NCBI RefSeq assembly: GCF_003258945.1 | Contig: NZ_QLIX01000003.1 | Location: 1-64,000 of the forward strand | Direction: 5' to 3' | DNA from: Roseicella frigidaeris | Lineage (GTDB): Bacteria > Pseudomonadota > Alphaproteobacteria > Acetobacterales > Acetobacteraceae | DNA: 64,000 bases | Shown: positions 1 through 64,000 of the stretch, in pieces | Numbering within the stretch: position 1 is the stretch's first letter | Layout of the letters: the number at the start of each line of letters is the position of its first letter | Position numbers and translations under genes: made by a program | The notes under the pieces: generated by a model | Told to the model about the DNA's origin: nothing | The model's input: the letters and a program-made list of their open reading frames with translations, nothing else | Database searches by the model: none

Positions 1-40
1 TGACCGCCCTGGCCGGGCCGCGGCCCGGCCAGGGCGGTCA
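1..40. repeat. Perfect 40-bp palindrome
   Basis: Positions 1-20 are the exact reverse complement of 21-40, with no spacer. It sits inside the presumed insertion sequence just before the terminal repeats. It could be a transcription stop behind the transposition genes or a structural part of the element end. With the upstream sequence missing its role cannot be told. Confidence 0.6.
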
Positions 41-95
41 GAAGCGGCAGGTGGGCCAGAATTCGTCAGCACTGGTGGGCCAACATTCATGGACA
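1..95. mobile_element. Right or left end of an IS21-like insertion sequence (partial)
   Basis: Positions 1-95 look like the last bases of an insertion sequence. Two spaced copies of GTGGGCCAnnATTC lie at about 51-64 and 75-88, and the outer edge read on the minus strand is TGTCCATGAATG, so the element would end in 5'-TG. Multiple internal terminal repeats and TG ends are typical of the IS21 family. Homology to the DUF188 protein stops exactly where this sequence begins (95/96), which places the junction. No istA or istB is visible because the rest lies outside the window, so the family is an inference. Confidence 0.45.
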
Positions 96-1491
96 CAGCC
101 AATCCGCCGCATCCGGTCCCGCGGCGACCACCACCATCTCGACATTCGGCAGGCCGGGCGGCCGGACGGGGCGGCTGCCATTGCTGACGACGCGCACCGG
201 CAGGCCGAGCCGCGTCGCCACCCGGAACACCTCCTCCCGCACCGGGCAGGCATCCCCATCCACGTAAAGGATCATGCCCCGCTATGCGGGCCGGGGCCGC
301 CGGCCGCAAGCCCGCCGCGGCCCGGCGCGCCGCCTGCCGACGCCCCGCGGCGATGCCCGGCTGCTCGACGCCCAGGGCGGCGAGGCTCGCCAGCAGCACC
401 AGCAGCGGGCAGGCGAGGAGGAGCAGTCCCGCATACAGCGCCTCGCTGCCCCGCCCCGGGTCCAGCCAGCCGCCCAGCCGGTCGGCGACCAGCCAGAGCA
501 CCAGCCCGTGCAGCAGGTAGAGGCTGTAGCTGGCCTGCCCCAGCCAGACCAGGGCCGGCCGGGTGAGCGCGCCGCCGAAGCCGTTGCCGCAGGCGACCGG
601 GACGAAGACCAGCGTCAGCAGCAGCGTCGCCGGCATGGCATAGGCGGTGTCGAGGCCGAACAGCACGAGGCCGAGCGCCAGCAGGGCCGGCGGCACCGCC
701 CAGGGGCTGGCGCATCCCGCCCGCAAGGCCGGCCGGCGCGCCACATGCGCCGCGGCGATGCCGCCGGCGAAGGAGGCCAGCACCGGCCCCTGGAAGATCC
801 AATGCCCGCCGGCCAGCGCCAGCATGCCGGCCATCATCCCCAGGCAGGCCAGGATCGCCCCCGGCCGCGGCGCCCGGAAGACCAGCATCGCGGCCAGCGG
901 GAGCAGGGCGTAGAACAGCACCTCATAAGGCAGCGACCAGGCGGCATAGGCGAGCAACCGCCCGGTGCCGGCGAAGCCGTTGAGATCGGCCGGCGCCGGA
1001 TAGGCGAAGAGCAGCCAGGCGCCGAGCCCCCGCAGCGTCTCGCCGGCCGGCTGCCGCCAGCGCCAGCCCCCTGCTTGCAGCACTGCCAGCAACACCCCGG
1101 CGAGCGCCAGCAGCCAGGCCGGGTAGAGCCGCCAGAGCCGACCGATCAGGAAGCCGCCCCAGTCGAGACGACCCCGCCGCGCCAGCACCCGGCCCCAGAA
1201 GAGGAAGGCCGTCACCATGAAGAACAGGGCGACCCCCACCTGCCCGAGCTGGCCATGCAGCCGCGAGGGCGGCAGCGCCCAGCCGCGGCCGAGCAGGAAG
1301 AACCAGGTGATGACCGCGTGGTGGACGAAGACGCTGAGGGCGAGGAGCCCGCGCAGCCCGTCCAGCGCCGGGGTGCGGCCCGCCTCGGCCGCGAGCAGCC
1401 CGCGCGCCGCCGGCGAGAGCCGCAGCACCAGCCCTGCGGCGGCGAGCGCCAGGCCCAGCAGCCCGAGGACGAGAAGCGGCGAGAGGATCAT
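1..1491 (-). CDS. Acyltransferase 3 family membrane protein (frame open to window edge)
   Basis: From ATG 1491 the frame encodes a multi-pass membrane protein with the family signature [17 protein letters not shown] at about residues 42-58, which carries the catalytic-site histidine, and a C-terminal helix containing [16 protein letters not shown]. The family O-acylates extracytoplasmic glycans and other envelope molecules. Homology ends at about position 300, close to residue 400, which is a normal length. No stop follows: the frame stays open through the DUF188 remnant and into the insertion sequence. The stop may have been lost to an indel near 280, or the tail may run off the window. The start has only a weak ribosome binding site but is the only good candidate upstream of the motif. 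Confidence 0.75.
96..275 (-). pseudogene. YaiI/YqxD (DUF188) family protein, truncated by insertion
   Basis: ATG at 275 opens a reading frame that matches the N-terminus of the YaiI/YqxD family: an [11 protein letters not shown] start and a GPDAAD motif near residue 53. Family members are around 150 residues, but here the match breaks after ADWL. The next codons (Cys-Pro-stop) come from the end of the neighbouring insertion sequence. About 60 residues survive, so the gene is very probably dead. The function of the family is poorly defined; a PIN-like fold has been proposed. It starts within the open frame that continues the upstream acyltransferase. Confidence 0.75.
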
Positions 1492-1574
1492 GGGGCCGAG
1501 GCGGTTCCCGATGCAGGCGCACGGCCGGGCGGGACGCCGAGCGGGCGGGGCCTCCCTATCCCCCGGCGCCCGGC

Positions 1575-1590
1575 GGCCTGCAAGCAGGCC
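1575..1590 (-). terminator. Possible hairpin downstream of pbpC
   Basis: Seven-base arms GGCCTGC and GCAGGCC flank AA in the gap after the pbpC stop. They sit inside a wider inverted repeat, GGGACGCC at 1531-1538 and GGCGTCCC at 1604-1611. There is no T-tract, so intrinsic termination is only a guess. Confidence 0.25.
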
Positions 1591-1622
1591 GACGCGGCGC
1601 AGCGGCGTCCCGGGCGGCGCCC

Positions 1623-3677
1623 TCAGCGCACGCGCAACTCCGCCCTGGCCGCCTCCCCGGCCGCGTCCAGCACCGTCACCCGGTAGAAGCCGGGGCCGGG
1701 CGGCGTCCAGGCCGCCTCGCGCCGCGCCGGCTCGGCCGGCAGGGGGCTGCCGTCGACGAGGAAGGTGAGCGGCCGCCGCCCGCCCGCGGCGCGCAGCGTC
1801 ACCGGCTCGCCCGCCGCCGCGAGCACCGCCCCGGGTGGCGGGAAGGCGAGGCGCAGGCGATCGAGCGCCGCCCCCGCCGCCGCCTGGGCGGGCCGCGCCG
1901 GCAACCCGGCGCGCGGCGCCGGCGGCAGGCGCTCGAAGAGCCGGGCGAGCAGCGGCAGCGCCAGCCGGGCGCCGGTCGCCCCGGGGATCGGCGTGCCATC
2001 CGGCCGACCGACCCAGACGCCGGCGACATGCCCGGCATCCATCCCCATCGCCCAGGCATCCCGCCCGCCCCAGCTCGTCCCGGTCTTCCAGGCGATGCCC
2101 GCCGGCCCGCCACCGGGAAAGGGCTGCACCAGGATGGCGGCGGCGAGATCGGCGGCGGAGGGCGCGAAGACCGGCCGCGCCGCCGCCTCCGGCCCGGGCA
2201 GCAGCCGCAGCGGCGCCGCCCGGCCATGGTCGCCGAGCGCGGCATAGAGCGCGGTCATCTCCCGCAGCGTCGTGCCGAGGCCGCCGAGCGCCAGCGGCAG
2301 GGCGGGGTCGGCGCCGGGCGGCAGGCGCGGCGGCGCCCCGGCCGCCTTCAGCGCCGCGGCGAAGCGGATCGGGCCGAGCGCATCGAGCAGCGCGACGGCC
2401 GGCAGGTTCAGCGATTGCCGCAGGGCATCGGCCACCGTGACCCGCCCGGCGAAGCCGCGGTCGAAATTCTCCGGCGCATAGCCGCCGAAGCGGCGCGGCA
2501 GGTCGGCCAGCAGCGTCTCCGGTCCGGCCAGCCCGGCCTCGAAGCCGAGGGCATAGAGCGCCGGCTTCAACGCCGAGCCGGGCGAGCGCACCGCCCGTGT
2601 CAGGTCGAGCGAACCGGCCCGCCTCGCCGAGCCGAATTCGCCGCCGACCAGGGCGCGCACCGCATGCGCGCGCAGGTCGGCGACCAGCAGCGCCACCGTG
2701 GCGCGCTCCGGCAGGCCGCGCAGCGCCTCGGCGGCGATCGCCTCGGCGGCGCGCTGCAGGGGCAGGTCGAGGGTGGTGACGATCCGGGCCGCCGCCGCGT
2801 CCGCCGCTGGCGCGTGATCGCCTGACCCCGGTCCCTGAACCCGGGTGACCGGATCCTGGGCCAGCTCCCGCGCCAGATGCGGCGCCAGGCGCGGCATGGC
2901 CAGCCGGGCGCGCGGCACCGGGCCGGCCTCGTCCGGACCGGGGCCGGCCAGGGCGGGCGCGTGGCGGCGGAGCAGCGTGGCGCGCGCCGCCGCGGCGGCC
3001 TCGGGGTGGCGGTCCGGCCGCAGCGCCTCGGGCCGGCGCGGGATGGCGACCAGCAGCGCCGCCTCGGCCGGGCCGAGCCCCGCGGCCGGGCGGCCGAACC
3101 AGGCCAGCGCCCCGGCCCGCACCCCTTCGAGGTTGCCGCCCATCGGCGCCAGGGTCAGCCAGAGGCCGAGGATCTCGTCCTTGGAGAAGCGCGCCTCGAG
3201 CTGCAGGGCGCGGAGGATCTCGATCGCCTTGCTGCGGAGCGTGCGTGGCCGCGGCTCCAGCAGCCGCGCCGCCTGCATCGTCAGGGTCGAGCCGCCGGAG
3301 ACGACGCGGCCGGCGCGCAGCCATTGCAGCGCGGCGCGGCCGAGCGCCAGCGGATCGACGCCGGGATGCTGGCGGAAGCGCCGGTCCTCGGCCGCCAGCA
3401 GCAGCGCCAGCAGCTCGGGCGGCACGTCGCGCACATCCGTCCGCAGCCGCCAGACGCCGCCCGGCGCCGGCAGCACGGAGAGCAGCCGCCCCTCGCGGTC
3501 CAGCACCTCCGTCCCCACTGCCCGGAAGCGCGAGAGATCCGGCGGCAGCGCCCGATCGAGGGCCAAGGCCAGCGCCAGGACCAGCGCCAGGACCAGCGCC
3601 AGGACCACCCCCAGGGAGAGCGCCGCCGCGCCGGCCAGCCGCCCGCCCCACCGCCCGCCGCCGGCCGGCGCCGTCAC
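1623..3677 (-). CDS. pbpC: Penicillin-binding protein 1C
   Basis: Bifunctional peptidoglycan synthase of the inner membrane, 684 residues. After one N-terminal membrane segment (about residues 18-40) comes the GT51 glycosyltransferase domain, with the catalytic EDRRFRQHPGVDP (Glu97) and GGSTLTMQ. The transpeptidase domain follows with GSALKP (Ser368, Lys371), a QSLN motif and a KTGTS motif. The end matches the C-terminal domain typical of PBP1C. The start is GTG 3677, whose GTGA overlaps the stop of the alpha-2-macroglobulin gene, so the pair is translationally coupled. This pairing is conserved in many proteobacteria and links cell-wall repair to periplasmic defence against proteases. The membrane helix is encoded by a 12-bp tandem repeat. 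Confidence 0.93.
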   Translation of the reverse strand: MTAPAGGGRWGGRLAGAAALSLGVVLALVLALVLALALALDRALPPDLSRFRAVGTEVLDREGRLLSVLPAPGGVWRLRTDVRDVPPELLALLLAAEDRRFRQHPGVDPLALGRAALQWLRAGRVVSGGSTLTMQAARLLEPRPRTLRSKAIEILRALQLEARFSKDEILGLWLTLAPMGGNLEGVRAGALAWFGRPAAGLGPAEAALLVAIPRRPEALRPDRHPEAAAAARATLLRRHAPALAGPGPDEAGPVPRARLAMPRLAPHLARELAQDPVTRVQGPGSGDHAPAADAAAARIVTTLDLPLQRAAEAIAAEALRGLPERATVALLVADLRAHAVRALVGGEFGSARRAGSLDLTRAVRSPGSALKPALYALGFEAGLAGPETLLADLPRRFGGYAPENFDRGFAGRVTVADALRQSLNLPAVALLDALGPIRFAAALKAAGAPPRLPPGADPALPLALGGLGTTLREMTALYAALGDHGRAAPLRLLPGPEAAARPVFAPSAADLAAAILVQPFPGGGPAGIAWKTGTSWGGRDAWAMGMDAGHVAGVWVGRPDGTPIPGATGARLALPLLARLFERLPPAPRAGLPARPAQAAAGAALDRLRLAFPPPGAVLAAAGEPVTLRAAGGRRPLTFLVDGSPLPAEPARREAAWTPPGPGFYRVTVLDAAGEAARAELRVR
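3571..3606. repeat. 12-bp tandem repeat inside pbpC
   Basis: Three exact copies of AGCGCCAGGACC, preceded by a degenerate copy. On the coding strand they encode alternating Leu/Val/Ala in the membrane anchor of PBP1C. The 12-bp unit keeps frame, so copy-number change would only lengthen or shorten the helix. Confidence 0.8.
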
Positions 3678-6600
3678 CGCGGCGGCGCCGGGCGCAGCGG
3701 CGGCTGGGCCTGCGATGGAGCCTGCGGCTGGGTCTGCGGCGGGGCCGGCGCCGGGTCGTCCGGCCCCAGCACCGCGACGCGGCCGGTGTTCTGCCGCGCG
3801 AAGAAGGCGGGCCGCACCATGTCCTCCACCTGCGCCCCCGGCAGCTCGAAGCGCCCGGCGGTCACCGCCCGCAGCCGCACCGCCAGGCGGAACTCCGGCT
3901 CCTGCGGCGTCAGCTCGAGCGCCGCGGCGAAGCGGTCGTCGAGCGCCGGCATCGCCTCCGTCTCGCTCAGCGGGCCGAGCCAGGGCATGCCCGGCACCTC
4001 CTCCCCGGCCAGCCGGCCGAGGATCTCCCAGCCCGCCGGCAGCCCCTGCTGCACCAGCGCCCGCACCGGCTGGCCGCTCTCGTTGCGGCCTTCCAGCAGC
4101 AGCACGAAGACCTGGTTCTGGCGCAGCTGGTCGAGATCGACCGGCTGCCCGGCGGCATCGAGGAAGCGGCGGCTGATGCGCAGCCCGCTGCGCCCGGCCG
4201 GGGCGGGCTGGACGGGGATGCCGGTGACCGAGAGGCTGGCCCAGAACGGCGCCTCGCCGAGGTTGCGGGCCCGGCCGGGGGCCGTCAGGGCGAGGGCGAG
4301 GAGCGGCGCCGGCGGCTGCTCCCGCCCATCCAGCGCCAGCCGCACCGGCCGCCCGTCCCGCCCCAGCACGGCGGCGGCGGCCACCCCCCAGGCCTGCTCC
4401 TGGGTGCTGATGCGCGCCGGGGCGAAATCCGGCCCCGGCAGGCGGGCGATCGCCTCCGGCAGGCGCCCGGCCAGCACGCCGCTCTCGCGCAGCAGCAGCG
4501 CCACCGCCAGGGCGTCGCGCGCGGCGCTGCCATAGTCGTAGATCCAGCCCTCCCGCGCCGGCGCCTGCAGCGCCGCCGCGAAGGCCTGCTCCGCCCGCGC
4601 CCGGTCGCCGGCGTGGGCGAAGGCGGCGCCGAGCTGCGCCCGGGCGAGCGGCGTCGGCAACGCCTCGAGCTGCTCCAGCAGCCGCCGCGCCGCGCCGGGC
4701 CGCGGCTGGCCGGCCAGGGCCAGCACGTGCAGCCGATAGGCCTGGGCGGCCATGGCCTCCGGCGTGTCGGGCGCCACGTCCTCGGCCTGCTCGGCGATGG
4801 CCTGGAGCGCCGCGGCCAGCGCCGCCTCCGGCAGGGCGGCGCCGGCGGCCTGCGCCCGCAGCAGCGCCTCCACGGCATAGGCGCCGGTCCATTCCTCCGC
4901 CTCGCCCTGCGCCGACCACAGGCCGAAGCCGCCGTCGAAGCGCTGCTTGTCGAGCACCTGCTGCGCCGCCCGCTGCATCCGGGCCGCCCCCGCCTCCGCC
5001 GCCTCGCCCCAGCCGGGCGCCAGGGCGAAGGCGAGCAGGCGGGAGGCGGATTGCTCCAGGCAGCCGAAGGGGTAGCGCTCGAGCTGCTGCAGCATCCCGG
5101 TCGCGTCGTAGCGCACCGGGCCGCCGAAGCGGGCGGTGGCGACCCAGCTTCCCGCCACCCAGCGCCCGGGATCGAGCGGCAGCGCCCGCTCCGCCCCGGG
5201 CGGGATCTCCTGCGCCGCCACGTCGGTGGCCAGGGGCCGGGAGGACCGCACCGTGATCCGCGCCTCGCGCAGCGCCCGGAACCCGTCCGGCCCGCTGACG
5301 GCGAGGCGCAGCACCCCCTCCCCGCTGGCGGTCGCGCGCAGCGCGCTCGCCGGCAGGGCCCGCGCCCCGGGCGCCAGGCTGGCGGCGAGGCGGGCCGGGC
5401 CGGCGAGCCCGATCGCCCCCTCGGCCGTGAGATCGACCGCCACCTCGCCCGCCGGCAATTCCAGGTTGTGCAGCAGCACCGGCAGCCGCGCCTCGTCGCC
5501 CGGGGCGAGGAAGCGCGGCAGGGCCGGCTCGGCCACCACCGGGTCGCGGATGGTGACGGGCTGGCTCGCGGCGCCGAGCCGCTCGCCGGCCCAGGCGACG
5601 GCCATCAGCCGCAGCTCGCCGGCGAAATCCGGGATGTCGAGCGCGATGGTCGCGGTGCCGTCCGGGGCCACCGCCACCGGGCCGGAGAAGAGCGCGAGGC
5701 TCCGCTGCGGCACCGCCAGATCGGGCAGCGCGACCTCGTCGCCGCCCTGGCGCAGCACGGCCGGCTCGCCCTCGGGCGGCGGGATCAGCCGGCCGTAATC
5801 GTCGCGGATATCGACCCCGAGGCGCCGCTGGCCGAGGAAATGCCCGAGCGGGTCGGGGGCGGCGAAGCGGGTCAGCCGCAGGATCCCCTCGTCGACGGCG
5901 GTGAGGGTGACCATCGCCCCCTCGGTGGCGGGGCTCAGGCGCAACGGCACCTCGAGCCGCCGGCCGGGCCGGGCCCCGGCCGGGGCGGCGAGCGCGACGT
6001 CGAGGCGGCGGGCGGCAGGGTCGAGCTGCAGCCAGGCGAGGCCAAGCGCCCGTCCCGGCTGCCCCTCGCGCGTCTCGCCGGGGTGGAAGGCGGTGACGGC
6101 GACATAGGCGCCGGCGCCCCAGCCGGGATCGACCGGCAACTCCACCTCGGTGCCGCCCTCCGCGACCTCGATCTCGCGGATCGCCACCAGATGGTCGGTC
6201 AGCACGGCGAGGCTGGCCGGGCCGGCGAAGGGCGGGGTGATGCGCAGCCGCGCCGTCTCGCCGGGCGCATAGGCGCGCCGGTCGGCGGCGACATCCACCT
6301 TGTCCGGCACCTCCGCCGTCTCGCCGCCGGCCCAGCCGGCGCGGAAGCGCAGCGAGGTGACGGCGAGCCCGCCGCCTGCCTCGCTCACCTCCAGCCGGTA
6401 GCGGCCGAAGGGCAGGCTGCGGGCGAAGCGGGCGGGCTGGCCGGCGGCGATGTCGAGCGCGGCGCTGTCCACCGGCTCGTCGCGCCAGACCGTCTCGTAG
6501 CGCGCCTGGCCGTCGCGGGCGACGATGCGCCAGTCCGGCCGCTCGCGGAGCAGCCGCGCCCGCAGCCGCGCCGCCACCGGCCTGGCCTCGGCATCGAGGA

Positions 6601-8875
6601 CGACGATCTCGAAGCCCGCCTCGGCCCCGGCATCCACGGCGAGATCGGCGAAGAGCGGCCGCACCCCGATCAGCCGGGCGGGGCCGCGCACCGGCAGGGA
6701 GAGGCTGGTGCGGGAGGCGCGGCCGCCCGGCTCATCGATGGCGATCGCCACCTCGGCGCGCAGCGGCCGCGTCGTGTCGGGGGTGCGCGGCAGGGCGAGG
6801 CTGAGCACGCCCTCGCCGGCGGCATCGAGCGGCTCGATCTCGAAGGGCAGCAGCTCGGGGGCGAATTCCTCGTCCTGCAGGCCGAAGACGTAGTCCTTGT
6901 AGGCCGGGAAGGGCGAGCGCTCGGCGAGCAGCCGCAGTTCGGCATCGCCGGCGAGGCCGGCGGCGGGGGCGCCGTAGAGGAAGCGGGCGGCGACCGGCAC
7001 CTTCAGGGCCTGGCCGGGGACGAGCGGGCCGGGCGCGGGACCGGCCGTCACCGCCAGCCGCTCCGGCACGAAGGCCTCGACGCGGAATTCGGCGCGGCCG
7101 ATCGGCGGCGCCGCCGGGTCGCCGAAGGCCTCGATGCTCCACAGCCCGGCCGGGGCGCCGGCCGGCAGGGCGACGGGCCAGGCGAGCGAGGCGCCGGGCC
7201 CGCGCGCCGGCACGCTCTCGGCGAAGACGCTGCCATTCGGCCGCCGCACCCTGAGCCGCGCCGGCAGGTCGCGCGGCGCCCCGGCGGCGTCGCGCAGCAG
7301 CGCCATGGCCTGCACCGTCTCGCCGGGGCGGTAGATGCCGCGGTCGAGCCAGAACCAGGCCTCCAGCGGCCCCGGCTGCGGCGCCCCACCGGCGCCGCGG
7401 TCAGAGAGGTCGAAGGCGGCGGCGTCGAGATCGAGGGCGACGAAATCCTCGCCGAGGCTGGCATGCAGGGCGCGCGGCGCCATCGGCCCCTGGCCGCGCA
7501 GCAGCGGCCCGGCGAAGCGCACCGTGCCGTCCGCGCCGGCCTCGGCCTCGGCCAGGATGTCGTTGCCGAGGGAGAGCAGGCGGATGCGCGCCCCGGCGAG
7601 CGGCCGGCCCCCCGCCAGGCCGCGCGCCTGCACCGCGAGCCCCTGCGGCCCGCGCCAGGCGGTCAGGCCGAGATCGGTGACGATGACCGGCAGCGCCGCC
7701 GCGGCGGCCTTCGCCCCATCGGCCGGGCGCACCACCAGCGCATAGAGGCCGGGGCCGGCGCGCCGCAGCGCCTCGGGCAGCGGCAGGGCCAGGCGCTCGG
7801 TGCGGTTGGGCGCGCGGGCGGGCAGCTCGACCCGGCCCTCCCAGACCGTGGCGCCCCAGCTCTCCGGGATGTCCTCGGCGTTCCAGCCGGCGATCGCCTC
7901 GCCCGGCGTCCAGCCGTTGCGGGCGAAGGGCAGCAGGTTGCGCTCACTCACCCGCACCACCTTCAGGGCGAGGGCGGAGAGGTTCACCGTGGCGAGGCCG
8001 ACCCGCTGCGCCTGGCCGCGCGGCAGGATGAAGCGGCTGGCATCGAAGGCGATGCGCGCCGCCCGGTCGGGCATGGCGATGCGCAGCGTGGTCTCCCGGT
8101 TCAGCCGCAGCCCGTCCTCGCCGGGCAGGCCGGGGCGGAGGATGACGCGGGTGGCCTGGCCATGCGGCAGGCCGGCGAGGCAGAGCTGCTCGCCCTCGCG
8201 CAGCACGGCGAGGCCGGGGATGGGCGGCTCGGTGCGGACCCAGTCCGCCGGCTGCCAGTCGGTGCGCCGGGCGGGCGGGGTGGTGAAGCGGAGGCAGGCG
8301 CGGGCCGGCTCGGCCTCCGGCTCGGTGGCGATGCCGGCGACCAGCAGTCCGGCGGCGCGGCGGGCCTCGGCCAGGGCCTGGCGCAGGCGGGGCGTGTCCG
8401 GCGCCCGCTCCACCGCCGCCTGCAGCGCCCGGATCTGCTGCGCCGGCCGGTCGAGCCGCTGCAGCGCATCGGCCATGACGAGCAGCGCCGGGATCTCGGC
8501 GGCCCCGGTCGGCAGCATCTGGAAGGCCTGCCAGGCGGCCTGCAAGGCCCGCGCCGGCTCGGGCGGGGTGCGTTGCAGCTGCGCCCGGGCCAGGGCGAGC
8601 CAGTGCTCGGGCCGCGCCTCGCCGCTGCCGGCGCGCTCCTCCCAGGCCTGCGCCGCCGCCGCCCAATTCTGTTGCCGCTCGGCCCCGGCGGCGCGCGCCT
8701 CGGCGGCGGCGCGCTGCTGCGGCGTGGCGCCGGCGGGGAAGCGGCGGGCGAGGTCGCGCTGATAGGCCGCGGTGTCGCCGGCGAGGCCGGGCAGGTCGAG
8801 CTCCTCGGCCCGCGCCGCCGCCATGGCGAGGAGGGGAGCGAGCAACAGGGCGAGGAGCAGCGGGGGCAGGCGCAT
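3674..8875 (-). CDS. Bacterial alpha-2-macroglobulin family protein
   Basis: Very large periplasmic protein, 1733 residues from ATG 8875, chosen because it begins a clean signal peptide (MRLPPLLLALLLAPLL, cleavage near residue 23, ARA/EE). No lipobox cysteine is present, so unlike E. coli YfhM it is probably soluble rather than lipid-anchored. Repeated MG domains with PGE-type motifs fill the N-terminal two thirds. The thioester motif GCLEQ is intact (Cys1272), so the protein should trap proteases covalently. It is the first gene of a two-gene operon with pbpC, overlapping it by 4 bp. A longer frame runs upstream to 8965 but would put a basic extension before the signal peptide. Confidence 0.92.
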   Translation of the reverse strand: MRLPPLLLALLLAPLLAMAAARAEELDLPGLAGDTAAYQRDLARRFPAGATPQQRAAAEARAAGAERQQNWAAAAQAWEERAGSGEARPEHWLALARAQLQRTPPEPARALQAAWQAFQMLPTGAAEIPALLVMADALQRLDRPAQQIRALQAAVERAPDTPRLRQALAEARRAAGLLVAGIATEPEAEPARACLRFTTPPARRTDWQPADWVRTEPPIPGLAVLREGEQLCLAGLPHGQATRVILRPGLPGEDGLRLNRETTLRIAMPDRAARIAFDASRFILPRGQAQRVGLATVNLSALALKVVRVSERNLLPFARNGWTPGEAIAGWNAEDIPESWGATVWEGRVELPARAPNRTERLALPLPEALRRAGPGLYALVVRPADGAKAAAAALPVIVTDLGLTAWRGPQGLAVQARGLAGGRPLAGARIRLLSLGNDILAEAEAGADGTVRFAGPLLRGQGPMAPRALHASLGEDFVALDLDAAAFDLSDRGAGGAPQPGPLEAWFWLDRGIYRPGETVQAMALLRDAAGAPRDLPARLRVRRPNGSVFAESVPARGPGASLAWPVALPAGAPAGLWSIEAFGDPAAPPIGRAEFRVEAFVPERLAVTAGPAPGPLVPGQALKVPVAARFLYGAPAAGLAGDAELRLLAERSPFPAYKDYVFGLQDEEFAPELLPFEIEPLDAAGEGVLSLALPRTPDTTRPLRAEVAIAIDEPGGRASRTSLSLPVRGPARLIGVRPLFADLAVDAGAEAGFEIVVLDAEARPVAARLRARLLRERPDWRIVARDGQARYETVWRDEPVDSAALDIAAGQPARFARSLPFGRYRLEVSEAGGGLAVTSLRFRAGWAGGETAEVPDKVDVAADRRAYAPGETARLRITPPFAGPASLAVLTDHLVAIREIEVAEGGTEVELPVDPGWGAGAYVAVTAFHPGETREGQPGRALGLAWLQLDPAARRLDVALAAPAGARPGRRLEVPLRLSPATEGAMVTLTAVDEGILRLTRFAAPDPLGHFLGQRRLGVDIRDDYGRLIPPPEGEPAVLRQGGDEVALPDLAVPQRSLALFSGPVAVAPDGTATIALDIPDFAGELRLMAVAWAGERLGAASQPVTIRDPVVAEPALPRFLAPGDEARLPVLLHNLELPAGEVAVDLTAEGAIGLAGPARLAASLAPGARALPASALRATASGEGVLRLAVSGPDGFRALREARITVRSSRPLATDVAAQEIPPGAERALPLDPGRWVAGSWVATARFGGPVRYDATGMLQQLERYPFGCLEQSASRLLAFALAPGWGEAAEAGAARMQRAAQQVLDKQRFDGGFGLWSAQGEAEEWTGAYAVEALLRAQAAGAALPEAALAAALQAIAEQAEDVAPDTPEAMAAQAYRLHVLALAGQPRPGAARRLLEQLEALPTPLARAQLGAAFAHAGDRARAEQAFAAALQAPAREGWIYDYGSAARDALAVALLLRESGVLAGRLPEAIARLPGPDFAPARISTQEQAWGVAAAAVLGRDGRPVRLALDGREQPPAPLLALALTAPGRARNLGEAPFWASLSVTGIPVQPAPAGRSGLRISRRFLDAAGQPVDLDQLRQNQVFVLLLEGRNESGQPVRALVQQGLPAGWEILGRLAGEEVPGMPWLGPLSETEAMPALDDRFAAALELTPQEPEFRLAVRLRAVTAGRFELPGAQVEDMVRPAFFARQNTGRVAVLGPDDPAPAPPQTQPQAPSQAQPPLRPAPPR

Positions 8876-9133
8876 GGCGGGGCGGGACCTGTGACGGGCG
8901 TGCCGCAGCATGCCACAGGCGGCGGCCGGCCGCCGCGCCGGCCGGCCGGTCGCGGGCGGCTGCACGCTTTTTCGTCATTCCGGCCCCGGGCCGCCGCTCA
9001 ATTTTTCATCCAGAGGGCCCGATCGTCGCAGAAATCGGTCGACCGCGTGGGACGGCAGGCCGGCATCCGTATAGGATCGGGTCGCTCGGCCGGGGGGATG
9101 CCTCCGCGGCGCCGGGCCCAGGCGGGGAGCATC

Positions 9134-10261
9134 ATGACGTCAAACCTGCCATCGCGGCTGCGGCGCGCGCTCCTGGCCGTCCTCCTGGGCGTCGGCCCGG
9201 CGGTGGGGGCGGCCGGGCAGCAGGCCGGCGGCGCGGTGCCGGTCACCACCGACCCGGTGCGGATCGGCCCGGTGCCGGTCGAGATCCTCGCCAACGGCAT
9301 CGTCGCCGCGGAATCGGTCGTCACCATCCGCGCCCGGGTCGATGGGCAGATCGAGCAGGTGCTGGCGGCCGAGGGGCAGATGGTGCGCCGCGGCCAGCCG
9401 CTCTTCGTCCTCGACAGCCGGATGAACCAGGCGCTGCTGGCGCAGCAGGAGGCGCAGCTCGCCCGGGACAAGGCGCAGGCGGCGCGGGCCGCGGCCGACC
9501 AGCGGCGCTACCAGTCGCTGCGCGGCGAGAGCTTCGCCTCGCAGCAGCGCTTCGAGCAGGCGCAGGCGGATGCGCTCGCCGGCATCGCCACGGTCCGCGC
9601 CACCGAGGCGCTGATCGCCCAGACCCGGCTGAACATCGACTACGCCACCATCACCGCCGAGATGGACGGGGTGCTCGGCGCCATCCCGCTGCGGGCCGGC
9701 AATTTCGTCCGCCAGGCGGAGAACACCGCCATCACCACCCTCACCCAGATCGACCCGATCCTGGTCAGCTTCGCGGTGCCGGAGCGCTGGCTGCCGACCA
9801 TCCAGGCCGCCATGCGCGGCGAGCCGCCGGTGGTGCGGGCCAAGCCCGAGGCGGACGAGGCGCCGGCGGCCGAAGGGCGCCTCGTCTTCGTCGACAGCGC
9901 GGTCGATACCACCACCGGCACCATCCTGCTGAAGGGCCGCTTCGAGAACACCGCCCGCAAGCTCTGGCCGGGCCAGTACGTGCAGGTGAGCCTGGCGCCG
10001 CGGGTCGATCCGGCGGCGATCACCGTCGCCGCCCCGGCGGTGCAGACCGGCCAGCATGGCCGCTACGTCTTCGTCCTCGCCCCCGACGGGACGGCGCGGC
10101 GACGGGCGGTGGAGTATGTCCGCACCGCCGGCGACCGGGCGGTGGTGAAGGGCGAGCTCGCGGCCGGCGAGCGGGTGATCGTCGACGGCGCGCAACGGGT
10201 GACCGAGGGCACGCGGGCGACGGAGCGCGATCCGGCGTCGCGCGTCTCCAGTCTGCAATAG
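9134..10261 (+). CDS. RND efflux periplasmic adaptor (membrane fusion protein)
   Basis: Periplasmic subunit of a tripartite efflux pump, 375 residues, in the MdtA/AcrA family. A signal peptide (residues about 1-30) is followed by the split lipoyl domain (residues about 55-75 and 165-200), between which lies an alpha-helical hairpin rich in Gln, Ala and Arg. Beta-barrel and membrane-proximal domains follow, with the family motif PGQYVQV. ATG 9134 has GGGGAG seven bases upstream. The RND pump gene starts 21 bp downstream, so the two form an operon. No outer-membrane TolC-type gene is in the window, so the pump presumably uses one encoded elsewhere. The 258 bp upstream probably hold the promoter; I see no regulator gene next to it. 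Confidence 0.92.
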   Translation: MTSNLPSRLRRALLAVLLGVGPAVGAAGQQAGGAVPVTTDPVRIGPVPVEILANGIVAAESVVTIRARVDGQIEQVLAAEGQMVRRGQPLFVLDSRMNQALLAQQEAQLARDKAQAARAAADQRRYQSLRGESFASQQRFEQAQADALAGIATVRATEALIAQTRLNIDYATITAEMDGVLGAIPLRAGNFVRQAENTAITTLTQIDPILVSFAVPERWLPTIQAAMRGEPPVVRAKPEADEAPAAEGRLVFVDSAVDTTTGTILLKGRFENTARKLWPGQYVQVSLAPRVDPAAITVAAPAVQTGQHGRYVFVLAPDGTARRRAVEYVRTAGDRAVVKGELAAGERVIVDGAQRVTEGTRATERDPASRVSSLQ

Positions 10262-10282
10262 CGCCGGGCGGGGCGGGACAGG

Positions 10283-13200
10283 ATGAACATCTCCGAACTC
10301 TGCATCCGCCGTCCGGTGATGACGGTGCTGCTGTCGCTCGCCGCCATCGTCGCCGGCGCCTTCGCCTACACGAAGCTGCCGGTCGCGGCGGTGCCGCGGG
10401 TGGATTTCCCGGTCATCACCATCTACGCGAATTTCCCCGGCGCCAGCCCGGAGACCATGGCGACCAGCGTTGCCCTGCCGCTCGAGCGCGAGCTGTCGAC
10501 CATCGCCGGCGTCGACAGCATGACCTCGATCAACGGCCAGGACACGACCCAGATCACCGTGCAATTCGTGCTCGGCCGCAACATCGACGCCGCGGCGCAG
10601 GACGTGCAGGCGGCGATGACGCGCGCCCAGCGCCGGCTGCCGATCGACATGACCATCCCGCCGAACTACCGCAAGGTGAACCCGGCGGATGCCCCGGTGG
10701 TGCTGCTGACCCTCTCGGGCGGCGACGCGCCGCTCTATCGGCTGAACGACATCGCCAGCACCATCATCGCCCCGGCCCTGTCGCGCGTGCCGGGCGTCGC
10801 CCAGGTGCAGACCTATGGCGAGCAGCTCTATTCCGTGCGCGTGCGGCTCGACCCCGACCGCACCGCCGCCATGGGCCTGCCCTTCGACACGCTGCTGGGC
10901 AGCGTCGCGGCGGCGAATTCCAGCACCCCGGTCGGGCTGCTGAACGGCACCCGCCAGCAGCTCACCCTGCGCGCCAACGACCAGCCGCAGAGCGCGGCCG
11001 AGTTCGGCCGGCTCGTCGTCGCCGGCCGGGCGCAGGCGCCGGTGCGGCTCTCCGAGATCGCCCAGGTGGTCGATGGCGTGCAGAACGAGCGCGTCGCCGC
11101 CTGGCGGAACGACACCCGCGCCCTGGTGCTGGCCGTGCTGCGCCAGCCGGACGCCAACACGGTGGAGGTGGTGGACGGGGTCAAGGCGAGCCTGCCGGCG
11201 CTGCAATCCTCCCTGCCCCCGGGGGCCGAGCTCAACGTCATGCTCGACCGCTCGCGCTCGATCCGCGACGCGGTGCACGACGTGCAGGAGAGCCTGCTGA
11301 TCGCCATCGGGCTGGTGGTGCTGGTCTGCTTCCTCTTCCTGCGGCGGGTGACGGCGACGCTGATCCCGACCGTCGCCGTGCCGATCAGCCTCTGCGTCGC
11401 CTTCGGGTTGATGTATGCGCTCGGCTACGGCATCGACAACGTGACGCTGCTCGGGCTGACCATCGCCGTCGGCCTCGTGGTGGACGACGCGATCGTGGTG
11501 CTGGAGGCGATCGTCCGGCACATCGAGGCGGGGATGGCGCCGATGCAGGCGGCGATCCGCGGCTCCCGCGAGATCGGCTTCACCGTCCTGTCCATCACCC
11601 TCTCGCTCATCGCCGTCTTCCTGCCGATCCTGCTGATGGGCGGCGTGGTCGGGCGGGTGTTCAACGCCTTCGCGGCGACGGTCTCGCTCTCGGTCATCGC
11701 CTCCTGCATCGTCTCCCTCACCCTGACGCCGCTGATGGCGAGCCGGCTGCGCGGCCACCACGTCCCGGGCAAGCGCCCGCCGCTGCTCGACCGGGTGCTG
11801 GAGGGCGGCTTCCAGGCGATCGAGCGCGCCTATGCCTGGCTGCTGGACAAGGCGCTGCGCTTCCGCCTGGTGGTCTGGCTGCTCTTCCTCGCCTCGCTCG
11901 GCACCGCGGCCTATGTGGCGGTGGTGATCCCGAAGGGCTTCTTCCCGGTCGAGGACACCGGCTTCCTGCTCATCAACACCGAGGGGCCGCGCGGCGCCTC
12001 CATGGCGGCGATGGCGACCATGCAGGGCGAGCTGAGCGAGGCGCTGCTGCAGACGCCCTATGTCACCAACGTCGTTTCCAACCTCGGCACCGTCGGCGGC
12101 AGCATCTCCATCAACCAGGGCCGCCTCTTCGTCGAGCTGAAGCCGCGTGCCGAGCGGCCGCAGATCGAGCATGTCATCCAGTCGCTGCGGCGCACCGCTA
12201 CCAGCTTCCCGGGCCTGCGCGTCTTCATGCAGCCGATCCAGAACATCAATTTCGGCGCCCGCCCGACCCGCACGCAGTATCTCTACACCCTGCAGGGGCT
12301 GAAGCTGGACGAGCTCTATGGCTGGGCGCCGCGGCTGGAGGAGCGGCTGCAGACCCTGCCGCAATTGCAGGACGTGAACACCGACCTGCAGCTCGACAGC
12401 CCGGTGGTGCTGGTCAACATCGACCGCGACCGCGCCTCGAGCCTCGGCGTCACGGTGGACCAGGTGCGGCAGGCCCTCTTCTCCGCCTTCGGCGCCCGGC
12501 AGATCTCCACCATCTACGGCCAGGCCAATGCCTATCCGGTGATCCTAGAGGCCCTGCCGGAGGATCAGCGGGACGAGACCGGCCTCGCCAAGCTCTATCT
12601 CCGCTCCACCTCCGGCCGGCTGGTGCCGCTCTCGGCCGTCGCCACCATCGAGCGGCGCTCCGGCCCGCTGAACGTCTCGCATCAGGGCCAGCTGCCGGCC
12701 GTCATCATCGGCTTCAACACGCCGCCCGGGGTGGCGCTCGGCGACGCGGTGAACGCCATCCGCACGGTGGAGCGGGAGATGGGCCTGCCGCCCACCATCG
12801 TCACCGGCTTCTCCGGCGCGGCCCAGGTCTTCCAGGAGGCGCTGGCCGGCCAGGGCATGCTGGTGCTGACCGCCGTCCTCATCATGTATGTCGTGCTCGG
12901 CGTGCTGTATGAGAGCCTGATCCACCCGCTGACCATCCTCTCGGGCCTGCCGGCGGCCGCGCTCGGCGCCTTCGCCACGCTCTACCTCTTCGGCCTCGAC
13001 CTTTCGGTGATCGCGGTCATCGGCGTGCTGCTGCTGATCGGGCTGGTGAAGAAGAACGCCATCATGATCGTCGACGTGGCGCTGCAACGGCAGCGGGCCG
13101 GCTCGCCGGCGCTGACGGCGGTGCGCGAGGCCTGCCTGCTGCGCTTCCGGCCGATCCTGATGACGACGCTCGCCGCCGGCGCCGACGCCATCCCGATCGC

Positions 13201-13384
13201 CGCCGGCTGGGGCGCGGCGGCGGAGCTGCGGCAGCCGCTCGGCCTCGCCGTGGTGGGCGGCCTGGCCGTCAGCCAGGTGCTCACCCTCTTCGTCACTCCG
13301 GTGCTCTATCTCGGCTTCGACAGCCTGGCGCGGAAGCTGAGCTTCGGCCGCGGCGCGGTGCCGGCGGCGGCGCCGGCCGAATGA
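10283..13384 (+). CDS. RND multidrug efflux transporter (HAE1/MdtB-like)
   Basis: Inner-membrane proton-driven pump of 1033 residues, the usual AcrB-family length. It has the conserved N-terminus (a CIRRPVMTVLL-type start), GASPETM, two large periplasmic loops and twelve expected membrane helices. The TM4 proton-relay pair is present in VGLVVDDAIVVLEA, and the second half has the matching GLVKKNAIMIVD. The sequence resembles MdtB/MdtC more than AcrB. Substrates cannot be read from sequence. It follows the adaptor gene at 21 bp and its stop overlaps the start of the cupin gene (ATGA). Confidence 0.94.
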   Translation: MNISELCIRRPVMTVLLSLAAIVAGAFAYTKLPVAAVPRVDFPVITIYANFPGASPETMATSVALPLERELSTIAGVDSMTSINGQDTTQITVQFVLGRNIDAAAQDVQAAMTRAQRRLPIDMTIPPNYRKVNPADAPVVLLTLSGGDAPLYRLNDIASTIIAPALSRVPGVAQVQTYGEQLYSVRVRLDPDRTAAMGLPFDTLLGSVAAANSSTPVGLLNGTRQQLTLRANDQPQSAAEFGRLVVAGRAQAPVRLSEIAQVVDGVQNERVAAWRNDTRALVLAVLRQPDANTVEVVDGVKASLPALQSSLPPGAELNVMLDRSRSIRDAVHDVQESLLIAIGLVVLVCFLFLRRVTATLIPTVAVPISLCVAFGLMYALGYGIDNVTLLGLTIAVGLVVDDAIVVLEAIVRHIEAGMAPMQAAIRGSREIGFTVLSITLSLIAVFLPILLMGGVVGRVFNAFAATVSLSVIASCIVSLTLTPLMASRLRGHHVPGKRPPLLDRVLEGGFQAIERAYAWLLDKALRFRLVVWLLFLASLGTAAYVAVVIPKGFFPVEDTGFLLINTEGPRGASMAAMATMQGELSEALLQTPYVTNVVSNLGTVGGSISINQGRLFVELKPRAERPQIEHVIQSLRRTATSFPGLRVFMQPIQNINFGARPTRTQYLYTLQGLKLDELYGWAPRLEERLQTLPQLQDVNTDLQLDSPVVLVNIDRDRASSLGVTVDQVRQALFSAFGARQISTIYGQANAYPVILEALPEDQRDETGLAKLYLRSTSGRLVPLSAVATIERRSGPLNVSHQGQLPAVIIGFNTPPGVALGDAVNAIRTVEREMGLPPTIVTGFSGAAQVFQEALAGQGMLVLTAVLIMYVVLGVLYESLIHPLTILSGLPAAALGAFATLYLFGLDLSVIAVIGVLLLIGLVKKNAIMIVDVALQRQRAGSPALTAVREACLLRFRPILMTTLAAGADAIPIAAGWGAAAELRQPLGLAVVGGLAVSQVLTLFVTPVLYLGFDSLARKLSFGRGAVPAAAPAE

Positions 13385-13713
13385 AGATCCCGACCCTCGC
13401 CTTCACCGTCACCGACTGGTCGGCGGTGCCGGAAACCCGGCACCCCGGCGAGAGCGGCGAGGCGATCTGGCGCACCCTCGACATCGGCGACCTGCGCGTG
13501 CGCATGGTGGAGTACACGCCGGGCTACCTGGCGGACCACTGGTGCGACCGCGGCCATGTGCTGCTGGTGCTGGAGGGCGAGCTGGAGACCGAGCTGCGCG
13601 ACGGGCGGCGCTTCGTGCTGCGGCCGGGGATGAGCTACCAGGTCTCCGATTTCGGCGACGCCGCCCACCGCTCCTCCACCCGCACCGGCGCGAAGCTGTT
13701 CATCGTCGACTGA
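13381..13713 (+). CDS. DHCW-motif cupin-fold protein
   Basis: Small single-domain cupin of 110 residues. It shows LADHWCDRGHVLLVLEGEL, the signature of the family named after this Asp-His-Trp-Cys region, then a second cupin motif near PGMSYQVSDFGDAAHRS. His and Cys residues there could bind a metal. No reaction has been established for the family. The start codon overlaps the stop of the RND pump gene, so it is translated with the efflux operon; whether it senses or modifies a pump substrate is unknown. Confidence 0.85.
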   Translation: MKIPTLAFTVTDWSAVPETRHPGESGEAIWRTLDIGDLRVRMVEYTPGYLADHWCDRGHVLLVLEGELETELRDGRRFVLRPGMSYQVSDFGDAAHRSSTRTGAKLFIVD

Positions 13714-13763
13714 GCGCCGACCATACGAGCCGCCCAGAGCGCGCGCCTCTCCGTGTCGCCATC

Positions 13764-13863
13764 CGTTGCCCTGGCGTGGCGTTGCCACGGCAGGCCGTGA
13801 CGCGCCTCGGGACAGAGGCGAATCCCGGGGGGCCCACGACGCCGCGCAGCGGCGTCGTGGGGC
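13764..13863. repeat. Intergenic repeat family 2, copy A, with hairpin
   Basis: About 100 bp in the gap between the convergent cupin and MFS genes that aligns with 50723-50824. Shared blocks include CGTTGCCCTG, GCGGCAGGC/ACGGCAGGC, GTGACGC, CTCGG and TCCCGG. The right end is a perfect 13-bp hairpin (13833-13845 with 13849-13861, loop GCA) just beyond both stop codons, so it may also act as a bidirectional terminator. Confidence 0.6.
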
Positions 13864-13866
13864 GCG

Positions 13867-15369
13867 TCATTCCGCCGGCAGGCGCTTGGCCGGGCCGGCG
13901 CCATGGCCGCTCACCGCCTCGCCCGCATCCGGCGCCAGCCGGGCGAAGAAGGGCGCCGAGGCGGCGATGACCAGCCCGGCCACCAGGAAGCCGGTGGTGA
14001 AATCGGGCTCCGCCGGGATGTGCCGCCCCCCCAGCCGGGCGCTCACCTCGAGCGTCGTCGTCGCCAGCACCACGCCGAGCGCCGGGGCGAGCTGCTGCGC
14101 CGTGCCGGCGAAGCTGGTCGCCGCCGAGAGCCGCGCCGGCGGCACATCGGCGAAGGCCAGCGTGTTGAGGGCGGTGAATTGCAGGCTGCGGAACAGCCCG
14201 CCCAGCGCCAGCACGGCGAAGAGCAGCGGCGCCGGCCAGGCCGGGGTGAAGGCCGCCGGCAGCGCCACGCCCACCGCCGCCAGCAGCGAGGCGCCGATCA
14301 GCGCCTGGCGGAAGCCGAAGCGCTTCAGCACCGGCCGGGCCAGCGGCTTCATCGCCAGCGCGCCGAGGGCGGTGGCGAAGGAGACGAGCCCAGCCTCCGA
14401 GGCGCTGCGGCCGAAGCCCACCTGCAGCAGCATCGGCACCAGGAAGGGCGAGGTGCCGGCGCCGATGCGGAACAGGCTGCCGGCCAGGGTCGAGGTGTTG
14501 AAGGTCGGGATGCGCAGCAGCGAGAGGTCGAGCGCCGGCCGCTTCGCCCGCCGGCAATGCCGGATCGCCGCCCAGCCGAACACCGCCCCGAGCACCAGCC
14601 CGGCCTGCGGCAGGCCGGGCGGCACCACGCCGCGGCCGACCGTCTCCAGCCCGAACATGAAGAGGGCCAGCGCCAGGCCGATCAGCACCAGCCCGAGATG
14701 ATCGGGCGGCCCGGGGTTGCTGGGCGCGACGGGCGGGATCTTCCAGGCCACCATGACCAGGCCGAGCAGGCCGATCGGGACGTTGATGAGGAAGACCGAT
14801 TGCCAGCCGAAGGCATCCGTCAGGAAGCCGCCGAGCGGCGGGCCGCTGATCGGCCCGATCATCGCCGGCATGGTGAGCCAGGCCATGGCGCTCAGCATCT
14901 CGTCCTTGCGGATCTGCCGCAGCAGCAGCAGCCGCGCGACCGGCACCATCATGGCGCCGCCGACGCCTTGCAGGACGCGCGCGCCGATGAGCTCCACGAC
15001 GCCGCTCGCCCGGCCGCAGAGGACGGAGGCGAGGGTGAAGACGACGATCGCCACCATGAAGACGCGCTTGGCGCCGAAGCGGTCGGCCACCCAGCCGGAG
15101 ACCGGGATGAAGACGGTGAGCGCGACGAGATAGGAGGTGATGGCGGCGCCGAGCCGCGCCGGCTCGACGTTCAGGTCCCGCGCCATGGCCGGCAGCGCCG
15201 TCGTCACCGCGCTGCTGTCGAGATTCTGCATGAAGAGGGCGCTGGCGACGATGGCGGCGATCAGCCGCGGATCGGCCTTCGCCCCAGGCGCGGGCGTCTC
15301 GGGCACGGGCGTCTCGGGCGGGGGCCGCGGGCTGGGGGAGGCGGGGTCCGCCCCGCCGGTATCGGTCAT
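13867..15369 (-). CDS. MFS transporter, DHA2 (EmrB/QacA) drug exporter family
   Basis: Inner-membrane proton antiporter of 500 residues. The first 35 residues are a cytoplasmic Pro-rich tail with a short PETP repeat. Membrane segments begin at about residue 37, with LDSSAVTTALPAMARDL (family motif near TM1), GWVADRFGAKRVF (motif A) and GPPLGGFLTDAFGWQSVFLINVP (the motif C region), which together mark the 14-helix DHA2 family. ATG 15369 is clear. The gene is monocistronic and convergent with the cupin gene. No adaptor subunit (EmrA) is adjacent. Substrate unknown. Confidence 0.9.
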   Translation of the reverse strand: MTDTGGADPASPSPRPPPETPVPETPAPGAKADPRLIAAIVASALFMQNLDSSAVTTALPAMARDLNVEPARLGAAITSYLVALTVFIPVSGWVADRFGAKRVFMVAIVVFTLASVLCGRASGVVELIGARVLQGVGGAMMVPVARLLLLRQIRKDEMLSAMAWLTMPAMIGPISGPPLGGFLTDAFGWQSVFLINVPIGLLGLVMVAWKIPPVAPSNPGPPDHLGLVLIGLALALFMFGLETVGRGVVPPGLPQAGLVLGAVFGWAAIRHCRRAKRPALDLSLLRIPTFNTSTLAGSLFRIGAGTSPFLVPMLLQVGFGRSASEAGLVSFATALGALAMKPLARPVLKRFGFRQALIGASLLAAVGVALPAAFTPAWPAPLLFAVLALGGLFRSLQFTALNTLAFADVPPARLSAATSFAGTAQQLAPALGVVLATTTLEVSARLGGRHIPAEPDFTTGFLVAGLVIAASAPFFARLAPDAGEAVSGHGAGPAKRLPAE

Positions 15370-15436
15370 CCGACCAAGCTAGCCTTCCGTGCCACCCAGG
15401 GAAACAGCCCGCCCGCCGTGGCGCATCCCGGGGGCG

Positions 15437-16450
15437 CTACCTCTCGCCCGGCCGCAGCACCACCCGGCCGACGGCGTTGCGGCCGCGCACCTCGGCCATG
15501 GCGGCGCGGAATTCCGGCAGCGGGAAGCTCGCATGCACCTCCGGCGTCAGGGCGCCGGCGGCCCACCAGTCGATGAGCCGCTGCCAGAGCGCCCGCACCC
15601 GCGGCGCATGCGCCTGCCGGTTGTCGCCCGGCGACCAGCCGACATAGGTGCCCCAATTCACCCCGGCGACGGCGATGTTCTTCAGCAGCAGCAGGTTGAG
15701 CGGCAGGCTCGGGATGCCGCCGGCGGCGAAGCCGATGGTCACCATCATGCCGCCATCGCCGAGGCAGCGGAGGTTGTCCTCGAAGACCGGGGCGCCGAGG
15801 GTGTCGAGCAGCGCCGCGACACCGGCGCCGCCGGTCGCCTCGCGCACCGCCTCGCGGAAGGGCGCGGCGCTGTCGAGGACGAGATCGGCGCCGCGGGCCT
15901 CAGGCACCGCCCGCTTCGCCGCGCCGCAGCGGGCGATCACCCGGGCGCCGAGCGCCTTGGCGATCTCGACCCCGGCGAGGCCGACGCCGGCCGCCGCGCC
16001 ATGCACCAGCACCCAGGGTCCGCCCTGGTCGGGCGCCAGCCGCGCCCGCCACAGCAGGGCCGAGGCGGCGGTCGGGTAGCTGATCGGCATGGCGACGGCC
16101 GGCGCCAGCGGCAGCCCGTCGGGGATCGGCATGACATGGATGGCGTCGGCGACCGCCTCCTCCGCCAGCCCGCCCCAGTCGAGCACGGCGAAGACGCGGG
16201 TGCCGGGCGGCAGCGGGTCCGGCACGTCCGGCGCGCTCTCGATCACCGTGCCGGCGATCTCGGTGCCCGGGGTGAAGGGCAGCGGCGGCTTGCGCTGGTA
16301 CTTGCCGGCGACGACGAGCTGGGTGGCGAAGGAGACGCCGGCCGCCTCCACCCGGATGCGCACCCCGCCCGGCCGCAGCGCCGGCGGCGGCACCTCCTTC
16401 AGCTCGAGCGCGTCGAATTCGCGCCAGCTCTCGCAGACCAATGCGCGCAT
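15437..16450 (-). CDS. NADPH:quinone oxidoreductase family protein (zinc-independent MDR)
   Basis: Cytosolic medium-chain dehydrogenase/reductase of 337 residues. A GroES-like N-terminal domain (PFTPGTEIAGTV near residue 58) is followed by a Rossmann domain with VLVHGAAAGVGLAGVEIAKALGA, the AAxGVG nucleotide motif of quinone oxidoreductases. The catalytic-zinc ligands of alcohol dehydrogenases are absent. It likely reduces quinones or enones with NADPH. Substrate unknown. It lies 67 bp after the MFS gene on the same strand and may be co-transcribed in reverse order (oxidoreductase first). Confidence 0.85.
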   Translation of the reverse strand: MRALVCESWREFDALELKEVPPPALRPGGVRIRVEAAGVSFATQLVVAGKYQRKPPLPFTPGTEIAGTVIESAPDVPDPLPPGTRVFAVLDWGGLAEEAVADAIHVMPIPDGLPLAPAVAMPISYPTAASALLWRARLAPDQGGPWVLVHGAAAGVGLAGVEIAKALGARVIARCGAAKRAVPEARGADLVLDSAAPFREAVREATGGAGVAALLDTLGAPVFEDNLRCLGDGGMMVTIGFAAGGIPSLPLNLLLLKNIAVAGVNWGTYVGWSPGDNRQAHAPRVRALWQRLIDWWAAGALTPEVHASFPLPEFRAAMAEVRGRNAVGRVVLRPGER

Positions 16451-16518
16451 GCCTGTGTCTCCCGCCCATGATGGCCATCGCGTCCCGCGGCACGGCCGGC
16501 CGCGGCGGCGTGGCGCGC

Positions 16519-17506
16519 TCAGTCGAGCGTCACCCGCGCCTCGCGCACCAGCCGGCCCCAGCGTTCGTATTCGCGGGCGCAGAAGGCGGCAAACGCCTCC
16601 GGCGTGTCGGCCACCGGCTCGGCGCCGAGCGTCGCCAGCCGCTCCCGCACCTCCGGCCGGGCGACCGCCTCGGCGACCGCGCCCTGCAGCCGCCGGGCGA
16701 TCGGGGCCGGCAGGCGCGGCGGCCCCCAGATCGCGTACCAGGTGGCGATGTCGAAGCCCGGCAAGCCGGATTCGGCGATGGTCGGCAGCTCGGGATAGGC
16801 GGCGACGCGATGCGCCGTGGTGACGGCCAGCGGCCGCAGCAGCCCGGCGCGGACGGCCGCGGCGCTGCTCGGCACGCTATCGAAGATGAGCTGCACCTGG
16901 CCGGCGATCAGGTCCTGCACCGCCGGGCCGGCGCCGCGATAGGGCACGTGCACCATCTCGGTCCCGGTCATCAGCTTGAACATCTCGCCCGCCAGATGCA
17001 GCGCCGAGGCATTGCCGGAGGAGGCGTTAGGAGACGCGACCGGGATTGGCCCGCAGATAGGCGATGAGCTCGGGGATGCTGCGCACCGGCAGCTGCGGGT
17101 TCACCACCGCGACCAGCGGCACCGAGGCCATGTTCGTCACCGGCGTGAAATCGGCCAGCGCGTCGAAGGGCAGGCTGCGGTTCAGGTGCGGGATGATGAC
17201 ATGGATGGAGGCGTTCATCAGGACGCTCTGGCCATCCGGCGCCGCCCGGGCGATCGCCTCGGCGCCGATGGTGCCGGAGGCGCCGGGGCGGTTCTCCACC
17301 ACCATGGGCTGGCCGAGCGCGGGCGCCAGCGCGCCGGCGACGACGCGGCCGAGGATGTCGGTCGGGCCGCCCGGCGGATAGGGGACGACGAAGCGCACCG
17401 GGCGGGCCGGCCAGCCCTCGGCCTCGCCCGCCGCCCGGCCGCGCAGCGCGGGCGCCGCCAGCAGGCCCCCCAGCACGAGCCGCCGCGCCATTCCCCTGCC
17501 GGTCAT
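16519..17506 (-). pseudogene. Bug-family tripartite tricarboxylate transporter receptor, frameshifted
   Basis: A complete Bug/TctC-type periplasmic solute receptor is split by one base. ATG 17506 has an excellent ribosome binding site (GGGGAAGGG) and gives a signal peptide, VRFVVPYPPGGPTDILGRV and VVENRPGASGTIGAEAIA, up to PGRVS and a TAA at 17029-17027. The other frame then continues with ASSGNASALHL...HVPYRGAGPAVQDLIAGQV to a normal C-terminus ending at 16519. Removing one T at 17027/17028 (TAC instead of TAAC on the coding strand) restores a single frame of about 328 residues. It is either a recent pseudogene or a sequencing error. The neighbouring CoA-transferase and amidohydrolase run divergently, a frequent context for Bug genes. 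Confidence 0.85.
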
Positions 17507-17565
17507 CCCTTCCCCTCCCCGCCGTTCCGGGCAGGATAGGCAGGAACCAGGACAGGGGAAACGCC

Positions 17566-18696
17566 ATGGCCGACCGGCCGCAGCCCTATCGGAACCTCTT
17601 CGTGCTCGATGCCAGCCAGGGCATCGCCGGGCCCTATTGCGCAACCCAGCTCGCCGCCTGCGGCGCGACGGTGGTGAAGATCGAGCCGCCGGCCGGCGAC
17701 TGGTCGCGCGGCCTCTCGACGCGGGAGGGCACGCAGAGCGTCATGCATGTCGCCTTCAACCGCGGCAAGCGCAGCGTCGTGCTCGACCTGCAGACCGAGG
17801 CGGGCCAGGCGGCGATGCGCCGCCTCGCCGCCCGCGCCGATGTGATGATCGAGGCCTTCCGCCCCGGCGTCGCCCGGCGCCTCGGCCTGGTGCCGGAGGC
17901 GGGGAAGCCGGATGTGGTCTTCCTCTCCATCTCCGGCTTCGGCCAGCAGGGGCCGCATGCCGAGCGGCCCTGCACCGACAGCGTGGCCCAGGCCTATAGC
18001 GGCATGGTCTCACTCAACATCGGCATGGACGGCGTGCCGCACCGCACCGGCCAGATCATGACGGTGGACATGGTCACCGGCCTCTCCGCCTGCATCGCCG
18101 TGCAGGCGGCGCTCGCCGAGCAGGCGCGGGACCGGGCGGCGGGCGCGGCGCCGCAGCGCCGGGTGCTCGACGTCTCGCTGATGCAGAGCGCGGCGGCGCT
18201 GATGGCCTTCAACATCGCCGAGCAGGGGCTGCTCGGCCGGGTGCCGCCGGTGGCCAACCTGCCGGCCGGCACCTACCAGGGCAGCGACGGCCGCTGGTTC
18301 ATGGTGGCGCTGCTGCGGGAGCCCGAATACCACCAGCTCTGCGCCATCATCGGCCGGCCGGATCTGGCCGAGGACCCGCGCTTCGCCAGCTTCGCCGCCC
18401 GGGCCGAGCACCGCGAGGCGCTGCTGCCGGAGATCCGCGCCGCCATCGCCGCCCGCCCGGCGGCGGAATGGGTGCAACGCTTCCAGGCGGCGCGGATGCT
18501 CTGCGACCTGGTCAACACGCCGCTCGACTGGCTGGCCGACCCGCATGCCGAGGCGGTCGGGGCGGCGGTGCCGCTGCCCCAGCCCGGGCTCGGCACCCTG
18601 CCCTTCCCGCGCCTGCCGGGCCTCGGCCCCTGGAGCGTGCCGGCGCCGGCCCTCGGCGAGCACACCGAGGCGGTGCTGGCCGAACTCGGCCTGTGA
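17566..18696 (+). CDS. CaiB/BaiF family class III CoA-transferase
   Basis: Cytosolic enzyme of 376 residues that moves CoA between organic acids through an aspartyl-CoA intermediate. Family features are the N-terminal ASQGIAGPYCATQLAACGATVVKIE, the NRGKRSVVLDL segment, and the catalytic aspartate in RPCTDSVAQAYSGM (Asp138). The C-terminal domain carries GTYQGSDGRWFMVA. Donor and acceptor acids are not deducible. ATG 17566 follows an AGGGGAAACGCC region. Its stop overlaps the GTG start of the amidohydrolase, so the two are coupled. It is divergent from the broken Bug receptor, with 59 bp between their starts. Confidence 0.9.
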   Translation: MADRPQPYRNLFVLDASQGIAGPYCATQLAACGATVVKIEPPAGDWSRGLSTREGTQSVMHVAFNRGKRSVVLDLQTEAGQAAMRRLAARADVMIEAFRPGVARRLGLVPEAGKPDVVFLSISGFGQQGPHAERPCTDSVAQAYSGMVSLNIGMDGVPHRTGQIMTVDMVTGLSACIAVQAALAEQARDRAAGAAPQRRVLDVSLMQSAAALMAFNIAEQGLLGRVPPVANLPAGTYQGSDGRWFMVALLREPEYHQLCAIIGRPDLAEDPRFASFAARAEHREALLPEIRAAIAARPAAEWVQRFQAARMLCDLVNTPLDWLADPHAEAVGAAVPLPQPGLGTLPFPRLPGLGPWSVPAPALGEHTEAVLAELGL

Positions 18697-19979
18697 CGGA
18701 GATCGCGGCGGCCGTCGCGGCGGCGGCGCCGCTGGCGCAGCGCCTGCTCGACCGGCTGGCCGCGATCGGCGCCGATCCGCCGGGCATCACCCGCGAGGCC
18801 TTCGGCCCCGGCGAGAACGCGGCGCATGCGCTGATCGCTGAGGCCGGCGAGGCGCTCGGGCTGGAGCGCGCGGTGGATGCCGGCGCCAACCTCGCCCTGC
18901 GCTGGCCGGGCCGCGACCCGGAGGCGCCGCCCATCCTCATCGGCTCGCATCTCGACAGCGTGGTGCAGGGCGGCAATTTCGACGGCGCGGCGGGGGTCGT
19001 CGCCGGCCTCGCCGCCATCGCCGGGCTGCGGGCGGCCGGGGTCCGGCCCCGCCGCAGCATCGAGCTGCTGGCGCTGCGCTGCGAGGAGGCGGTGTGGTTC
19101 GGCCTCGGCCTGATCGGCAGCCGCTGCCTGCTGGCCCGGCTGCCCCCCGGGGCGCTCGATCTCCGCCATGCCCGCAGCGGCGCGACGCTGGCCGAGAGCA
19201 TCGCCGCCTGCGGCGGCGACCCGGCGCGGCTGCGGGAGGGGGCGCCGCTGCGCGACCCGGCGCGGCTCGATTCCTATCTCGAGCTGCATATCGAGCAGGC
19301 GCCGCAGCTCGTCGAGGCCGGGGCGCCCTTCGGCCTCTGCCTGGCCAATCCCGGCAACCTCCGCCACCCGCAGATCCGCATCACCGGCGAGGACGCCCAT
19401 ACCGGCCTGCCGCACCGCTTCCGCCGCGACGCGGCGCTCGCCGGCGCCGAGCTGGCCCTGGCGCTGGAGGGGCTCTGGCTGCAGGAGGAGGCGGCGGGCC
19501 GGCCGATGGCGGTCACCATCGGCCGCTTCCACACCCCGGCCGAGCGGCACAGCCTGACCATGGTCTCCGGCCGGTTCGAGCTCAGCCTCGACCTCCGCGC
19601 CTATGACCCGGCGCATCTGGCGGCGCTGGAGGGCCGGCTGGCCGAGATCCTCGCCGGGGTCGCGGCGCGGCGCGGCGTCCAGATCGACCCCGGCCCGCGC
19701 AGCGCCGCCGCGCCGGGCGCGATGGACCCGGCGATCCTCGAGGCGCTGGCCGACGCCGCGGCGGCGGCCGGGGGTCCGGCGCCACGGCTCAACAGCCCGG
19801 GCAGCCACGACGCCAACAATTTCGCCGCCGCCGGCGTGCCGACCGGCATGCTGCTGGTCAGGAACCGCAACGGCAGCCACAACCCGGCCGAGGCGATGGA
19901 GACCGCCGACCTGATGGCCGCGACGGGGGCGCTGGCGGCCTGGCTGGCGACGCGCGCCGGTGCCGGCCCGTCCGCCTGA
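18693..19979 (+). CDS. M20 family Zn-dependent amidohydrolase (hydantoinase/carbamoylase type)
   Basis: Cytosolic hydrolase of 428 residues in the M20 group with allantoate amidohydrolase and N-carbamoyl-L-amino-acid hydrolase. Metal-site motifs are GSHLDSVVQGGNFDGAAGV (His, Asp), RCEEAVWFG (Glu-Glu), a HIEQ motif and the C-terminal SPGSHDANNFA. The usual text is EExxRF; here it is EEAVWFG, a small departure. GTG 18693 is chosen because GTGA overlaps the CoA-transferase stop and the protein then begins at the normal place. Pairing with a CoA-transferase suggests breakdown of an N-acyl or N-carbamoyl compound. Exact substrate unknown. Confidence 0.88.
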   Translation: MTEIAAAVAAAAPLAQRLLDRLAAIGADPPGITREAFGPGENAAHALIAEAGEALGLERAVDAGANLALRWPGRDPEAPPILIGSHLDSVVQGGNFDGAAGVVAGLAAIAGLRAAGVRPRRSIELLALRCEEAVWFGLGLIGSRCLLARLPPGALDLRHARSGATLAESIAACGGDPARLREGAPLRDPARLDSYLELHIEQAPQLVEAGAPFGLCLANPGNLRHPQIRITGEDAHTGLPHRFRRDAALAGAELALALEGLWLQEEAAGRPMAVTIGRFHTPAERHSLTMVSGRFELSLDLRAYDPAHLAALEGRLAEILAGVAARRGVQIDPGPRSAAAPGAMDPAILEALADAAAAAGGPAPRLNSPGSHDANNFAAAGVPTGMLLVRNRNGSHNPAEAMETADLMAATGALAAWLATRAGAGPSA

Positions 19980-20053
19980 TGCCGGCGGCCCGCGGCCGGG
20001 CCACGCGACGGCATCGAGGCCCTGGAACCCCGGCGCCGCCTGCCCTATATCGG

Positions 20054-20348
20054 CACTGCCGGCCGGGAGCGATCCCGGCGGCTATGGTGATAAACGTGGC
20101 TCGGGATAAGCGTTGCGGACCCGGGGGCAGTGCCCGGCGCCTCCACCACCTCAGCCGCCCGTGTCGGGGCGGCGGCAAGGGGGCGAAACAGGCTCGACGC
20201 GCGTGGTAATGGGGTCGCTTTTGCCCGGCATGGTTCCGCCGTCATCGGGCCAAATCTAAGTGCGAACGACAACGACGCACTCGCTGTTGCTGCGTAAGCA
20301 GTAAACAAGCGCGGTTCGGGGGGCACCGGGCAACAGAAGCCCCCCACT
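20054..20348 (+). ncRNA. ssrA: tmRNA, two-piece circularly permuted alphaproteobacterial form
   Basis: The acceptor piece comes first. It has a T-arm-like hairpin CCGGG-GGCAGTG-CCCGG (20122-20138) and a 3' end CGCCTCC-A-CCA at 20138-20148. After an intervening spacer (about 20149-20178) the coding piece starts GGGGGCG at 20179-20185, which pairs with CGCCTCC to close the tRNA-like acceptor stem. The tag frame at 20262-20297 encodes ANDNDALAVAA and a TAA stop, a normal proteolysis tag. Rescue of stalled ribosomes is its role. The piece order proves the permuted form; outer limits are estimated. A TATATC box near 20049 may be its -10 element. sspB follows 85 bp downstream. Confidence 0.93.
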
Positions 20349-20432
20349 TCCGCCACCGCCGCGGTCACGTTAACAAACCCTCCCGCTTCCGTGAGTTGAT
20401 CTCCCCTTGGGTAAGAGGGGAAGGGTTGAATC

Positions 20433-20924
20433 ATGAACGAGACGATTACCCCGAGTGACAGCCTGCTGCCCTATTCCGACTGGGCGGAGGAAGCGCTGCG
20501 CGCCGTTGCCGTCGAGGCGCTGGACCATGCCAGCCGCAAGGGCCTGCCTGGCGAGCACCATTTCTACGTGACCTTCCGCACCGATCATCCCGGCGTCGCC
20601 ATCCCGGGGCATCTGAAGGCGCGCTACCCGCAGGAGATGACCATCGTCCTGCAGCACAAATTCTGGGACCTCGCCGTGGATCGCGGCGCCGGCAGCTTCT
20701 CGGTCGGCCTGTCCTTCGGCGGCGTGCCGGCCACCCTCGTCGTGCCCTTCAAGGCGATGACCGCCTTCGCCGACCCGCATGTGCGCTTCGGCCTGCGCTT
20801 CTCGGTGGCCGAGCCCCTGGCGGCGGCGGCCGCCCCCGTCTCCGCCCCGACCGAGGCGGCATCGGAGGAGGCGCCGCAGCCGCAGGTGGTCAGCCTCGAC
20901 GCCTTCCGCCGCAAGCGCGACTAG
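20433..20924 (+). CDS. sspB: SspB family ClpXP adaptor
   Basis: Adaptor of 163 residues that delivers ssrA-tagged proteins to the ClpXP protease. The alphaproteobacterial SspB fold is recognisable from [29 protein letters not shown] and [18 protein letters not shown], over residues about 15-125. A disordered Ala/Pro/Glu linker follows, and a basic C-terminal end ([10 protein letters not shown]) that in this family contacts ClpX. ATG 20433 has AGGGGAAGGG upstream. The gene lies immediately after the tmRNA gene that encodes the tag it recognises. An intergenic repeat begins directly after its stop. Confidence 0.93.
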
Positions 20925-21020
20925 ACCACGATCCGCTCACGCCGGTTCGCGGACCCTGGTCTGGCCCGTTGTCTGGTCGCGTGATTCACGCCTTCGGTGA
21001 GTCCACCTCAGGCGATCACG
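20925..21020 (+). repeat. Intergenic repeat family 1, copy 1
   Basis: About 96 bp starting right after the sspB stop. It aligns along its length with 55093-55180 and with the reverse complement of 58611-58708. Shared blocks are ACCAnGATCCGCTC, the GGTCGCGGACC region, TGGTCTGGC, and the central palindrome GCGTGATTCACGC (20979-20991). Nothing in it codes for protein. It lies between sspB and the fumarase gene and could form a hairpin that stops or stabilises transcripts. Confidence 0.75.
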
Positions 21021-21154
21021 CTCCAGCTTCCCCGCCCCGGCATACCGGTTGGCTTGGGGTCCCCGCTGGAGTAAGCCGCTGGCATCTGACGGCGCTGCTC
21101 CCCGCCCCTGCACCCGGCATGGGCCGCGCGGCGCCGATCGCGCGGAGACTGCCC

Positions 21155-22882
21155 GTGACCCCTCCCCAGGATGCCGCCGTGGAAACGCCCACGAAGGACG
21201 ATCTGCGCGGCCCGGCACAGGATGTCGATGCCGGCCCGGTGACCCAGCCGACGCGGCCCTCCGGCTTCCAGTATAGCCCGATGTTCCCGCTGGCCGCCGA
21301 CCAGACCCCCTATCGCAAGCTGCCGATCGAGGGCGTCTCGACCATTGAGGTCGAGGGCAGGCGGGTGCTGCGGATCCGGCCCGAGGCGCTGGAGCAGCTC
21401 GCCTTCGCCGCCTGCCACGACGTCTCCCACCTGCTGCGGCCCGGCCATCTGCAGAGCCTGGCGAACATCCTGAAGGACCCCGAGGCCAGCGCGAACGACC
21501 GCTTCGTCGCGCTCGACCTGCTGAAGAACGCCGCCATCGCCGCCGGCGGCACCCTGCCGATGTGCCAGGACACCGGCACCGCCATCGTCTTCGGCAAGAA
21601 GGGCCAGCGCGTCTGGGTCGAGGGCGACGAGGAGGAGGCCCTCTCCTTCGGCGTGGCCCGCACCTATACCGAGACCAACCTGCGCTACTCGCAGATGGCG
21701 CCGCTCTCGATGTTCGAGGAGGTGAACACCGGCAACAACCTGCCGGTCGACTTCACCATCCTCGCCGCGCCCGGCGAGCACCATGCCGACGAGTTCCACC
21801 TGATGTTCGTGCTGAAGGGTGGCGGCTCGGCCAACAAGACCTTCCTCTACCAGCAGACCCGCGCGGTGCTGAACAAGCCGAAGCTGCTCGGCTTCATCGA
21901 GGAGAAGATCAAGACCCTCGGCACCAGCGCCTGCCCGCCCTACCACCTGGCGATCGTCATCGGCGGCACCACGGCGGAGACCAACCTGAAGGCGGTGAAG
22001 CTCGCCTCCACTCGCTATCTCGACGGCTTGCCGACCACGGGCGACGCCTCCGGCCACGCCTTCCGCGACCCCGAGCTGGAGGCGGAGGTGCACAAGCTGA
22101 CGCAGAAGCTCGGCATCGGCGCGCAGTTCGGCGGCAAGTATTTCTGCCACGACGTCCGCGTCATCCGCCTGCCGCGGCACGGCGCCAGCCTGCCGATCGG
22201 CATCGGCGTCTCCTGCTCGGCCGACCGGCAGATCAAGGCGAAGATCACGCCCGAGGGCGTCTTTCTCGAGCAGCTCGAGCACGACCCGGCGCATTACCTG
22301 CCCGAGCAGACGGATGAGATCCTGGGCGGCGAGGTGGTGAAGATCGACCTCAACCGGCCGATGGCGGAGATCCGCGCCGAGCTCTCGAAGCACCCGGTGA
22401 AGACCCGCATCTCCCTCACCGGCACCATGGTGGTGGCGCGCGACATCGCGCATGCCAAGCTGCAAGAGCGGCTGGATGCCGGCCAGGGCCTGCCCGACTA
22501 CATCAAGGACCACCCGGTCTACTATGCCGGCCCGGCCAAGACGCCGGCGGGCCTGCCGACCGGCAGCTTCGGCCCGACCACCGCGGGCCGCATGGACAGC
22601 TATGTCGAGGCCTTCCAGAAGGCCGGCGGCAGCCTGGTGATGCTGGCCAAGGGCAACCGCAGCAAGGCGGTGCTGAACGCCTGCAAGGCCTATGGCGGCT
22701 TCTATCTCGGCTCCATCGGCGGCCCGGCGGCGCGGCTGGCGCAGGACTGCATCAAGAAGGTCGAGGTGCTGGAATATCCGGAGCTCGGCATGGAGGCGGT
22801 CTGGCGCATCGAGGTGGTCGACTTCCCCGCCTTCATCGTCATGGACGACAAGGGGAACGATTTCTACGAGGGGCTGGAATAG
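21155..22882 (+). CDS. fumA: Class I fumarate hydratase, iron-sulfur type
   Basis: Oxygen-sensitive fumarase of the TCA cycle, 575 residues, close to FumA/FumB (about 548). The N-terminal catalytic domain has [10 protein letters not shown] with a cluster cysteine, then [11 protein letters not shown] and [12 protein letters not shown]. The C-terminal beta domain has [17 protein letters not shown] and [11 protein letters not shown]. Cysteines in [15 protein letters not shown] and the HDVRVIRLP region are the likely 4Fe-4S set. GTG 21155 is chosen because GGAG precedes it at the right distance; homology itself begins near [10 protein letters not shown], about 33 residues further in. A later start is possible. 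A class II fumarase lies 1.2 kb downstream, giving oxygen-labile and oxygen-stable forms. Confidence 0.9.
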
Positions 22883-23057
22883 GCGCCGATCGCGGAGGGG
22901 CGTGACCGGCTGGGCGCGTGCAGCGCCCCCGACCGCGATCCGCCACAGCCCCCCGCCGGCCGCCGCGCTGGACCCTGCCGGGGCATCTCCCTACCCTGAC
23001 GCTCTCCCGGGCGGCCGCCCGGCGCCCCGGGAGAGCCGGAGAGGAAGCCGAGCCAGC

Positions 23058-23483
23058 ATGACCGAGCGCCGCCACATCTCCTCCGGCTCCCGCTTCGAGG
23101 CGGAGATCGGCTACAGCCGCGCCGTCGTCGATGGCGAGCATGTCTGGGTCTCCGGCACCACCGGCTACGACTATGCCCGCATGACCATCGCGGAGGACGT
23201 GGTGGCGCAGGCCGACCAGGCCTTCCGCAACATCGCCCTGGCGCTGGCCGAGGCCGGCACCAGCCTCGACGAGGTGGTGCGGGTGCTCTTCATCGTGCCG
23301 CGGCGGGAGGATTGGGAGCCCTGCTGGCCGGTGGTGAAGCGCTGGCTCGGCCGCGCCCGCCCCGCCTCCACCCTGATCCATGCCGGGCTGCAGACCGAGG
23401 CCATGCGCATCGAGATCGAGGTCACGGCCCGCCTGCCGCAGCCATCCCGCCCAGGGCCGGGCGCGGAGCGGCACGAAGGATGA
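23058..23483 (+). CDS. RidA (YjgF/YER057c/UK114) family protein
   Basis: Small cytosolic protein of 141 residues. Family features are VWVSGTTGYDY, DVVAQADQAFRNIALALAEAGTS with the usual helix, and RPASTLIHAGLQTEAMRIEIEVTA at the end, which contains the substrate-binding Arg/Glu region. RidA proteins deaminate reactive enamine/imine intermediates, but many paralogs have other roles. This one is a divergent subfamily. ATG 23058 has a GAGGAAG ribosome binding site. It is followed at 39 bp by a VOC gene. Confidence 0.88.
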   Translation: MTERRHISSGSRFEAEIGYSRAVVDGEHVWVSGTTGYDYARMTIAEDVVAQADQAFRNIALALAEAGTSLDEVVRVLFIVPRREDWEPCWPVVKRWLGRARPASTLIHAGLQTEAMRIEIEVTARLPQPSRPGPGAERHEG

Positions 23484-23522
23484 TATCAGGCGGCCGATTG
23501 CAGCCCTCAGGAGCACCATTCC

Positions 23523-23921
23523 ATGCGCTTCGCCGTCGACCGCCTCGACCACTGCGTCATCAACTGCCGCGACATCGACAAGATGGCGAGCTGGTATCAG
23601 CGCGTCCTCGGCATGGAGCGCGAGGATTTCGGCAGCCCGCCGCGGGTCGCCCTGAAATTCGGCGGCCAGAAGATCAACCTGCGGCCGCATGACGCCAGCG
23701 CCGAGGATTGGATCGCCGCCGAGACCTGCCTGCCCGGCACCCAGGACCTCTGCTTCATCGTGGCGGTGGCGGTCCCCGACATCGTCGGCCAGTTCCATAG
23801 CTGCGGCGTGCGCATCGAGCTCGGCCCGGTGACGCGCCAGGGCGCCCTCGGCCCCATGGGCTCGGTCTATTGCCGGGACCCGGAGGGCAACCTGATCGAG
23901 GTCTCCTCCTACTCGCCCTGA
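23523..23921 (+). CDS. VOC family (glyoxalase/bleomycin-resistance fold) protein
   Basis: Cytosolic protein of 132 residues with two beta-alpha-beta-beta-beta modules. The first has LDHCVINCRDIDKMASWYQRVLGM (metal-ligand His), and the end is RDPEGNLIEVSSY (Glu ligand), so metal binding looks intact. It resembles the GLOD5-like group, whose reaction is unknown. The last codons and the stop fall in the first unit of a 15-bp tandem repeat. It may be co-transcribed with the RidA gene upstream. Confidence 0.85.
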   Translation: MRFAVDRLDHCVINCRDIDKMASWYQRVLGMEREDFGSPPRVALKFGGQKINLRPHDASAEDWIAAETCLPGTQDLCFIVAVAVPDIVGQFHSCGVRIELGPVTRQGALGPMGSVYCRDPEGNLIEVSSYSP

Positions 23922-23969
23922 GGCTACTTGCCCCGAGGCTACTTGCCCCGAGGCTACTCGTCCTGAGGC
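23910..23969 (+). repeat. 15-bp tandem repeat, four units
   Basis: Four contiguous units of TACTYGYCCYGAGGC fill exactly 60 bp. The first unit encodes the last residues (Tyr-Ser-Pro) and stop codon of the VOC protein; the rest are noncoding. Units differ only at pyrimidine positions. Such arrays change copy number by slippage. Confidence 0.9.
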
Positions 23970-24069
23970 GGGCCGGCCCTGGCGGGCACCGCCGGCGGCG
24001 GCTCGCGTTCGGGAGGCACCGCCCGGCCCCATCCACGCCGGGGCCCGGCGCCGCAAGGGAGTATTGGCC

Positions 24070-25478
<1,409 letters not shown>

Positions 25479-25479
<1 letters not shown>

Positions 25480-25706
25480 TGCGGCCCGCCCGCCACCTGC
25501 GCAAGCGCAGCTTCCAGCTGGCGGGCCATCGCACCTCGGTCGCGCTCGAGCCGGAATTCTGGGCGGCGCTGGAGGCCGCGGCGCGGCGCCGCGGCCTCAG
25601 CCTGGCGGCGCTGGTGACCGAGATCGACACCGCGCGCGCGGATGCGTCGCATCCGCTGGCGAGCGCGCTCCGCCTGCATGCGCTCGCCGAGGCGGGCCGC
25701 GGCTGA
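25479..25706 (+). CDS. Ribbon-helix-helix domain protein (RHH_4 type)
   Basis: Small protein of 75 residues. A basic N-terminus (RKRSFQLAGHRTSVALEPEFWAAL) forms the beta-strand and first helix, and RRRGLSLAALVTEID the second helix, of a ribbon-helix-helix fold. It is probably a DNA-binding dimer. Genes of this type commonly follow fumC in alphaproteobacteria. Its ATG overlaps the fumC stop, so the two are coupled. Target sites are unknown. Confidence 0.85.
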
Positions 25707-25984
25707 GGGCGGGCGCTCGCACGCTGACGTGTCTGCCGCACGCCTCGCAGCGCCCCCTGCCGAGGCCCATGATCAGGCGACCTGCTCCCCGGGCCGTCCG
25801 GCGGCATGGCCCATACCTGATCGCCCGCGCGGTCGTTGCGGGACTTGCGGTTGTGGGGCAAGCTGCGGGATGCCCGGAAGGGCGAGGGAGGAATCAATGG
25901 GTCTCGCGGCCACGGCGCCCGGCCGGTGCCAGGCGCCGAGGGTTCGACTCGATGCCGTGACCGCGGAGCAGCCCGAGCATCCTC

Positions 25985-27805
25985 GTGCTGAGGGAAACGT
26001 CCGCTTTGAAGCCGACCGATATTCGTAACCCGGACACCTTCCACAAGGTCGTCGACTGCCAATGGGCCTGTCCCGCCCATACCCCGGTCCCGGAATATAT
26101 CCGCCTCATCGCCGCAGGCCGGTACAGCGACGCCTATCTGGTCAACTGGCACTCCAACGTCTTCCCCGGCATCCTCGGCCGCACCTGCGACCGGCCCTGC
26201 GAGCCGGCCTGCCGCCGCGGCCGGGTGGAGGAGGAGCCGGTGGCGATCTGCCGGCTCAAGCGCGTCGCCGCCGACAACAAATCCGACATCCGCGGCCGGC
26301 TGACGCCGATCCCGGCGGCGCGGAACGGCAAGCGCGTCGCCTGCATCGGCGCCGGCCCGGCCGGCCTCACCGTCGCCCGCGACCTCGCGCCGCTCGGCTA
26401 CGAGGTGCATGTCTATGACGGCGCGGCGCAGGGCGGCGGCTTCATCCGCAGCCAGATCCCGCGCTTCCGCCTGCCCGCCGAGGTGATCGACGAGGAGGTG
26501 GGCTACGTCACCGACCGCGGCGGCGTGGTGACGCATTACGGCCAGCGGGTGGAGAGCCTGAAGGCGCTGCTGGCCGAAGGCTATGACGCGGTCTTCGTCG
26601 GCTCCGGCGCGCCGCGCGGCCGCGACCTCGACGTGCCCGGCCGCGCCGAGGCGGCGGCCAACATCCATATCGGCATCGACTGGCTCTCCTCCGTCTCCTT
26701 CGGCCATGTCAAGGAGATCGGCCGGCGGGTCATCGTGCTCGGCGGCGGCAACACGGCGATGGATTGCTGCCGCTCGGCGCGCCGTCTCGGCGGCGAGCAG
26801 GTTTCGGTCGTCGTCCGCTCCGGCTTCGAGGAGATGAAGGCGAGCCCCTGGGAGAAGGAGGATGCGATGCGCGAAGGCATCCCGATCCTCAACTACCTGG
26901 TGCCGAAGCAGGTGCTGCACGAGGCCGGCCGCCTCACCGGCATGGTCTTCGAGACGGTCAAGGCGGAGTACGACGCCAGGGGCCGCCGCCGCCTGGTGCC
27001 GAGCGGCGAGCCGGACGTCACCATCGAGGCCGACGACGTGCTGGTGGCGATCGGCCAGGAGAACGCCTTCCCCTGGATCGAGCGCGACATCGGCCTGGAA
27101 TTCGACCAGTGGGGGTTGCCGGTGCTGGATGCGGCGACGCATCAGTCGACGGTGCCGCAGGTCTTCTTCGGCGGCGATGCCGCCTTCGGTCCGAAGAACA
27201 TCATCTGGGCGGTGGCGCATGGCCATGCCGCGGCGATCTCCATCGACCTCTTCTGCCGCGGCGAGGATGTGCGCAACCGGCCGCCGCCCGATGCCCGGCT
27301 GATCAGCCAGAAGATGGGCATCCACGAATGGAGCTATGACAACGACGTCTCGCTCGACCTCCGCTTCAAGGTGCCGCATGCGGCCGAGGAGGTGGCGCTG
27401 CGCGACATCGCGCTGGAGGTGGAGCTCGGCTACGACCGGGCGCTCGCCTTCAAGGAAGCCCAGCGCTGCCTGAATTGCGATGTCGAGACCGTCTTCTCCG
27501 CCAAGCTCTGCATCGAATGCGATGCTTGCGTCGATGTCTGCCCGACCGACTGCATCACCTTCACCGCCGATGGCGAGGAGGCGGAGCTGCGGCAGCGGCT
27601 GAAGGCGCCCGCGCTGAACATGGACCAGCCGCTCTATGTCGCGGACGGGCTGAAGACCGGCCGCGTCATGGTCAAGGACGAGGATGTCTGCCTGCATTGC
27701 GGCATGTGCGCCGAGCGCTGCCCGACCGGCGCCTGGGACATGCAGAAATTCCTGCTGCAATCCGCCCAGGCCGCCCCCTGCGCGCAGCCCATGGCGGCGG
27801 AGTGA
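25985..27805 (+). CDS. FAD-dependent NAD(P)H oxidoreductase with C-terminal ferredoxin domain
   Basis: Electron-transfer subunit of 606 residues in the glutamate-synthase small-subunit family. An N-terminal cysteine-rich 4Fe-4S region (CQWACPAHTPVPEY, CDRPCEPACRRG) leads to an FAD fold (CIGAGPAGLTVARDLA) and an NAD(P) fold (VLGGGNTAMDCCRSARRLG). The C-terminal 2x4Fe-4S ferredoxin has two CxxCxxCxxxCP clusters near residues 511-520 and 567-580. It should pass electrons between NAD(P)H and the 2-oxoacid oxidoreductase encoded 7 bp downstream. The frame opens after a TGA at 25958; GTG 25985 is the first candidate and TTG 26006 the alternative. A 43-codon ORF with a much stronger ribosome binding site (25897-26028) overlaps the start in another frame. 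Confidence 0.88.
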   Translation: MLRETSALKPTDIRNPDTFHKVVDCQWACPAHTPVPEYIRLIAAGRYSDAYLVNWHSNVFPGILGRTCDRPCEPACRRGRVEEEPVAICRLKRVAADNKSDIRGRLTPIPAARNGKRVACIGAGPAGLTVARDLAPLGYEVHVYDGAAQGGGFIRSQIPRFRLPAEVIDEEVGYVTDRGGVVTHYGQRVESLKALLAEGYDAVFVGSGAPRGRDLDVPGRAEAAANIHIGIDWLSSVSFGHVKEIGRRVIVLGGGNTAMDCCRSARRLGGEQVSVVVRSGFEEMKASPWEKEDAMREGIPILNYLVPKQVLHEAGRLTGMVFETVKAEYDARGRRRLVPSGEPDVTIEADDVLVAIGQENAFPWIERDIGLEFDQWGLPVLDAATHQSTVPQVFFGGDAAFGPKNIIWAVAHGHAAAISIDLFCRGEDVRNRPPPDARLISQKMGIHEWSYDNDVSLDLRFKVPHAAEEVALRDIALEVELGYDRALAFKEAQRCLNCDVETVFSAKLCIECDACVDVCPTDCITFTADGEEAELRQRLKAPALNMDQPLYVADGLKTGRVMVKDEDVCLHCGMCAERCPTGAWDMQKFLLQSAQAAPCAQPMAAE

Positions 27806-27812
27806 AGCCGAG

Positions 27813-29651
27813 ATGCCCCGTCAAGCGGTCAACGACTTCGTCGTCAAATTCGCCAATGTTAACGGCTCCGGCTCGGCCAGCGCCAACCAGCTCTTCGCCA
27901 AGTCGATCCTGCGCATGGGCATCCCCATCGCCTCGCGCAACATCTTCCCGAGCAACATCCAGGGCCTGCCCACCTGGTTCGAGGTGAGGGTCAGCGGCGA
28001 GGGGCATCTCGGCCGGCGCGGCGGCGTCGACCTCATGGTGGCGATGAACCCGCAGACCTGGGAGCGCGACATCGCCGAGATCGATGCCGGCGGCTACCTC
28101 CTCTACGACAGCACGCGGCCGATGCCCGCCTCGCGCTTCCGCGACGACATCCAGGTCATCGGCGTGCCGCTGACGCAGATCTGCAACGCCAACTACACCG
28201 ATGCCCGGCAGCGCCAGCTGCTGAAGAACATCATGTATGTCGGCGCCCTCTCCGCCCTGCTCGGCATCGAGCCGGCGGTGATCGAGCAGCTCCTCGCCGA
28301 GCAGTACAAGGGCAAGGAGAAGCTCGCCAAGCCGAACCGCGACGCCTTCCACATGGGCCGCGACTGGGCGCTGGCCCATCTCTCCTGCCCGATCGGGCTG
28401 CAGCTCGCGCGCGCCGACGCGGTCGGCAACCGCATCTATGTCGAGGGCAATGCCGCGGCGGCGCTCGGCGCCGTCTATGGCGGCGCGACGGTCTGCGCCT
28501 GGTACCCGATCACCCCCTCCACCTCCCTCGCCGAGGCCTTCGAGCGCCACTGCAAGCGCCTGCGCACCGAGCCCGAAACCGGCCGCAAGCGCTACGCCAT
28601 CATGCAGGCGGAGGACGAGCTGGCCTCGATCGGCATGGTCATCGGCGCCGCCTGGAACGGCGCGCGCGCCTTCACCGCCACCTCCGGCCCCGGCATCTCG
28701 CTGATGCAGGAATTCGTCGGCCTCGCCTATTTCGCCGAGATCCCGGCCGTCATCTTCGACGTCCAGCGCGCCGGGCCGAGCACCGGCATGCCGACCCGCA
28801 CCCAGCAATCCGACCTGCTGGCCGCCGCCTATGCCAGCCATGGCGACACCAAGCATGTCGTGCTGCTGCCCGAGGACCCGCGGGAGTGCTTCGATTTCGG
28901 CGCCGCGGCCTTCGACTTGGCGGACCGGCTGCAGACGCCGGTCTTCGTGCTGCTCGATCTCGACATCGGGATGAACGACTGGCTCTGCGAGCCCTTCGCC
29001 TGGGACGACAGCCGGCGGCTCGACCGCGGCAAGGTGATGACGGCCGAGGAGCTCGAGGCCGGCCGCACCTTCGGACGCTACCTCGACGTCGATGGCGACG
29101 GCATCCCCTACCGCACCTATCCCGGCACGCATGCGGAGAAGGGCGCCTTCTTCACCCGCGGCACCTCGCGCGACCGCTTCGCCAAGTACACCGAGGTCGG
29201 CAGCGCCTATGTCGACAACATGCAGCGACTGCTGCGGAAATTCGAGACGGCGAAATCCCTGGTGCCGCGCCCGGTGGAGCGTAAGGCGGCCGAGCCGGCC
29301 AGCCTCGGCGTGCTCTATTTCGGCAGCTCCTCGGCGGCGATGAAGGAGGCGCTCGCGGCGCTGGAGGCGGATGGCGTGCATCTCGACGCCATGCGTATCC
29401 GCGCCTTCCCCTTCCATGACGACGTGCTGGACTTCGTCGCCCGCCACGAGCGGGTCTTCGTCGTCGAGCAGAACCGCGACGCGCAGCTCCGCACCCTTCT
29501 GATGACGGAGGGGAACATCGACCCCGCCCGCCTGATCCCCATCCTCCACTACGACGGCACGCCGATCACCGCGCGCTTCATCCGCGCCGCCATCGCCGAT
29601 CGCGCCTCGACGCTGAAGGTCGTGCCCTTTGCCGGAGCCGCCGCGGAATGA
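27813..29651 (+). CDS. 2-oxoacid:acceptor oxidoreductase, fused gamma-alpha subunit
   Basis: Subunit of 612 residues. Residues about 10-185 are the gamma domain (GSGSASANQLFAKSILRMG, PTWFEVRVSGEGHLGRRGG). The alpha domain follows, with the family motif YPITPSTSLAEAFE and TSGPGISLMQEFVGLAYFAEIP. These enzymes make or split acyl-CoA from 2-oxoacids such as 2-oxoglutarate or pyruvate, using a low-potential acceptor. Substrate choice cannot be fixed from sequence; the fused gamma-alpha layout is shared by 2-oxoglutarate and pyruvate enzymes. The gene sits between the FAD/ferredoxin subunit and the beta subunit, and its stop overlaps the beta start (ATGA). Confidence 0.92.
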   Translation: MPRQAVNDFVVKFANVNGSGSASANQLFAKSILRMGIPIASRNIFPSNIQGLPTWFEVRVSGEGHLGRRGGVDLMVAMNPQTWERDIAEIDAGGYLLYDSTRPMPASRFRDDIQVIGVPLTQICNANYTDARQRQLLKNIMYVGALSALLGIEPAVIEQLLAEQYKGKEKLAKPNRDAFHMGRDWALAHLSCPIGLQLARADAVGNRIYVEGNAAAALGAVYGGATVCAWYPITPSTSLAEAFERHCKRLRTEPETGRKRYAIMQAEDELASIGMVIGAAWNGARAFTATSGPGISLMQEFVGLAYFAEIPAVIFDVQRAGPSTGMPTRTQQSDLLAAAYASHGDTKHVVLLPEDPRECFDFGAAAFDLADRLQTPVFVLLDLDIGMNDWLCEPFAWDDSRRLDRGKVMTAEELEAGRTFGRYLDVDGDGIPYRTYPGTHAEKGAFFTRGTSRDRFAKYTEVGSAYVDNMQRLLRKFETAKSLVPRPVERKAAEPASLGVLYFGSSSAAMKEALAALEADGVHLDAMRIRAFPFHDDVLDFVARHERVFVVEQNRDAQLRTLLMTEGNIDPARLIPILHYDGTPITARFIRAAIADRASTLKVVPFAGAAAE

Positions 29652-30703
29652 GCTTCCTCCCCAAGCCCAAGCTGCATCACCCGAAGCTGCCGCTGAACGA
29701 GCTCGGCTTCACCCGGCGCGACTACGAGGGGGCGATCAGCACCCTTTGCGCCGGCTGCGGCCATGATTCGATCAGTGCCGCCATCATCCAGGCCTGCTGG
29801 GAGCTCTCCATCGCGCCGCACCGGGTGGCGAAGATGTCCGGCATCGGCTGCTCCTCGAAGACGCCGGACTACTTCCTCGGCGCCAGCCACGGCTTCAACT
29901 CGGTGCATGGCCGCATGCCGAGCGTGCTGACCGGCGCCAACATGGCCAACCGCGACCTGCTCTATCTCGGCGTCTCGGGCGACGGCGACAGCGCCTCCAT
30001 CGGCTTCGGCCAGTTCGCGCACAGCATCCGCCGCGCCGTGAACATGACCTATATCGTCGAGAACAACGGCGTCTACGGCCTCACCAAGGGGCAGTTCTCG
30101 GCGACCTCCGACAAGGGCTCGAAGGCCAAGAAGGGCGCGGTCAACACCGACGAGGCGATCGACCTGGTCGGCATCGCGCTGCAGCTCGGCGCCACCTATG
30201 TCGCCCGCAGCTTCTCCGGCGACAAGGCGCAGCTCGTGCCCCTCATCAAGGGCGCGCTGCGGCATCCCGGCCCCGCCTTCATCGACTGCATCAGCCCCTG
30301 CGTCGCCTTCAACAACCATGAGGGCTCGACCAAGAGCTACGACTTCGTGCGCGAGCACAACGAGGCGATGAACCAGCTCGACGTCATCCTCGGCCGCATG
30401 CCGATCACCACCGAATACGCGCCGGGCGAGGTGCGGGAGGTGACGCAGCATGACGGCTCGGTCCTGCGCCTGCGCAAGCTGCACGAGGGCTACGACCCGA
30501 CCGACCGCGTCGCCGCCCTGCACCACCTGCACGAGCGCAAGGCGGCGGGCGAGATCGTCACCGGCCTGCTCTATGTCGATCCCGAGCCGCAGGACATGCA
30601 TGCGCATCTCGGCACGGTCGAGCGGCCGCTGAATGCGCTCGAGGATGCCGCGCTGGTGCCGGGCGCCGCGGCGCTCGAGCGGATCAACGCCGCCCTGCGC
30701 TGA
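29648..30703 (+). CDS. 2-oxoacid:acceptor oxidoreductase, beta subunit
   Basis: Thiamine-diphosphate subunit of 351 residues. CAGCGHDSI and GIGCSSKTPDY supply cysteines for the 4Fe-4S cluster, with CVAFNNHEG giving the last one. The ThDP/Mg motif is GDGDSASIGFGQFAHSIRR followed by NNGVYGLTKGQ. It pairs with the alpha-gamma subunit to form the catalytic core. The operon order is FAD/ferredoxin, gamma-alpha, beta. The ATGA overlap indicates coupled translation and equal amounts of both subunits. Confidence 0.93.
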   Translation: MSFLPKPKLHHPKLPLNELGFTRRDYEGAISTLCAGCGHDSISAAIIQACWELSIAPHRVAKMSGIGCSSKTPDYFLGASHGFNSVHGRMPSVLTGANMANRDLLYLGVSGDGDSASIGFGQFAHSIRRAVNMTYIVENNGVYGLTKGQFSATSDKGSKAKKGAVNTDEAIDLVGIALQLGATYVARSFSGDKAQLVPLIKGALRHPGPAFIDCISPCVAFNNHEGSTKSYDFVREHNEAMNQLDVILGRMPITTEYAPGEVREVTQHDGSVLRLRKLHEGYDPTDRVAALHHLHERKAAGEIVTGLLYVDPEPQDMHAHLGTVERPLNALEDAALVPGAAALERINAALR

Positions 30704-30721
30704 GGCGGCGGCGGCGCGCCC

Positions 30722-31900
30722 CTATCGCCGGGTGGCGCAGCCGTTGCGCAGATAGCCGGACTCGGCCTGGGTCAGCGGCAGGCCCTGCTGGAAGCGGAAC
30801 ACGGCCGCGGCGCAGGTCCGGTCGATGCGCTCGGGCGGCGGCCGGTTGCTCACCTTCTGGGGCTGTGGCTGCGGCCGTTGGCGCGCCGCCGGCGGCGCGC
30901 CCGGGACCGGCGGCGGGATCGGCAGCGATGCCGGGACGATGGCCAGCGGGGCGGCGCTGGCCCCGTCCTCGACCGGCGCGGCGGGCTTCTCCGCCATGGC
31001 AGGCCGCTCCGCCGGCGCATCGGCAGGCGGCGGCGTCTCGGAGACGAGCGGCGAGGCCGCCGAGGCGCGCGCCGCGGCCAGCGTCGCCTCCAGCTCGGCC
31101 GCCAGGGCAGCCACCGCCGCCGCGGCGGAGGTCTGGGTCGGGCGTTGCGGCGGGGGGACCGGCCCCCGCTCGGCCGGACCAGGCGCCGGGTCGCTGGACA
31201 GGCTGGCCGCCGCCAGGCTGGTCGGCGCTGCCTGCGGCGGCTGGGCCACCGAGGCCACCGGCTGCGGCGCCGGGTCGGAGGTGGCGCCGGAGAGCAGGAT
31301 GACGCCGCTCACCACGCCGATGGTGAAGGTGCCGAGCAGCGCCAGGCCCATGCCGAACCGGCCGCGCCACAGCGGCGGCCGTTCGGGCGGCGGGTCGTCC
31401 AGGTCGAAGGGCGGCTCGATCATGGCCTTTGGCCGGCGGCCGCAGGGCGCGGCGCCCGGCACCATCCAGGCCGGGTCATCGGCCAGCGCCGCCCGCGCGG
31501 CGGCGATCCAGGCGCCCTTGCCCGGCACCGTCAGCGGCGGCAGCTCGGCGAAGCCCTGCGCCATGCGGCCCGGCAGGCTGCGCGAGGCGGCGGACTCGAT
31601 CCGCCCATGCCAGACCGGCAGGTAGCCGGGAAAGGCGGGCCAGAAATAGGCGGCGCCGAGGGCCTGGCGCAGCCGCGCCTCGGCGCTCGGCGTCACGTTC
31701 GGCGCGATGTCCAGCAGCGCGATCCCTGAGGTGGGATGCGCCAGGGCCCAGCAGCCGGTGGGATAGGCGGATTTGGCCAGGCCGGCACGACAGCGCCCGA
31801 GCATGACCCAGCCCTTCGGCAAGGCGCCCAGCAGGGCGGCATCGTCCGTTGGCGGCTGCGGCATGGCCCCGGTGGGGTGCAGCTCCGTCTCCTTGTTCAC
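30722..31900 (-). CDS. Hypothetical proline-rich membrane protein
   Basis: Not recognised. About 392 residues. Residues roughly 25-130 form a globular cytoplasmic region rich in Trp and Gly. One membrane helix (MGLALLGTFTIGVVSGVILLSG) lies near residue 190, followed by about 150 residues of Pro/Ala-rich sequence and a short C-terminal segment with two cysteines (CAAAVFRFQQGLPLTQAESGYLRNGC) that could form a periplasmic disulfide. GTG 31900 is preferred over GTG 31921 because GGGGAG precedes it by six bases. The layout suggests a protein spanning the periplasm. It converges with the oxidoreductase operon, 18 bp apart. Confidence 0.7.
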   Translation of the reverse strand: MNKETELHPTGAMPQPPTDDAALLGALPKGWVMLGRCRAGLAKSAYPTGCWALAHPTSGIALLDIAPNVTPSAEARLRQALGAAYFWPAFPGYLPVWHGRIESAASRSLPGRMAQGFAELPPLTVPGKGAWIAAARAALADDPAWMVPGAAPCGRRPKAMIEPPFDLDDPPPERPPLWRGRFGMGLALLGTFTIGVVSGVILLSGATSDPAPQPVASVAQPPQAAPTSLAAASLSSDPAPGPAERGPVPPPQRPTQTSAAAAVAALAAELEATLAAARASAASPLVSETPPPADAPAERPAMAEKPAAPVEDGASAAPLAIVPASLPIPPPVPGAPPAARQRPQPQPQKVSNRPPPERIDRTCAAAVFRFQQGLPLTQAESGYLRNGCATRR

Positions 31901-32253
31901 TCTGGGCTCCCCGATTCCCACCAGCCTGCTTTAAGCGCCGGAACCGGCAGATGGGATTGAAATGACGTGATACCACCAAGAAGGATTGCAGCTGTGATCT
32001 CGCCGCCCGTGCCGCGCCGGCCATGCGTGGAAATGGCAGGGCGGCGGCGGAACTGCCGGCCCGGTAAATGCTGCGCCGCGATGATCCTGCCCGGCGGCCT
32101 GCGGTGATTTGCAGTGCAGCAAAATGCTTTTTGCGACTCTCGGCATCGCATGCAGAAGCATTAACCGTCACCTGGGCCGACGGCAAATCCCCCATGCGCG
32201 TGCCGTCGGCTCCCCCGCTGGGAGTTCCCGACGCTGCGGGGCTCGCCCGGTCC
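31901..32253. other. Intergenic region with one long inverted repeat
   Basis: About 350 bp, less GC-rich than its surroundings, probably holding the promoter of the proline-rich protein gene. A perfect 10-bp inverted repeat (32176-32185 and 32201-32210, loop 15 nt) lies downstream of the small membrane protein gene and could be a transcript end, but no T-tract follows. No gene or RNA family is recognised. Confidence 0.5.
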
Positions 32254-32460
32254 TTACAGGTCGGCGCGCCAGATCCAGAGGCCGATGAGGAGGCTCACCG
32301 CCCCGCCCAGGATGGCGCTGCCCACCCCGCGCAGGCCGAGATCGGCCGCGAGGGCGAGCCAGAGGACGAAGACGCCGATCGCCACCGCGATGCCGCCGAT
32401 CAGCGAGGCGCGGGAGGTCTTGATGGCGCCGCCGTCGAGCGGCGCGAGCTTCGCGGCCAT
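32254..32460 (-). CDS. Small membrane protein, two helices
   Basis: Sixty-eight residues from ATG 32460. Two predicted membrane segments (about residues 20-39 and 44-64) are joined by a short loop, with a short N-terminal cytoplasmic tail. It begins five bases after the stop of the hydroxylase gene on the same strand, so it is probably part of that transcript. No family is recognised. Confidence 0.65.
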   Translation of the reverse strand: MAAKLAPLDGGAIKTSRASLIGGIAVAIGVFVLWLALAADLGLRGVGSAILGGAVSLLIGLWIWRADL

Positions 32461-32465
32461 CGCCG

Positions 32466-33290
32466 TCACTCCGCCGGCATGGCGCCCGCGCGCGGCATGC
32501 CCGCCCGCGGATCGTCGAGGCTGTTCCGCACCCGCTTGAGGTCGCCGCGCACGAAGCGCGCGTCGTAGCCGTTCAGCAGATGCCCGAGCAGCCCGCGCCG
32601 GAGATCGCTGGTGCCGAAGAACCAATCGGCGATCGGGTAGGTGAGGTTGAAATTCCGCTCCATCATGATGGCCGTGTTGTGGTGCGCGGCATGGTGGCGG
32701 CGGATGGTGTTGATGAAGGGGATGTGCCGGACGATCCGGTCATCCTTCACATGGCAGCAGAAGTGGAAGAACTCGTAGTTCAGGTAGAGCGCGGTGTTGG
32801 TGATCAGCAGCAGCCAGCCGGCATCGGGGAAGCCCAGCGCCTTCAGCAGCAGGGCCGGCAGCAGCGACATCGCCAGGAAGGTGATGAGCGCATAGGGCGG
32901 GAAGAAGACGATGCGGAAATCCCGCGCATCGTCGATGGTGTATTCGTGCTCGGTGAAGAACTGGTGGTGCGCCAGGGTATGGCGCTTGTAGATCCCCATG
33001 AAGCCCTTGAGGGGGCGGTGCATGACGTATTTGTGGATCCACCACTCGAAGACATTGGCGGTGACGAAGGCGGCCGGCACGATCAGCCATTCGTACCAGG
33101 CCGGCGCCACGATCTGCCGCGCGCAGTACCAGATGGCGGCGCCGCCGATGGCGTAGATCAGCGCGACATGCGCCCAGCCGTGATAGAGCCGGCCGATCCG
33201 CTCGCGGAAATCGGCCCGGAAGGCCTGCTGCCGCCGGGAGAGGCGCTCCCGCTTCAGGGCGGCGGTTGCCGGCGCCGTGGTGCCATCCAT
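32466..33290 (-). CDS. Fatty acid hydroxylase / sterol desaturase superfamily protein
   Basis: Membrane di-iron oxygenase of 274 residues. The histidine boxes are present: HKYVMH, HTLAHH, a HFCCH-like box and HHAAHH, spread over residues about 85-230 with membrane helices between. Members hydroxylate or desaturate lipids and carotenoids; the target here is unknown. ATG 33290 has GGGGAGGAA upstream. The palindrome CTGATATATCAG lies 30 bp before the start, and a GntR regulator gene lies just upstream, suggesting direct control. Confidence 0.88.
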   Translation of the reverse strand: MDGTTAPATAALKRERLSRRQQAFRADFRERIGRLYHGWAHVALIYAIGGAAIWYCARQIVAPAWYEWLIVPAAFVTANVFEWWIHKYVMHRPLKGFMGIYKRHTLAHHQFFTEHEYTIDDARDFRIVFFPPYALITFLAMSLLPALLLKALGFPDAGWLLLITNTALYLNYEFFHFCCHVKDDRIVRHIPFINTIRRHHAAHHNTAIMMERNFNLTYPIADWFFGTSDLRRGLLGHLLNGYDARFVRGDLKRVRNSLDDPRAGMPRAGAMPAE

Positions 33291-33319
33291 CGCATTCCTC
33301 CCCAGGGCAGGGTGTGCGT

Positions 33320-33331
33320 CTGATATATCAG
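33320..33331. promoter_or_regulatory. Palindromic operator candidate GATATATC
   Basis: A perfect 12-bp palindrome CTGATATATCAG lies 30 bp upstream of the hydroxylase start. A nine-of-ten match (AGATATATCA, 34191-34200) lies upstream of the adjacent GntR gene. AT-only palindromes stand out in this GC-rich sequence. GntR/FCD regulators usually bind short palindromes, so it is probably the binding site of the neighbouring regulator. Confidence 0.5.
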
Positions 33332-33414
33332 TGCGCCGCGCCGGGGGTCAAGGCGGCCATCCAGCAGATGGCCGCCCCCAAGCCCGCCCCAAACCCGCCC
33401 CCGGCCCGCCGACA

Positions 33415-34104
33415 TCAGGCCCCGCACGCCCGGACGCGGCGGGTGAAGGCCTCGATGAAGTCGATCAGGGCATCGGAAGCGGCTCCGGCGGCATCGGCAT
33501 CGCCCTCGGCGATGGCGCGCGCCAGGGCGGCATGCACCCGCGCCGAGCCCTCCAGCCCGGCCGAGCGCCGCCAGTGCAGGAACCAGAAGCGGCGCGACAG
33601 CCCGTGCAGCAGGGCCATGGCCGCGGTGGCGAACTCGTTGCGCGCCGCCGCCAGGACCAGCAGGTTGAGCTGCCGGTCGAGCCGCAGGAAGCCGGTCTCG
33701 TCCTCCGCCGCCGCGGCCTGCTCCATCGCCCCGGCGATCGCCCGGAATGCCGCCCGCTGCGCCGCATCCGCCTGCCGCGCCGCCGCGCGGGCGCTCAGCC
33801 GCTCGATCTCCCGGCGCACCTCCAGCAGGCGGAGCTGCTCCTCGACATCCACCGCCGCGACGATGATCCCGCGGCGCGGCAGGATGCGGACCAGCCGTTC
33901 CCGCGCCAGGCGCTGCAGCGCCTCGCGCACCGGGGTGCGGCCGAAGCCGACCCGCGCGGCGAGCTGGGCCTCGCTCACCTCCTCCCCGGGCGGGACCTGC
34001 AGGGTGACGATCGCCTCCTCGATGGCGCGGTAGGCCTGCTCGGTGAGCGTGCCATCGGCCTCCGCTGGGCGGTTGTGGCGCGGCATGGGTGTGGTGTCAG
34101 GCAT
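33415..34104 (-). CDS. GntR family transcriptional regulator, FCD domain
   Basis: Regulator of 229 residues. The winged helix-turn-helix spans residues about 20-85, with EAQLAARVGFGRTPVREALQRLARERLV as the recognition region and RRGIIVA as the wing. A helical FCD ligand-binding domain follows, with the metal-site region (DRQLNLLVLAAARN, RRFWFLHW). Its ligands are typically organic or fatty acids. The gene sits between the hydroxylase, which it likely controls, and two GATATATC palindromes. ATG 34104 is used. Confidence 0.92.
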   Translation of the reverse strand: MPDTTPMPRHNRPAEADGTLTEQAYRAIEEAIVTLQVPPGEEVSEAQLAARVGFGRTPVREALQRLARERLVRILPRRGIIVAAVDVEEQLRLLEVRREIERLSARAAARQADAAQRAAFRAIAGAMEQAAAAEDETGFLRLDRQLNLLVLAAARNEFATAAMALLHGLSRRFWFLHWRRSAGLEGSARVHAALARAIAEGDADAAGAASDALIDFIEAFTRRVRACGA

Positions 34105-34190
34105 GGTGCAGCCTATGCGGGAAAACTGATGTCACGCGCCCTCCATCCATTGACAGGCCATCGGTCCTGGGACACCCTGTGTCCTGCGGG

Positions 34191-34200
34191 AGATATATCA
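34191..34200. promoter_or_regulatory. Second GATATATC operator candidate
   Basis: AGATATATCA, about 87 bp upstream of the GntR gene start, matches nine of ten bases of the palindrome before the hydroxylase. It fits autoregulation by the GntR protein. Confidence 0.4.
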
Positions 34201-34391
34201 CCGCACCAGAAAAAGCCGAGTTTGGGGAGGTTGGGTGCGGGCCGCGCGGGCGGTTTCCGACCAGGGGCATCTGCTCCTGGCGAAACGCCCTGCGTGGCCC
34301 GTTCGCTTGCGTGCGGCGAAGGCCCAGGCCAACCGGAGGGTTGCGCCCGGCGTTCGAGGCGCAGGAGGGTGAGGCCGGCCTGCGCTCGGTC

Positions 34392-34868
34392 TCAGCCGGC
34401 GGGAACCAGCCGCGGCGCGAGCTTCGCGGTGGCGCCGGTGGCCACCTGCTGCGCCAGGACGGCCTCGAATTCCGGGAAGCCGAGCCGGAACACCACCTCC
34501 GATCCCTCGCCCAGATACAGGATCATGTCGCCGGTGCTGCCGCGAAAGCTGAACAGCACGATCGCCGCCTGGCTGCCGGCCCCCTCCGCATGCGGCTCGC
34601 CATGCGCGGCAACCCGCACATGGCTGCCGGTCGGGCGGATCTCCCGGAGCGACCCGTCGGGCCGCCAGAAGCGCAGCTCGCCCTGCACGACGAAGGTGCT
34701 GAAGTCGCAGACATGCCGATGCAGCCTGCCCGGCCTGTCGGGCTCGAACCTGATGAGCACATCGGCGATGCCGAGGGCCGCGTCCATCGCCAGGACATAG
34801 ACCTGCGCGTCGATCGGCTGCACCCGCTGCCAGGTGACATGGCGGTCGTCGAACCGGAATTCCTGCAC
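34392..34868 (-). CDS. Cupin domain protein
   Basis: About 158 residues of single-domain cupin. GRLHRHVCDFSTFVVQGELRFW holds the metal-binding histidines of motif 1, and the later AAHGEPHAEG and IVLFSFRGS segments fit motif 2. It resembles cupins of the acetylacetone / dihydroxyacetophenone dioxygenase group, but no function can be claimed. GTG 34868 has a very strong GGAGGGGAGGGGGAG upstream. An alternative ATG 34931 overlaps the phosphoesterase stop (TGATG) and would add a low-complexity 21-residue tail. Likely the last gene of the phnDEC transcript. Confidence 0.65.
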   Translation of the reverse strand: MQEFRFDDRHVTWQRVQPIDAQVYVLAMDAALGIADVLIRFEPDRPGRLHRHVCDFSTFVVQGELRFWRPDGSLREIRPTGSHVRVAAHGEPHAEGAGSQAAIVLFSFRGSTGDMILYLGEGSEVVFRLGFPEFEAVLAQQVATGATAKLAPRLVPAG

Positions 34869-34930
34869 CGTCTCCCCCTCCCCTCCTGGCCCTTCCCTGG
34901 CCTGATCCTGCCCTGGCGGGCAGCCTCGCA

Positions 34931-35770
34931 TCAGGCCGCCCAGCGCAGGTCGCAGGCCTCGATCGGCTGGCCGCGGCGCGCCCGCTCCTCCGGCGGCAGC
35001 ACGTCGCAGGAGGGCCAGAGGCCGCTCGCCAGCGCCGCCTCATAGGCCGCCAGCCCGGCCTGCCGCATCGCCCGCGCCGCCGACCGGTGATCATAGGCCA
35101 GGGCGAGATGCTCGATCCGCAGGCCCGCCCCCTGCGGCGTCAGCACCGAGAACCAGCCGCGCGGCGTGCCGTCATTCGCCGGCATGCCGATCGCCCCGGC
35201 ATTGTGCCAGAGCCGGCGGCCGAGGAGGCGGCTGAAGGGCAGGCCGCAATGGCCGGCGATCACGCCTTCCGCCCCGCCCGCGGCGATCTCGGCGGCGAGC
35301 GCCGCCTCGGGCGCGGAGGCGAAGAGGAAGCGGTTGATCGCCGTCGCGCCGCCATGCAGCGCGACCAGCCGCCGGCCGCCGATCTCGACCGGGATCCGCC
35401 GCGGCAGCGCCGCCATCCAGGCGCGGTGCCGCGGCGTCACCTGGCGGCTGGCATGCGCGAACCAGTCGCGCGAGAGACGGTCGCAGGCCGTGCCGGCGGC
35501 GAAGCCGCAGCCGCAATCCGCGCCGCCGGCGGCCAGGCTCTCCTCGCAATTCCCCATCACCGTGGCGATGCCGCTCGCCATCATCAGGTCGAGCGTCGCG
35601 ACGGCATCGGCGCAATAGGCCACCACATCGCCGGTGCAGAGCATGCGCCCGGGCGGGATGCCGCGCCGCGCCGCCTCGGCCAGCAGGGCCTGCAACGCCT
35701 GCAGGTTGGAATAGGGCCCGCCGAAGCAGAGCAGCGGCCCGTCGCAGCGCATCGCGGTCACCGGCGGCAC
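34931..35770 (-). CDS. Metallophosphoesterase family protein with altered motif I
   Basis: Calcineurin-like phosphoesterase of 279 residues. Motif I is GGPYSN instead of GDxHGN, so two of the usual metal ligands are replaced. Motif II GDVVAY, motif III GNCEES (usual GNH), LHGG and GHCGLPF are recognisable. Activity may be changed, or this may be a known variant subgroup; I cannot tell. GTG 35770 lies 13 bp inside the end of phnC, so translation is coupled. Position in a phosphonate-type transport operon suggests handling of an imported phosphorus compound. Confidence 0.8.
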   Translation of the reverse strand: MPPVTAMRCDGPLLCFGGPYSNLQALQALLAEAARRGIPPGRMLCTGDVVAYCADAVATLDLMMASGIATVMGNCEESLAAGGADCGCGFAAGTACDRLSRDWFAHASRQVTPRHRAWMAALPRRIPVEIGGRRLVALHGGATAINRFLFASAPEAALAAEIAAGGAEGVIAGHCGLPFSRLLGRRLWHNAGAIGMPANDGTPRGWFSVLTPQGAGLRIEHLALAYDHRSAARAMRQAGLAAYEAALASGLWPSCDVLPPEERARRGQPIEACDLRWAA

Positions 35771-36387
35771 AGGCGTCCCTCCTCCAGGCGCAGCCGGCGA
35801 TCGGCGTAGCGGCGGGCCAGCTCCGGCTGGTGCAGGGCGACCAGCACGGAGCGGCCGCCATGCGAGGCCAGATCCCGCAGCAGCGCAAGCACCGCGGCGG
35901 CATTCTCCGGGTCGAGGCTCGCCACCGGCTCGTCCGCCAGCAGCAGGGGCGCGCGCTGCATCAGGGCGCGGGCCACCGCCGCGCGCTGGCGCTGGCCGCC
36001 GGAGAGCCGGTCGGCCCGCTGCCCCGCCAGCGCGCCCAGCCCGACCCGCGCCAGGCAGGCCATCGCCTCGGCCCGCTCCGCCACCGGCCAGAGCCGCAGC
36101 GCCGGGCGCCAGAAGCCGATGCGCCCGAGCGCGCCCACCAGCACGTTGTCCCGCGCCGAGAGGCGGCGGGCGAGGGCGTGCTGCTGGAAGACGAGGGCCG
36201 TCTCCGGCGCCACGATCCGCCCCGCCTCGGCCGGCACCAGCCCCGCGATCGCCCGCAGCAAGGTGGTCTTGCCGGCGCCCGAGGGGCCTTCGATCGCCAC
36301 CACCTCGCCCGGCGCGACGGCGAGGCTGATGCCGTGCAGCACCCGCCGTCCCTGCAGGGCGACGACCAGCCCCTCGACCCGCAGCAT
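35758..36387 (-). CDS. phnC: Phosphonate ABC transporter ATP-binding protein
   Basis: ATPase of 209 residues on the cytoplasmic face. Walker A is GPSGAGKTT (about residue 34), the Q-loop FQQHALARRLSARDNVLVG, the signature LSGGQRQRAAVARAL, Walker B LLLADEP and the H-loop ALHQ. The DNVLVG stretch is typical of PhnC. It is about 50 residues shorter than most PhnC proteins, mainly at the end. ATG 36387 overlaps the phnE stop by one base. The transporter probably imports phosphonates or phosphite. Confidence 0.9.
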   Translation of the reverse strand: MLRVEGLVVALQGRRVLHGISLAVAPGEVVAIEGPSGAGKTTLLRAIAGLVPAEAGRIVAPETALVFQQHALARRLSARDNVLVGALGRIGFWRPALRLWPVAERAEAMACLARVGLGALAGQRADRLSGGQRQRAAVARALMQRAPLLLADEPVASLDPENAAAVLALLRDLASHGGRSVLVALHQPELARRYADRRLRLEEGRLCRR

Positions 36388-37133
36388 CAGCCGAGGCGGC
36401 GCCGCAGCAGGGCGGAGAGCCGGTCGGCCGTGAGCACCAGGGCGACGACGAGGATCAGGATCGCCAGGACGCGGGCGAAGTCGAGCAGGTCGACGGCGTT
36501 CTTCAGCTCCTGCCCGAGGCCGCCGGCGCCGACGAGGCCGAGCACCGTGGAAGCGCGGATGTTGAACTCCCAGACATAGAGCAGGACGGAGGCGAGCTGC
36601 GGCAGGCTCTCCGGCAGCAGCACGACGGCCGCGGCCTGCGCCCGGCTGGCGCCGGCGCTGAGCGCCGCCTCGAGCGGCGCCGGGTCGGCGGTCTCCAGCG
36701 CCTCCGACCACAGCTTGCCGATGCTGCCGGCGGAGTGCAGCGCCACGCCGAGCATGCCGGCGAAGGGGCCGAGCCCGACCGCGGCGACGAAGATCAGGGC
36801 GAAGACGAAGCCGTCGACGCCGCGCAGCGCATCCAGCAGGGCGCGCGCCGGATGGTAGAGCGCCGGCAGGGGGACGACCGGCCGGGCCGCCAGCAGCGCC
36901 AGGGGCAGCGCCATCGCCGCCGCCAGGGTGGTGCCGAGCGTGGCGATGCCCACCGTCTCGGCGGCCCGGCGCAGCAGGTCGGGCAGGCCGGAGAAATCGG
37001 GCGGGACCGCGCCGCCGAGCCAATGGGCCAGGCGCGGCAGCCCGGTCCAGAGCCGCGGCAGGTCGGGCTGCACGACGAGCAGGCTGCCGCCATAGAGAAG
37101 GCCGAGCGCGAGCAGCCCGGCGAGGCGGCGCAT
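36387..37133 (-). CDS. phnE: Phosphonate ABC transporter permease
   Basis: Inner-membrane permease of 248 residues with about six helices. The EAA-type cytoplasmic loop is EALETADPAPLEAALSAGASR, and NIRASTVLGLVGAGGLGQEL is the PhnE family signature near the C-terminus. It forms the channel for the PhnD-delivered substrate. Gene order phnD-phnE-phnC with one-base overlaps on both sides makes one transcript. Confidence 0.92.
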   Translation of the reverse strand: MRRLAGLLALGLLYGGSLLVVQPDLPRLWTGLPRLAHWLGGAVPPDFSGLPDLLRRAAETVGIATLGTTLAAAMALPLALLAARPVVPLPALYHPARALLDALRGVDGFVFALIFVAAVGLGPFAGMLGVALHSAGSIGKLWSEALETADPAPLEAALSAGASRAQAAAVVLLPESLPQLASVLLYVWEFNIRASTVLGLVGAGGLGQELKNAVDLLDFARVLAILILVVALVLTADRLSALLRRRLG

Positions 37134-37990
37134 CAGCCCGCGCCGATGCGCCCGAGCGCCCGGCCGGCCGCCTCGATCAGGGCGTAGCTGTCCGGCGCGG
37201 CGGCCACCCAGCCGGTGTAATTGGCCGGCATCACTCGGGCGGCGGTGGCCTCGTCGATGGCGAGCGCGGCCTCGCGCAGCCGCGCCGCCAGGGCGGGCTC
37301 CAGCCCCGCCCGCACCGCCAGCGCGTCGTTCGGCAGCGGCTCGGAACGCCAGACGATGCGCGCCTGGTCCTCCCGCAGCCGCCCCGCCGCGACCATGGCG
37401 GCGAAGTTGCGGTCGTAGTCGGTGGCGAGGTCCACCTGGCCGCTCGCCACCGCCATGTCGTTGGCCGGGTGCGACGCCCCGTCGCGGTAGCGGAAATAGG
37501 TGCGCGGATCGATGCCCTGGGTCTTGAACCAGTAATGCGGGATCAGCCAGCCGCTGGTCGAGCCGGCATCGGCGAAGGAGATGGACAGGCCCTTCGCATC
37601 CTCCGGGAAGCGCGCGATCCGCAGCTCGGGACGGGCCAGGATGATGGCGTGGTAGGTCGGCTTGCCCTGGTACTTCACCACCGCCAGCGCCTCGGCCCCG
37701 GCGCGGTCCTTGGCGAGCACGTAGCCCCAGGGGCCCATCCAGGCGAGGTCCACCTGCGCGGTCGAGAGCGCGACCGCGATGCCCGCCCAGTCGGTGGTGA
37801 CCGTCAGCGCGAGCGGCCGGCCGACCGCCGCGGCCAGATGGGCGAAGAAGGGCTCGTAGGCGCGGCGGGTGTCGCCGGCGGTCGGCTGGAAGGGGCCGAC
37901 GGCGCAGCGCAACGGCTGCGCCTGGGCCCGGGCAGTCCAGGCCGGCAGCGCCAGGGCGCCGCCGAGGCTCATCAGGCGTCTGCGTCGCAT
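37133..37990 (-). CDS. phnD: Phosphate/phosphite/phosphonate substrate-binding protein
   Basis: Periplasmic receptor of 285 residues. The N-terminus MRRRRLMSLGGALALPAWTARAQA looks like a Tat or Sec signal. The PhnD fold is visible as VTTDWAGIAVALSTAQVDLAWMGPWGY, YHAIILARPE, FADAGSTSGWLIPHYWF (phosphonate-site Ser/Thr loop) and VWRSEPLPNDALAVR. ATG 37990 is chosen for a CGGAG five bases upstream. No C-P lyase, phosphonatase or phosphite dehydrogenase gene is in the window, so the exact ligand is open. Confidence 0.9.
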   Translation of the reverse strand: MRRRRLMSLGGALALPAWTARAQAQPLRCAVGPFQPTAGDTRRAYEPFFAHLAAAVGRPLALTVTTDWAGIAVALSTAQVDLAWMGPWGYVLAKDRAGAEALAVVKYQGKPTYHAIILARPELRIARFPEDAKGLSISFADAGSTSGWLIPHYWFKTQGIDPRTYFRYRDGASHPANDMAVASGQVDLATDYDRNFAAMVAAGRLREDQARIVWRSEPLPNDALAVRAGLEPALAARLREAALAIDEATAARVMPANYTGWVAAAPDSYALIEAAGRALGRIGAG

Positions 37991-38070
37991 GCGCACTCCG
38001 GACCGGGGGTGGAGGCCGCAGCCTATGGCGTCGCGGCGCGGCCCGCCAGCGGCGAGGCCGGCTCGCCCGC

Positions 38071-39384
38071 TCACGCGCCGCTGCCGGCGGCGGTCACGCG
38101 CCACACGACATTGCCCACGTCGTCGGCCATCAGCACGCTGCCATCCGGGCCGATCGTCACGCCCACCGGGCGGCCATAGGATTCGCGCTCGTCGGGCGCC
38201 AGGAAGCCCGAGAGGATATCCCGGGCGGGGCCCGCCGGGCGGCCCTCGGCGAAGGGCACGAAGACCAGCTTGTAGCCGCTCAGCGTGCTGCGGTTCCAGG
38301 AGCCGTGCTGGCCGATCGCCATGCCCTCGGGGAAACCCGGCAGCGTCCCGGCGGGCAGCCAGCAGAGGCCGAGGGAGGCGGTGTGGCCACCCAGCGCGTA
38401 ATCCGGCGTGAGGGCCTGCGCCACCAGCGCCGGGTCCTGCGGCACCCGGTCATCGACCGTCCGCCCCCAATAGCAATAAGGCCAGCCATAGAAGCCGCCG
38501 TCGCGGACCGAGGTCAGGTAGTCGGGCGGCGTCTCGTCGCCCAGCCCGTCGCGCTCGTTGACCACGGTCCAGAGCGCGCCGGTCCGCGGCTCCCAGGCCA
38601 TGCCGACGGGGTTGCGCAGGCCGGTGGCGAAGGGGCGCAGCGTGCCGCTCGCCAGGTCGTAGGCATGGATGGCGGCGCGGCCCTCCTCCACCGCCATGCC
38701 CTCGTCGGCGATGTTGGTGAGCGAGCCGACGGCGATGTAGAGCGTGCGGCCATCCGGGCTGGGCAGCAGGCTGCGCGTCCAGTGGCCGCCGGGCTTGAAG
38801 CGGGCCAGCACCCGGCCCGGGCCGGTGAGACGCGTCGCGCCCGGGACGTAGGGGAATGCCACCAGGCCATCGGTGTTGCCGACATAGAAGGTGTCGCCGA
38901 CCAGCGCCATGCCGAAGGGCTGGTTCAGGCCCTCGAGGAAGACGTGCCGGGTCTCGGCGACGCCGTCGCCATCCGCGTCGCGCAGCAGGATGATGCGGTT
39001 GGCGCTCACGCCCATCGCGCCGGCGCGGCGCATCGTGCTCACCATGGCGTAGTCGAAGAGCGACCGCGGCGAGCGCAGGACGCTGGTCGCCTCGGCCACC
39101 AGCACGTCGCCATTGGGCAGGACCTGCAGCCAGCGCGGATGGTCGAGGCCGGCGGCGAAGGCATTGACCCGCAGCCCGGGCGCCGCCGCCGGCAGCATCC
39201 CGTCCGGCCAGCCCCGGGCCGTCGGCATCTTCAGGGTCGGCAGGCTGCCCTGCGGCCGCGCCTCGGGGATCCGCGGTCCGTTGCCCCAGGCGGGCTCGTG
39301 CGCGCCCTGGGTGAGCCGCCGGGACATCCGGGCCGCGCCCCCGACCACCGCGACGACGCGGGCGAATGCCGACGAAAAGCTCAA
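38071..39384 (-). CDS. Sorbosone dehydrogenase family PQQ-type sugar dehydrogenase
   Basis: Likely periplasmic six-bladed beta-propeller enzyme of about 437 residues. Blade motifs include DHPRWLQVLPNGDVLVAEA, GLNQPFGMALVGDTFYVGNTDG, LRNPVGMAWEPRTGALWTVVNERDGLGD and GSVLMADDVGNVVWRV, typical of L-sorbosone or soluble aldose dehydrogenases. These oxidise sugars or aldehydes at the cell surface, feeding the respiratory chain, a hallmark of acetic acid bacteria and relatives. TTG 39384 is the likely start; ATG 39327 is an alternative. No classical signal peptide is clear. The gene runs on after DUF6166 on the same strand. Confidence 0.85.
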   Translation of the reverse strand: MSFSSAFARVVAVVGGAARMSRRLTQGAHEPAWGNGPRIPEARPQGSLPTLKMPTARGWPDGMLPAAAPGLRVNAFAAGLDHPRWLQVLPNGDVLVAEATSVLRSPRSLFDYAMVSTMRRAGAMGVSANRIILLRDADGDGVAETRHVFLEGLNQPFGMALVGDTFYVGNTDGLVAFPYVPGATRLTGPGRVLARFKPGGHWTRSLLPSPDGRTLYIAVGSLTNIADEGMAVEEGRAAIHAYDLASGTLRPFATGLRNPVGMAWEPRTGALWTVVNERDGLGDETPPDYLTSVRDGGFYGWPYCYWGRTVDDRVPQDPALVAQALTPDYALGGHTASLGLCWLPAGTLPGFPEGMAIGQHGSWNRSTLSGYKLVFVPFAEGRPAGPARDILSGFLAPDERESYGRPVGVTIGPDGSVLMADDVGNVVWRVTAAGSGA

Positions 39385-39535
39385 TGGTCCCTGCTCCTGC
39401 TGCGCCGCCGTGGCGGCCTCGCGGGGGAGGATGGCCCGGGCCGGTGGATCCGGGTAGCGCCGTTCCGCCTCGCCATCGCCATCGCCATCGCCGGCGACGG
39501 GGGCGCGGGCTTGGCGGGTGGGGCGGGCCGCGCGG

Positions 39536-39832
39536 TCAGCCGGCCCCAGCCGGCAGCGCCGCCGCGATCTCCTCGCTCGTCAGCAGCCAGGCATTGTCCA
39601 GCTCGGCCACCACGCGGCGCATGAAATCCTCGGTCAGGGCCAGGGCGCGCGCCGGATCACCGAGATGGTCGCAGAGCAGGGCGAGGGCGAGCTGCCGCGG
39701 CCCATCGCCCTCATAGGTCCATTCGAAGCCCATCGGCGAGAAGGTCTTCACCTCGAAGCGCGGATCGAGCGGGGCGCCATCCACCGTCACCTGCGCCCCG
39801 CCCAGGCCGCGGCCGCCCTCGTAGATCTTCAT
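39536..39832 (-). CDS. DUF6166 domain protein
   Basis: Cytosolic protein of 98 residues. The family pattern is visible: MKIYEGG start, a VDGAPLDPRF strand, then FEWTYEGDGPRQLALALLCDHLGD, which most members share. Function unknown. It starts 22 bp after the acyl-CoA synthetase stop on the same strand and 150 bp before the sorbosone dehydrogenase gene. Confidence 0.8.
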   Translation of the reverse strand: MKIYEGGRGLGGAQVTVDGAPLDPRFEVKTFSPMGFEWTYEGDGPRQLALALLCDHLGDPARALALTEDFMRRVVAELDNAWLLTSEEIAAALPAGAG

Positions 39833-39854
39833 GGCGCCCCCTCCCGATCCAGCC

Positions 39855-42002
39855 TCATTCCCCGGCGCGGACCAGCCCGTCCACGGCGAGGCAGCCCCAG
39901 TCGCCGGCGATCAGCGGGTTCACCTCCGCCTCGGCGATCCGCTCCCCGGCCGCGGCGAGCAGCACCGAGAAGGCGGAGACCGCCCGCGCCACCGCCGCGA
40001 GATCGGCCTTCGGCGCGCCGCGGAAGCCATCCAGCAGCGGGAAGCCCCGCAGGCTGCGCAGCATCGCCTCGGCCCGGGCCGGGCTGACCGGCGCGATGTC
40101 GAGCGCCACGTCCTTCCACAGCTCGGCCTGCACGCCGCCGGTGCCGACCAGCACCATCGGGCCGAACTGCCCGTCGCGCCGCCCGCCGAGGATCAGCTCG
40201 ACGCCGCCGCGCGACATGCGCTGCACCAGCACCCCGTCCAGCCGCGCCGCGGGCGCGTGCCGCCGGGCGGAGCCCATGATCTCGGCGAAGGCGGCGCGCA
40301 CCGCCGCGGCATCGCCGAGGCGCAGCCGCACGCCGCCGACCTCGGTCTTGTGCGCGATGTCCGGGCTGTCGAGCTTCAGCACCACCGGGAAGCCGAGCGC
40401 GGCCGCCGCCTCCGCCGCCGCCTCGGCCGTCGCCGCGCGACGCTCCTCGACCACCGGCACGCCGACGCGGGCGAAGAGCGTCTTGGCCTCGGCCTCGGTC
40501 AGCACCGCGCCCCTGGCCGGCAGCGCCGCCAGCGCCCCGGCCAGGCCGGCGGGCGCCTCGGGCTCGCCCGCGGGCGGCGTCGCGTAATGCTCCTGCCACA
40601 GCCGCACCGCGTTCATCAGCCGGCGCATGGAGCGGAACAGCGGCACCACCGGCGAGGCATCCGCCGCCACCGCGCCCGGGCCCTCGAGCTGCTCCGGGAT
40701 CCAGGCGACGATGATCGGCTTGCCGCACTGCTCGGTCAGGCTGGCGATCTCGGCGATGCGGCCCGGCGTGGTCTGGTGGTGGGAATAGACCTGCGGATAG
40801 ACGATGACGCCGTATTGCGGGTCGGCGGCCATCGCCAGCACGCATTTGCCGAAACTGGTCGGGTCGCCCGCCGCCTGCGCCGTCAGGTCGCAGGGGTTGC
40901 GCGCCGCGCCGAAATCCGGGATCGCCGCCTCCAGCACCGCCTTGGCGGCGGCGCCGGGCTGCGGCATGTCGAGGCCCAGCGCCTCGGCATGGTCGGCGGC
41001 CATGATGCCGGCGCCGCCCGAGGCGGTGACGATGGCGACGCCCCTCGCCTTCGGCCGGCCGGCCTTGGCGAAGAGGCCGGCGGTCTCGAGCAGCGCGTCG
41101 AAATCCTCCACCTCCGCCATGCCGGCGCGGCGGAAGGCGGCCGACCAGGCGGCGGCGCTGCCGGCGAGCGAGCCGGTATGCGAGACGGCGGCCGCCGCGC
41201 CCGCCTCGCCGCGGCCGAGCTTCAGCGCGACGATCGGCTTGCCCGCGCGGCGCGCCGCCTCGCCGAGCAATTGCAGCCGCCTTCCGTCGCGCAGGCCCTC
41301 CACCGCCAGCGCCACGGCGCGGCATTCCGGCATGGAGAGCTGGTAGGCGGCGAGGTCGCAGACATCGAGATCGGTGGCGTTGCCCGCCGTCGTCATGTGG
41401 CAGACGGAGAAGCCGCGCTCGGCCGCCTGCATCAGCGCATAGCCGAGCGCGCCGGACTGGCTGGTGATGGCGACGCCGCCCGCCGGCGCGACGAGGCGGG
41501 CATATTCCGGCATGAAGGTGACGCCGGCCTTCAGCACATGGTCGACGATGCCGAGGCAGTTGACGCCGACGAGCGGCAGGCCGGCCTCGCGGCAGCGCGC
41601 CCGCAGCGCCGCCTCCTCGGCGACGCGCTCCGCCAGCCCGGTCTCGCCATAGCCCGAGGCATAGGCGATGACGCCGCCCGCCCCCTTGCGGATGCAGGCC
41701 TCGACGGCCCCCATGATCTGCTCGCGCGGCAGGGCGATCAGCACGCAGTCCGGCACCTCGGGGATGTCGTCGAGGCTGGCGAGGCAGGGGCGGCCATGCA
41801 GGTCGCGGCCGGCATATTTGGGATTCACGCCCCAGACCGGCCCGGCGAAATTGGCGAGGTTGGTGACGGTGCGGCCGCCGAAGCGCGTCGGCTCGGCCGA
41901 GACGCCGATCACCGCGACGCTGCGCGGCGAGAGCACCCGCCGCAATGCCGCCGGATCGCGCAGCGGCGCGGGCGCCGAACCGCCTGACGTCTCGCCGGCC
42001 AT
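39855..42002 (-). CDS. Acetate-CoA ligase (ADP-forming) family protein, fused alpha-beta
   Basis: About 715 residues. An N-terminal CoA-binding domain (SPRSVAVIGVSAEPTRFGG) and succinyl-CoA-synthetase-like domains (VAITSQSGALGYALM, IVTASGGAGIMAADHAEALG) carry the phosphohistidine region (VSHTGSLAGS). The C-terminal ATP-grasp domain is at about residues 490-710 (LGFPVVLKLDSPDIAHKTEVGGVRL). It makes acyl-CoA from an acid, CoA and ATP, releasing ADP; close relatives act on various acids. The start is uncertain among TTG 42017, ATG 42002 and ATG 42062; ATG 42002 begins the conserved region best. It is divergent from the substrate-binding protein gene, with 238 bp between. Confidence 0.85.
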   Translation of the reverse strand: MAGETSGGSAPAPLRDPAALRRVLSPRSVAVIGVSAEPTRFGGRTVTNLANFAGPVWGVNPKYAGRDLHGRPCLASLDDIPEVPDCVLIALPREQIMGAVEACIRKGAGGVIAYASGYGETGLAERVAEEAALRARCREAGLPLVGVNCLGIVDHVLKAGVTFMPEYARLVAPAGGVAITSQSGALGYALMQAAERGFSVCHMTTAGNATDLDVCDLAAYQLSMPECRAVALAVEGLRDGRRLQLLGEAARRAGKPIVALKLGRGEAGAAAAVSHTGSLAGSAAAWSAAFRRAGMAEVEDFDALLETAGLFAKAGRPKARGVAIVTASGGAGIMAADHAEALGLDMPQPGAAAKAVLEAAIPDFGAARNPCDLTAQAAGDPTSFGKCVLAMAADPQYGVIVYPQVYSHHQTTPGRIAEIASLTEQCGKPIIVAWIPEQLEGPGAVAADASPVVPLFRSMRRLMNAVRLWQEHYATPPAGEPEAPAGLAGALAALPARGAVLTEAEAKTLFARVGVPVVEERRAATAEAAAEAAAALGFPVVLKLDSPDIAHKTEVGGVRLRLGDAAAVRAAFAEIMGSARRHAPAARLDGVLVQRMSRGGVELILGGRRDGQFGPMVLVGTGGVQAELWKDVALDIAPVSPARAEAMLRSLRGFPLLDGFRGAPKADLAAVARAVSAFSVLLAAAGERIAEAEVNPLIAGDWGCLAVDGLVRAGE

Positions 42003-42240
42003 GCCTTGCTGCTGCAATCGCCCCTCCCGTCTCCCGCGCTGCGACGCGGCGTTCTTGCCCATGCGGCAGCCTAGACAGGGCGTGCCGGTGGTCAAGCCGC
42101 TAGCTGGAGGGTGATGCGCCGCGGCATGTTCGCGGCCGCGGGAATCCGCCACTCTCGCCGCCGCAACGGCTGCGGCTCCCGGATGCGGCGCATCCGGGCC
42201 GGCCCAACACCCCATCACGCCCAAGGAGAACCGGGACCCC

Positions 42241-43464
42241 ATGCTGCCTCGCTGGACGGCGCTGCTCTGCGCCAGCCTCATCGCCGCGCCCTGCGCCGCG
42301 CCGCGCCCCGCTCATGCCCAGGTCTCGGACGAGGCCATCCGCATCGGCGTGCTGAACGACCAGAGCAGCGTCTATGCCGATATCGGCGGCCAGGGCTCGG
42401 TCGTCGCGGCGCGGCTGGCGGCGGCGGAGTTCGGCAACACGCTGCTCGGCCGGCCGATCGAGATCGTCTTCGCCGACAGCCAGAACCGCGCCGACATCGC
42501 CTCCGCCACCGCCCGGCGCTGGATCGACAGCGACCGGGTGGACGCCATCGCCGACGGCTCGGCCAGCTCCTCCTCCCTGGCCATCCAGGAGGTGACGAAG
42601 GAGAAGAAGAAGGTCTTCCTGGCGAGCGGCCCGGCGACCTCCGACCTGACGGGCAAGTTCTGCAGCCCGACCGGCTTCCACTTCACCTACGACACCTACG
42701 CCCTCGCCTACGGCACCGGCCGGGCGCTGACCCAGCAGGGCGGCAATTCCTGGTTCTTCATCACCGCCGACTACACCTTCGGCCATGCGCTGGAGCGCGA
42801 CACCAGCGCCTTCGTGCGCGATGCCGGCGGCCGGGTGCTCGGCTCGGTGCGGCACCCGCTGAACACCGCCGACTTCTCCTCCTTCCTGCTGCAGGCCCAG
42901 GGCTCGCGCGCCAAGGTGGTCGGCTTCGCCAATGCCGGGACGGATTTCGACAACGCGCTGAAGCAGGCAGCCGAATTCGGCCTGGTGAAGGGCGGCCAGC
43001 GCATGGCCGGGATGCTGGTCTTCATCAGCAACATCCATGCCCTCGGCCTGCCGGTGACCCAGGGGCTGGTGGCGACGACCAGCTATTACTGGGACCGCGA
43101 CGAGCGGACGCGGGACTGGCACAGGCGCTTCGCCGCCGCGCATGGCGGCCGCGCCGCCACCATGGTGCAGGCCGGCACCTATTCGGCGGTGCGCCACTAC
43201 CTGCGGGCGGTGGAGGCGGCCGGCACGGATGACGGCGAGGCCGTCGCCGCCATGATGCGGCGGATGCCGGTGCAGGACATGAACAACGACAACGTCCGCA
43301 TCCGCGAGGATGGCCGGGTGCTGCACGACATGCTGCTGGTCCAGGCCAAGGCGCCGGAGGAGAGCAAGGGCCCCTGGGACTATTACCGCATCCTCACCCG
43401 CATCCCCGGCGAGGAGGCCTTCCGCTCCCTGGCGCAGAGCGAATGCCCGCTGGTGAAGCGGTGA
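42241..43464 (+). CDS. ABC transporter substrate-binding protein (branched-chain amino acid type)
   Basis: Periplasmic receptor of 407 residues. A signal peptide ends near residue 27 (PAHAQV). The fold of the LivJ group follows, with AIRIGVLNDQSSVYADIGGQGSVVAARLAA, the SxxSLAIQEVTKEKKKVFLASGPATSDLTG segment and HFTYDTYALAYGTGRAL. No permease or ATPase genes adjoin it, so it is an orphan receptor here. ATG 42241 has AAGGAGAA upstream. The ligand could be an amino acid, amide or aromatic acid. Confidence 0.88.
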   Translation: MLPRWTALLCASLIAAPCAAPRPAHAQVSDEAIRIGVLNDQSSVYADIGGQGSVVAARLAAAEFGNTLLGRPIEIVFADSQNRADIASATARRWIDSDRVDAIADGSASSSSLAIQEVTKEKKKVFLASGPATSDLTGKFCSPTGFHFTYDTYALAYGTGRALTQQGGNSWFFITADYTFGHALERDTSAFVRDAGGRVLGSVRHPLNTADFSSFLLQAQGSRAKVVGFANAGTDFDNALKQAAEFGLVKGGQRMAGMLVFISNIHALGLPVTQGLVATTSYYWDRDERTRDWHRRFAAAHGGRAATMVQAGTYSAVRHYLRAVEAAGTDDGEAVAAMMRRMPVQDMNNDNVRIREDGRVLHDMLLVQAKAPEESKGPWDYYRILTRIPGEEAFRSLAQSECPLVKR

Positions 43465-43615
43465 AGCGGCCGCCAACCCCTTGAGAAGGCCCACATCGTG
43501 CGGCCGGCCGGCGAGCGCCGGCCGCAAGATGAGTTGACAGGCGCCGCCGCTTCATGCGCCGATATAGTTAGCTTGCAATCTATGATCCGCCAGAGATCGC
43601 AGTCCGGAGAGAGGA

Positions 43616-45268
43616 ATGGCCGAGACCAGCCCCGCCAGGAAGCCCCTGCCCGCCCGCCTGGATGCCGTCATCGTCGGCGCCGGCTTCGGCGGCCTGTACA
43701 TGCTGCACCGGTTGCGCGGCCTCGGCCTCTCGGCCCGCATCCTCGAGGCCGCGGACGGGGTCGGCGGCACCTGGTACTGGAACCGCTACCCCGGCGCCCG
43801 CTGCGACGTCGAGAGCATGCAGTACTCCTTCTCCTTCGACGAGGCGCTGCAGCAGGACTGGCACTGGAGCGAGCGCTTCGCCGCCCAGCCGGAGATCCTG
43901 CGCTACGCCAACCACGTCGCCGACCGCTACGACCTGCGCCGCGACATCCATTTCGAGACCCGCGTGGCCAGCGCCCGCTACGACGAGGCGGCGGATCGCT
44001 GGACCGTCGCCACCGAGGCCGGCGAGGTGGTCTCGGCGCGCTTCTGCATCATGGCGACGGGCTGCCTCTCGGCGGCGCGGCTGCCGGACATCCCCGGCAT
44101 CGCCAGCTTCGGCGGCGAGACCTACCACACCGGCTACTGGCCGCATCGCAAGGTGGATTTCAGCGGCAAGCGGGTGGCGGTGATCGGCACCGGCTCCTCG
44201 GCCATCCAGGCGATCCCGGTGATCGCCGCCGAGGCGGCGCAGGTCACGGTCTTCCAGCGCACGCCGAACTTCTCCATCCCCTCGCGCAACGCGCCGATGG
44301 ATGCGGAATACGAGGCCTGGTGGAAATCCGACTACCCGGCGAAGCGGCGGCAGGCGCGCCTGATGCGCACCGGCATCCTCTACGACATCAACCCGCAATC
44401 GGCGATCGAGGTCGATGAGGCGACGCGCAGCGCGGAATACGAGCGGCGCTGGGCCAATGGCGGCACCGCCTTCATGGGCGCCTATCACGACCTGATCCTC
44501 AACAAGGCGTCCAACGACACCGCGGCGGAGTTCGTGCGCAACAAGATCCGGTCGATCGTCAAGGACCCGGAGACCGCCGAGGCGCTGGCACCGAAGGACC
44601 ACCCGATCGGCACCAAGCGCATCTGCGTCGACACCGACTACTACGAGACCTACAACCGGCCGAACGTCGCCCTGGTCAACCTGCGCAAGACGCCGATCGA
44701 GACCATCACCGAGACCGGCATCCGCACCAGCGACGGCACCCGCGAATTCGACGTCATCGTCTTCGCCACCGGCTTCGACGCCATGACGGGGGCGCTGCTG
44801 AAGGTCGATTTCGCGGGCCGCGGCGGCCGCCGCCTCTCGGCGGAGTGGGAGCACGGGCCGCGCAGCTATCTCGGCCTGATGGTCGCGGGCTTCCCCAACA
44901 TGTTCATGATCACCGGGCCGGGCAGCCCCTCGGTGCTCAGCAACATGATCGTCTCGGTCGAGCAGCATGTGGACTGGATCACCGGGCTGCTCGGCCACAT
45001 GCAGGATCGCGGCCTCGCCCGCGTCGAGGCGACCGAGCAGGCGCAGGAGGCGTGGGTGCGGCATGGCATGGAGGTGGCGGAGAAGACGCTCTACCCCTCG
45101 GCCGCCTCCTGGTACATGGGCGCGAACATCCCGGGCAAGCCGCGGGTCTTCATGCCCTATATCGGCGGCGTCGGCGCCTATCGCGAGACCTGCGACACGA
45201 TCGCCGCCGAGGGCTATCGCGGCTTCGCGCTGGCCGGGGAGACGACGCCCGCCGCCGCGGCGGAATAG
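43616..45268 (+). CDS. Baeyer-Villiger type flavin monooxygenase
   Basis: Cytosolic FAD/NADPH oxygenase of 550 residues. It has two Rossmann motifs (VIVGAGFGGLYML and VAVIGTGSSAIQAIP) and the type I Baeyer-Villiger fingerprint FGGETYHTGYWP (FxGxxxHxxxWP) at about residues 164-175. These enzymes turn ketones into esters or lactones. Substrate unknown; relatives act on cyclic, steroid or aryl ketones. ATG 43616 has GGAGAGAGG upstream. It follows the orphan receptor gene by 151 bp, a gap that is large enough for its own promoter. Confidence 0.92.
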   Translation: MAETSPARKPLPARLDAVIVGAGFGGLYMLHRLRGLGLSARILEAADGVGGTWYWNRYPGARCDVESMQYSFSFDEALQQDWHWSERFAAQPEILRYANHVADRYDLRRDIHFETRVASARYDEAADRWTVATEAGEVVSARFCIMATGCLSAARLPDIPGIASFGGETYHTGYWPHRKVDFSGKRVAVIGTGSSAIQAIPVIAAEAAQVTVFQRTPNFSIPSRNAPMDAEYEAWWKSDYPAKRRQARLMRTGILYDINPQSAIEVDEATRSAEYERRWANGGTAFMGAYHDLILNKASNDTAAEFVRNKIRSIVKDPETAEALAPKDHPIGTKRICVDTDYYETYNRPNVALVNLRKTPIETITETGIRTSDGTREFDVIVFATGFDAMTGALLKVDFAGRGGRRLSAEWEHGPRSYLGLMVAGFPNMFMITGPGSPSVLSNMIVSVEQHVDWITGLLGHMQDRGLARVEATEQAQEAWVRHGMEVAEKTLYPSAASWYMGANIPGKPRVFMPYIGGVGAYRETCDTIAAEGYRGFALAGETTPAAAAE

Positions 45269-45314
45269 CCGGGCGCGAACCTCCGGTTCGCTTGGCTTCG
45301 CGGCATAAGCCGGT

Positions 45315-45332
45315 GGCGCCCATTCGGGCGCC
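45315..45332. terminator. Hairpin between convergent genes
   Basis: A perfect 7-bp stem (GGCGCCC / GGGCGCC) with the loop ATTC sits between the stops of the monooxygenase and NUDIX genes, so it can serve both strands. No T-tract follows. Confidence 0.4.
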
Positions 45333-45337
45333 CGATA

Positions 45338-45943
45338 TCAGAAGGACAGCCGCCCGGCGGCCCGCAGCGCCAGCAGCAGGCCGCCGAGATGCATGGCATG
45401 GGCGAAGCGGCCGGCCGCGGCGCCGGCCAGCGCCTCGGAGGCGGGCAGCAGCACCGTCTCCAGCTCCTCGCCGGCCTCGCGCGCCAGCCGCCCGGTATCG
45501 ACCGCCTCCTCGGCCAGCACCACATGCAGGCGGTTGCTGTTATGCGCCGGGTCCGACCAGAGCGAGGCCACCAGGCGCAGCCGCGCCGCGGCATAGCCGG
45601 TCTCCTCCCGCAGCTCGCGCGCCGCCGTCGCGCAAGGATCGGCGTCGCCGACATCCATCACGCCGCCCGGCGGCTCCAGCACCCAGGCCTTGGCCCCCTG
45701 GCGCCATTGCCGCACCAGCACCAGGCGGTCCTCCGGCGTCAGCGCCACCACCAGCACCCAGTCCGGGTAGGTCATCACCCAATAGGGGTCGAGCACCGCG
45801 CCCGCGCCCGTCTCCACCGCCTCGGCATCGAGGTCGAGATGCCGGTCGCGCACCACCGCGCGGCGGGAGAGCAGCCGCCAGGGCCGCTCCGCCTCCGGCA
45901 GCGGTCCCACCGGCCAGCCGGCCGGCGGGGTCTCCTCCGTCAC
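45338..45943 (-). CDS. NUDIX hydrolase
   Basis: Cytosolic pyrophosphohydrolase of 201 residues. The Nudix box is near residues 95-120: [25 protein letters not shown], in which the core REL-EETGY is intact but the first glutamate is replaced by Asp. GTG 45943 overlaps the gcvP stop (GTGA), so it is the last gene of the riboswitch-controlled glycine cleavage operon. ADP-ribose-type nucleotides are common substrates, but none can be assigned. Confidence 0.88.
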
Positions 45944-48870
45944 TCCGCCGCCTGGAGCTGCATCTGCTGCGCATAGTCCTCGAGCGGGGCGCAGGTGCAG
46001 ACCAGGTTGCGGTCGCCATGGACATTGTCCACGCGCTTCACCGGCGGCCAGAATTTGTGCCCCCGCACGAAGGGCAGCGGGAAGGCCGCCTGCTCGCGGC
46101 TGTAGGGATGCGACCAGTCCGCCGCCATGACCTCGGCCGCGGTGTGCGGCGCGTTCTTCAGCGGGTTGTCCGCCCTGTCGGCGCGGCCCTGCTCCACCGC
46201 CCGGATCTCGGCGCGGATGGCGATCATGGCGTCGCAGAAGCGGTCCAGCTCCTCCTTCGGCTCGCTCTCGGTCGGCTCGACCATCAGCGTGCCGGGCACC
46301 GGCCAGGACATGGTGGGCGCGTGGTAGCCGTAATCCTGCAGCCGCTTGGCGATGTCCTCGACCAGCACGCCGCCCCCCTGCTGGAAGCCGCGGCAGTCGA
46401 GGATGCATTCATGCGCCACCATCCCCCGCTGGCCGCGATAGAGCACCGGGAAATGCCCCTCCAGCCGCCGCGCCACGTAATTGGCGCTGAGGATGGCGAC
46501 CGCGGTCGCCCGCCGCAGCCCCTCGGCGCCCATCATGCGGATATAGGCGTAGGAGATGGGCAGGATGGAGGCCGAGCCGAAGGGCGCGGCCGCGACCGGG
46601 CCATAGCCCGTCGCCGGCCCCGCCTCGGCCAGCAGCGGGTGGTTGGGCAGGTGCGGCGCCAGATGCGCCGCGACGCCGATCGGCCCGATGCCCGGGCCGC
46701 CGCCGCCATGCGGGATGCAGAAGGTCTTGTGCAGGTTCAGGTGGCAGACATCGGCGCCGATCGCCGCCGGGCTGGTCAGCCCGACCTGCGCATTCATGTT
46801 GGCGCCGTCCATGTAGACTTGGCCGCCATGGGCATGGACCAGCTCGCAGATGCCGCGGATCTCCTCCTCGAACACGCCATGCGTGCTCGGATAGGTGATC
46901 ATCAGCGCCGCCAGCCGCGCCGAATGCTGCTCGGCCTTCGCCCGCAGATCGGCGAGGTCGACATTGCCCTCCCGGTCGCAGCCGACGACGACCACCTTCA
47001 TCCCGGCCATCACCGCGCTCGCCGGGTTGGTGCCATGCGCCGAGGCGGGGATGAGGCAGACATCCCGCTCCGTCTCGCCCCGCGCCCGGTGCCAGGCGCG
47101 GATCGCCAGCAGCCCGGCATATTCGCCCTGGCTGCCGGCATTCGGCTGCACGGAGACGGCGGCGAAGCCGGTGACGGCGCAGAGCCAGGATTGCAGCCGG
47201 CGGATCATCTCGAGATACCCCTCGGCCTGGTCCGCCGGGGCGAAGGGATGGATCTCGGCGAAGCCCGGGAAGGTGATCGGGATCATCTCCGCGGTCGCGT
47301 TCAGCTTCATCGTGCAGGAGCCGAGCGGGATCATGCTGCGGTTCAGCGCGACGTCCTTGTCCTCCAGCCGCTTCAGGTAGCGGAGCATCGCATGCTCGCT
47401 ATGGTGGCTGTTGAACACCTCGGCCGCGCAGAAGCCGCTCTGGCGGAGGAGCGAGGCCGGGATGCCGCCCTCGGGCGCGATGCCGTCCAGCGCGCCGCCG
47501 CCGAGCAGCGCCGCGAGCGTCGCCAGCTCGGCGCGGGTGACGGTCTCGTCGAGGGCGAGGCAGACCAGCCCGCCCTCCCGGCGCAGGTTGAAGCCCTGCG
47601 CCAGCGCCGCCTCCACCAGCGACCCGGCGCGCTCCCCCGCCTCGATGGCGATGGTGTCGAAGACGGCGTCGTGGCGCAGCGCGAAGCCGCCCCGCCGCGC
47701 TGCGCCGGCGAGCAGCCGCGCCTGCAACGCGACCCGCCCGGCGATGCGCCTCAACCCGTCCGGCCCGTGCCAGACGGCGTACATGCTGGCCATCACCGCC
47801 AGCAGCACCTGCGCGGTGCAGATGTTCGAGGTCGCCTTCTCGCGCCGGATATGCTGCTCGCGCGTCTGCAGGGCGAGGCGCATGGCCGGGCTGCCGGCGG
47901 CATCGACCGAGACGCCGACGAGGCGGCCCGGCAGCAGCCGCTTCAGCCCGTCCTTCACCGCCATATAGGCGGCATGCGGCCCGCCATAGCCGAGCGGCAC
48001 GCCGAAGCGCTGGGTGCTGCCCACCACCACATCGGCGCCCATCTCGCCGGGCGGCGTCAGCAGGCAGAGGGCGAGCGGGTCGGCGGCGACGATGGCGAGG
48101 CCGCCGGCGTCATGCGCCGCGGCGATCTCGGGCGCCAGGTCCCGCACCTCGCCGGTGGTGCCGGGATATTGCAGCAGCACGGCGAAGGGCTTGTCCGCCT
48201 TCGCACGCGCTGCGATCTCGGCCGGCGGGGCGACCACCACCTCGATGCCGACCGGCTCCGCGCGCGTCCGCACCACGGCCAGGGTCTGCGGATGCAGGTC
48301 GGCGGCGGCGAGCAGGATGCGGCCCTTGGCCTTGTGCGCGGCATGCGCCAGCGCCACCGCCTCGGCCGCCGCCGTCGCCTCGTCGAGCAGCGAGGCATTG
48401 GCGACCGGCAGGCCGGTGAGGTCGGCCACCAGGGTCTGGAAATTCACCAGCGCCTCGAGCCGCCCCTGGGCGATCTCCGCCTGGTAGGGCGTGTAGGCGG
48501 TGTACCAGCCGGGATTCTCCAGCACGTTGCGCAGGATCACCGGCGGCACATGGGTGTTGTGGTAGCCGAGGCCGATGAGCGACTTCACGCGGCGGTTCCG
48601 CTCCGACAGCGCCCGCAACTCGGCGATCGCCTCGGCCTCGGTCGCCGGCGGCGGCAGGGCCGAGAGATCGGCGCCGGCGATCGCCGCCGGCACGGTGCGC
48701 GCGGCCAGCGCCTCCAGGCTCGGCACCCCGACCACCTGCAGCATGGCGGCGATGTCCTCGGGGCCGGGCCCGATATGGCGGCGGGCGAACTCGCCCCCAT
48801 CCTCGAGCGCCGCGAGGGCGTCGAGCGGCGCCCTCTCCGCCGTCCTCCCGTCCGGGGTGCCGAGGCTCAT
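45940..48870 (-). CDS. gcvP: Glycine dehydrogenase (aminomethyl-transferring), P protein
   Basis: PLP enzyme of 976 residues that decarboxylates glycine and passes the aminomethyl group to the lipoyl H protein. The homodimeric single-chain form is shown by both halves: [19 protein letters not shown] and [18 protein letters not shown] in the first; [12 protein letters not shown] and the PLP lysine in [16 protein letters not shown] in the second. ATG 48870 overlaps the gcvH stop (ATGA) and the end overlaps the NUDIX start. Together with gcvT and gcvH it feeds one-carbon units to folate. Confidence 0.96.
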
Positions 48871-49244
48871 GCCTCGCTCTCCACGAAGCGGGCATAGGCC
48901 GCCTCGTCCAGCAGCGCCGCGATCTCGGCCGGGTCCTTCGGCTCGAGCTTGAAGAACCAGCCCTGGCCGACGGGGTCCTGGTTGATCAGCGCCGGATCCT
49001 CGGCGAGGGCGGCGTTCACCTCCACCACCCGGCCGGCGATCGGGGCATAGACGTCGGAGGCGGCCTTCACGCTCTCCACCACCGCGCAGGCCTCGCCCGC
49101 CGCGACCTCGCGGCCCACCTCCGGCAGCTCGACGAAGACGACGTCGCCGAGCGCGTTCTGCGCATGGTCGGTGATGCCGATCACCGCGGCGTCGCCGTCC
49201 TGGCGCACCCATTCATGGTCCTTGGTGAATTTCAGCTCGGACAT
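48867..49244 (-). CDS. gcvH: Glycine cleavage system H protein
   Basis: Lipoyl carrier of 125 residues. The family signature includes FTKDHEWV at the start and the lipoylation site [18 protein letters not shown], with the modified lysine near residue 60. GWFFKLE near the end is typical. It shuttles the aminomethyl group between P, T and L proteins. ATG 49244 has GGAGAGCCGCTCC upstream. It lies 16 bp after gcvT. Confidence 0.96.
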
Positions 49245-49260
49245 GGAGCGGCTCTCCGGA

Positions 49261-50367
49261 TCAGCGCTTGTAGCGATGGGGACAGAAGGGGGTGGGGGCG
49301 ATGCGGGCCGGCAGGGCCTTGCCGCGCACCATCAGATCGAGCGCCGTGCCGTCCTCGGCCTGGGCGCGGGCGACATAGCCCATGGCGATCGGGGCATTCA
49401 GCGAGGGGCCGAAGCCGCCGGAGGTCACCTCGCCCACCGGGCTGCCATCGGCGGCCTGGATCGGGGTATGGGCGCGGGCCGGCTGCCGCCCCTCCGGCCG
49501 CAGGCCGACGCGCAGCCGGGCCGGGCCATCGGCCAGCTCCTGCCGCACCCGCGCGGCGCCGGGAAAATCCCAGGCCATGCGCCGGCGCTTGCCGATCGAC
49601 CAGGTGAGGGCCGCCTCCACCGGGCTGGTCGTCTCGTCGATATCGTTGCCGTAGAGGCAAAGCCCGGCCTCCAGCCGCAGCGAATCGCGGGCGCCGAGCC
49701 CGGCCGGCTGCACCCCCGGCTGCTCCAGCAGCCGCCGCGCCAGCGCCTCGGCCCGGTCGGCGGCGACGCTGATCTCGACCCCGTCCTCGCCGGTATAGCC
49801 GGAGCGCGAGGCGAGCACCGGGATGCCGCCGATCTCGGCCTCGGCCACCCCCATGAAGGAGAGGGCGGCGAGGGCCGGGGCGAGGCGGTCCAGCAGCCCG
49901 GCGACGGCCGGGCCCTGCAGGGCGAGCAGGGCGCGCTCGGGCAGCGGGCGCAGGGTGACGCCGGCCGGCAGGGCGGCCTCGATCAGCGGGAAATCCACCG
50001 CCTTGCGGCTGGCATTGACGACGAGGAACAGCCGGTCGCCGAGATTGGCCACCATGAAGTCATCGAAGATGCCGCCCGCCTCGGTGGTCAGCAGGCCGTA
50101 GCGCTGGCGGCCGGGCTTCAGCCCCTGGATGTCGGCCGGCGTCACCCGCTCCAGCGCCGCCGCGGCGCCCTCGCCCCGCAGCTCCGCCTGGCCCATATGC
50201 GAGACGTCGAAGAGCGAGGCGGCGCTGCGGCAGTGCAGGTGCTCGGCCATGATGCCGGCCGGGTACTGCACCGGCATGGCATAGCCGGCGAAGCCCACCA
50301 TGCGCCCGCCGAGCGCGCGATGCAGGCCGCCGAGCGGCGTTTCCAACAATGTCTCCGATTCCGCCAC
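49261..50367 (-). CDS. gcvT: Aminomethyltransferase, T protein
   Basis: Folate-dependent transferase of 368 residues releasing ammonia and 5,10-methylenetetrahydrofolate. Recognisable parts are [38 protein letters not shown], the folate-site [15 protein letters not shown] and the C-terminal [24 protein letters not shown] 50367 is chosen for GGGGGA just upstream; GTG 50382 is an alternative. It is the first gene of the glycine operon, 45 bp after the riboswitch. Confidence 0.95.
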
Positions 50368-50411
50368 GGTTCCCCCTGCCACGGCTGCGTGGCGCGAGTT
50401 GCTGCTCCGTG

Positions 50412-50625
50412 GCCCCCCTCTGTCCGGTGACCTGAGAGATTCGGCCGGCTGGCTTGCGGCCTTACTCCGTCGGTGCCGGCCGCCCTGCGGCAGCCAGGCT
50501 TTCCAGAGGCCCCTTCCCCGCGCGGCCCTTCTGCCTGAGCGTTTCCGGGGGCCGGTTGCGCCTTCGGCGGGGCGGCCGCCCGGCCGTCACGGCCGGATGC
50601 CACCCTCTCTCCCGCGCGGGATCAG
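50412..50625 (-). promoter_or_regulatory. Tandem glycine riboswitch
   Basis: Read on the minus strand, the gcvT leader holds two glycine aptamers in series. The first contains GGGAGAGAGGG, the CGCCGAAGGCGCAACC core and GGAAACGCTCAGGCA. The second contains CTCTGGAAAGCC, the CGACGGAGTAAGGCC core, GAATCTCTCAGG and CACCGGACAGAGGGG. These sequences and their order match the known class. Glycine binding should switch on gcvT-gcvH-gcvP-NUDIX. No separate terminator hairpin is clear; the second aptamer ends about 45 bp before the GTG, so control may act on translation. Confidence 0.93.
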
Positions 50626-50722
50626 CGGGAGCGTCCGGTCTAACCCGGCGCCCCCCCCGGCGCAACCGCGCCGCACGGCGGCGCCTGAGGTTCAGGCCCA
50701 CCCATCGAAGCCCTCGCCCCCC

Positions 50723-50824
50723 CGTTGCCCTGCCGCGGCCTCGCCGCGGCAGGCTGTGACGCCCCCTCGGCCAGGAGGGACATCCCGGCCCCCCCCGCGA
50801 AGACGCGCGGCGGCGTCGCGGGGA
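50723..50824. repeat. Intergenic repeat family 2, copy B
   Basis: About 100 bp aligning with 13764-13863. It begins CGTTGCCCTG, contains a perfect hairpin TGCCGCGGC-ctc-GCCGCGGCA (about 50731-50751), and ends in a GACGCnnGCGGCGTCGCGG-type second hairpin shortly after the lipoprotein stop. It fills the gap between the glycine riboswitch and that gene. Confidence 0.6.
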
Positions 50825-50830
50825 CATGAA

Positions 50831-51376
50831 TCAGCGCGGCCCGCGCCGGCGGTTGAGGGCGAGATCCTCCGGCGTCAGGTCGAAGGAGACGTAGACGCGG
50901 TAATCCGTGCCGCGGCGCCCCTCCCCCACCGGCAGGGTGAGGCTGACCGGCGCGCTCTCGGCGTTGGTCCGCGTCTCGTTGCGGGCGAAGAGGATGCGGT
51001 CGACGAAGCTGTGCCGGGCCAGGATCCGCTCGTCCCGGGCATCGACCACGGCGACGAACCAGGGCAGGTCGACCACCCGCCCCTCGGTGCCGGCGCCGCG
51101 CTCGACGGTGAAATTGGCGCTCAACGTGACATCGATGCTGCGATTCTTGTTGCCCGGGTTGCAGCCGCCGCTGATCCCGGCCAGCCGCGCATCCCATTCC
51201 AGGGTCGTCAGGTCGCGCACCGCGCCGGGGCGGTAGCGGGTGAGGTCGGCGCCCTCCCCCAGGATGCCCGGCCGCGGACAGGCCACCGGCAGCCGCTGAT
51301 TGCTCGTATCCCCGCACCCCGAAAGCGCCAGGGCCGCCATGGCGCCCATGGCCCCCAGGACAAACCGCACCCGCAT
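50831..51376 (-). CDS. Hypothetical lipoprotein
   Basis: About 181 residues. The first 20 residues are a lipoprotein signal with lipobox LSGC (Cys near residue 21). The mature part is beta-rich with PVACPRPGILGEGADLTRY, VSLTLPVGEGRRGTDYRVYVSFDLT and no catalytic motif I can identify. ATG 51376 is preferred over ATG 51382 because GGGGGA is eight bases upstream. It is divergent from ispH. I do not recognise the family. Confidence 0.8.
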   Translation of the reverse strand: MRVRFVLGAMGAMAALALSGCGDTSNQRLPVACPRPGILGEGADLTRYRPGAVRDLTTLEWDARLAGISGGCNPGNKNRSIDVTLSANFTVERGAGTEGRVVDLPWFVAVVDARDERILARHSFVDRILFARNETRTNAESAPVSLTLPVGEGRRGTDYRVYVSFDLTPEDLALNRRRGPR

Positions 51377-51499
51377 CCCCATCTTCCCCCTTGAGCCCAA
51401 AGCCGCGCTGGCTAGTGTGCGCCACTGGACAATACCAGACGCACCCTGCCCGCCGGCCGGCCGGCACGGCAACCCGTGGCCCGCGAGCGAACCCAGCCC

Positions 51500-52483
51500 A
51501 TGCACCAGACCACCACCGCACGCCCCAGCGACGCCGGCGGCAAGCCCCGCCTCAACGTCCTGCTGGCTGGCCCGCGCGGCTTCTGCGCCGGCGTGGATCG
51601 CGCCATCAAGATCGTCGAGGAGGCGATCCGCCGCTACGGCGCGCCTGTCTACGTCCGGCACGAGATCGTACACAACCGCTACGTCGTCGAGAGCCTGGAG
51701 CGCCAGGGGGCGATCTTCGTCGAGGAGCTGGACGAGGTGCCGGACGACGCGCCGGTGGTCTTCAGCGCCCATGGCGTGCCGAAATCGGTCCCCGCCGAGG
51801 CGAGCCGGCGCAACCTCTTCTATCTCGACGCCACCTGCCCGCTGGTCAGCAAGGTGCACCGGGAGGCGGAGCAGCATTTCTCCCGCGGCCGCCACATCCT
51901 GCTGATCGGCCATGCCGGCCATCCGGAGGTGGTGGGCACCATGGGGCAGCTCCCCCAGGGCACGGTGACGCTGGTCGAGGACGAGGAGCAGGCGCGCAGC
52001 GTCGCGGTGCCGACGGAGCGCCCGCTCGCCTTCATCACCCAGACCACCCTCTCGGTCGACGACACCGCCGGCATCGTCGCGGCGCTGCGCCAGCGCTTCC
52101 CGGCGATCCACGCCCCGGCCAAGGAGGATATCTGCTACGCCACCACCAACCGCCAGGCGGCGGTGAAGGCGATCGCCCCACGGGCGGAGCTGATGGTGGT
52201 GGTCGGCGCGCCCAATTCCTCGAACTCGCTGCGGCTGGTCGAGGTGGCGAAGCGGGCCGGCTGCCCGCGCGCCCTCATGGTCCAGCGCGGCCGCGACCTC
52301 GACCCCACGCTCGCCGCCGGGCTCGGCACCGTCGGCATCACCGCCGGGGCCAGCGCGCCGGAGGTGCTGGTCGAGGAGGTGCTGACCCGGCTCTCCGAGC
52401 ATTTCGAGATCGTCATCGAGGAGGTGGTGGTGGCCGAGGAGCGCATCACCTTCAAGCTGCCCTCCGGCCTGCAGCACGCCTGA
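51500..52483 (+). CDS. ispH: 4-hydroxy-3-methylbut-2-enyl diphosphate reductase
   Basis: Last enzyme of the MEP isoprenoid pathway, 327 residues from ATG 51500. The iron-sulfur cysteines are in [24 protein letters not shown] and [11 protein letters not shown], and HEIVHN, the GHAGHPEV loop and [13 protein letters not shown] are conserved. GTG 51476 would add eight residues with no better ribosome binding site. It is followed by thrB after 77 bp. Confidence 0.95.
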
Positions 52484-52560
52484 CGGCCGGCGCCGCGCCG
52501 GCGCGGAGGAGCGGGGCGGGGGCATTCCGCCCGCGGGGCGATCCGCTGTAGAAGCCCCGC

Positions 52561-53541
52561 ATGGCCGTCTACACCGAAGTCACCGACGAGGCGCTGCGCG
52601 CCTTCCTCGCCGATTATGCCCTCGGCGAGCTGCTCGCCTTCCGCGGCATCGCCGAGGGCGTGGAGAACTCGAATTACGCGCTGAAGACCGCGGCGGGCGA
52701 CTTCATCCTGACCCTCTACGAGAAGCGGGTCGATCCGCGCGAGCTGCCCTGGTTCCTCGCCCTGATGGAGCATCTGGCGGCGCGCGGCATCGGCTGCCCG
52801 CTGCCGGTGAAGGCGACGGACGGGCTGGCGCTCCGCAGCCTGGCGGGCCGGCCGGCGGCGATCTGCACCTTCCTCCCCGGCCTCTGGCCGCGCCGCGTGC
52901 GGCCGGAGCATTGCGCGCCGCTCGGCGGGGCGCTGGCGCGGCTGCACCTGGCGGGGGCGGATTTCGCCGAGATGCGGCCGAACGGCCTCGGCCCCGAGGC
53001 CTGGGGGCCGCTGCTGGAGCGCTGCCGGCCGGGGGGCGATGCGGTGCAGCCGGGCCTGGTCGCCGAGCTGGACGCGGCGCTCGCCGGCATCCTGGCCGCC
53101 TGGCCGGCGACGGATACGCTGCCGCTCGGGCAGATCCATGCCGACCTCTTTCCCGACAACGTCTTCTTCCTCGACGGCGCGGATGGCCGCCCCTGCGTCT
53201 CCGGCCTGATCGACTTCTACTTCGCCTGCACCGACCTGCTGGCCTATGACATCGCGGTCTGCCTGAACGCCTGGTGCTTCGAGGCGGACGGCTCCTACAA
53301 CGTGACCCGGGCGCATGCGCTGCTCGCCGCCTATCAGCGGCTGCGGCCGCTCTCGGCGGCGGAGCGGGCGGCGCTGCCGGTGCTCTGCCGCGGCGCGGCG
53401 ATGCGCTTCCTGCTGACGCGGCTCTATGACTGGACGGCGACGCCGGCCGGGGCGCTGGTCACCCGCAAGGACCCGCTGGAATACCTGCGCAAGCTGCGCT
53501 TCTTCGCCCGCGCCGAGGGGCCCGCCTCCCTTGGCCTCTGA
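52561..53541 (+). CDS. thrB: Homoserine kinase, type II
   Basis: Cytosolic kinase of 326 residues for threonine synthesis, of the aminoglycoside-phosphotransferase-fold type found in alphaproteobacteria. Features are [21 protein letters not shown] at the N-terminal nucleotide region, the catalytic loop [13 protein letters not shown] and the metal-binding [17 protein letters not shown]. The 326-residue length is normal. The ispH-thrB-rnhA order is common in Rhodospirillales relatives, and rnhA starts inside its end. Confidence 0.95.
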
Positions 53542-53995
53542 CGCCTTGGCCCCTGACGAGGCGGCGCCGGTCGAGATCTGGACCGATGGCGGCTGCAAGC
53601 CCAATCCCGGCCCCGGCGGCTGGGCGGCGATCCTGCGCTACGGCGCGGTGGAGCGGGAGCTCTCCGGCGGCGACCCGGCGACCACCAACAACCGCATGGA
53701 GCTGATGGCGGCGATCAGCGCGCTCGAGGCGCTGAAGCGGCCGCGCAAGGTTGTGCTGCACACCGACAGCGAATACGTGCGCAACGGCATCAGCCGCTGG
53801 ATCAACGGCTGGGTGCGCAACAACTGGCGCAACGCGGCGAAGGAGCCGGTGGCGAACATGGCGCTGTGGCAGCGCCTGCTGGCCGCGGCGAAGCCGCATG
53901 AGGTGGAGTGGCGCTGGGTGCGCGGCCATGCCGGCGACCCGATGAACGAGCGGGCGGACCGGCTGGCGACCGAGGCGCGGCTGCGGCTGGGCTAG
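53531..53995 (+). CDS. rnhA: Ribonuclease HI
   Basis: Nuclease of 154 residues that removes RNA from RNA-DNA hybrids. The four acidic active-site residues are in [16 protein letters not shown] (Asp), [10 protein letters not shown] (Glu), LHTDSEYV (Asp) and NERADRLAT (Asp). TTG 53531, overlapping the thrB end by 11 bp, gives a typical length; TTG 53546 is an alternative. The stop codon is in the stem of a long hairpin. Confidence 0.94.
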
Positions 53996-54035
53996 GGCGC
54001 TTCCCGTGAACCGGTGTTCAGGGGAAGTGCCCTAG
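53992..54035. terminator. Long hairpin at the rnhA stop
   Basis: Arms 53992-54011 and 54016-54035 pair over 20 bp with one mismatch and one G-U, loop CGGT. It starts at the rnhA stop codon. The structure is far stronger than needed for a terminator and lacks a T-tract. Confidence 0.55.
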
Positions 54036-54097
54036 GCGCCCGGCGCCGCAGGCGGCAGAGTCGGCGCCTCGGTCCCGTGCGGTCAGGGGAGGTCGCC

Positions 54098-55084
54098 ATG
54101 CCACGATCCGTCAGCCGGCGCCTGGCGCTGGCCACGCCGTTGCTCGCGGCCCCCGCCGCGGGGGCCCGTGCCGAAGCCTTTCCGCAGCGCACCGTGACGA
54201 TCATCGTGCCCTCCGCCCCCGGCGGCACGCTCGATGCGGTCGCGCGCTTCTTCGCCCAGGCCATGGCCCCCGGCCTCGGCCGCAGCGTGGTCGTCGAGAA
54301 TGTCAGCGGCGCCGGTGGCCTGGTCGGCATGCAGCGCCTGGCGCGGGCGGAGCCGGATGGCCATACCCTGGCCTTCGGCAACATGGGCGTGATGGCGGTC
54401 GGCTACGTGCTCAACCCGGGCGGCGGCTTCGATCCGCGGCGCGACATGACGCCCCTCTCCCTCGTCGTCGACGTGCCGATGGTGCTGGCGGCCAGCCCGC
54501 GCGGCGGCATACGCACCCTGGCCGGGCTGCTGGACCACATCCGCCGGAGCGAGGGGCGGGTCAGCTTCGGCACCGCCGGGCTCGGCACGACCAGCCACCT
54601 GGCGCCAGGCTATCTCCTGCATCTCGTTGGGCTGAAGGCCACGCTGGTATCCTACCGCGGGTCCGGCCCGGCCATGAACGATCTCGCCGCCGGCGTGGTC
54701 GATGCCGTCATCGATCAGACCGTGACCATGATCCCGGCGCATCGCGGCGGCACGGCGGTTGCGCTGGCCGTGAGCGCGCCGCACCGGATCCCGCAGCTCC
54801 CCGAGGTGCCGACCTTCGCCGAGGCGGGGCTGCCGGGCTTCGACCTGGTGATCTGGAACGGCTTCGCCGGCCCGCCCGGCCTGCCGGCCCCCGTCACCGC
54901 CCGGCTGGCGGAGGCGCTGGAGGCGGCGCAGGGGGATGCTGGCCTGCAGGCCCGGCTGCAGGAGCTGGCGAGCAGCCCGTCGCCGCCGGCCGAACGCGGC
55001 CCGGCCGCGATGCAGGCCCGCATCGCGGCCGAGGTGACGAAATGGACGGCGATCATCCGCCAGTCCGGGGTGAACCGGGATTGA
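54098..55084 (+). CDS. Bug-family tripartite tricarboxylate transporter receptor
   Basis: Periplasmic solute-binding protein of 328 residues. A signal peptide ends near residue 25 (GARAEAFP). Family text includes VTIIVPSAPGGTLDAVARFFAQ, VVVENVSGAGGLVGMQRLARAEPDG, VSYRGSGPAMNDLAAGVVDA and PTFAEAGLPGFDLVIWNG. No TctA/TctB membrane genes adjoin it. ATG 54098 has GGGGAGG upstream. The ligand is probably a carboxylate. It resembles in family, but is not a copy of, the frameshifted receptor at 16519-17506. Confidence 0.9.
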   Translation: MPRSVSRRLALATPLLAAPAAGARAEAFPQRTVTIIVPSAPGGTLDAVARFFAQAMAPGLGRSVVVENVSGAGGLVGMQRLARAEPDGHTLAFGNMGVMAVGYVLNPGGGFDPRRDMTPLSLVVDVPMVLAASPRGGIRTLAGLLDHIRRSEGRVSFGTAGLGTTSHLAPGYLLHLVGLKATLVSYRGSGPAMNDLAAGVVDAVIDQTVTMIPAHRGGTAVALAVSAPHRIPQLPEVPTFAEAGLPGFDLVIWNGFAGPPGLPAPVTARLAEALEAAQGDAGLQARLQELASSPSPPAERGPAAMQARIAAEVTKWTAIIRQSGVNRD

Positions 55085-55092
55085 CCGGCTGG

Positions 55093-55180
55093 ACCATGAT
55101 CCGCTCCCGCAAGGTCGCGGACCCTGGTCTGGCGCGGTGTTGGGTCGCGTGAGTCACGCCTTTCGGTGGGTCCCCCTCCA
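55093..55180 (+). repeat. Intergenic repeat family 1, copy 2
   Basis: Begins eight bases after the Bug receptor stop and aligns with 20925-21020 for nearly its whole length. The central palindrome GCGTGAGTCACGC is at 55147-55159. It ends before the convergent TonB receptor stop. Confidence 0.75.
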
Positions 55181-55203
55181 GCGGCGCGCCGCCCGGGCCC
55201 GGC

Positions 55204-57444
55204 TCACCACCGCACCCGCAGCCCGCCGATGATCAGCCGGCGCAGGCCGAAATAGCAGGCGGTGGCGGCGGAGCAGCTGGCGATGTATTCGCGGTCGCCC
55301 AGGTTCTGCATGTTCACCGTCAGCTCCAGCCTGGTGGGCAGGTCGAAGCGAGCGCCGATGTCGTAGCGGATCGCGGCGTCGAACAGGGTGACGTCGTTCA
55401 CCTTGAAGGCGTTGGCGTCGTTGCCGTAGCTCGAGCCGACATAGCGGACGCCGCCGCCGAGCGAGAGGCCGCGCAAGGCCCCATCGGTGAAGCTGTAATT
55501 GGCCCAGCCGCTGGCGACGTGGTTCGGCACCTGCGGCACCCGGTTGCCCGAGACGCCCGCGGTGTTCGACTTGGTGATCTCGGCATCGATGTAGGTGTAG
55601 GTGCCGATGAGGTCGAGGTGGTCGTTGAGGCTGGCGCGCCCCTCGAGCTCGATGCCGCGCGAGCGGATCTCGCCGGTCGGCTGGCTGAAGGTGGTGTAGA
55701 CCGGGTCGGGCGTCAGCACGTTCTGCTGGCGGATCTGGTAGCCCGCGAGCTGGATGAAGCTGTCGATCCCAGGCGGCTGGTACTTCACGCCGACCTCGAA
55801 CTGCTCGCCGGTCGTCGGCGCGAAGGGCGTGGCCCCGCGCTGCGGCGCGGAGGTGCCGGCGTTCGGCAGGAAGGAGGTGGAGTAGCTAGCATAGGGCGCG
55901 ATGCCGTTGTCGAACAGGTAGAGCAGCCCGGTGCGCCAGGTCACCTCGTCATCCACCTGCGACTGCTGGCCCGCATTGGCGCCGCTCGCCAGGTGGGTGG
56001 TGGTGTTCTGCGTCGCATGGTCGTAGCGCAGGCCGATGTTGAACCGCCAGCGGCCGTAGGAGACCTGGTCCTGGGCGTAGAGGCCGAGCTGGTCGGTCTC
56101 CTGGTTCGTCTTGTCGCCGAGCCCGCTGTAGATGGCCGGGATGGTGCGGTAGTAGACCGGCGCGAAGATGTTGAGGGTCGGGATGCCGGCCGCGACGGTG
56201 GTGATGCGCCCGCGCGTGGAGGTGCGCTGCCAGTCGAGGCCGAACAGCGCCGTGTGCTGCAGCGGCCCGGTGGTGAAGGTGGCCTGCGCCTGGTTGTCCA
56301 GCGCGAAGGAGTTGGCGTGGTCCTTGGCGAAGGTGGCGCGGCGCGTGGCGGTGCGGCCATCCGCCCCGATGCCGGCGATCGAGAGGACGTTGAACTCGGA
56401 ATCGACGTAGGAGTAGCGGAAATTCTGCCGCACGGTCCAGACGTTGTCGACCCGGTGCTCGAGCTGGTAGCCGACCGCCGCCTGGGTGCGCTCGTACTTG
56501 TTGTAGTTGGGATCGCCGCCGAAGAAGTTGGACCGCAGCCGCCCATAGGGGCTGGGCAGCACCGTGCCGAGCGCCGGGACGAAATTGTAGAAGCCGCCGT
56601 AGGGATCGTACTGGTAGGAGGAGAGGAAGGTGATGGAGGTGTTGTCCGTCGGCCGCCAGGTCAGGGCGGGCGCGATGGCGATGCGCTTCTCGTCGCTGAA
56701 GTCGAATTGCGTGTTGGCGGTGCGGCCGATGCCGGTCAGCCGGTAGAGGAACTTGCCGTCCTCGGTGAGCGGCCAGCCGAAATCGAAGGCCGCCTGGGCG
56801 AGGCCGTAAGACCCGGCCTCGAGCCGCACCTCGTTCACCGGCGTCGGGGTCGGGCGGCGGCTGACGAGGTTCACGATGCCGCCGGCGCCGGTCTGGCCAT
56901 AGAGCACCGAGGCCGGGCCGCGCAGCACCTCGATGCGCTCCAGCAGCCAGGGATCGGTGTTCGGCACGCCGTAATAGAGGCCGCGGCCCTGGCGCAACCC
57001 GTCGAGGAAATTGACATAGGCGGCGCCGGTGCCCTGGCCGCCGAAGCCGCGCACGAAGACGCTGTCGTAGCGCGCGCTCGGCCGCACCTCCGGCAGCACG
57101 CCCGCGGTGTAGCGCAGCGCCTGCGAGACGCTGAGCGCCCCCTGGTCGTCGATCTGGTCGCGGGTGACGACGCCGACCGATTGCGGCGCCTCGATCAGCG
57201 GCGTATCCGTCTTGGCGCCGGTGGTGGTGACGGGCGCGACATAGCCCGAGACCGGCTGCCAGGAGCGCCAGGCCGTCGCCTGCACGTCGAGCTGCGGCAG
57301 CTCGATGGCCGCGGCGGTCGGGTCGGCGGCCGCCTCGCCCGGCGCCTGCGCCCAGGCCGGGCCCATGGCGAGGGTTGAAAGGACCGCGGCGCCGAGCGGG
57401 CGGAACCCCCGCCGCTTGCCGCGCTGACCTGGAACTCGACGCAC
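55204..57444 (-). CDS. TonB-dependent siderophore receptor
   Basis: Outer-membrane receptor of 746 residues. A signal peptide to about residue 33 is followed by the plug domain with APQSVGVVTRDQIDDQGALSVSQALRYTAGV, VFVRGFGGQGTG and RIEVLRGPASVLYGQTGAGGIVNLVSRRPT. The beta-barrel ends in aromatic Trp (GGLRVRW). A TonB box is not certain. Ferrichrome/ferric-hydroxamate receptors are the closest type I recognise. GTG 57444 has GGAGGA seven bases upstream. The short palindrome TGCGACGCAGTCGCA 41 bp upstream could bind an iron regulator. Confidence 0.93.
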   Translation of the reverse strand: MRRVPGQRGKRRGFRPLGAAVLSTLAMGPAWAQAPGEAAADPTAAAIELPQLDVQATAWRSWQPVSGYVAPVTTTGAKTDTPLIEAPQSVGVVTRDQIDDQGALSVSQALRYTAGVLPEVRPSARYDSVFVRGFGGQGTGAAYVNFLDGLRQGRGLYYGVPNTDPWLLERIEVLRGPASVLYGQTGAGGIVNLVSRRPTPTPVNEVRLEAGSYGLAQAAFDFGWPLTEDGKFLYRLTGIGRTANTQFDFSDEKRIAIAPALTWRPTDNTSITFLSSYQYDPYGGFYNFVPALGTVLPSPYGRLRSNFFGGDPNYNKYERTQAAVGYQLEHRVDNVWTVRQNFRYSYVDSEFNVLSIAGIGADGRTATRRATFAKDHANSFALDNQAQATFTTGPLQHTALFGLDWQRTSTRGRITTVAAGIPTLNIFAPVYYRTIPAIYSGLGDKTNQETDQLGLYAQDQVSYGRWRFNIGLRYDHATQNTTTHLASGANAGQQSQVDDEVTWRTGLLYLFDNGIAPYASYSTSFLPNAGTSAPQRGATPFAPTTGEQFEVGVKYQPPGIDSFIQLAGYQIRQQNVLTPDPVYTTFSQPTGEIRSRGIELEGRASLNDHLDLIGTYTYIDAEITKSNTAGVSGNRVPQVPNHVASGWANYSFTDGALRGLSLGGGVRYVGSSYGNDANAFKVNDVTLFDAAIRYDIGARFDLPTRLELTVNMQNLGDREYIASCSAATACYFGLRRLIIGGLRVRW

Positions 57445-57484
57445 CCGATCCTCCTCACCATGCCGAAGCGTGACGGTCTGCTAA

Positions 57485-57499
57485 TGCGACGCAGTCGCA
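57485..57499. promoter_or_regulatory. Inverted repeat upstream of the TonB receptor
   Basis: TGCGACGCAGTCGCA is a perfect 6-3-6 inverted repeat, 41 bp before the receptor start. The position suits an operator for an iron-responsive or other repressor. It does not match a Fur box well. Confidence 0.35.
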
Positions 57500-57636
57500 G
57501 TGTGAAGGGCATTCTGGCCGCGCGACATTGCCATGGCGGATCCATGTGGCTTTGGCGCCACGGCGCCGGCGCCGGGCCGCAGCCTTGCCCGTCCTGGCGC
57601 GTTGGGCCGGCGGCAACGGAAGGAAGGGCGCCAGGC

Positions 57637-57819
57637 ATGGCCGAACCGCCGCAGGGGGCGAAGGAGCGGATGAACACCGCCGACCCGGCCTCCAAGACCA
57701 CCGCGGAGAAGGTGCAGGAGGGCAGCACGACGCGGAATCCGAAGGCGAAGGTCCCCTCCGACCTCTATCCGGACCCGCCGGGCGTGACGGACCGGACGCG
57801 CGGCGCGCCGGACGACTGA
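57637..57819 (+). CDS. Small hydrophilic hypothetical protein
   Basis: Sixty residues, charged and Pro/Thr-rich, without hydrophobic core (KTTAEKVQEGSTTRNPKAKV), so probably disordered. ATG 57637 has AGGAAGG upstream; ATG 57670 with AAGGAG close by is an alternative. The DPPGVTDRTRG C-terminal stretch looks like stress-related short proteins, but no family is claimed. Confidence 0.45.
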   Translation: MAEPPQGAKERMNTADPASKTTAEKVQEGSTTRNPKAKVPSDLYPDPPGVTDRTRGAPDD

Positions 57820-57927
57820 TCCGGCCCTGGGGCCCGGCCGGTCACGGGGGCCGGGGCAAGGAGCGAGGCCGGCGCCCGGCGGACCCGGCCACCCTGACGG
57901 CCGGCTTGCCGCAACATCATTTGCAGC

Positions 57928-57957
57928 TTGACCCGTTATGTACCGTTATCGTAATAT
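57928..57957 (+). promoter_or_regulatory. Sigma-70-type promoter
   Basis: TTGACC (57928-57933) and TAATAT (57952-57957) are separated by 18 bp. Nothing else in the neighbouring several hundred bases is as AT-rich or as close to consensus. It would transcribe the short ORF at 58006 and the host-attachment-family gene after it. Confidence 0.55.
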
Positions 57958-58005
57958 TATGCCTTGGTGCCATTCCGGCTGGCCGTGGGTGGGGAAGGCC
58001 AGCAC

Positions 58006-58071
58006 GTGCTCATGCGCCTCTTCACCCTGCTCTATCTCGCGGTGGCCGCGCTCGCCCTGATGTTGGGATAG
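58006..58071 (+). CDS. Candidate very short hydrophobic protein
   Basis: A 21-codon ORF from GTG 58006 (19 codons from ATG 58012) ending in TAG. It reads VLMRLFTLLYLAVAALALML plus Gly, a single membrane-length helix with one positive residue. GGGGAAGG lies seven bases before the GTG. A near-consensus promoter ends 48 bp upstream. Such single-helix proteins are often missed. It could equally be chance, but promoter, ribosome binding site and composition agree. Confidence 0.35.
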   Translation: MLMRLFTLLYLAVAALALMLG

Positions 58072-58187
58072 CGGGCCGCGGCCTCACGCCCTCATCCGCC
58101 CCGGCCCCATCCATGCCACCGAAGGCCGGCGCGGCACGTTCAACTGCCTCGGTGACCCCCTGGGGTCGGCAGGAACGGAGAATGGAC

Positions 58188-58586
58188 ATGAGCAAGCCCG
58201 ACCATACCTGGTACGTCGTGGCGGATGGCGGCAAGGCCCGCATCCTGGTCCGCACCGAGGATGGCCTTCGCACGCGGCACAGCTTCGATGCGTCCGGCAA
58301 GGCCAATGCGGTGGAGAATGCGGATTCCGGCGTCAGCCAGCTGAAGGCGCCGAAATCCGACCCGAAGGACCAGTCGGAGGCGCATTTCGCCAAGGCCGTG
58401 GCGGATTACCTGAACGAGGCGGTGCGCCGTGGCCAGGCGGAGTCGCTGGTCATCGCCGCCTCCGCCCAGGTGCTGCACGGCATCCGGGAGGAGCTGAGCA
58501 AGGAAGCGGCCGGCCTGGTCAGCAAGACCATGAGCAAGGACTACGTGAACCTGCCCGACAACGAACTGACGGCCCATTTCGGCTGA
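58188..58586 (+). CDS. Host attachment family protein (baeRF-like)
   Basis: Cytosolic protein of 132 residues. WYVVADGGKARILVRTEDG and LVIAASAQVLHGIREELSKE are the landmarks of the family, related to archaeal release-factor-like domains. The annotation name comes from plant-symbiont work; the biochemical role is unknown. ATG 58188 has GGAG seven bases upstream; ATG 58182 would overlap it too closely. It lies downstream of the promoter at 57928. Confidence 0.85.
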   Translation: MSKPDHTWYVVADGGKARILVRTEDGLRTRHSFDASGKANAVENADSGVSQLKAPKSDPKDQSEAHFAKAVADYLNEAVRRGQAESLVIAASAQVLHGIREELSKEAAGLVSKTMSKDYVNLPDNELTAHFG

Positions 58587-58610
58587 TGCTGCCCCGGCCG
58601 GCGGGCCAGG

Positions 58611-58708
58611 GCGTGATCGCCTGAGGTGGCCTCTCCGAGAGGCGTGACTCACGCGCCCCAACACCAAGCCAGGCCATGGCCCGCGACCCTGTGTGAGCGG
58701 ATCATGGT
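58611..58708 (-). repeat. Intergenic repeat family 1, copy 3 (inverted)
   Basis: Reverse complement of the unit seen at 20925-21020 and 55093-55180, with the palindrome GCGTGACTCACGC at 58642-58654. It starts 25 bp after the host-attachment gene stop. Confidence 0.75.
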
Positions 58709-58869
58709 CTGGCGCGGGGCGAGGCCGGCGCGGCCGGCCGCCCTGGCCGCCCTCCCCGCCCTGGCGCGGCGCCAAAAATTCCCTTGGGGACGCAAGGCCG
58801 GCGAAACTCCGCGACGCAACGGGCGTGATGGTACCGCTCGATGGCGGGCAAGGACCGGAGCATCACCCA

Positions 58870-59016
58870 ATGGCGGAGCCGATCGACCAGAGCGTTATGG
58901 ATGCCCTGCAGAAGGGCATCTGGACCGAGGAGGAAAGGGAACAGGCGCTGACGATGATGCTCGCCGAGATCGAGGAGAAGCCCGCCGAGCAAACGCCCGA
59001 GAGCGCGGTGGAGTAA
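58870..59016 (+). CDS. Small acidic hypothetical protein
   Basis: Forty-eight residues from ATG 58870, with a helical, strongly acidic body (MDALQKGIWTEEEREQALTM, then MLAEIEEK). GGAGC sits eight bases upstream. No family recognised. The regular heptad-like spacing suggests a short amphipathic helix. Confidence 0.45.
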   Translation: MAEPIDQSVMDALQKGIWTEEEREQALTMMLAEIEEKPAEQTPESAVE

Positions 59017-59279
59017 GCTGGGCGACGCGCCTGTCGGACCCGCGAGGCCGGCAGCGCGCGGTCGGATGGAGCGGACGCGGATCGGGCGTGACGGGGCAGG
59101 GCTCCGCATGCTGCAGCTTCCCCGCCTCCTAGCGCCCCACGGGCCGCGAGCCTTTGCCGCAAGCCTGGCGCCGGGGCGCGCCGCTCCGGCCTCCACCGCC
59201 CCACGCGGCCGGCTGATCGGCGAGACAGCCCCCCAGTCACCGGGAAACATTCGCGCCGGGAGGGCGTTGGCCTCGCATC

Positions 59280-59693
59280 ATGCCGCGCCTCAGCCATCAG
59301 CTCGAAACCTCCCTCTACGTCGCCGATCTCGCACGGTCCGAGGACTTCTATCGGACCGTCTTCGGCTTCGAGACCTTCCTCCGCGACGACAGGATGATCG
59401 GAATGGGCGTGCCCGGCGGCAGCGTGTTGCTCCTCTTCCGGCATGGCGGCTCGGTCACCGCCTCGCCGACGCCGGCCGGGGACATCCCGCCGCATGACGC
59501 GCGCGGCCAGCAGCATCTCGCCTTTGCGATCCCGCGGGGCGAGCTCGAGGCCTGGGAGGAGCATCTGCGATCCCTGGCGGTGCCGCTCGAATCCCGGGTC
59601 ACCTGGCCTCGCGGCGGCGTCAGCCTCTATTTCCGCGATCCGGACGAGCATTCCCTCGAGGTCGCCACGCCCGGCCTGTGGCCGAGCTACTGA
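59280..59693 (+). CDS. VOC family (glyoxalase fold) protein
   Basis: Cytosolic protein of 137 residues. SHQLETSLYVADLARSEDFYRTVFGF (first module, His ligand) and GVSLYFRDPDEHSLEVATPG (second module, Glu ligand) fit metal-binding VOC proteins of the fosfomycin-resistance/dioxygenase type. Function unknown. Its stop overlaps the deaminase start (TGATG). Confidence 0.85.
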   Translation: MPRLSHQLETSLYVADLARSEDFYRTVFGFETFLRDDRMIGMGVPGGSVLLLFRHGGSVTASPTPAGDIPPHDARGQQHLAFAIPRGELEAWEEHLRSLAVPLESRVTWPRGGVSLYFRDPDEHSLEVATPGLWPSY

Positions 59694-60208
59694 TGCCCTC
59701 CGATCCGACCCCGCCGGCCTCGGAGCAGGACATCGCCTTCATGCGGCGGGCGATCGAGCTGGCGAAGCAGGGCGAGAGGGCGCGCGGCGCCTCGCCGATC
59801 GGCTGCGTGATCGTGATGGACGGACGGATCGTCGCCGAGGCGCATAACGAGGTCGATATCCGCCACGATCCCACGGCGCATGCCGAGGTCATGGCCATGC
59901 GGCGCGCCGGCGAGGCGCTCGGCGTCTCGCAGTTTCCCGACGCGGTGCTGTATTCCACGCTGCAGCCCTGCGGCATGTGCTCGATGGCATCGATCTGGGC
60001 GAAGATCGGCCGCATCGTCTACGGCGCGGAACGCGACGACGTGCACCAGATGTATTTCGAGGGACGCCACCTCGACACGATGGATTTCATCACCGACGCC
60101 TTCCGCGACGATCTCTCGGTCAAGGGCGGCGTGCTGCGGCGCGAATGCGCCGGCCTCTACCACCAGCCGGGCGAGGACGTCCCGCTGGAGGAACAGGCGA
60201 ACATCTGA
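59693..60208 (+). CDS. Nucleoside/nucleotide deaminase family protein
   Basis: Zinc hydrolase of 171 residues. The deaminase motifs are HAEVMAMR (zinc His and catalytic Glu) and PCGMC (two zinc Cys) in STLQPCGMCSMASIWAKIGRIVYG. The fold resembles tRNA-adenosine or guanine deaminases, and the exact base is not clear. Start ATG 59693 is coupled to the VOC stop. The group I intron-bearing tRNA gene follows convergently 61 bp after its end. Confidence 0.88.
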   Translation: MPSDPTPPASEQDIAFMRRAIELAKQGERARGASPIGCVIVMDGRIVAEAHNEVDIRHDPTAHAEVMAMRRAGEALGVSQFPDAVLYSTLQPCGMCSMASIWAKIGRIVYGAERDDVHQMYFEGRHLDTMDFITDAFRDDLSVKGGVLRRECAGLYHQPGEDVPLEEQANI

Positions 60209-60268
60209 TCGGGGGATGTCTCGGCTGGAGCGGCGCCGGCCCGGATGCCCGGCGCCGGCAGGGGCCGG

Positions 60269-60554
60269 TGGTGCTGCACGACAGGATTGAACTGTCGACC
60301 TCTCCCTTCTCCACCACTTCGGCTTTCGCCGCCGCCTTCCGGCGTTCGTGGCCCGGACTGTCCCTTCACCCTGGGCCGAAGCCGTTAGGTGCCACCCATC
60401 CAGTCTCTACACCTTCCCCTTGCGGGGCTTGGCTCGGGATCGCCATCGGCTGGTGCCGGAAGGGTTCCCCGACTTTGGGCGGTTATCATCCCCTGGTTTC
60501 CCAGAGGCGTGGCAAATCTACCAAGGGAGTGCTCTACCACTGAGCTAGTGCAGC
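60269..60554 (-). tRNA. tRNA-Thr(GGU) interrupted by a group I intron
   Basis: Minus strand, 5' end at 60554. Exon 1 is 60554-60520 (acceptor GCTGCAC, D-arm TAGCTCAGTGGTAGAGC, anticodon stem CTCCC, loop TTGGT). Exon 2 is 60308-60269 (AA, GGGAG, AGGTC, T-arm GACAG-TTCAATC-CTGTC, acceptor GTGCAGC, A, and encoded CCA at 60271-60269). Joined, they make a standard 72-nt tRNA plus CCA, with the seven-base loop TTGGTAA, anticodon GGU, threonine. The 211-bp intron splits the loop after the anticodon. Known introns in bacterial tRNAs sit in Leu(UAA), Arg, Ile and fMet genes; I do not know of a Thr(GGU) host. Confidence 0.9.
60309..60519 (-). ncRNA. Group I intron, 211 nt, no ORF
   Basis: The first base (60519) follows exon U and the last base is G (60309), as in group I introns. 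P1 forms between the exon end UGGU and intron GCCA, with the conserved U-G pair at the splice site. P2 is CUGG-GAAA-CCAG. P7 strands GACUG (60405-60401) and CAGUC (60360-60356) are perfect complements, inside the typical GGUGUAGAGACU and GUGAAGGGACAGUCC contexts. P8 shows GGC-UUCG-GCC, and P9 helices are CGCC-GGAA-GGCG and CGGC-GAAA-GCCG. It should self-splice. No homing endonuclease is encoded. Confidence 0.9.
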
Positions 60555-60885
60555 GTACCGACCTCCTCGAACCTCCTGGCCTGGTCCACCTAACCTGGTG
60601 CCGCACGCTCAACCGTGGAGCGCCTTGTCGCCAAGGACCCGCTCCACCGCAGAGGCATGGCGGCGGACCCGCCCGGAAGCCCGCGCTCTCTAACGGCTCG
60701 CCCCCGGCCATGCAACCCCTTCGCGCTGGGCATCCGCCGGCGCAGGGGCAACCTGCCAGTAAGCAATTCTAACGCAACCTCCCGGCCGAGACGCGGGGCA
60801 GGACGCCGCCCGCGGATGAGGAGCCGGCATGGCTTGCCCCCGCCCGCCGCGGCACGACCCGCCTGCCCGCCCGCCAGGACCGCCG
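60555..60885. other. Intergenic region upstream of the tRNA gene
   Basis: About 330 bp between the tRNA and thioesterase genes, both on the minus strand. It holds a hairpin (GTGGAGCG and CGCTCCAC arms near 60616-60653 with an inner CCTTG/CAAGG pairing). It should contain the tRNA promoter, but no clear -35/-10 pair is visible. No gene is recognised. Confidence 0.5.
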
Positions 60886-61317
60886 TCACGGCGCCCGCAG
60901 CTTCCGCACCACCGTGGTGAGGCGCGAGACGCAGCTCAGCCTGCCGTCGCCGCGGCGGATCTCGATATGCCAGACCTGCACGCTGCTGCCGAGCTGCAGC
61001 GGCCGGCACAGCGCCTCCACCACGTCGCCCTTGTGCACCGGCGCCAGGTGGTTGGCGTTCACCTCCAGCCCCACCACCGTCCAGCCCTCCTCCAGCGCCA
61101 TCACGCCGCAGGTCGAGCCGATGGTCTCCGCCAGCACCACGCTCGCGCCGCCATGCAGGATGCCGGCCGGCTGGATGTGGCGCTCGTCCACCGGCATCGT
61201 CGCGCGGGCGAAATCCTCCCCCCATTCGACGAACTCGATGCCGAGCAGGCTCGGCATCGTCCCCGCATGCCGCGCCGCATAGGCCTCGGGCGGCATCGCC
61301 CGCTTCCACACTCCCAT
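60886..61317 (-). CDS. PaaI-like hotdog-fold thioesterase
   Basis: Cytosolic acyl-CoA thioesterase of 143 residues. GILHGGASVVLAETIGS is the active-site signature (His-Gly-Gly, Glu), followed by VGLEVNANHLAPVHKGDVVEA. It belongs with YbdB/PaaI/ComA2-type enzymes that release small acyl groups from CoA. ATG 61317 starts the conserved region; upstream ATG 61389 has no support. It is divergent from the glycosyltransferase gene. Confidence 0.9.
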   Translation of the reverse strand: MGVWKRAMPPEAYAARHAGTMPSLLGIEFVEWGEDFARATMPVDERHIQPAGILHGGASVVLAETIGSTCGVMALEEGWTVVGLEVNANHLAPVHKGDVVEALCRPLQLGSSVQVWHIEIRRGDGRLSCVSRLTTVVRKLRAP

Positions 61318-61445
61318 GCGCCCTCTCTCCCGCTTGCCTGCCGGGCAGGATGGCCTGTGGCGGGCCGGTGTCAAAGGACCATCAATCAAAAGGGGACATG
61401 CCTACCTGTAGTTGACATTTCCGTTACAGTTAAGCAAGAAACCCG

Positions 61446-62834
61446 ATGAGACACCCCGATCGATCGGCCCTGCCGGACCCGCCAGCCCAGCCGTCCGGAC
61501 CGCCGGGGCGCCTCGCCCGCACCGCGCCATACGGCCTATCGAACGGGGCCCCCGTGCATATTCTCCTCGACGTCTCGCGCCTCCTGCTCTGCGTCCACCG
61601 CACCTCCCCCTCCGGCATCGAGCGGGTCGAATACGCCTATGCCCGCCGCTGGCTGGCGCAGCCGGCGACGGCCTGCACCTTCACCGCCCAGAGCCTCTGG
61701 GGGCATTTCGCCGCCCTGCCGCGGGAGGGCGTGGCCGCCCTGCTCGACGCCCTCGACGAGGTCTGGGACCGCGGCACGCCGCAGCGCCGCGGCCTGCGCC
61801 GGGCGCAGCGCATCGCCCTCGCCCTGCAGGGCCGACTCGCCCGCGGCGGCGGCCGCCTCGCGCTCCGCGCCCAGTTGCGCCGGCATCCGGGCGCCGTCTT
61901 CCTCCTCGTCTCCCACCACGCCCTCGACCAGCGCGCCCCGATCGCGGCGCTGCGCCGCGCCGGCGCCCGCTTCGTGCCGCTGATCCACGACCTGATCCCG
62001 CTCACCCATCCGGAATACACGCGCGTGCCGCAGATCGCCCGGCACGCCGCGCGCATCGCCAATGTCGCGGCGCTCGCGGACGGCATCATCGTGAACTCGG
62101 CGGCAACCGAATCCGTGCTGCTCGACCATCTCGCCCGGCATGGCCGGGTGCCGCCCATCGCCATCGCGCCGCTCGGCACGCGGCCGATGCGCGCCCCCGC
62201 CGCCGCCCTGCCGACCGAGCCCTATTTCGTCTGCATCGGCACCGTCGAGCCGCGCAAGAACCACCACCTGCTGCTGCATCTCTGGCGCGAGCTCGCCGCC
62301 GAGGGGCGCCAGGGCCCGCGCCTGCTGCTCTGCGGCCGCCGCGGCTGGGAGAACGAGAACGTGCTGGACCTGCTCGAACGCTGCACCGGGCTGCGCGGCC
62401 TGGTGCGGGAGCTCGGCGCGGTGCCGGATGCCGAGGTGACCGCGCTGCTCGCCGGCGCCCGCGCCCTGCTCTTCCCGAGCTTCGCCGAGGGCTACGGCCT
62501 GCCGGTCGCCGAGGCGCTGGCGCTCGGCACCCCCGTGCTCTGCAGCGACCTGCCGGCGCTGCGCGAGGTGGGCGGCGCCGTCCCCGACTATCTCGACCCG
62601 CTCGATGGCCCCGGCTGGCGCCGCGCCATCCTCGACTACGCCGCGCCCGACAGCCCCGCCCGCGCCGCCCAGCTCGCCCGCCTGCCGGGCTGGACCATGC
62701 CGAGCTGGGACGCGCATTTCGATGAGGTGGATGCCTTGCTCGCGCATGTGACCGCTGAGGCCGAGCCGATGCTCGCCGAGACCCCGCGGCGCCGTCGCGG
62801 CGAGCCCTCCCTCGCCGGCGCCACGCCGGCATGA
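61446..62834 (+). CDS. Glycosyltransferase family 4 protein
   Basis: Cytosolic or membrane-associated GT-B sugar transferase of up to 462 residues. The N-terminal domain starts HILLDVSRLLLCVHRTSPSGIERV; the C-terminal half has PYFVCIGTVEPRKNHHLLLHLW, the sugar-nucleotide motif FPSFAEGYGLPVAEALALGTPVLCSD, and LREVGGAV. ATG 61446 is used, but GTG 61554 just before HILLDV is a plausible later start, since the first 36 residues are Pro-rich. Its stop overlaps the next start (ATGA), coupling it to the polyketide synthase. Product unknown, perhaps a polysaccharide or glycolipid. Confidence 0.85.
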   Translation: MRHPDRSALPDPPAQPSGPPGRLARTAPYGLSNGAPVHILLDVSRLLLCVHRTSPSGIERVEYAYARRWLAQPATACTFTAQSLWGHFAALPREGVAALLDALDEVWDRGTPQRRGLRRAQRIALALQGRLARGGGRLALRAQLRRHPGAVFLLVSHHALDQRAPIAALRRAGARFVPLIHDLIPLTHPEYTRVPQIARHAARIANVAALADGIIVNSAATESVLLDHLARHGRVPPIAIAPLGTRPMRAPAAALPTEPYFVCIGTVEPRKNHHLLLHLWRELAAEGRQGPRLLLCGRRGWENENVLDLLERCTGLRGLVRELGAVPDAEVTALLAGARALLFPSFAEGYGLPVAEALALGTPVLCSDLPALREVGGAVPDYLDPLDGPGWRRAILDYAAPDSPARAAQLARLPGWTMPSWDAHFDEVDALLAHVTAEAEPMLAETPRRRRGEPSLAGATPA

Positions 62835-64000
62835 GGGCGGGCATGAAGAATGGCGGGGGGCACCGCGCCCCGCGGCGCGGCGCGCAGCCCATCGCCATCC
62901 TCGGCGCCGCCTGCCGGCTGCCGGGCGCGCCGGACCTCGACGCCTATTGGCGCCTGCTCGCCGAGGGCCGGGACGCCGTCACCAGCGTGCCGGCGGACCG
63001 CTTCGCCCAGGCCGCCTTCCTGCATCCGCGGCGCGGCGAGCCGGGCAAGTCCTACACCTTCGCCGCCGGCACGCTCGGCGACGTCGCCGGCTTCGATCCC
63101 GGCGCCTTCGGCATCTCGCCGCGCGAGGCCGCCGAGATGGACCCGCAGCAGCGCCTGCTGCTGGAAGTCGCGGCCGAGGCGATGGAGGATGCCGGCCTCG
63201 CCCCCGGGGCGCTCGCCGGCAGCCAGGCCGGCGTCTTCGTCGGCGGCTCGCTGACCGATTTCGGCGACCTGCGCCAGGCCGATGCCGCCGCCGCCGACCG
63301 CTACTTCATGACCGGCGGCGCGCTGTCGATCCTCGCCAACCGCATCGGCAACGTCTTCGACCTGCGCGGCCCGGCGCAGACCATCGACACCGCCTGCTCC
63401 TCCTCCCTCGTCGCCCTGCACCTGGCCTGCGAGGCGCTGCGCGCCGGCCGCATCCCGCTGGCGCTGGCCGGCGGCGTGAACCTGCTGCTCTCGCCCTATC
63501 CCTTCATCGGCTTCGCCCGCGCCGGCATGCTCTCGCCGCAGGGGCGCTGCCACGCCTTCGATGCCCGCGCCGACGGCTATGTGCGGGCGGAGGGCGCGGG
63601 CCTCGTCCTGCTGAAGCCGCTCGCCGCCGCGCTGGCGGATGGCGATGCGATCCGCGGCGTCATCCTGGCCAGCGGCGTCAACGCCGCCGGCCGCACCATG
63701 GGCATCTCGCTGCCGAGCCAGCCGGCGCAGCAGGCGCTGCTCGAGCAGGTGCTGGCCGAGGCCGGCATCGATCCCGCGCGCATCGGCTATTTCGAGGCGC
63801 ATGGCACCGGCACCGCCGCCGGCGACCCGATCGAGGCGACGGCGATCGGCAACGCCATCGGCCGCCGCCGCGGCGGCCCGGCGCTGCCGATCGGCTCGGT
63901 GAAGACCAATATCGGCCATACCGAGCCGGCCTCGGGCATCGCCGGCCTGCTGAAGGCCATGCTGGTGCTGCAGGAGGGCCGCATCCCGCCCTCGCTGCAC
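62831..64000 (+). CDS. Type I polyketide synthase ketosynthase (partial, runs off window)
   Basis: The first 390 residues of a multidomain protein. After a short N-tail the beta-ketoacyl synthase domain runs from about residue 20 (PIAILGAACRLPGAPDLDAYW) to the edge. The catalytic triad is complete: Cys189 in DTACSSS, His324 in EAHGTGT and His363 in NIGHTEP. DPQQRLLLEVAAEAMEDAG is a further family landmark. No loading domain precedes it. The downstream acyltransferase and carrier domains lie outside the window. It overlaps the glycosyltransferase by 4 bp, suggesting a glycosylated polyketide or glycolipid cluster. Confidence 0.92.
   Translation, partial: MRAGMKNGGGHRAPRRGAQPIAILGAACRLPGAPDLDAYWRLLAEGRDAVTSVPADRFAQAAFLHPRRGEPGKSYTFAAGTLGDVAGFDPGAFGISPREAAEMDPQQRLLLEVAAEAMEDAGLAPGALAGSQAGVFVGGSLTDFGDLRQADAAAADRYFMTGGALSILANRIGNVFDLRGPAQTIDTACSSSLVALHLACEALRAGRIPLALAGGVNLLLSPYPFIGFARAGMLSPQGRCHAFDARADGYVRAEGAGLVLLKPLAAALADGDAIRGVILASGVNAAGRTMGISLPSQPAQQALLEQVLAEAGIDPARIGYFEAHGTGTAAGDPIEATAIGNAIGRRRGGPALPIGSVKTNIGHTEPASGIAGLLKAMLVLQEGRIPPSLH

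Follow-up and report, generated by a model that had tools for sequence, protein, structure and literature searches.

Group I introns and integrating elements at bacterial tRNA genes

The group I introns known from bacterial tRNA genes, with Agrobacterium among their hosts, are about 200 nt long, lie in the anticodon loop, follow a U and end in a G, and have helices in the order P1 to P9, with P2 and P9 capped by GNRA tetraloops. The introns resembling the one described here presumably belong to subgroup IC3. In the available text of two papers on plastid and cyanobacterial tRNAs, introns are reported in isotypes other than Thr(GGU). The accessible part of one report (PMC5733544) assigns inserts of 22-49 nt in the Arg, Gly and Lys tRNAs of cyanobacteria to the group I introns; we judge these too short for the fold set out below. 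According to the available section of a 2014 review, the phage group I introns observed until then were all located in protein genes (PMC3984707).

Ordinary tRNA-targeting islands use a tRNA gene as attB and restore the tRNA at one junction (cf. PMC4383910). In tRNA-dependent lysogeny, as outlined in the accessible sections of its description (Guerrero-Bustamante and Hatfull, mBio 2024, PMC10865867), a tyrosine integrase acts at a core of about 10 bp, the tRNA is not rebuilt, and the phage carries a tRNA of the same isotype. The same sections state that the Gordonia phage Daredevil integrates at tRNA-Lys-TTT without rebuilding it, encodes no tRNA of its own and forms clear plaques. Furthermore, in Sinorhizobium meliloti, also a member of the Alphaproteobacteria, a host tRNA gene was replaced by a foreign one after prophage integration (PMC11476347, available part).

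The locus considered here lies in a stretch of 64,000 nucleotides from Roseicella frigidaeris (the window). Its intron has its size, ends, helix order, GNRA caps and insertion site in common with the known bacterial tRNA introns, but differs from them in its host, tRNA-Thr(GGU), in its guide, GCC, and in that a broken copy of the tRNA gene lies alongside. As in tRNA-targeting islands, a tRNA gene would serve as attB; unlike there, the tRNA is not restored at a junction. The replaced tRNA is reminiscent of the S. meliloti prophages, in which, by contrast, introns do not figure: the word is absent from the available text of both papers (PMC11476347, PMC12429752). The window and its relatives appear to match tRNA-dependent lysogeny, and what would be new is the twist that a group I intron interrupts the rescue gene within the core used for recombination; the word intron occurs once in the available text of that description, in a reference (PMC10865867). 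Another difference is that one of the insertions discussed below, in Roseicella sp. DB1501, has a relaxase near the integrase. In the open-licence literature searched, neither an intron-bearing rescue tRNA nor a Thr(GGU) host of a group I intron turned up; the locus adds tRNA-Thr(GGU) to the hosts, in line with the impression of novelty in an earlier note on this DNA.

The intron-bearing tRNA-Thr(GGU) gene

ARAGORN, run with intron search, reports a tRNA-Thr(ggt) with a 211-nt intron at 60269-60554 on the minus strand of the window, exactly the ends, strand and insert after the anticodon that had been read from the letters; run without intron search, it misses the gene. Exon 1 (60520..60554, minus strand) comprises the acceptor 5' strand, the D arm, the 5' strand of the anticodon stem and the loop up to U36, ending in CUUGGU. 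Exon 2 (60269..60308, minus strand) extends from A37 to an encoded CCA end, and the intron (60309..60519, minus strand) separates U36 from A37. Once the intron is removed, the cloverleaf with its GGU anticodon is complete. Over bases 1-36 and 36-75, respectively, of its 75 bases, an intact tRNA-Thr(GGU) from another genus is 100% identical to the two exons; identity to other genera is thus 100%, as against 90-94% to the own genus. The identification of 60269-60554 as a tRNA-Thr(GGU) split just after its anticodon by a small IC3-like group I intron is confirmed at the sequence level. A chance fold or reading frame was rejected, since two methods detect the intron and its structure shows covariation.

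The covariance-model search gave a divided answer. In a search of 901 bases against all families, the group I intron model RF00028 aligned over its full length with 28.6 bits and an E value of 3.7e-5, which supports the assignment, but the score stays below the gathering score of 50. This gathering score misses other introns of the kind as well, such as that of plasmid pCTX-M3 (36.8 bits), and for the Daredevil intron no RF00028 match reached E 0.05.

The fold was examined on 34 introns picked by hand from the set used for the tree below. The named structure, with 53 pairs in 12 helices (1794 cells), is paired in 90.3% of cells, and slid versions of it in 32-46%; changes on both sides occur in 25 of the 53 pairs, a number matched by none of 500 shuffles. 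All features that follow are on the minus strand. The guide GCCA (60510..60513) pairs with the exon UGGU to form P1, with the U.G at the splice site; GCC is found in all six Thr(GGU) introns aligned and the U.G in 34/34 introns. P1 is telling because one of its strands is exon. P2 (60490..60507) is a hairpin with a GAAA loop, paired in 50.6% of cells, a low value that in our opinion arises because the alignment columns lose register there. The P3 strands (60388..60482) enclose P4, P5, P6 with its GCAA loop, and the 5' strand of P7 (P3 90.3%, P4, P5 and P6 100%, P6a 94.9% of cells paired). P7 and P8 occupy 60352..60407, with the P7 strands at 60400-60407 and 60352-60359 and P8, with a UUCG loop, between them; both helices are paired in 100% of cells. 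In the window the P7 strands read GACU/AGUC, with a G-C pair beyond a bulged A, and one Thr intron of a relative has a compensatory change from U-A to C-G. The P9 domain (60309..60351) has a CCAC/GUGG closing stem, P9a (GGAA), P9b (GAAA) and the terminal G of the intron, which ends in GGAG. The core formed by P3, P4, P6, P7 and P8, including the P3/P7 knot, is therefore paired in 90-100% of cells, compared with 32-46% for the whole structure when slid. All the group I features that the earlier note had listed are present, namely the U before the intron, the final G, the P1 U-G pair, paired P7 strands and four tetraloop-capped helices, to which P9b is added as a fifth.

Guide and exon correspond in the other introns inspected: GCC faces GGU in Thr and GGG faces CCU in Arg, GAG faces CUU in Leu(UAA), Lys(UUU), Arg(UCU) and Thr(UGU), and, among the viral introns, GCA faces UGU in Asn and GGAG faces CUCU in Lys(CUU). 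Between hosts that share CUU the guide needs no change. As the tables of guides and hosts were built with the preceding U and the final G as a filter, they are no independent test of those intron ends. The set of hosts is wider than the Leu(UAA), Arg, Ile and fMet that the earlier note named as known in bacteria, and also includes Lys(UUU), Lys(CUU), Arg(UCU), Thr(UGU) and Asn(GUU), in bacteria or on viral contigs. In four Leu(CAA)-like intron tRNAs (L101, L107, L108, L115) exon 1 would end in C instead of U, so that the 5' splice site may have a C-G pair.

The 5.8-Mb draft assembly (87 contigs) contains 45 matches to RF00005, and ARAGORN was run on these 45 loci. Thr(CGU) and Thr(UGU) are present among them and no other Thr(GGU) gene was found. 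An intact Thr(GGU) query has high identity in the assembly only to the two exons of the window, the next match being the Thr(CGU) gene (75% over 55 bases). A second intact Thr(GGU) gene, which together with a silent locus here would have spoken against the earlier note, was thus not detected, in a draft in which Ile(GAU) and Ala(UGC) are also absent among the 45 loci; the draft is incomplete, and for this reason the lack of a second gene is not fully secure. A recent origin of the intron from the Arg(CCU) or Leu(UAA) gene of the same genome was rejected, as both are uninterrupted in the assembly and the Thr introns are separate from both groups in the tree.

A second related intron occurs in the same genome (L021, 1670-1963, contig C78), in an unusual Leu(UAG)-like tRNA that has C33 and adjoins an uninterrupted tRNA-Leu(CAA). 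Its counterpart in Roseicella sp. DB1501 (L025) has an 8-base loop, and neither a junction repeat nor a match to three integrases was found in the neighbourhood of L021 and L025. Elsewhere in the window there are a two-piece tmRNA gene of the alphaproteobacterial type (20019-20388) and a tandem glycine riboswitch (50417-50624).

Split host genes in relatives, prophages and phages

With two candidates scored per genome, an exon-intron-exon match was found in at least 6 of 397 genomes of the family: that of the window (G000), Paracraurococcus ruber (G001), Roseicella sp. DB1501 (G003), Crenalkalicoccus roseus (G025), Roseomonas acroporae (G086) and Siccirubricoccus sp. G192 (G115). A pattern scan of 84,980 species, one genome each, gave 49 matches; five are Thr introns, from the last five organisms just named, and no tRNA context was found for the remaining 44. 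The intact tRNA-Thr(GGU) of G004 was used as query on eight genomes, among which G002 and G004 have one intact gene each. Both interrupted and intact forms of the gene, for which a comparison across the Acetobacteraceae had been proposed, therefore exist.

In G001 and G003, which belong to the same genus as the window, the host gene is in two pieces, bases 1-37 and 30-75, whose 8-bp overlap is the core CTTGGTAA; the tRNA is cut at this short core and not rebuilt. An intron-bearing tRNA-Thr(GGU) lies on the inserted side of the broken anticodon loop, and its exons are identical to the broken host gene (100% over 1-36 and 36-75). The insertion in G001 measures about 1.5 kb, is contained in one contig and has the intron copy, inverted, inside the core repeats; the sole element protein tested, a 289-aa frame, has no Pfam match. 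In G003 the intron copy is found beside the left core, starting about 110 bases inside it, and beyond it there are OmpA-like, PD-(D/E)XK, tyrosine integrase, relaxase and NikA-like genes (Pfam: Phage_integrase E 1.2e-22, relaxase E 1.6e-23, NikA-like E 1.2e-8), with approximate gene calls made by our own script. The orphan 3' half in G003 is on a different contig from the 5' half.

In the other four genomes (G000, G025, G086 and G115) the intron copy occurs without split halves. That of G115 lies beside a thioesterase gene, as in genomes with an intact gene, and since G025 and G115 carry the intron without any trace of an element, it can also live in a resident gene. G086 has, 7.3 kb from its intron copy, a 23-bp repeat of the 3' end of the tRNA. 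Its integrase neighbour was considered as a further split-gene case and rejected, because such a repeat fits an ordinary island at the 3' end.

The window locus itself looks like the relic of a tRNA-Thr insertion such as those in G001 and G003. At 60628..60664 (minus strand) there is what appears to be a decayed remnant of a former tRNA-Thr gene, namely its 5' half as far as the presumed core of recombination. It can be aligned, with a local score of 52.5, to the 5' half of G003 together with the adjoining element arm. This score is reached by 3 of 2130 window tiles, two of which (63 and 59) are taken as the tRNA itself and the third as the half-tRNA stretch; the next best scores 35. The half-tRNA and element arm form a predicted hairpin (60615..60647, minus strand) of -20.0 kcal/mol, compared with -15.6 for the G003 form, and its stem is kept relative to G003 by two changes from A-T to G-C pairs, a comparison of two sequences only. 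Such a hairpin may prevent the remaining exon-1-like sequence from acting as a competitor for the intron. Further upstream, a promoter-like stretch (60689..60715, minus strand), read as the putative promoter, is common to the intact and split tRNA-Thr loci of the genus. The upstream flank is a thioesterase gene (60886..61389, minus strand; Pfam 4HBT, E 5.4e-17), also found in G001, G002, G003, G004 and G115 (tblastn, 62-91%). On the other side, a TonB-dependent receptor gene (55204..57444, minus strand; Pfam E 1.3e-69) has a homologue that flanks the orphan 3' half in G003; tblastn detected none in the regions retrieved from G001, G002, G004 and G115. The window and G003 thus have the thioesterase (91%) and the TonB receptor (90%) as common flanks, and in G003 these stand beside the two half-genes.

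Of an integrating element the window would hold at most a relic: a Pfam search of 11 reading frames from the region 52.5-62.8 kb gave no integrase, and no 3' half-tRNA was found in the window or the assembly. Together with the split genes of the two relatives, the half-tRNA remnant suggests that the whole intron-bearing gene arrived as cargo, and not the intron alone. The exons in the window are of another sequence type than those of the own genus, so the insertions in the window and in G003 need not descend from one event; exons of this type would have been delivered by another element or acquired by later exchange.

The intron tree was built from 135 of 139 introns after four duplicates were dropped; it took only intron-tRNAs with the AGACT motif, except for L052, which was added by hand, about 12 ends were re-cut by hand, and two doubtful viral introns (L227, L275) were excluded. 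With a bootstrap that had not settled and with some viral isotype labels doubtful, the six Thr introns fall in one branch (96/97), apart from 66 Arg(CCU) introns (100/99). The branch also holds one Lys intron on a long branch, and strict monophyly of the Thr introns is for that reason unsupported. The Thr intron of G001 groups with those of G115 and G086 (99/92) and not with its own genus, a position that points to transfer between genera.

A parallel case is found at tRNA-Lys(UUU) in another genus. In G323 this gene is split at ACTTTTAAT by a 39-kb prophage with genes for a tyrosine integrase, terminase, portal, capsid, baseplate and lysozyme. Inside the prophage, at its right junction, there is an intron-bearing tRNA-Lys(UUU), whose exon 2 agrees with the host half in 40/41 positions (98%). 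Eleven of the 14 genomes of the genus have an intact tRNA-Lys(UUU) only, G239 has an intact gene and, 40 kb away, an extra 3' fragment, and G323 and G399 have the intron copy and no intact gene. In G399 an isolated 5' half is located near a contig end, and no 3' half of tRNA-Lys(UUU) was found. The tRNA-Lys(UUU) of G239 is likewise occupied by an element, about 40 kb long (C1, 600094-640151) and ordinary in appearance, with the tRNA rebuilt; this element and that at the 3' end of the tRNA-Thr of G086 look like tRNA-targeting islands of the ordinary kind.

Phage Daredevil (NC_048021) contains an unannotated intron-bearing tRNA-Lys(UUU) at 41820-42131, which is missed by ARAGORN without intron search. 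Between this gene and the integrase, near 42289, there is a 16-nt copy of the spliced anticodon arm, the presumed attP. The statement that Daredevil encodes no tRNA of its own is amended by this reading of the genome. In the related phages Mollymur, Bantam, SpeedDemon and BrutonGaster, the slot of Daredevil's intron tRNA is occupied by a tRNA that lacks an intron.

Among 128 viral loci examined, ARAGORN found an intron-tRNA in 47. The intron sites in these loci (L179-L306) are between positions 33 and 34 in Met(CAU), 34 and 35 in Leu(UAA), Arg(UCU) and Lys(UUU), 35 and 36 in Lys(CUU) and Asn(GUU), and 36 and 37 in Arg(CCU). The spliced junctions of 48 viral intron-tRNAs gave no att-like repeat of at least 12 nt, in a run that included neither Daredevil nor a positive control; a control with swapped junctions gave 25/1794. 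Most phage intron-tRNAs in this set therefore are not of the split-core kind. At 13 further bacterial loci, repeats of at least 9 nt occur in five, and only a 13-nt repeat at the Lys locus of G323 was taken as a half-tRNA. No split halves were found for the intron genes of G282 and G103 (Arg(UCU)) or of G380 (Thr(UGU)), the last of which also has an uninterrupted Thr(UGU) gene. A phmmer search with the three integrases against 14 loci, exclusive of the integrase region of G323, matched only Daredevil's own gene.

Plasmids contain introns of this type as well. The window query matches 1274 of 72,556 plasmid records, mostly Enterobacteriaceae by name; pCTX-M3 (NC_004464), the only one opened, has a tRNA-Leu(UAA) with a related group I intron (L177, 2947-3245) near aac(3)-IId and an AAA ATPase gene. 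This intron tRNA may mark an origin of that segment outside the Enterobacteriaceae.

Origin of the gene and a possible use for its intron

On the basis of these sequences, the intron-bearing gene is best explained, with a probability of about 0.78, as a rescue copy brought by an integrating element that broke the host tRNA-Thr(GGU). The element would have recombined at the 7-8 bp core in the anticodon loop and broken the original gene in two, bringing along a complete intron-bearing tRNA-Thr(GGU) as a replacement, as in tRNA-dependent integration. In the window lineage the element would later have disappeared, so that the rescue gene now lies behind the old promoter and the decayed 5' half-tRNA; insertion, rescue and loss probably took place in this order. 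The gene would then be the working, and presumably essential, tRNA-Thr(GGU) gene of the cell. In the precursor, the IC3-like intron would pair its guide GCCA with the exon UGGU and cut after U36, which would be joined to A37 as the intron leaves.

Plain spread of the intron, by reverse splicing or homing into a resident tRNA-Thr(GGU), with elements picking up such genes later by accident, is an unlikely account, yet it has points in its favour. The guide fits the host exon and related introns occur in hosts that share CUU. This is in accordance with the spread by similarity of target sequences that the earlier note proposed. Moreover, the intron copies of G115 and G025 are free of element traces, and the former stands beside the thioesterase like an intact gene. 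However, fragments of a broken host gene persist next to the intron copy in the window, G001 and G003, and the exons in the window are those of other genera; half-tRNA and split genes point to whole-gene cargo. Spread by target similarity is supported only in part. That the gene is a decaying pseudogene whose codons are read by another tRNA seems most improbable: Thr(UGU) and Thr(CGU) genes exist and the assembly is a draft in 87 contigs, but the exons are identical to an intact gene of another genus with the CCA encoded, the core helices of the intron are intact, and the assembly yielded no other Thr(GGU) gene.

If the gene indeed arrived as a rescue copy, it is possible to speculate about a further role of the intron, which would add to this origin and not compete with it. 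By splitting the att core, the intron could prevent the integrase of the element from inserting into the element's own rescue gene, an idea that we regard as falling somewhat short of even odds. In the four carriers inspected closely the intron lies inside the core, between CTTGGT and AA in G001 and G003, between ACTTT and TAAT in G323 and between CTT and TTAA in Daredevil. The exons of the rescue gene equal the broken gene in G001 and G003 (exon 2 in 40/41 positions in G323) and nothing else tells the two apart; without the intron, the elements of G001 and G003 would carry a full copy of their own target. In BrutonGaster, the intronless rescue tRNA differs from the presumed attP in the pair beside the loop. 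On the other hand, Mollymur, Bantam and SpeedDemon have rescue tRNAs that lack an intron and agree with the presumed attP over 9-10 nt, none of the 48 viral intron-tRNAs has the repeat expected of a split core, and the clear plaques of Daredevil argue against full function of its rescue gene. Anticodon loops are favoured by both these introns and integrases, and the overlap could be coincidence. Still a little more tentatively, the att core of a rescue tRNA, interrupted by a self-splicing intron, would be unusable for DNA recombination while RNA splicing restores the tRNA; a selfish intron would serve as a device of self-immunity, and its spread to Thr and Lys would follow the targets of the integrases.

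Because ARAGORN without intron search misses the genes of both the window and Daredevil, tRNA-dependent integration may be under-counted. The relatives of the window indicate that mobile DNA which breaks the host's tRNA gene can bring along a spare, split one, with the intron located within the targeted sequence. The clustering of group I introns in the anticodon loops of a few bacterial tRNAs has long been a question. The locus and its relatives link this niche to integrases acting on the same few bases, and they give a testable reason why an intron may be useful to its carrier.
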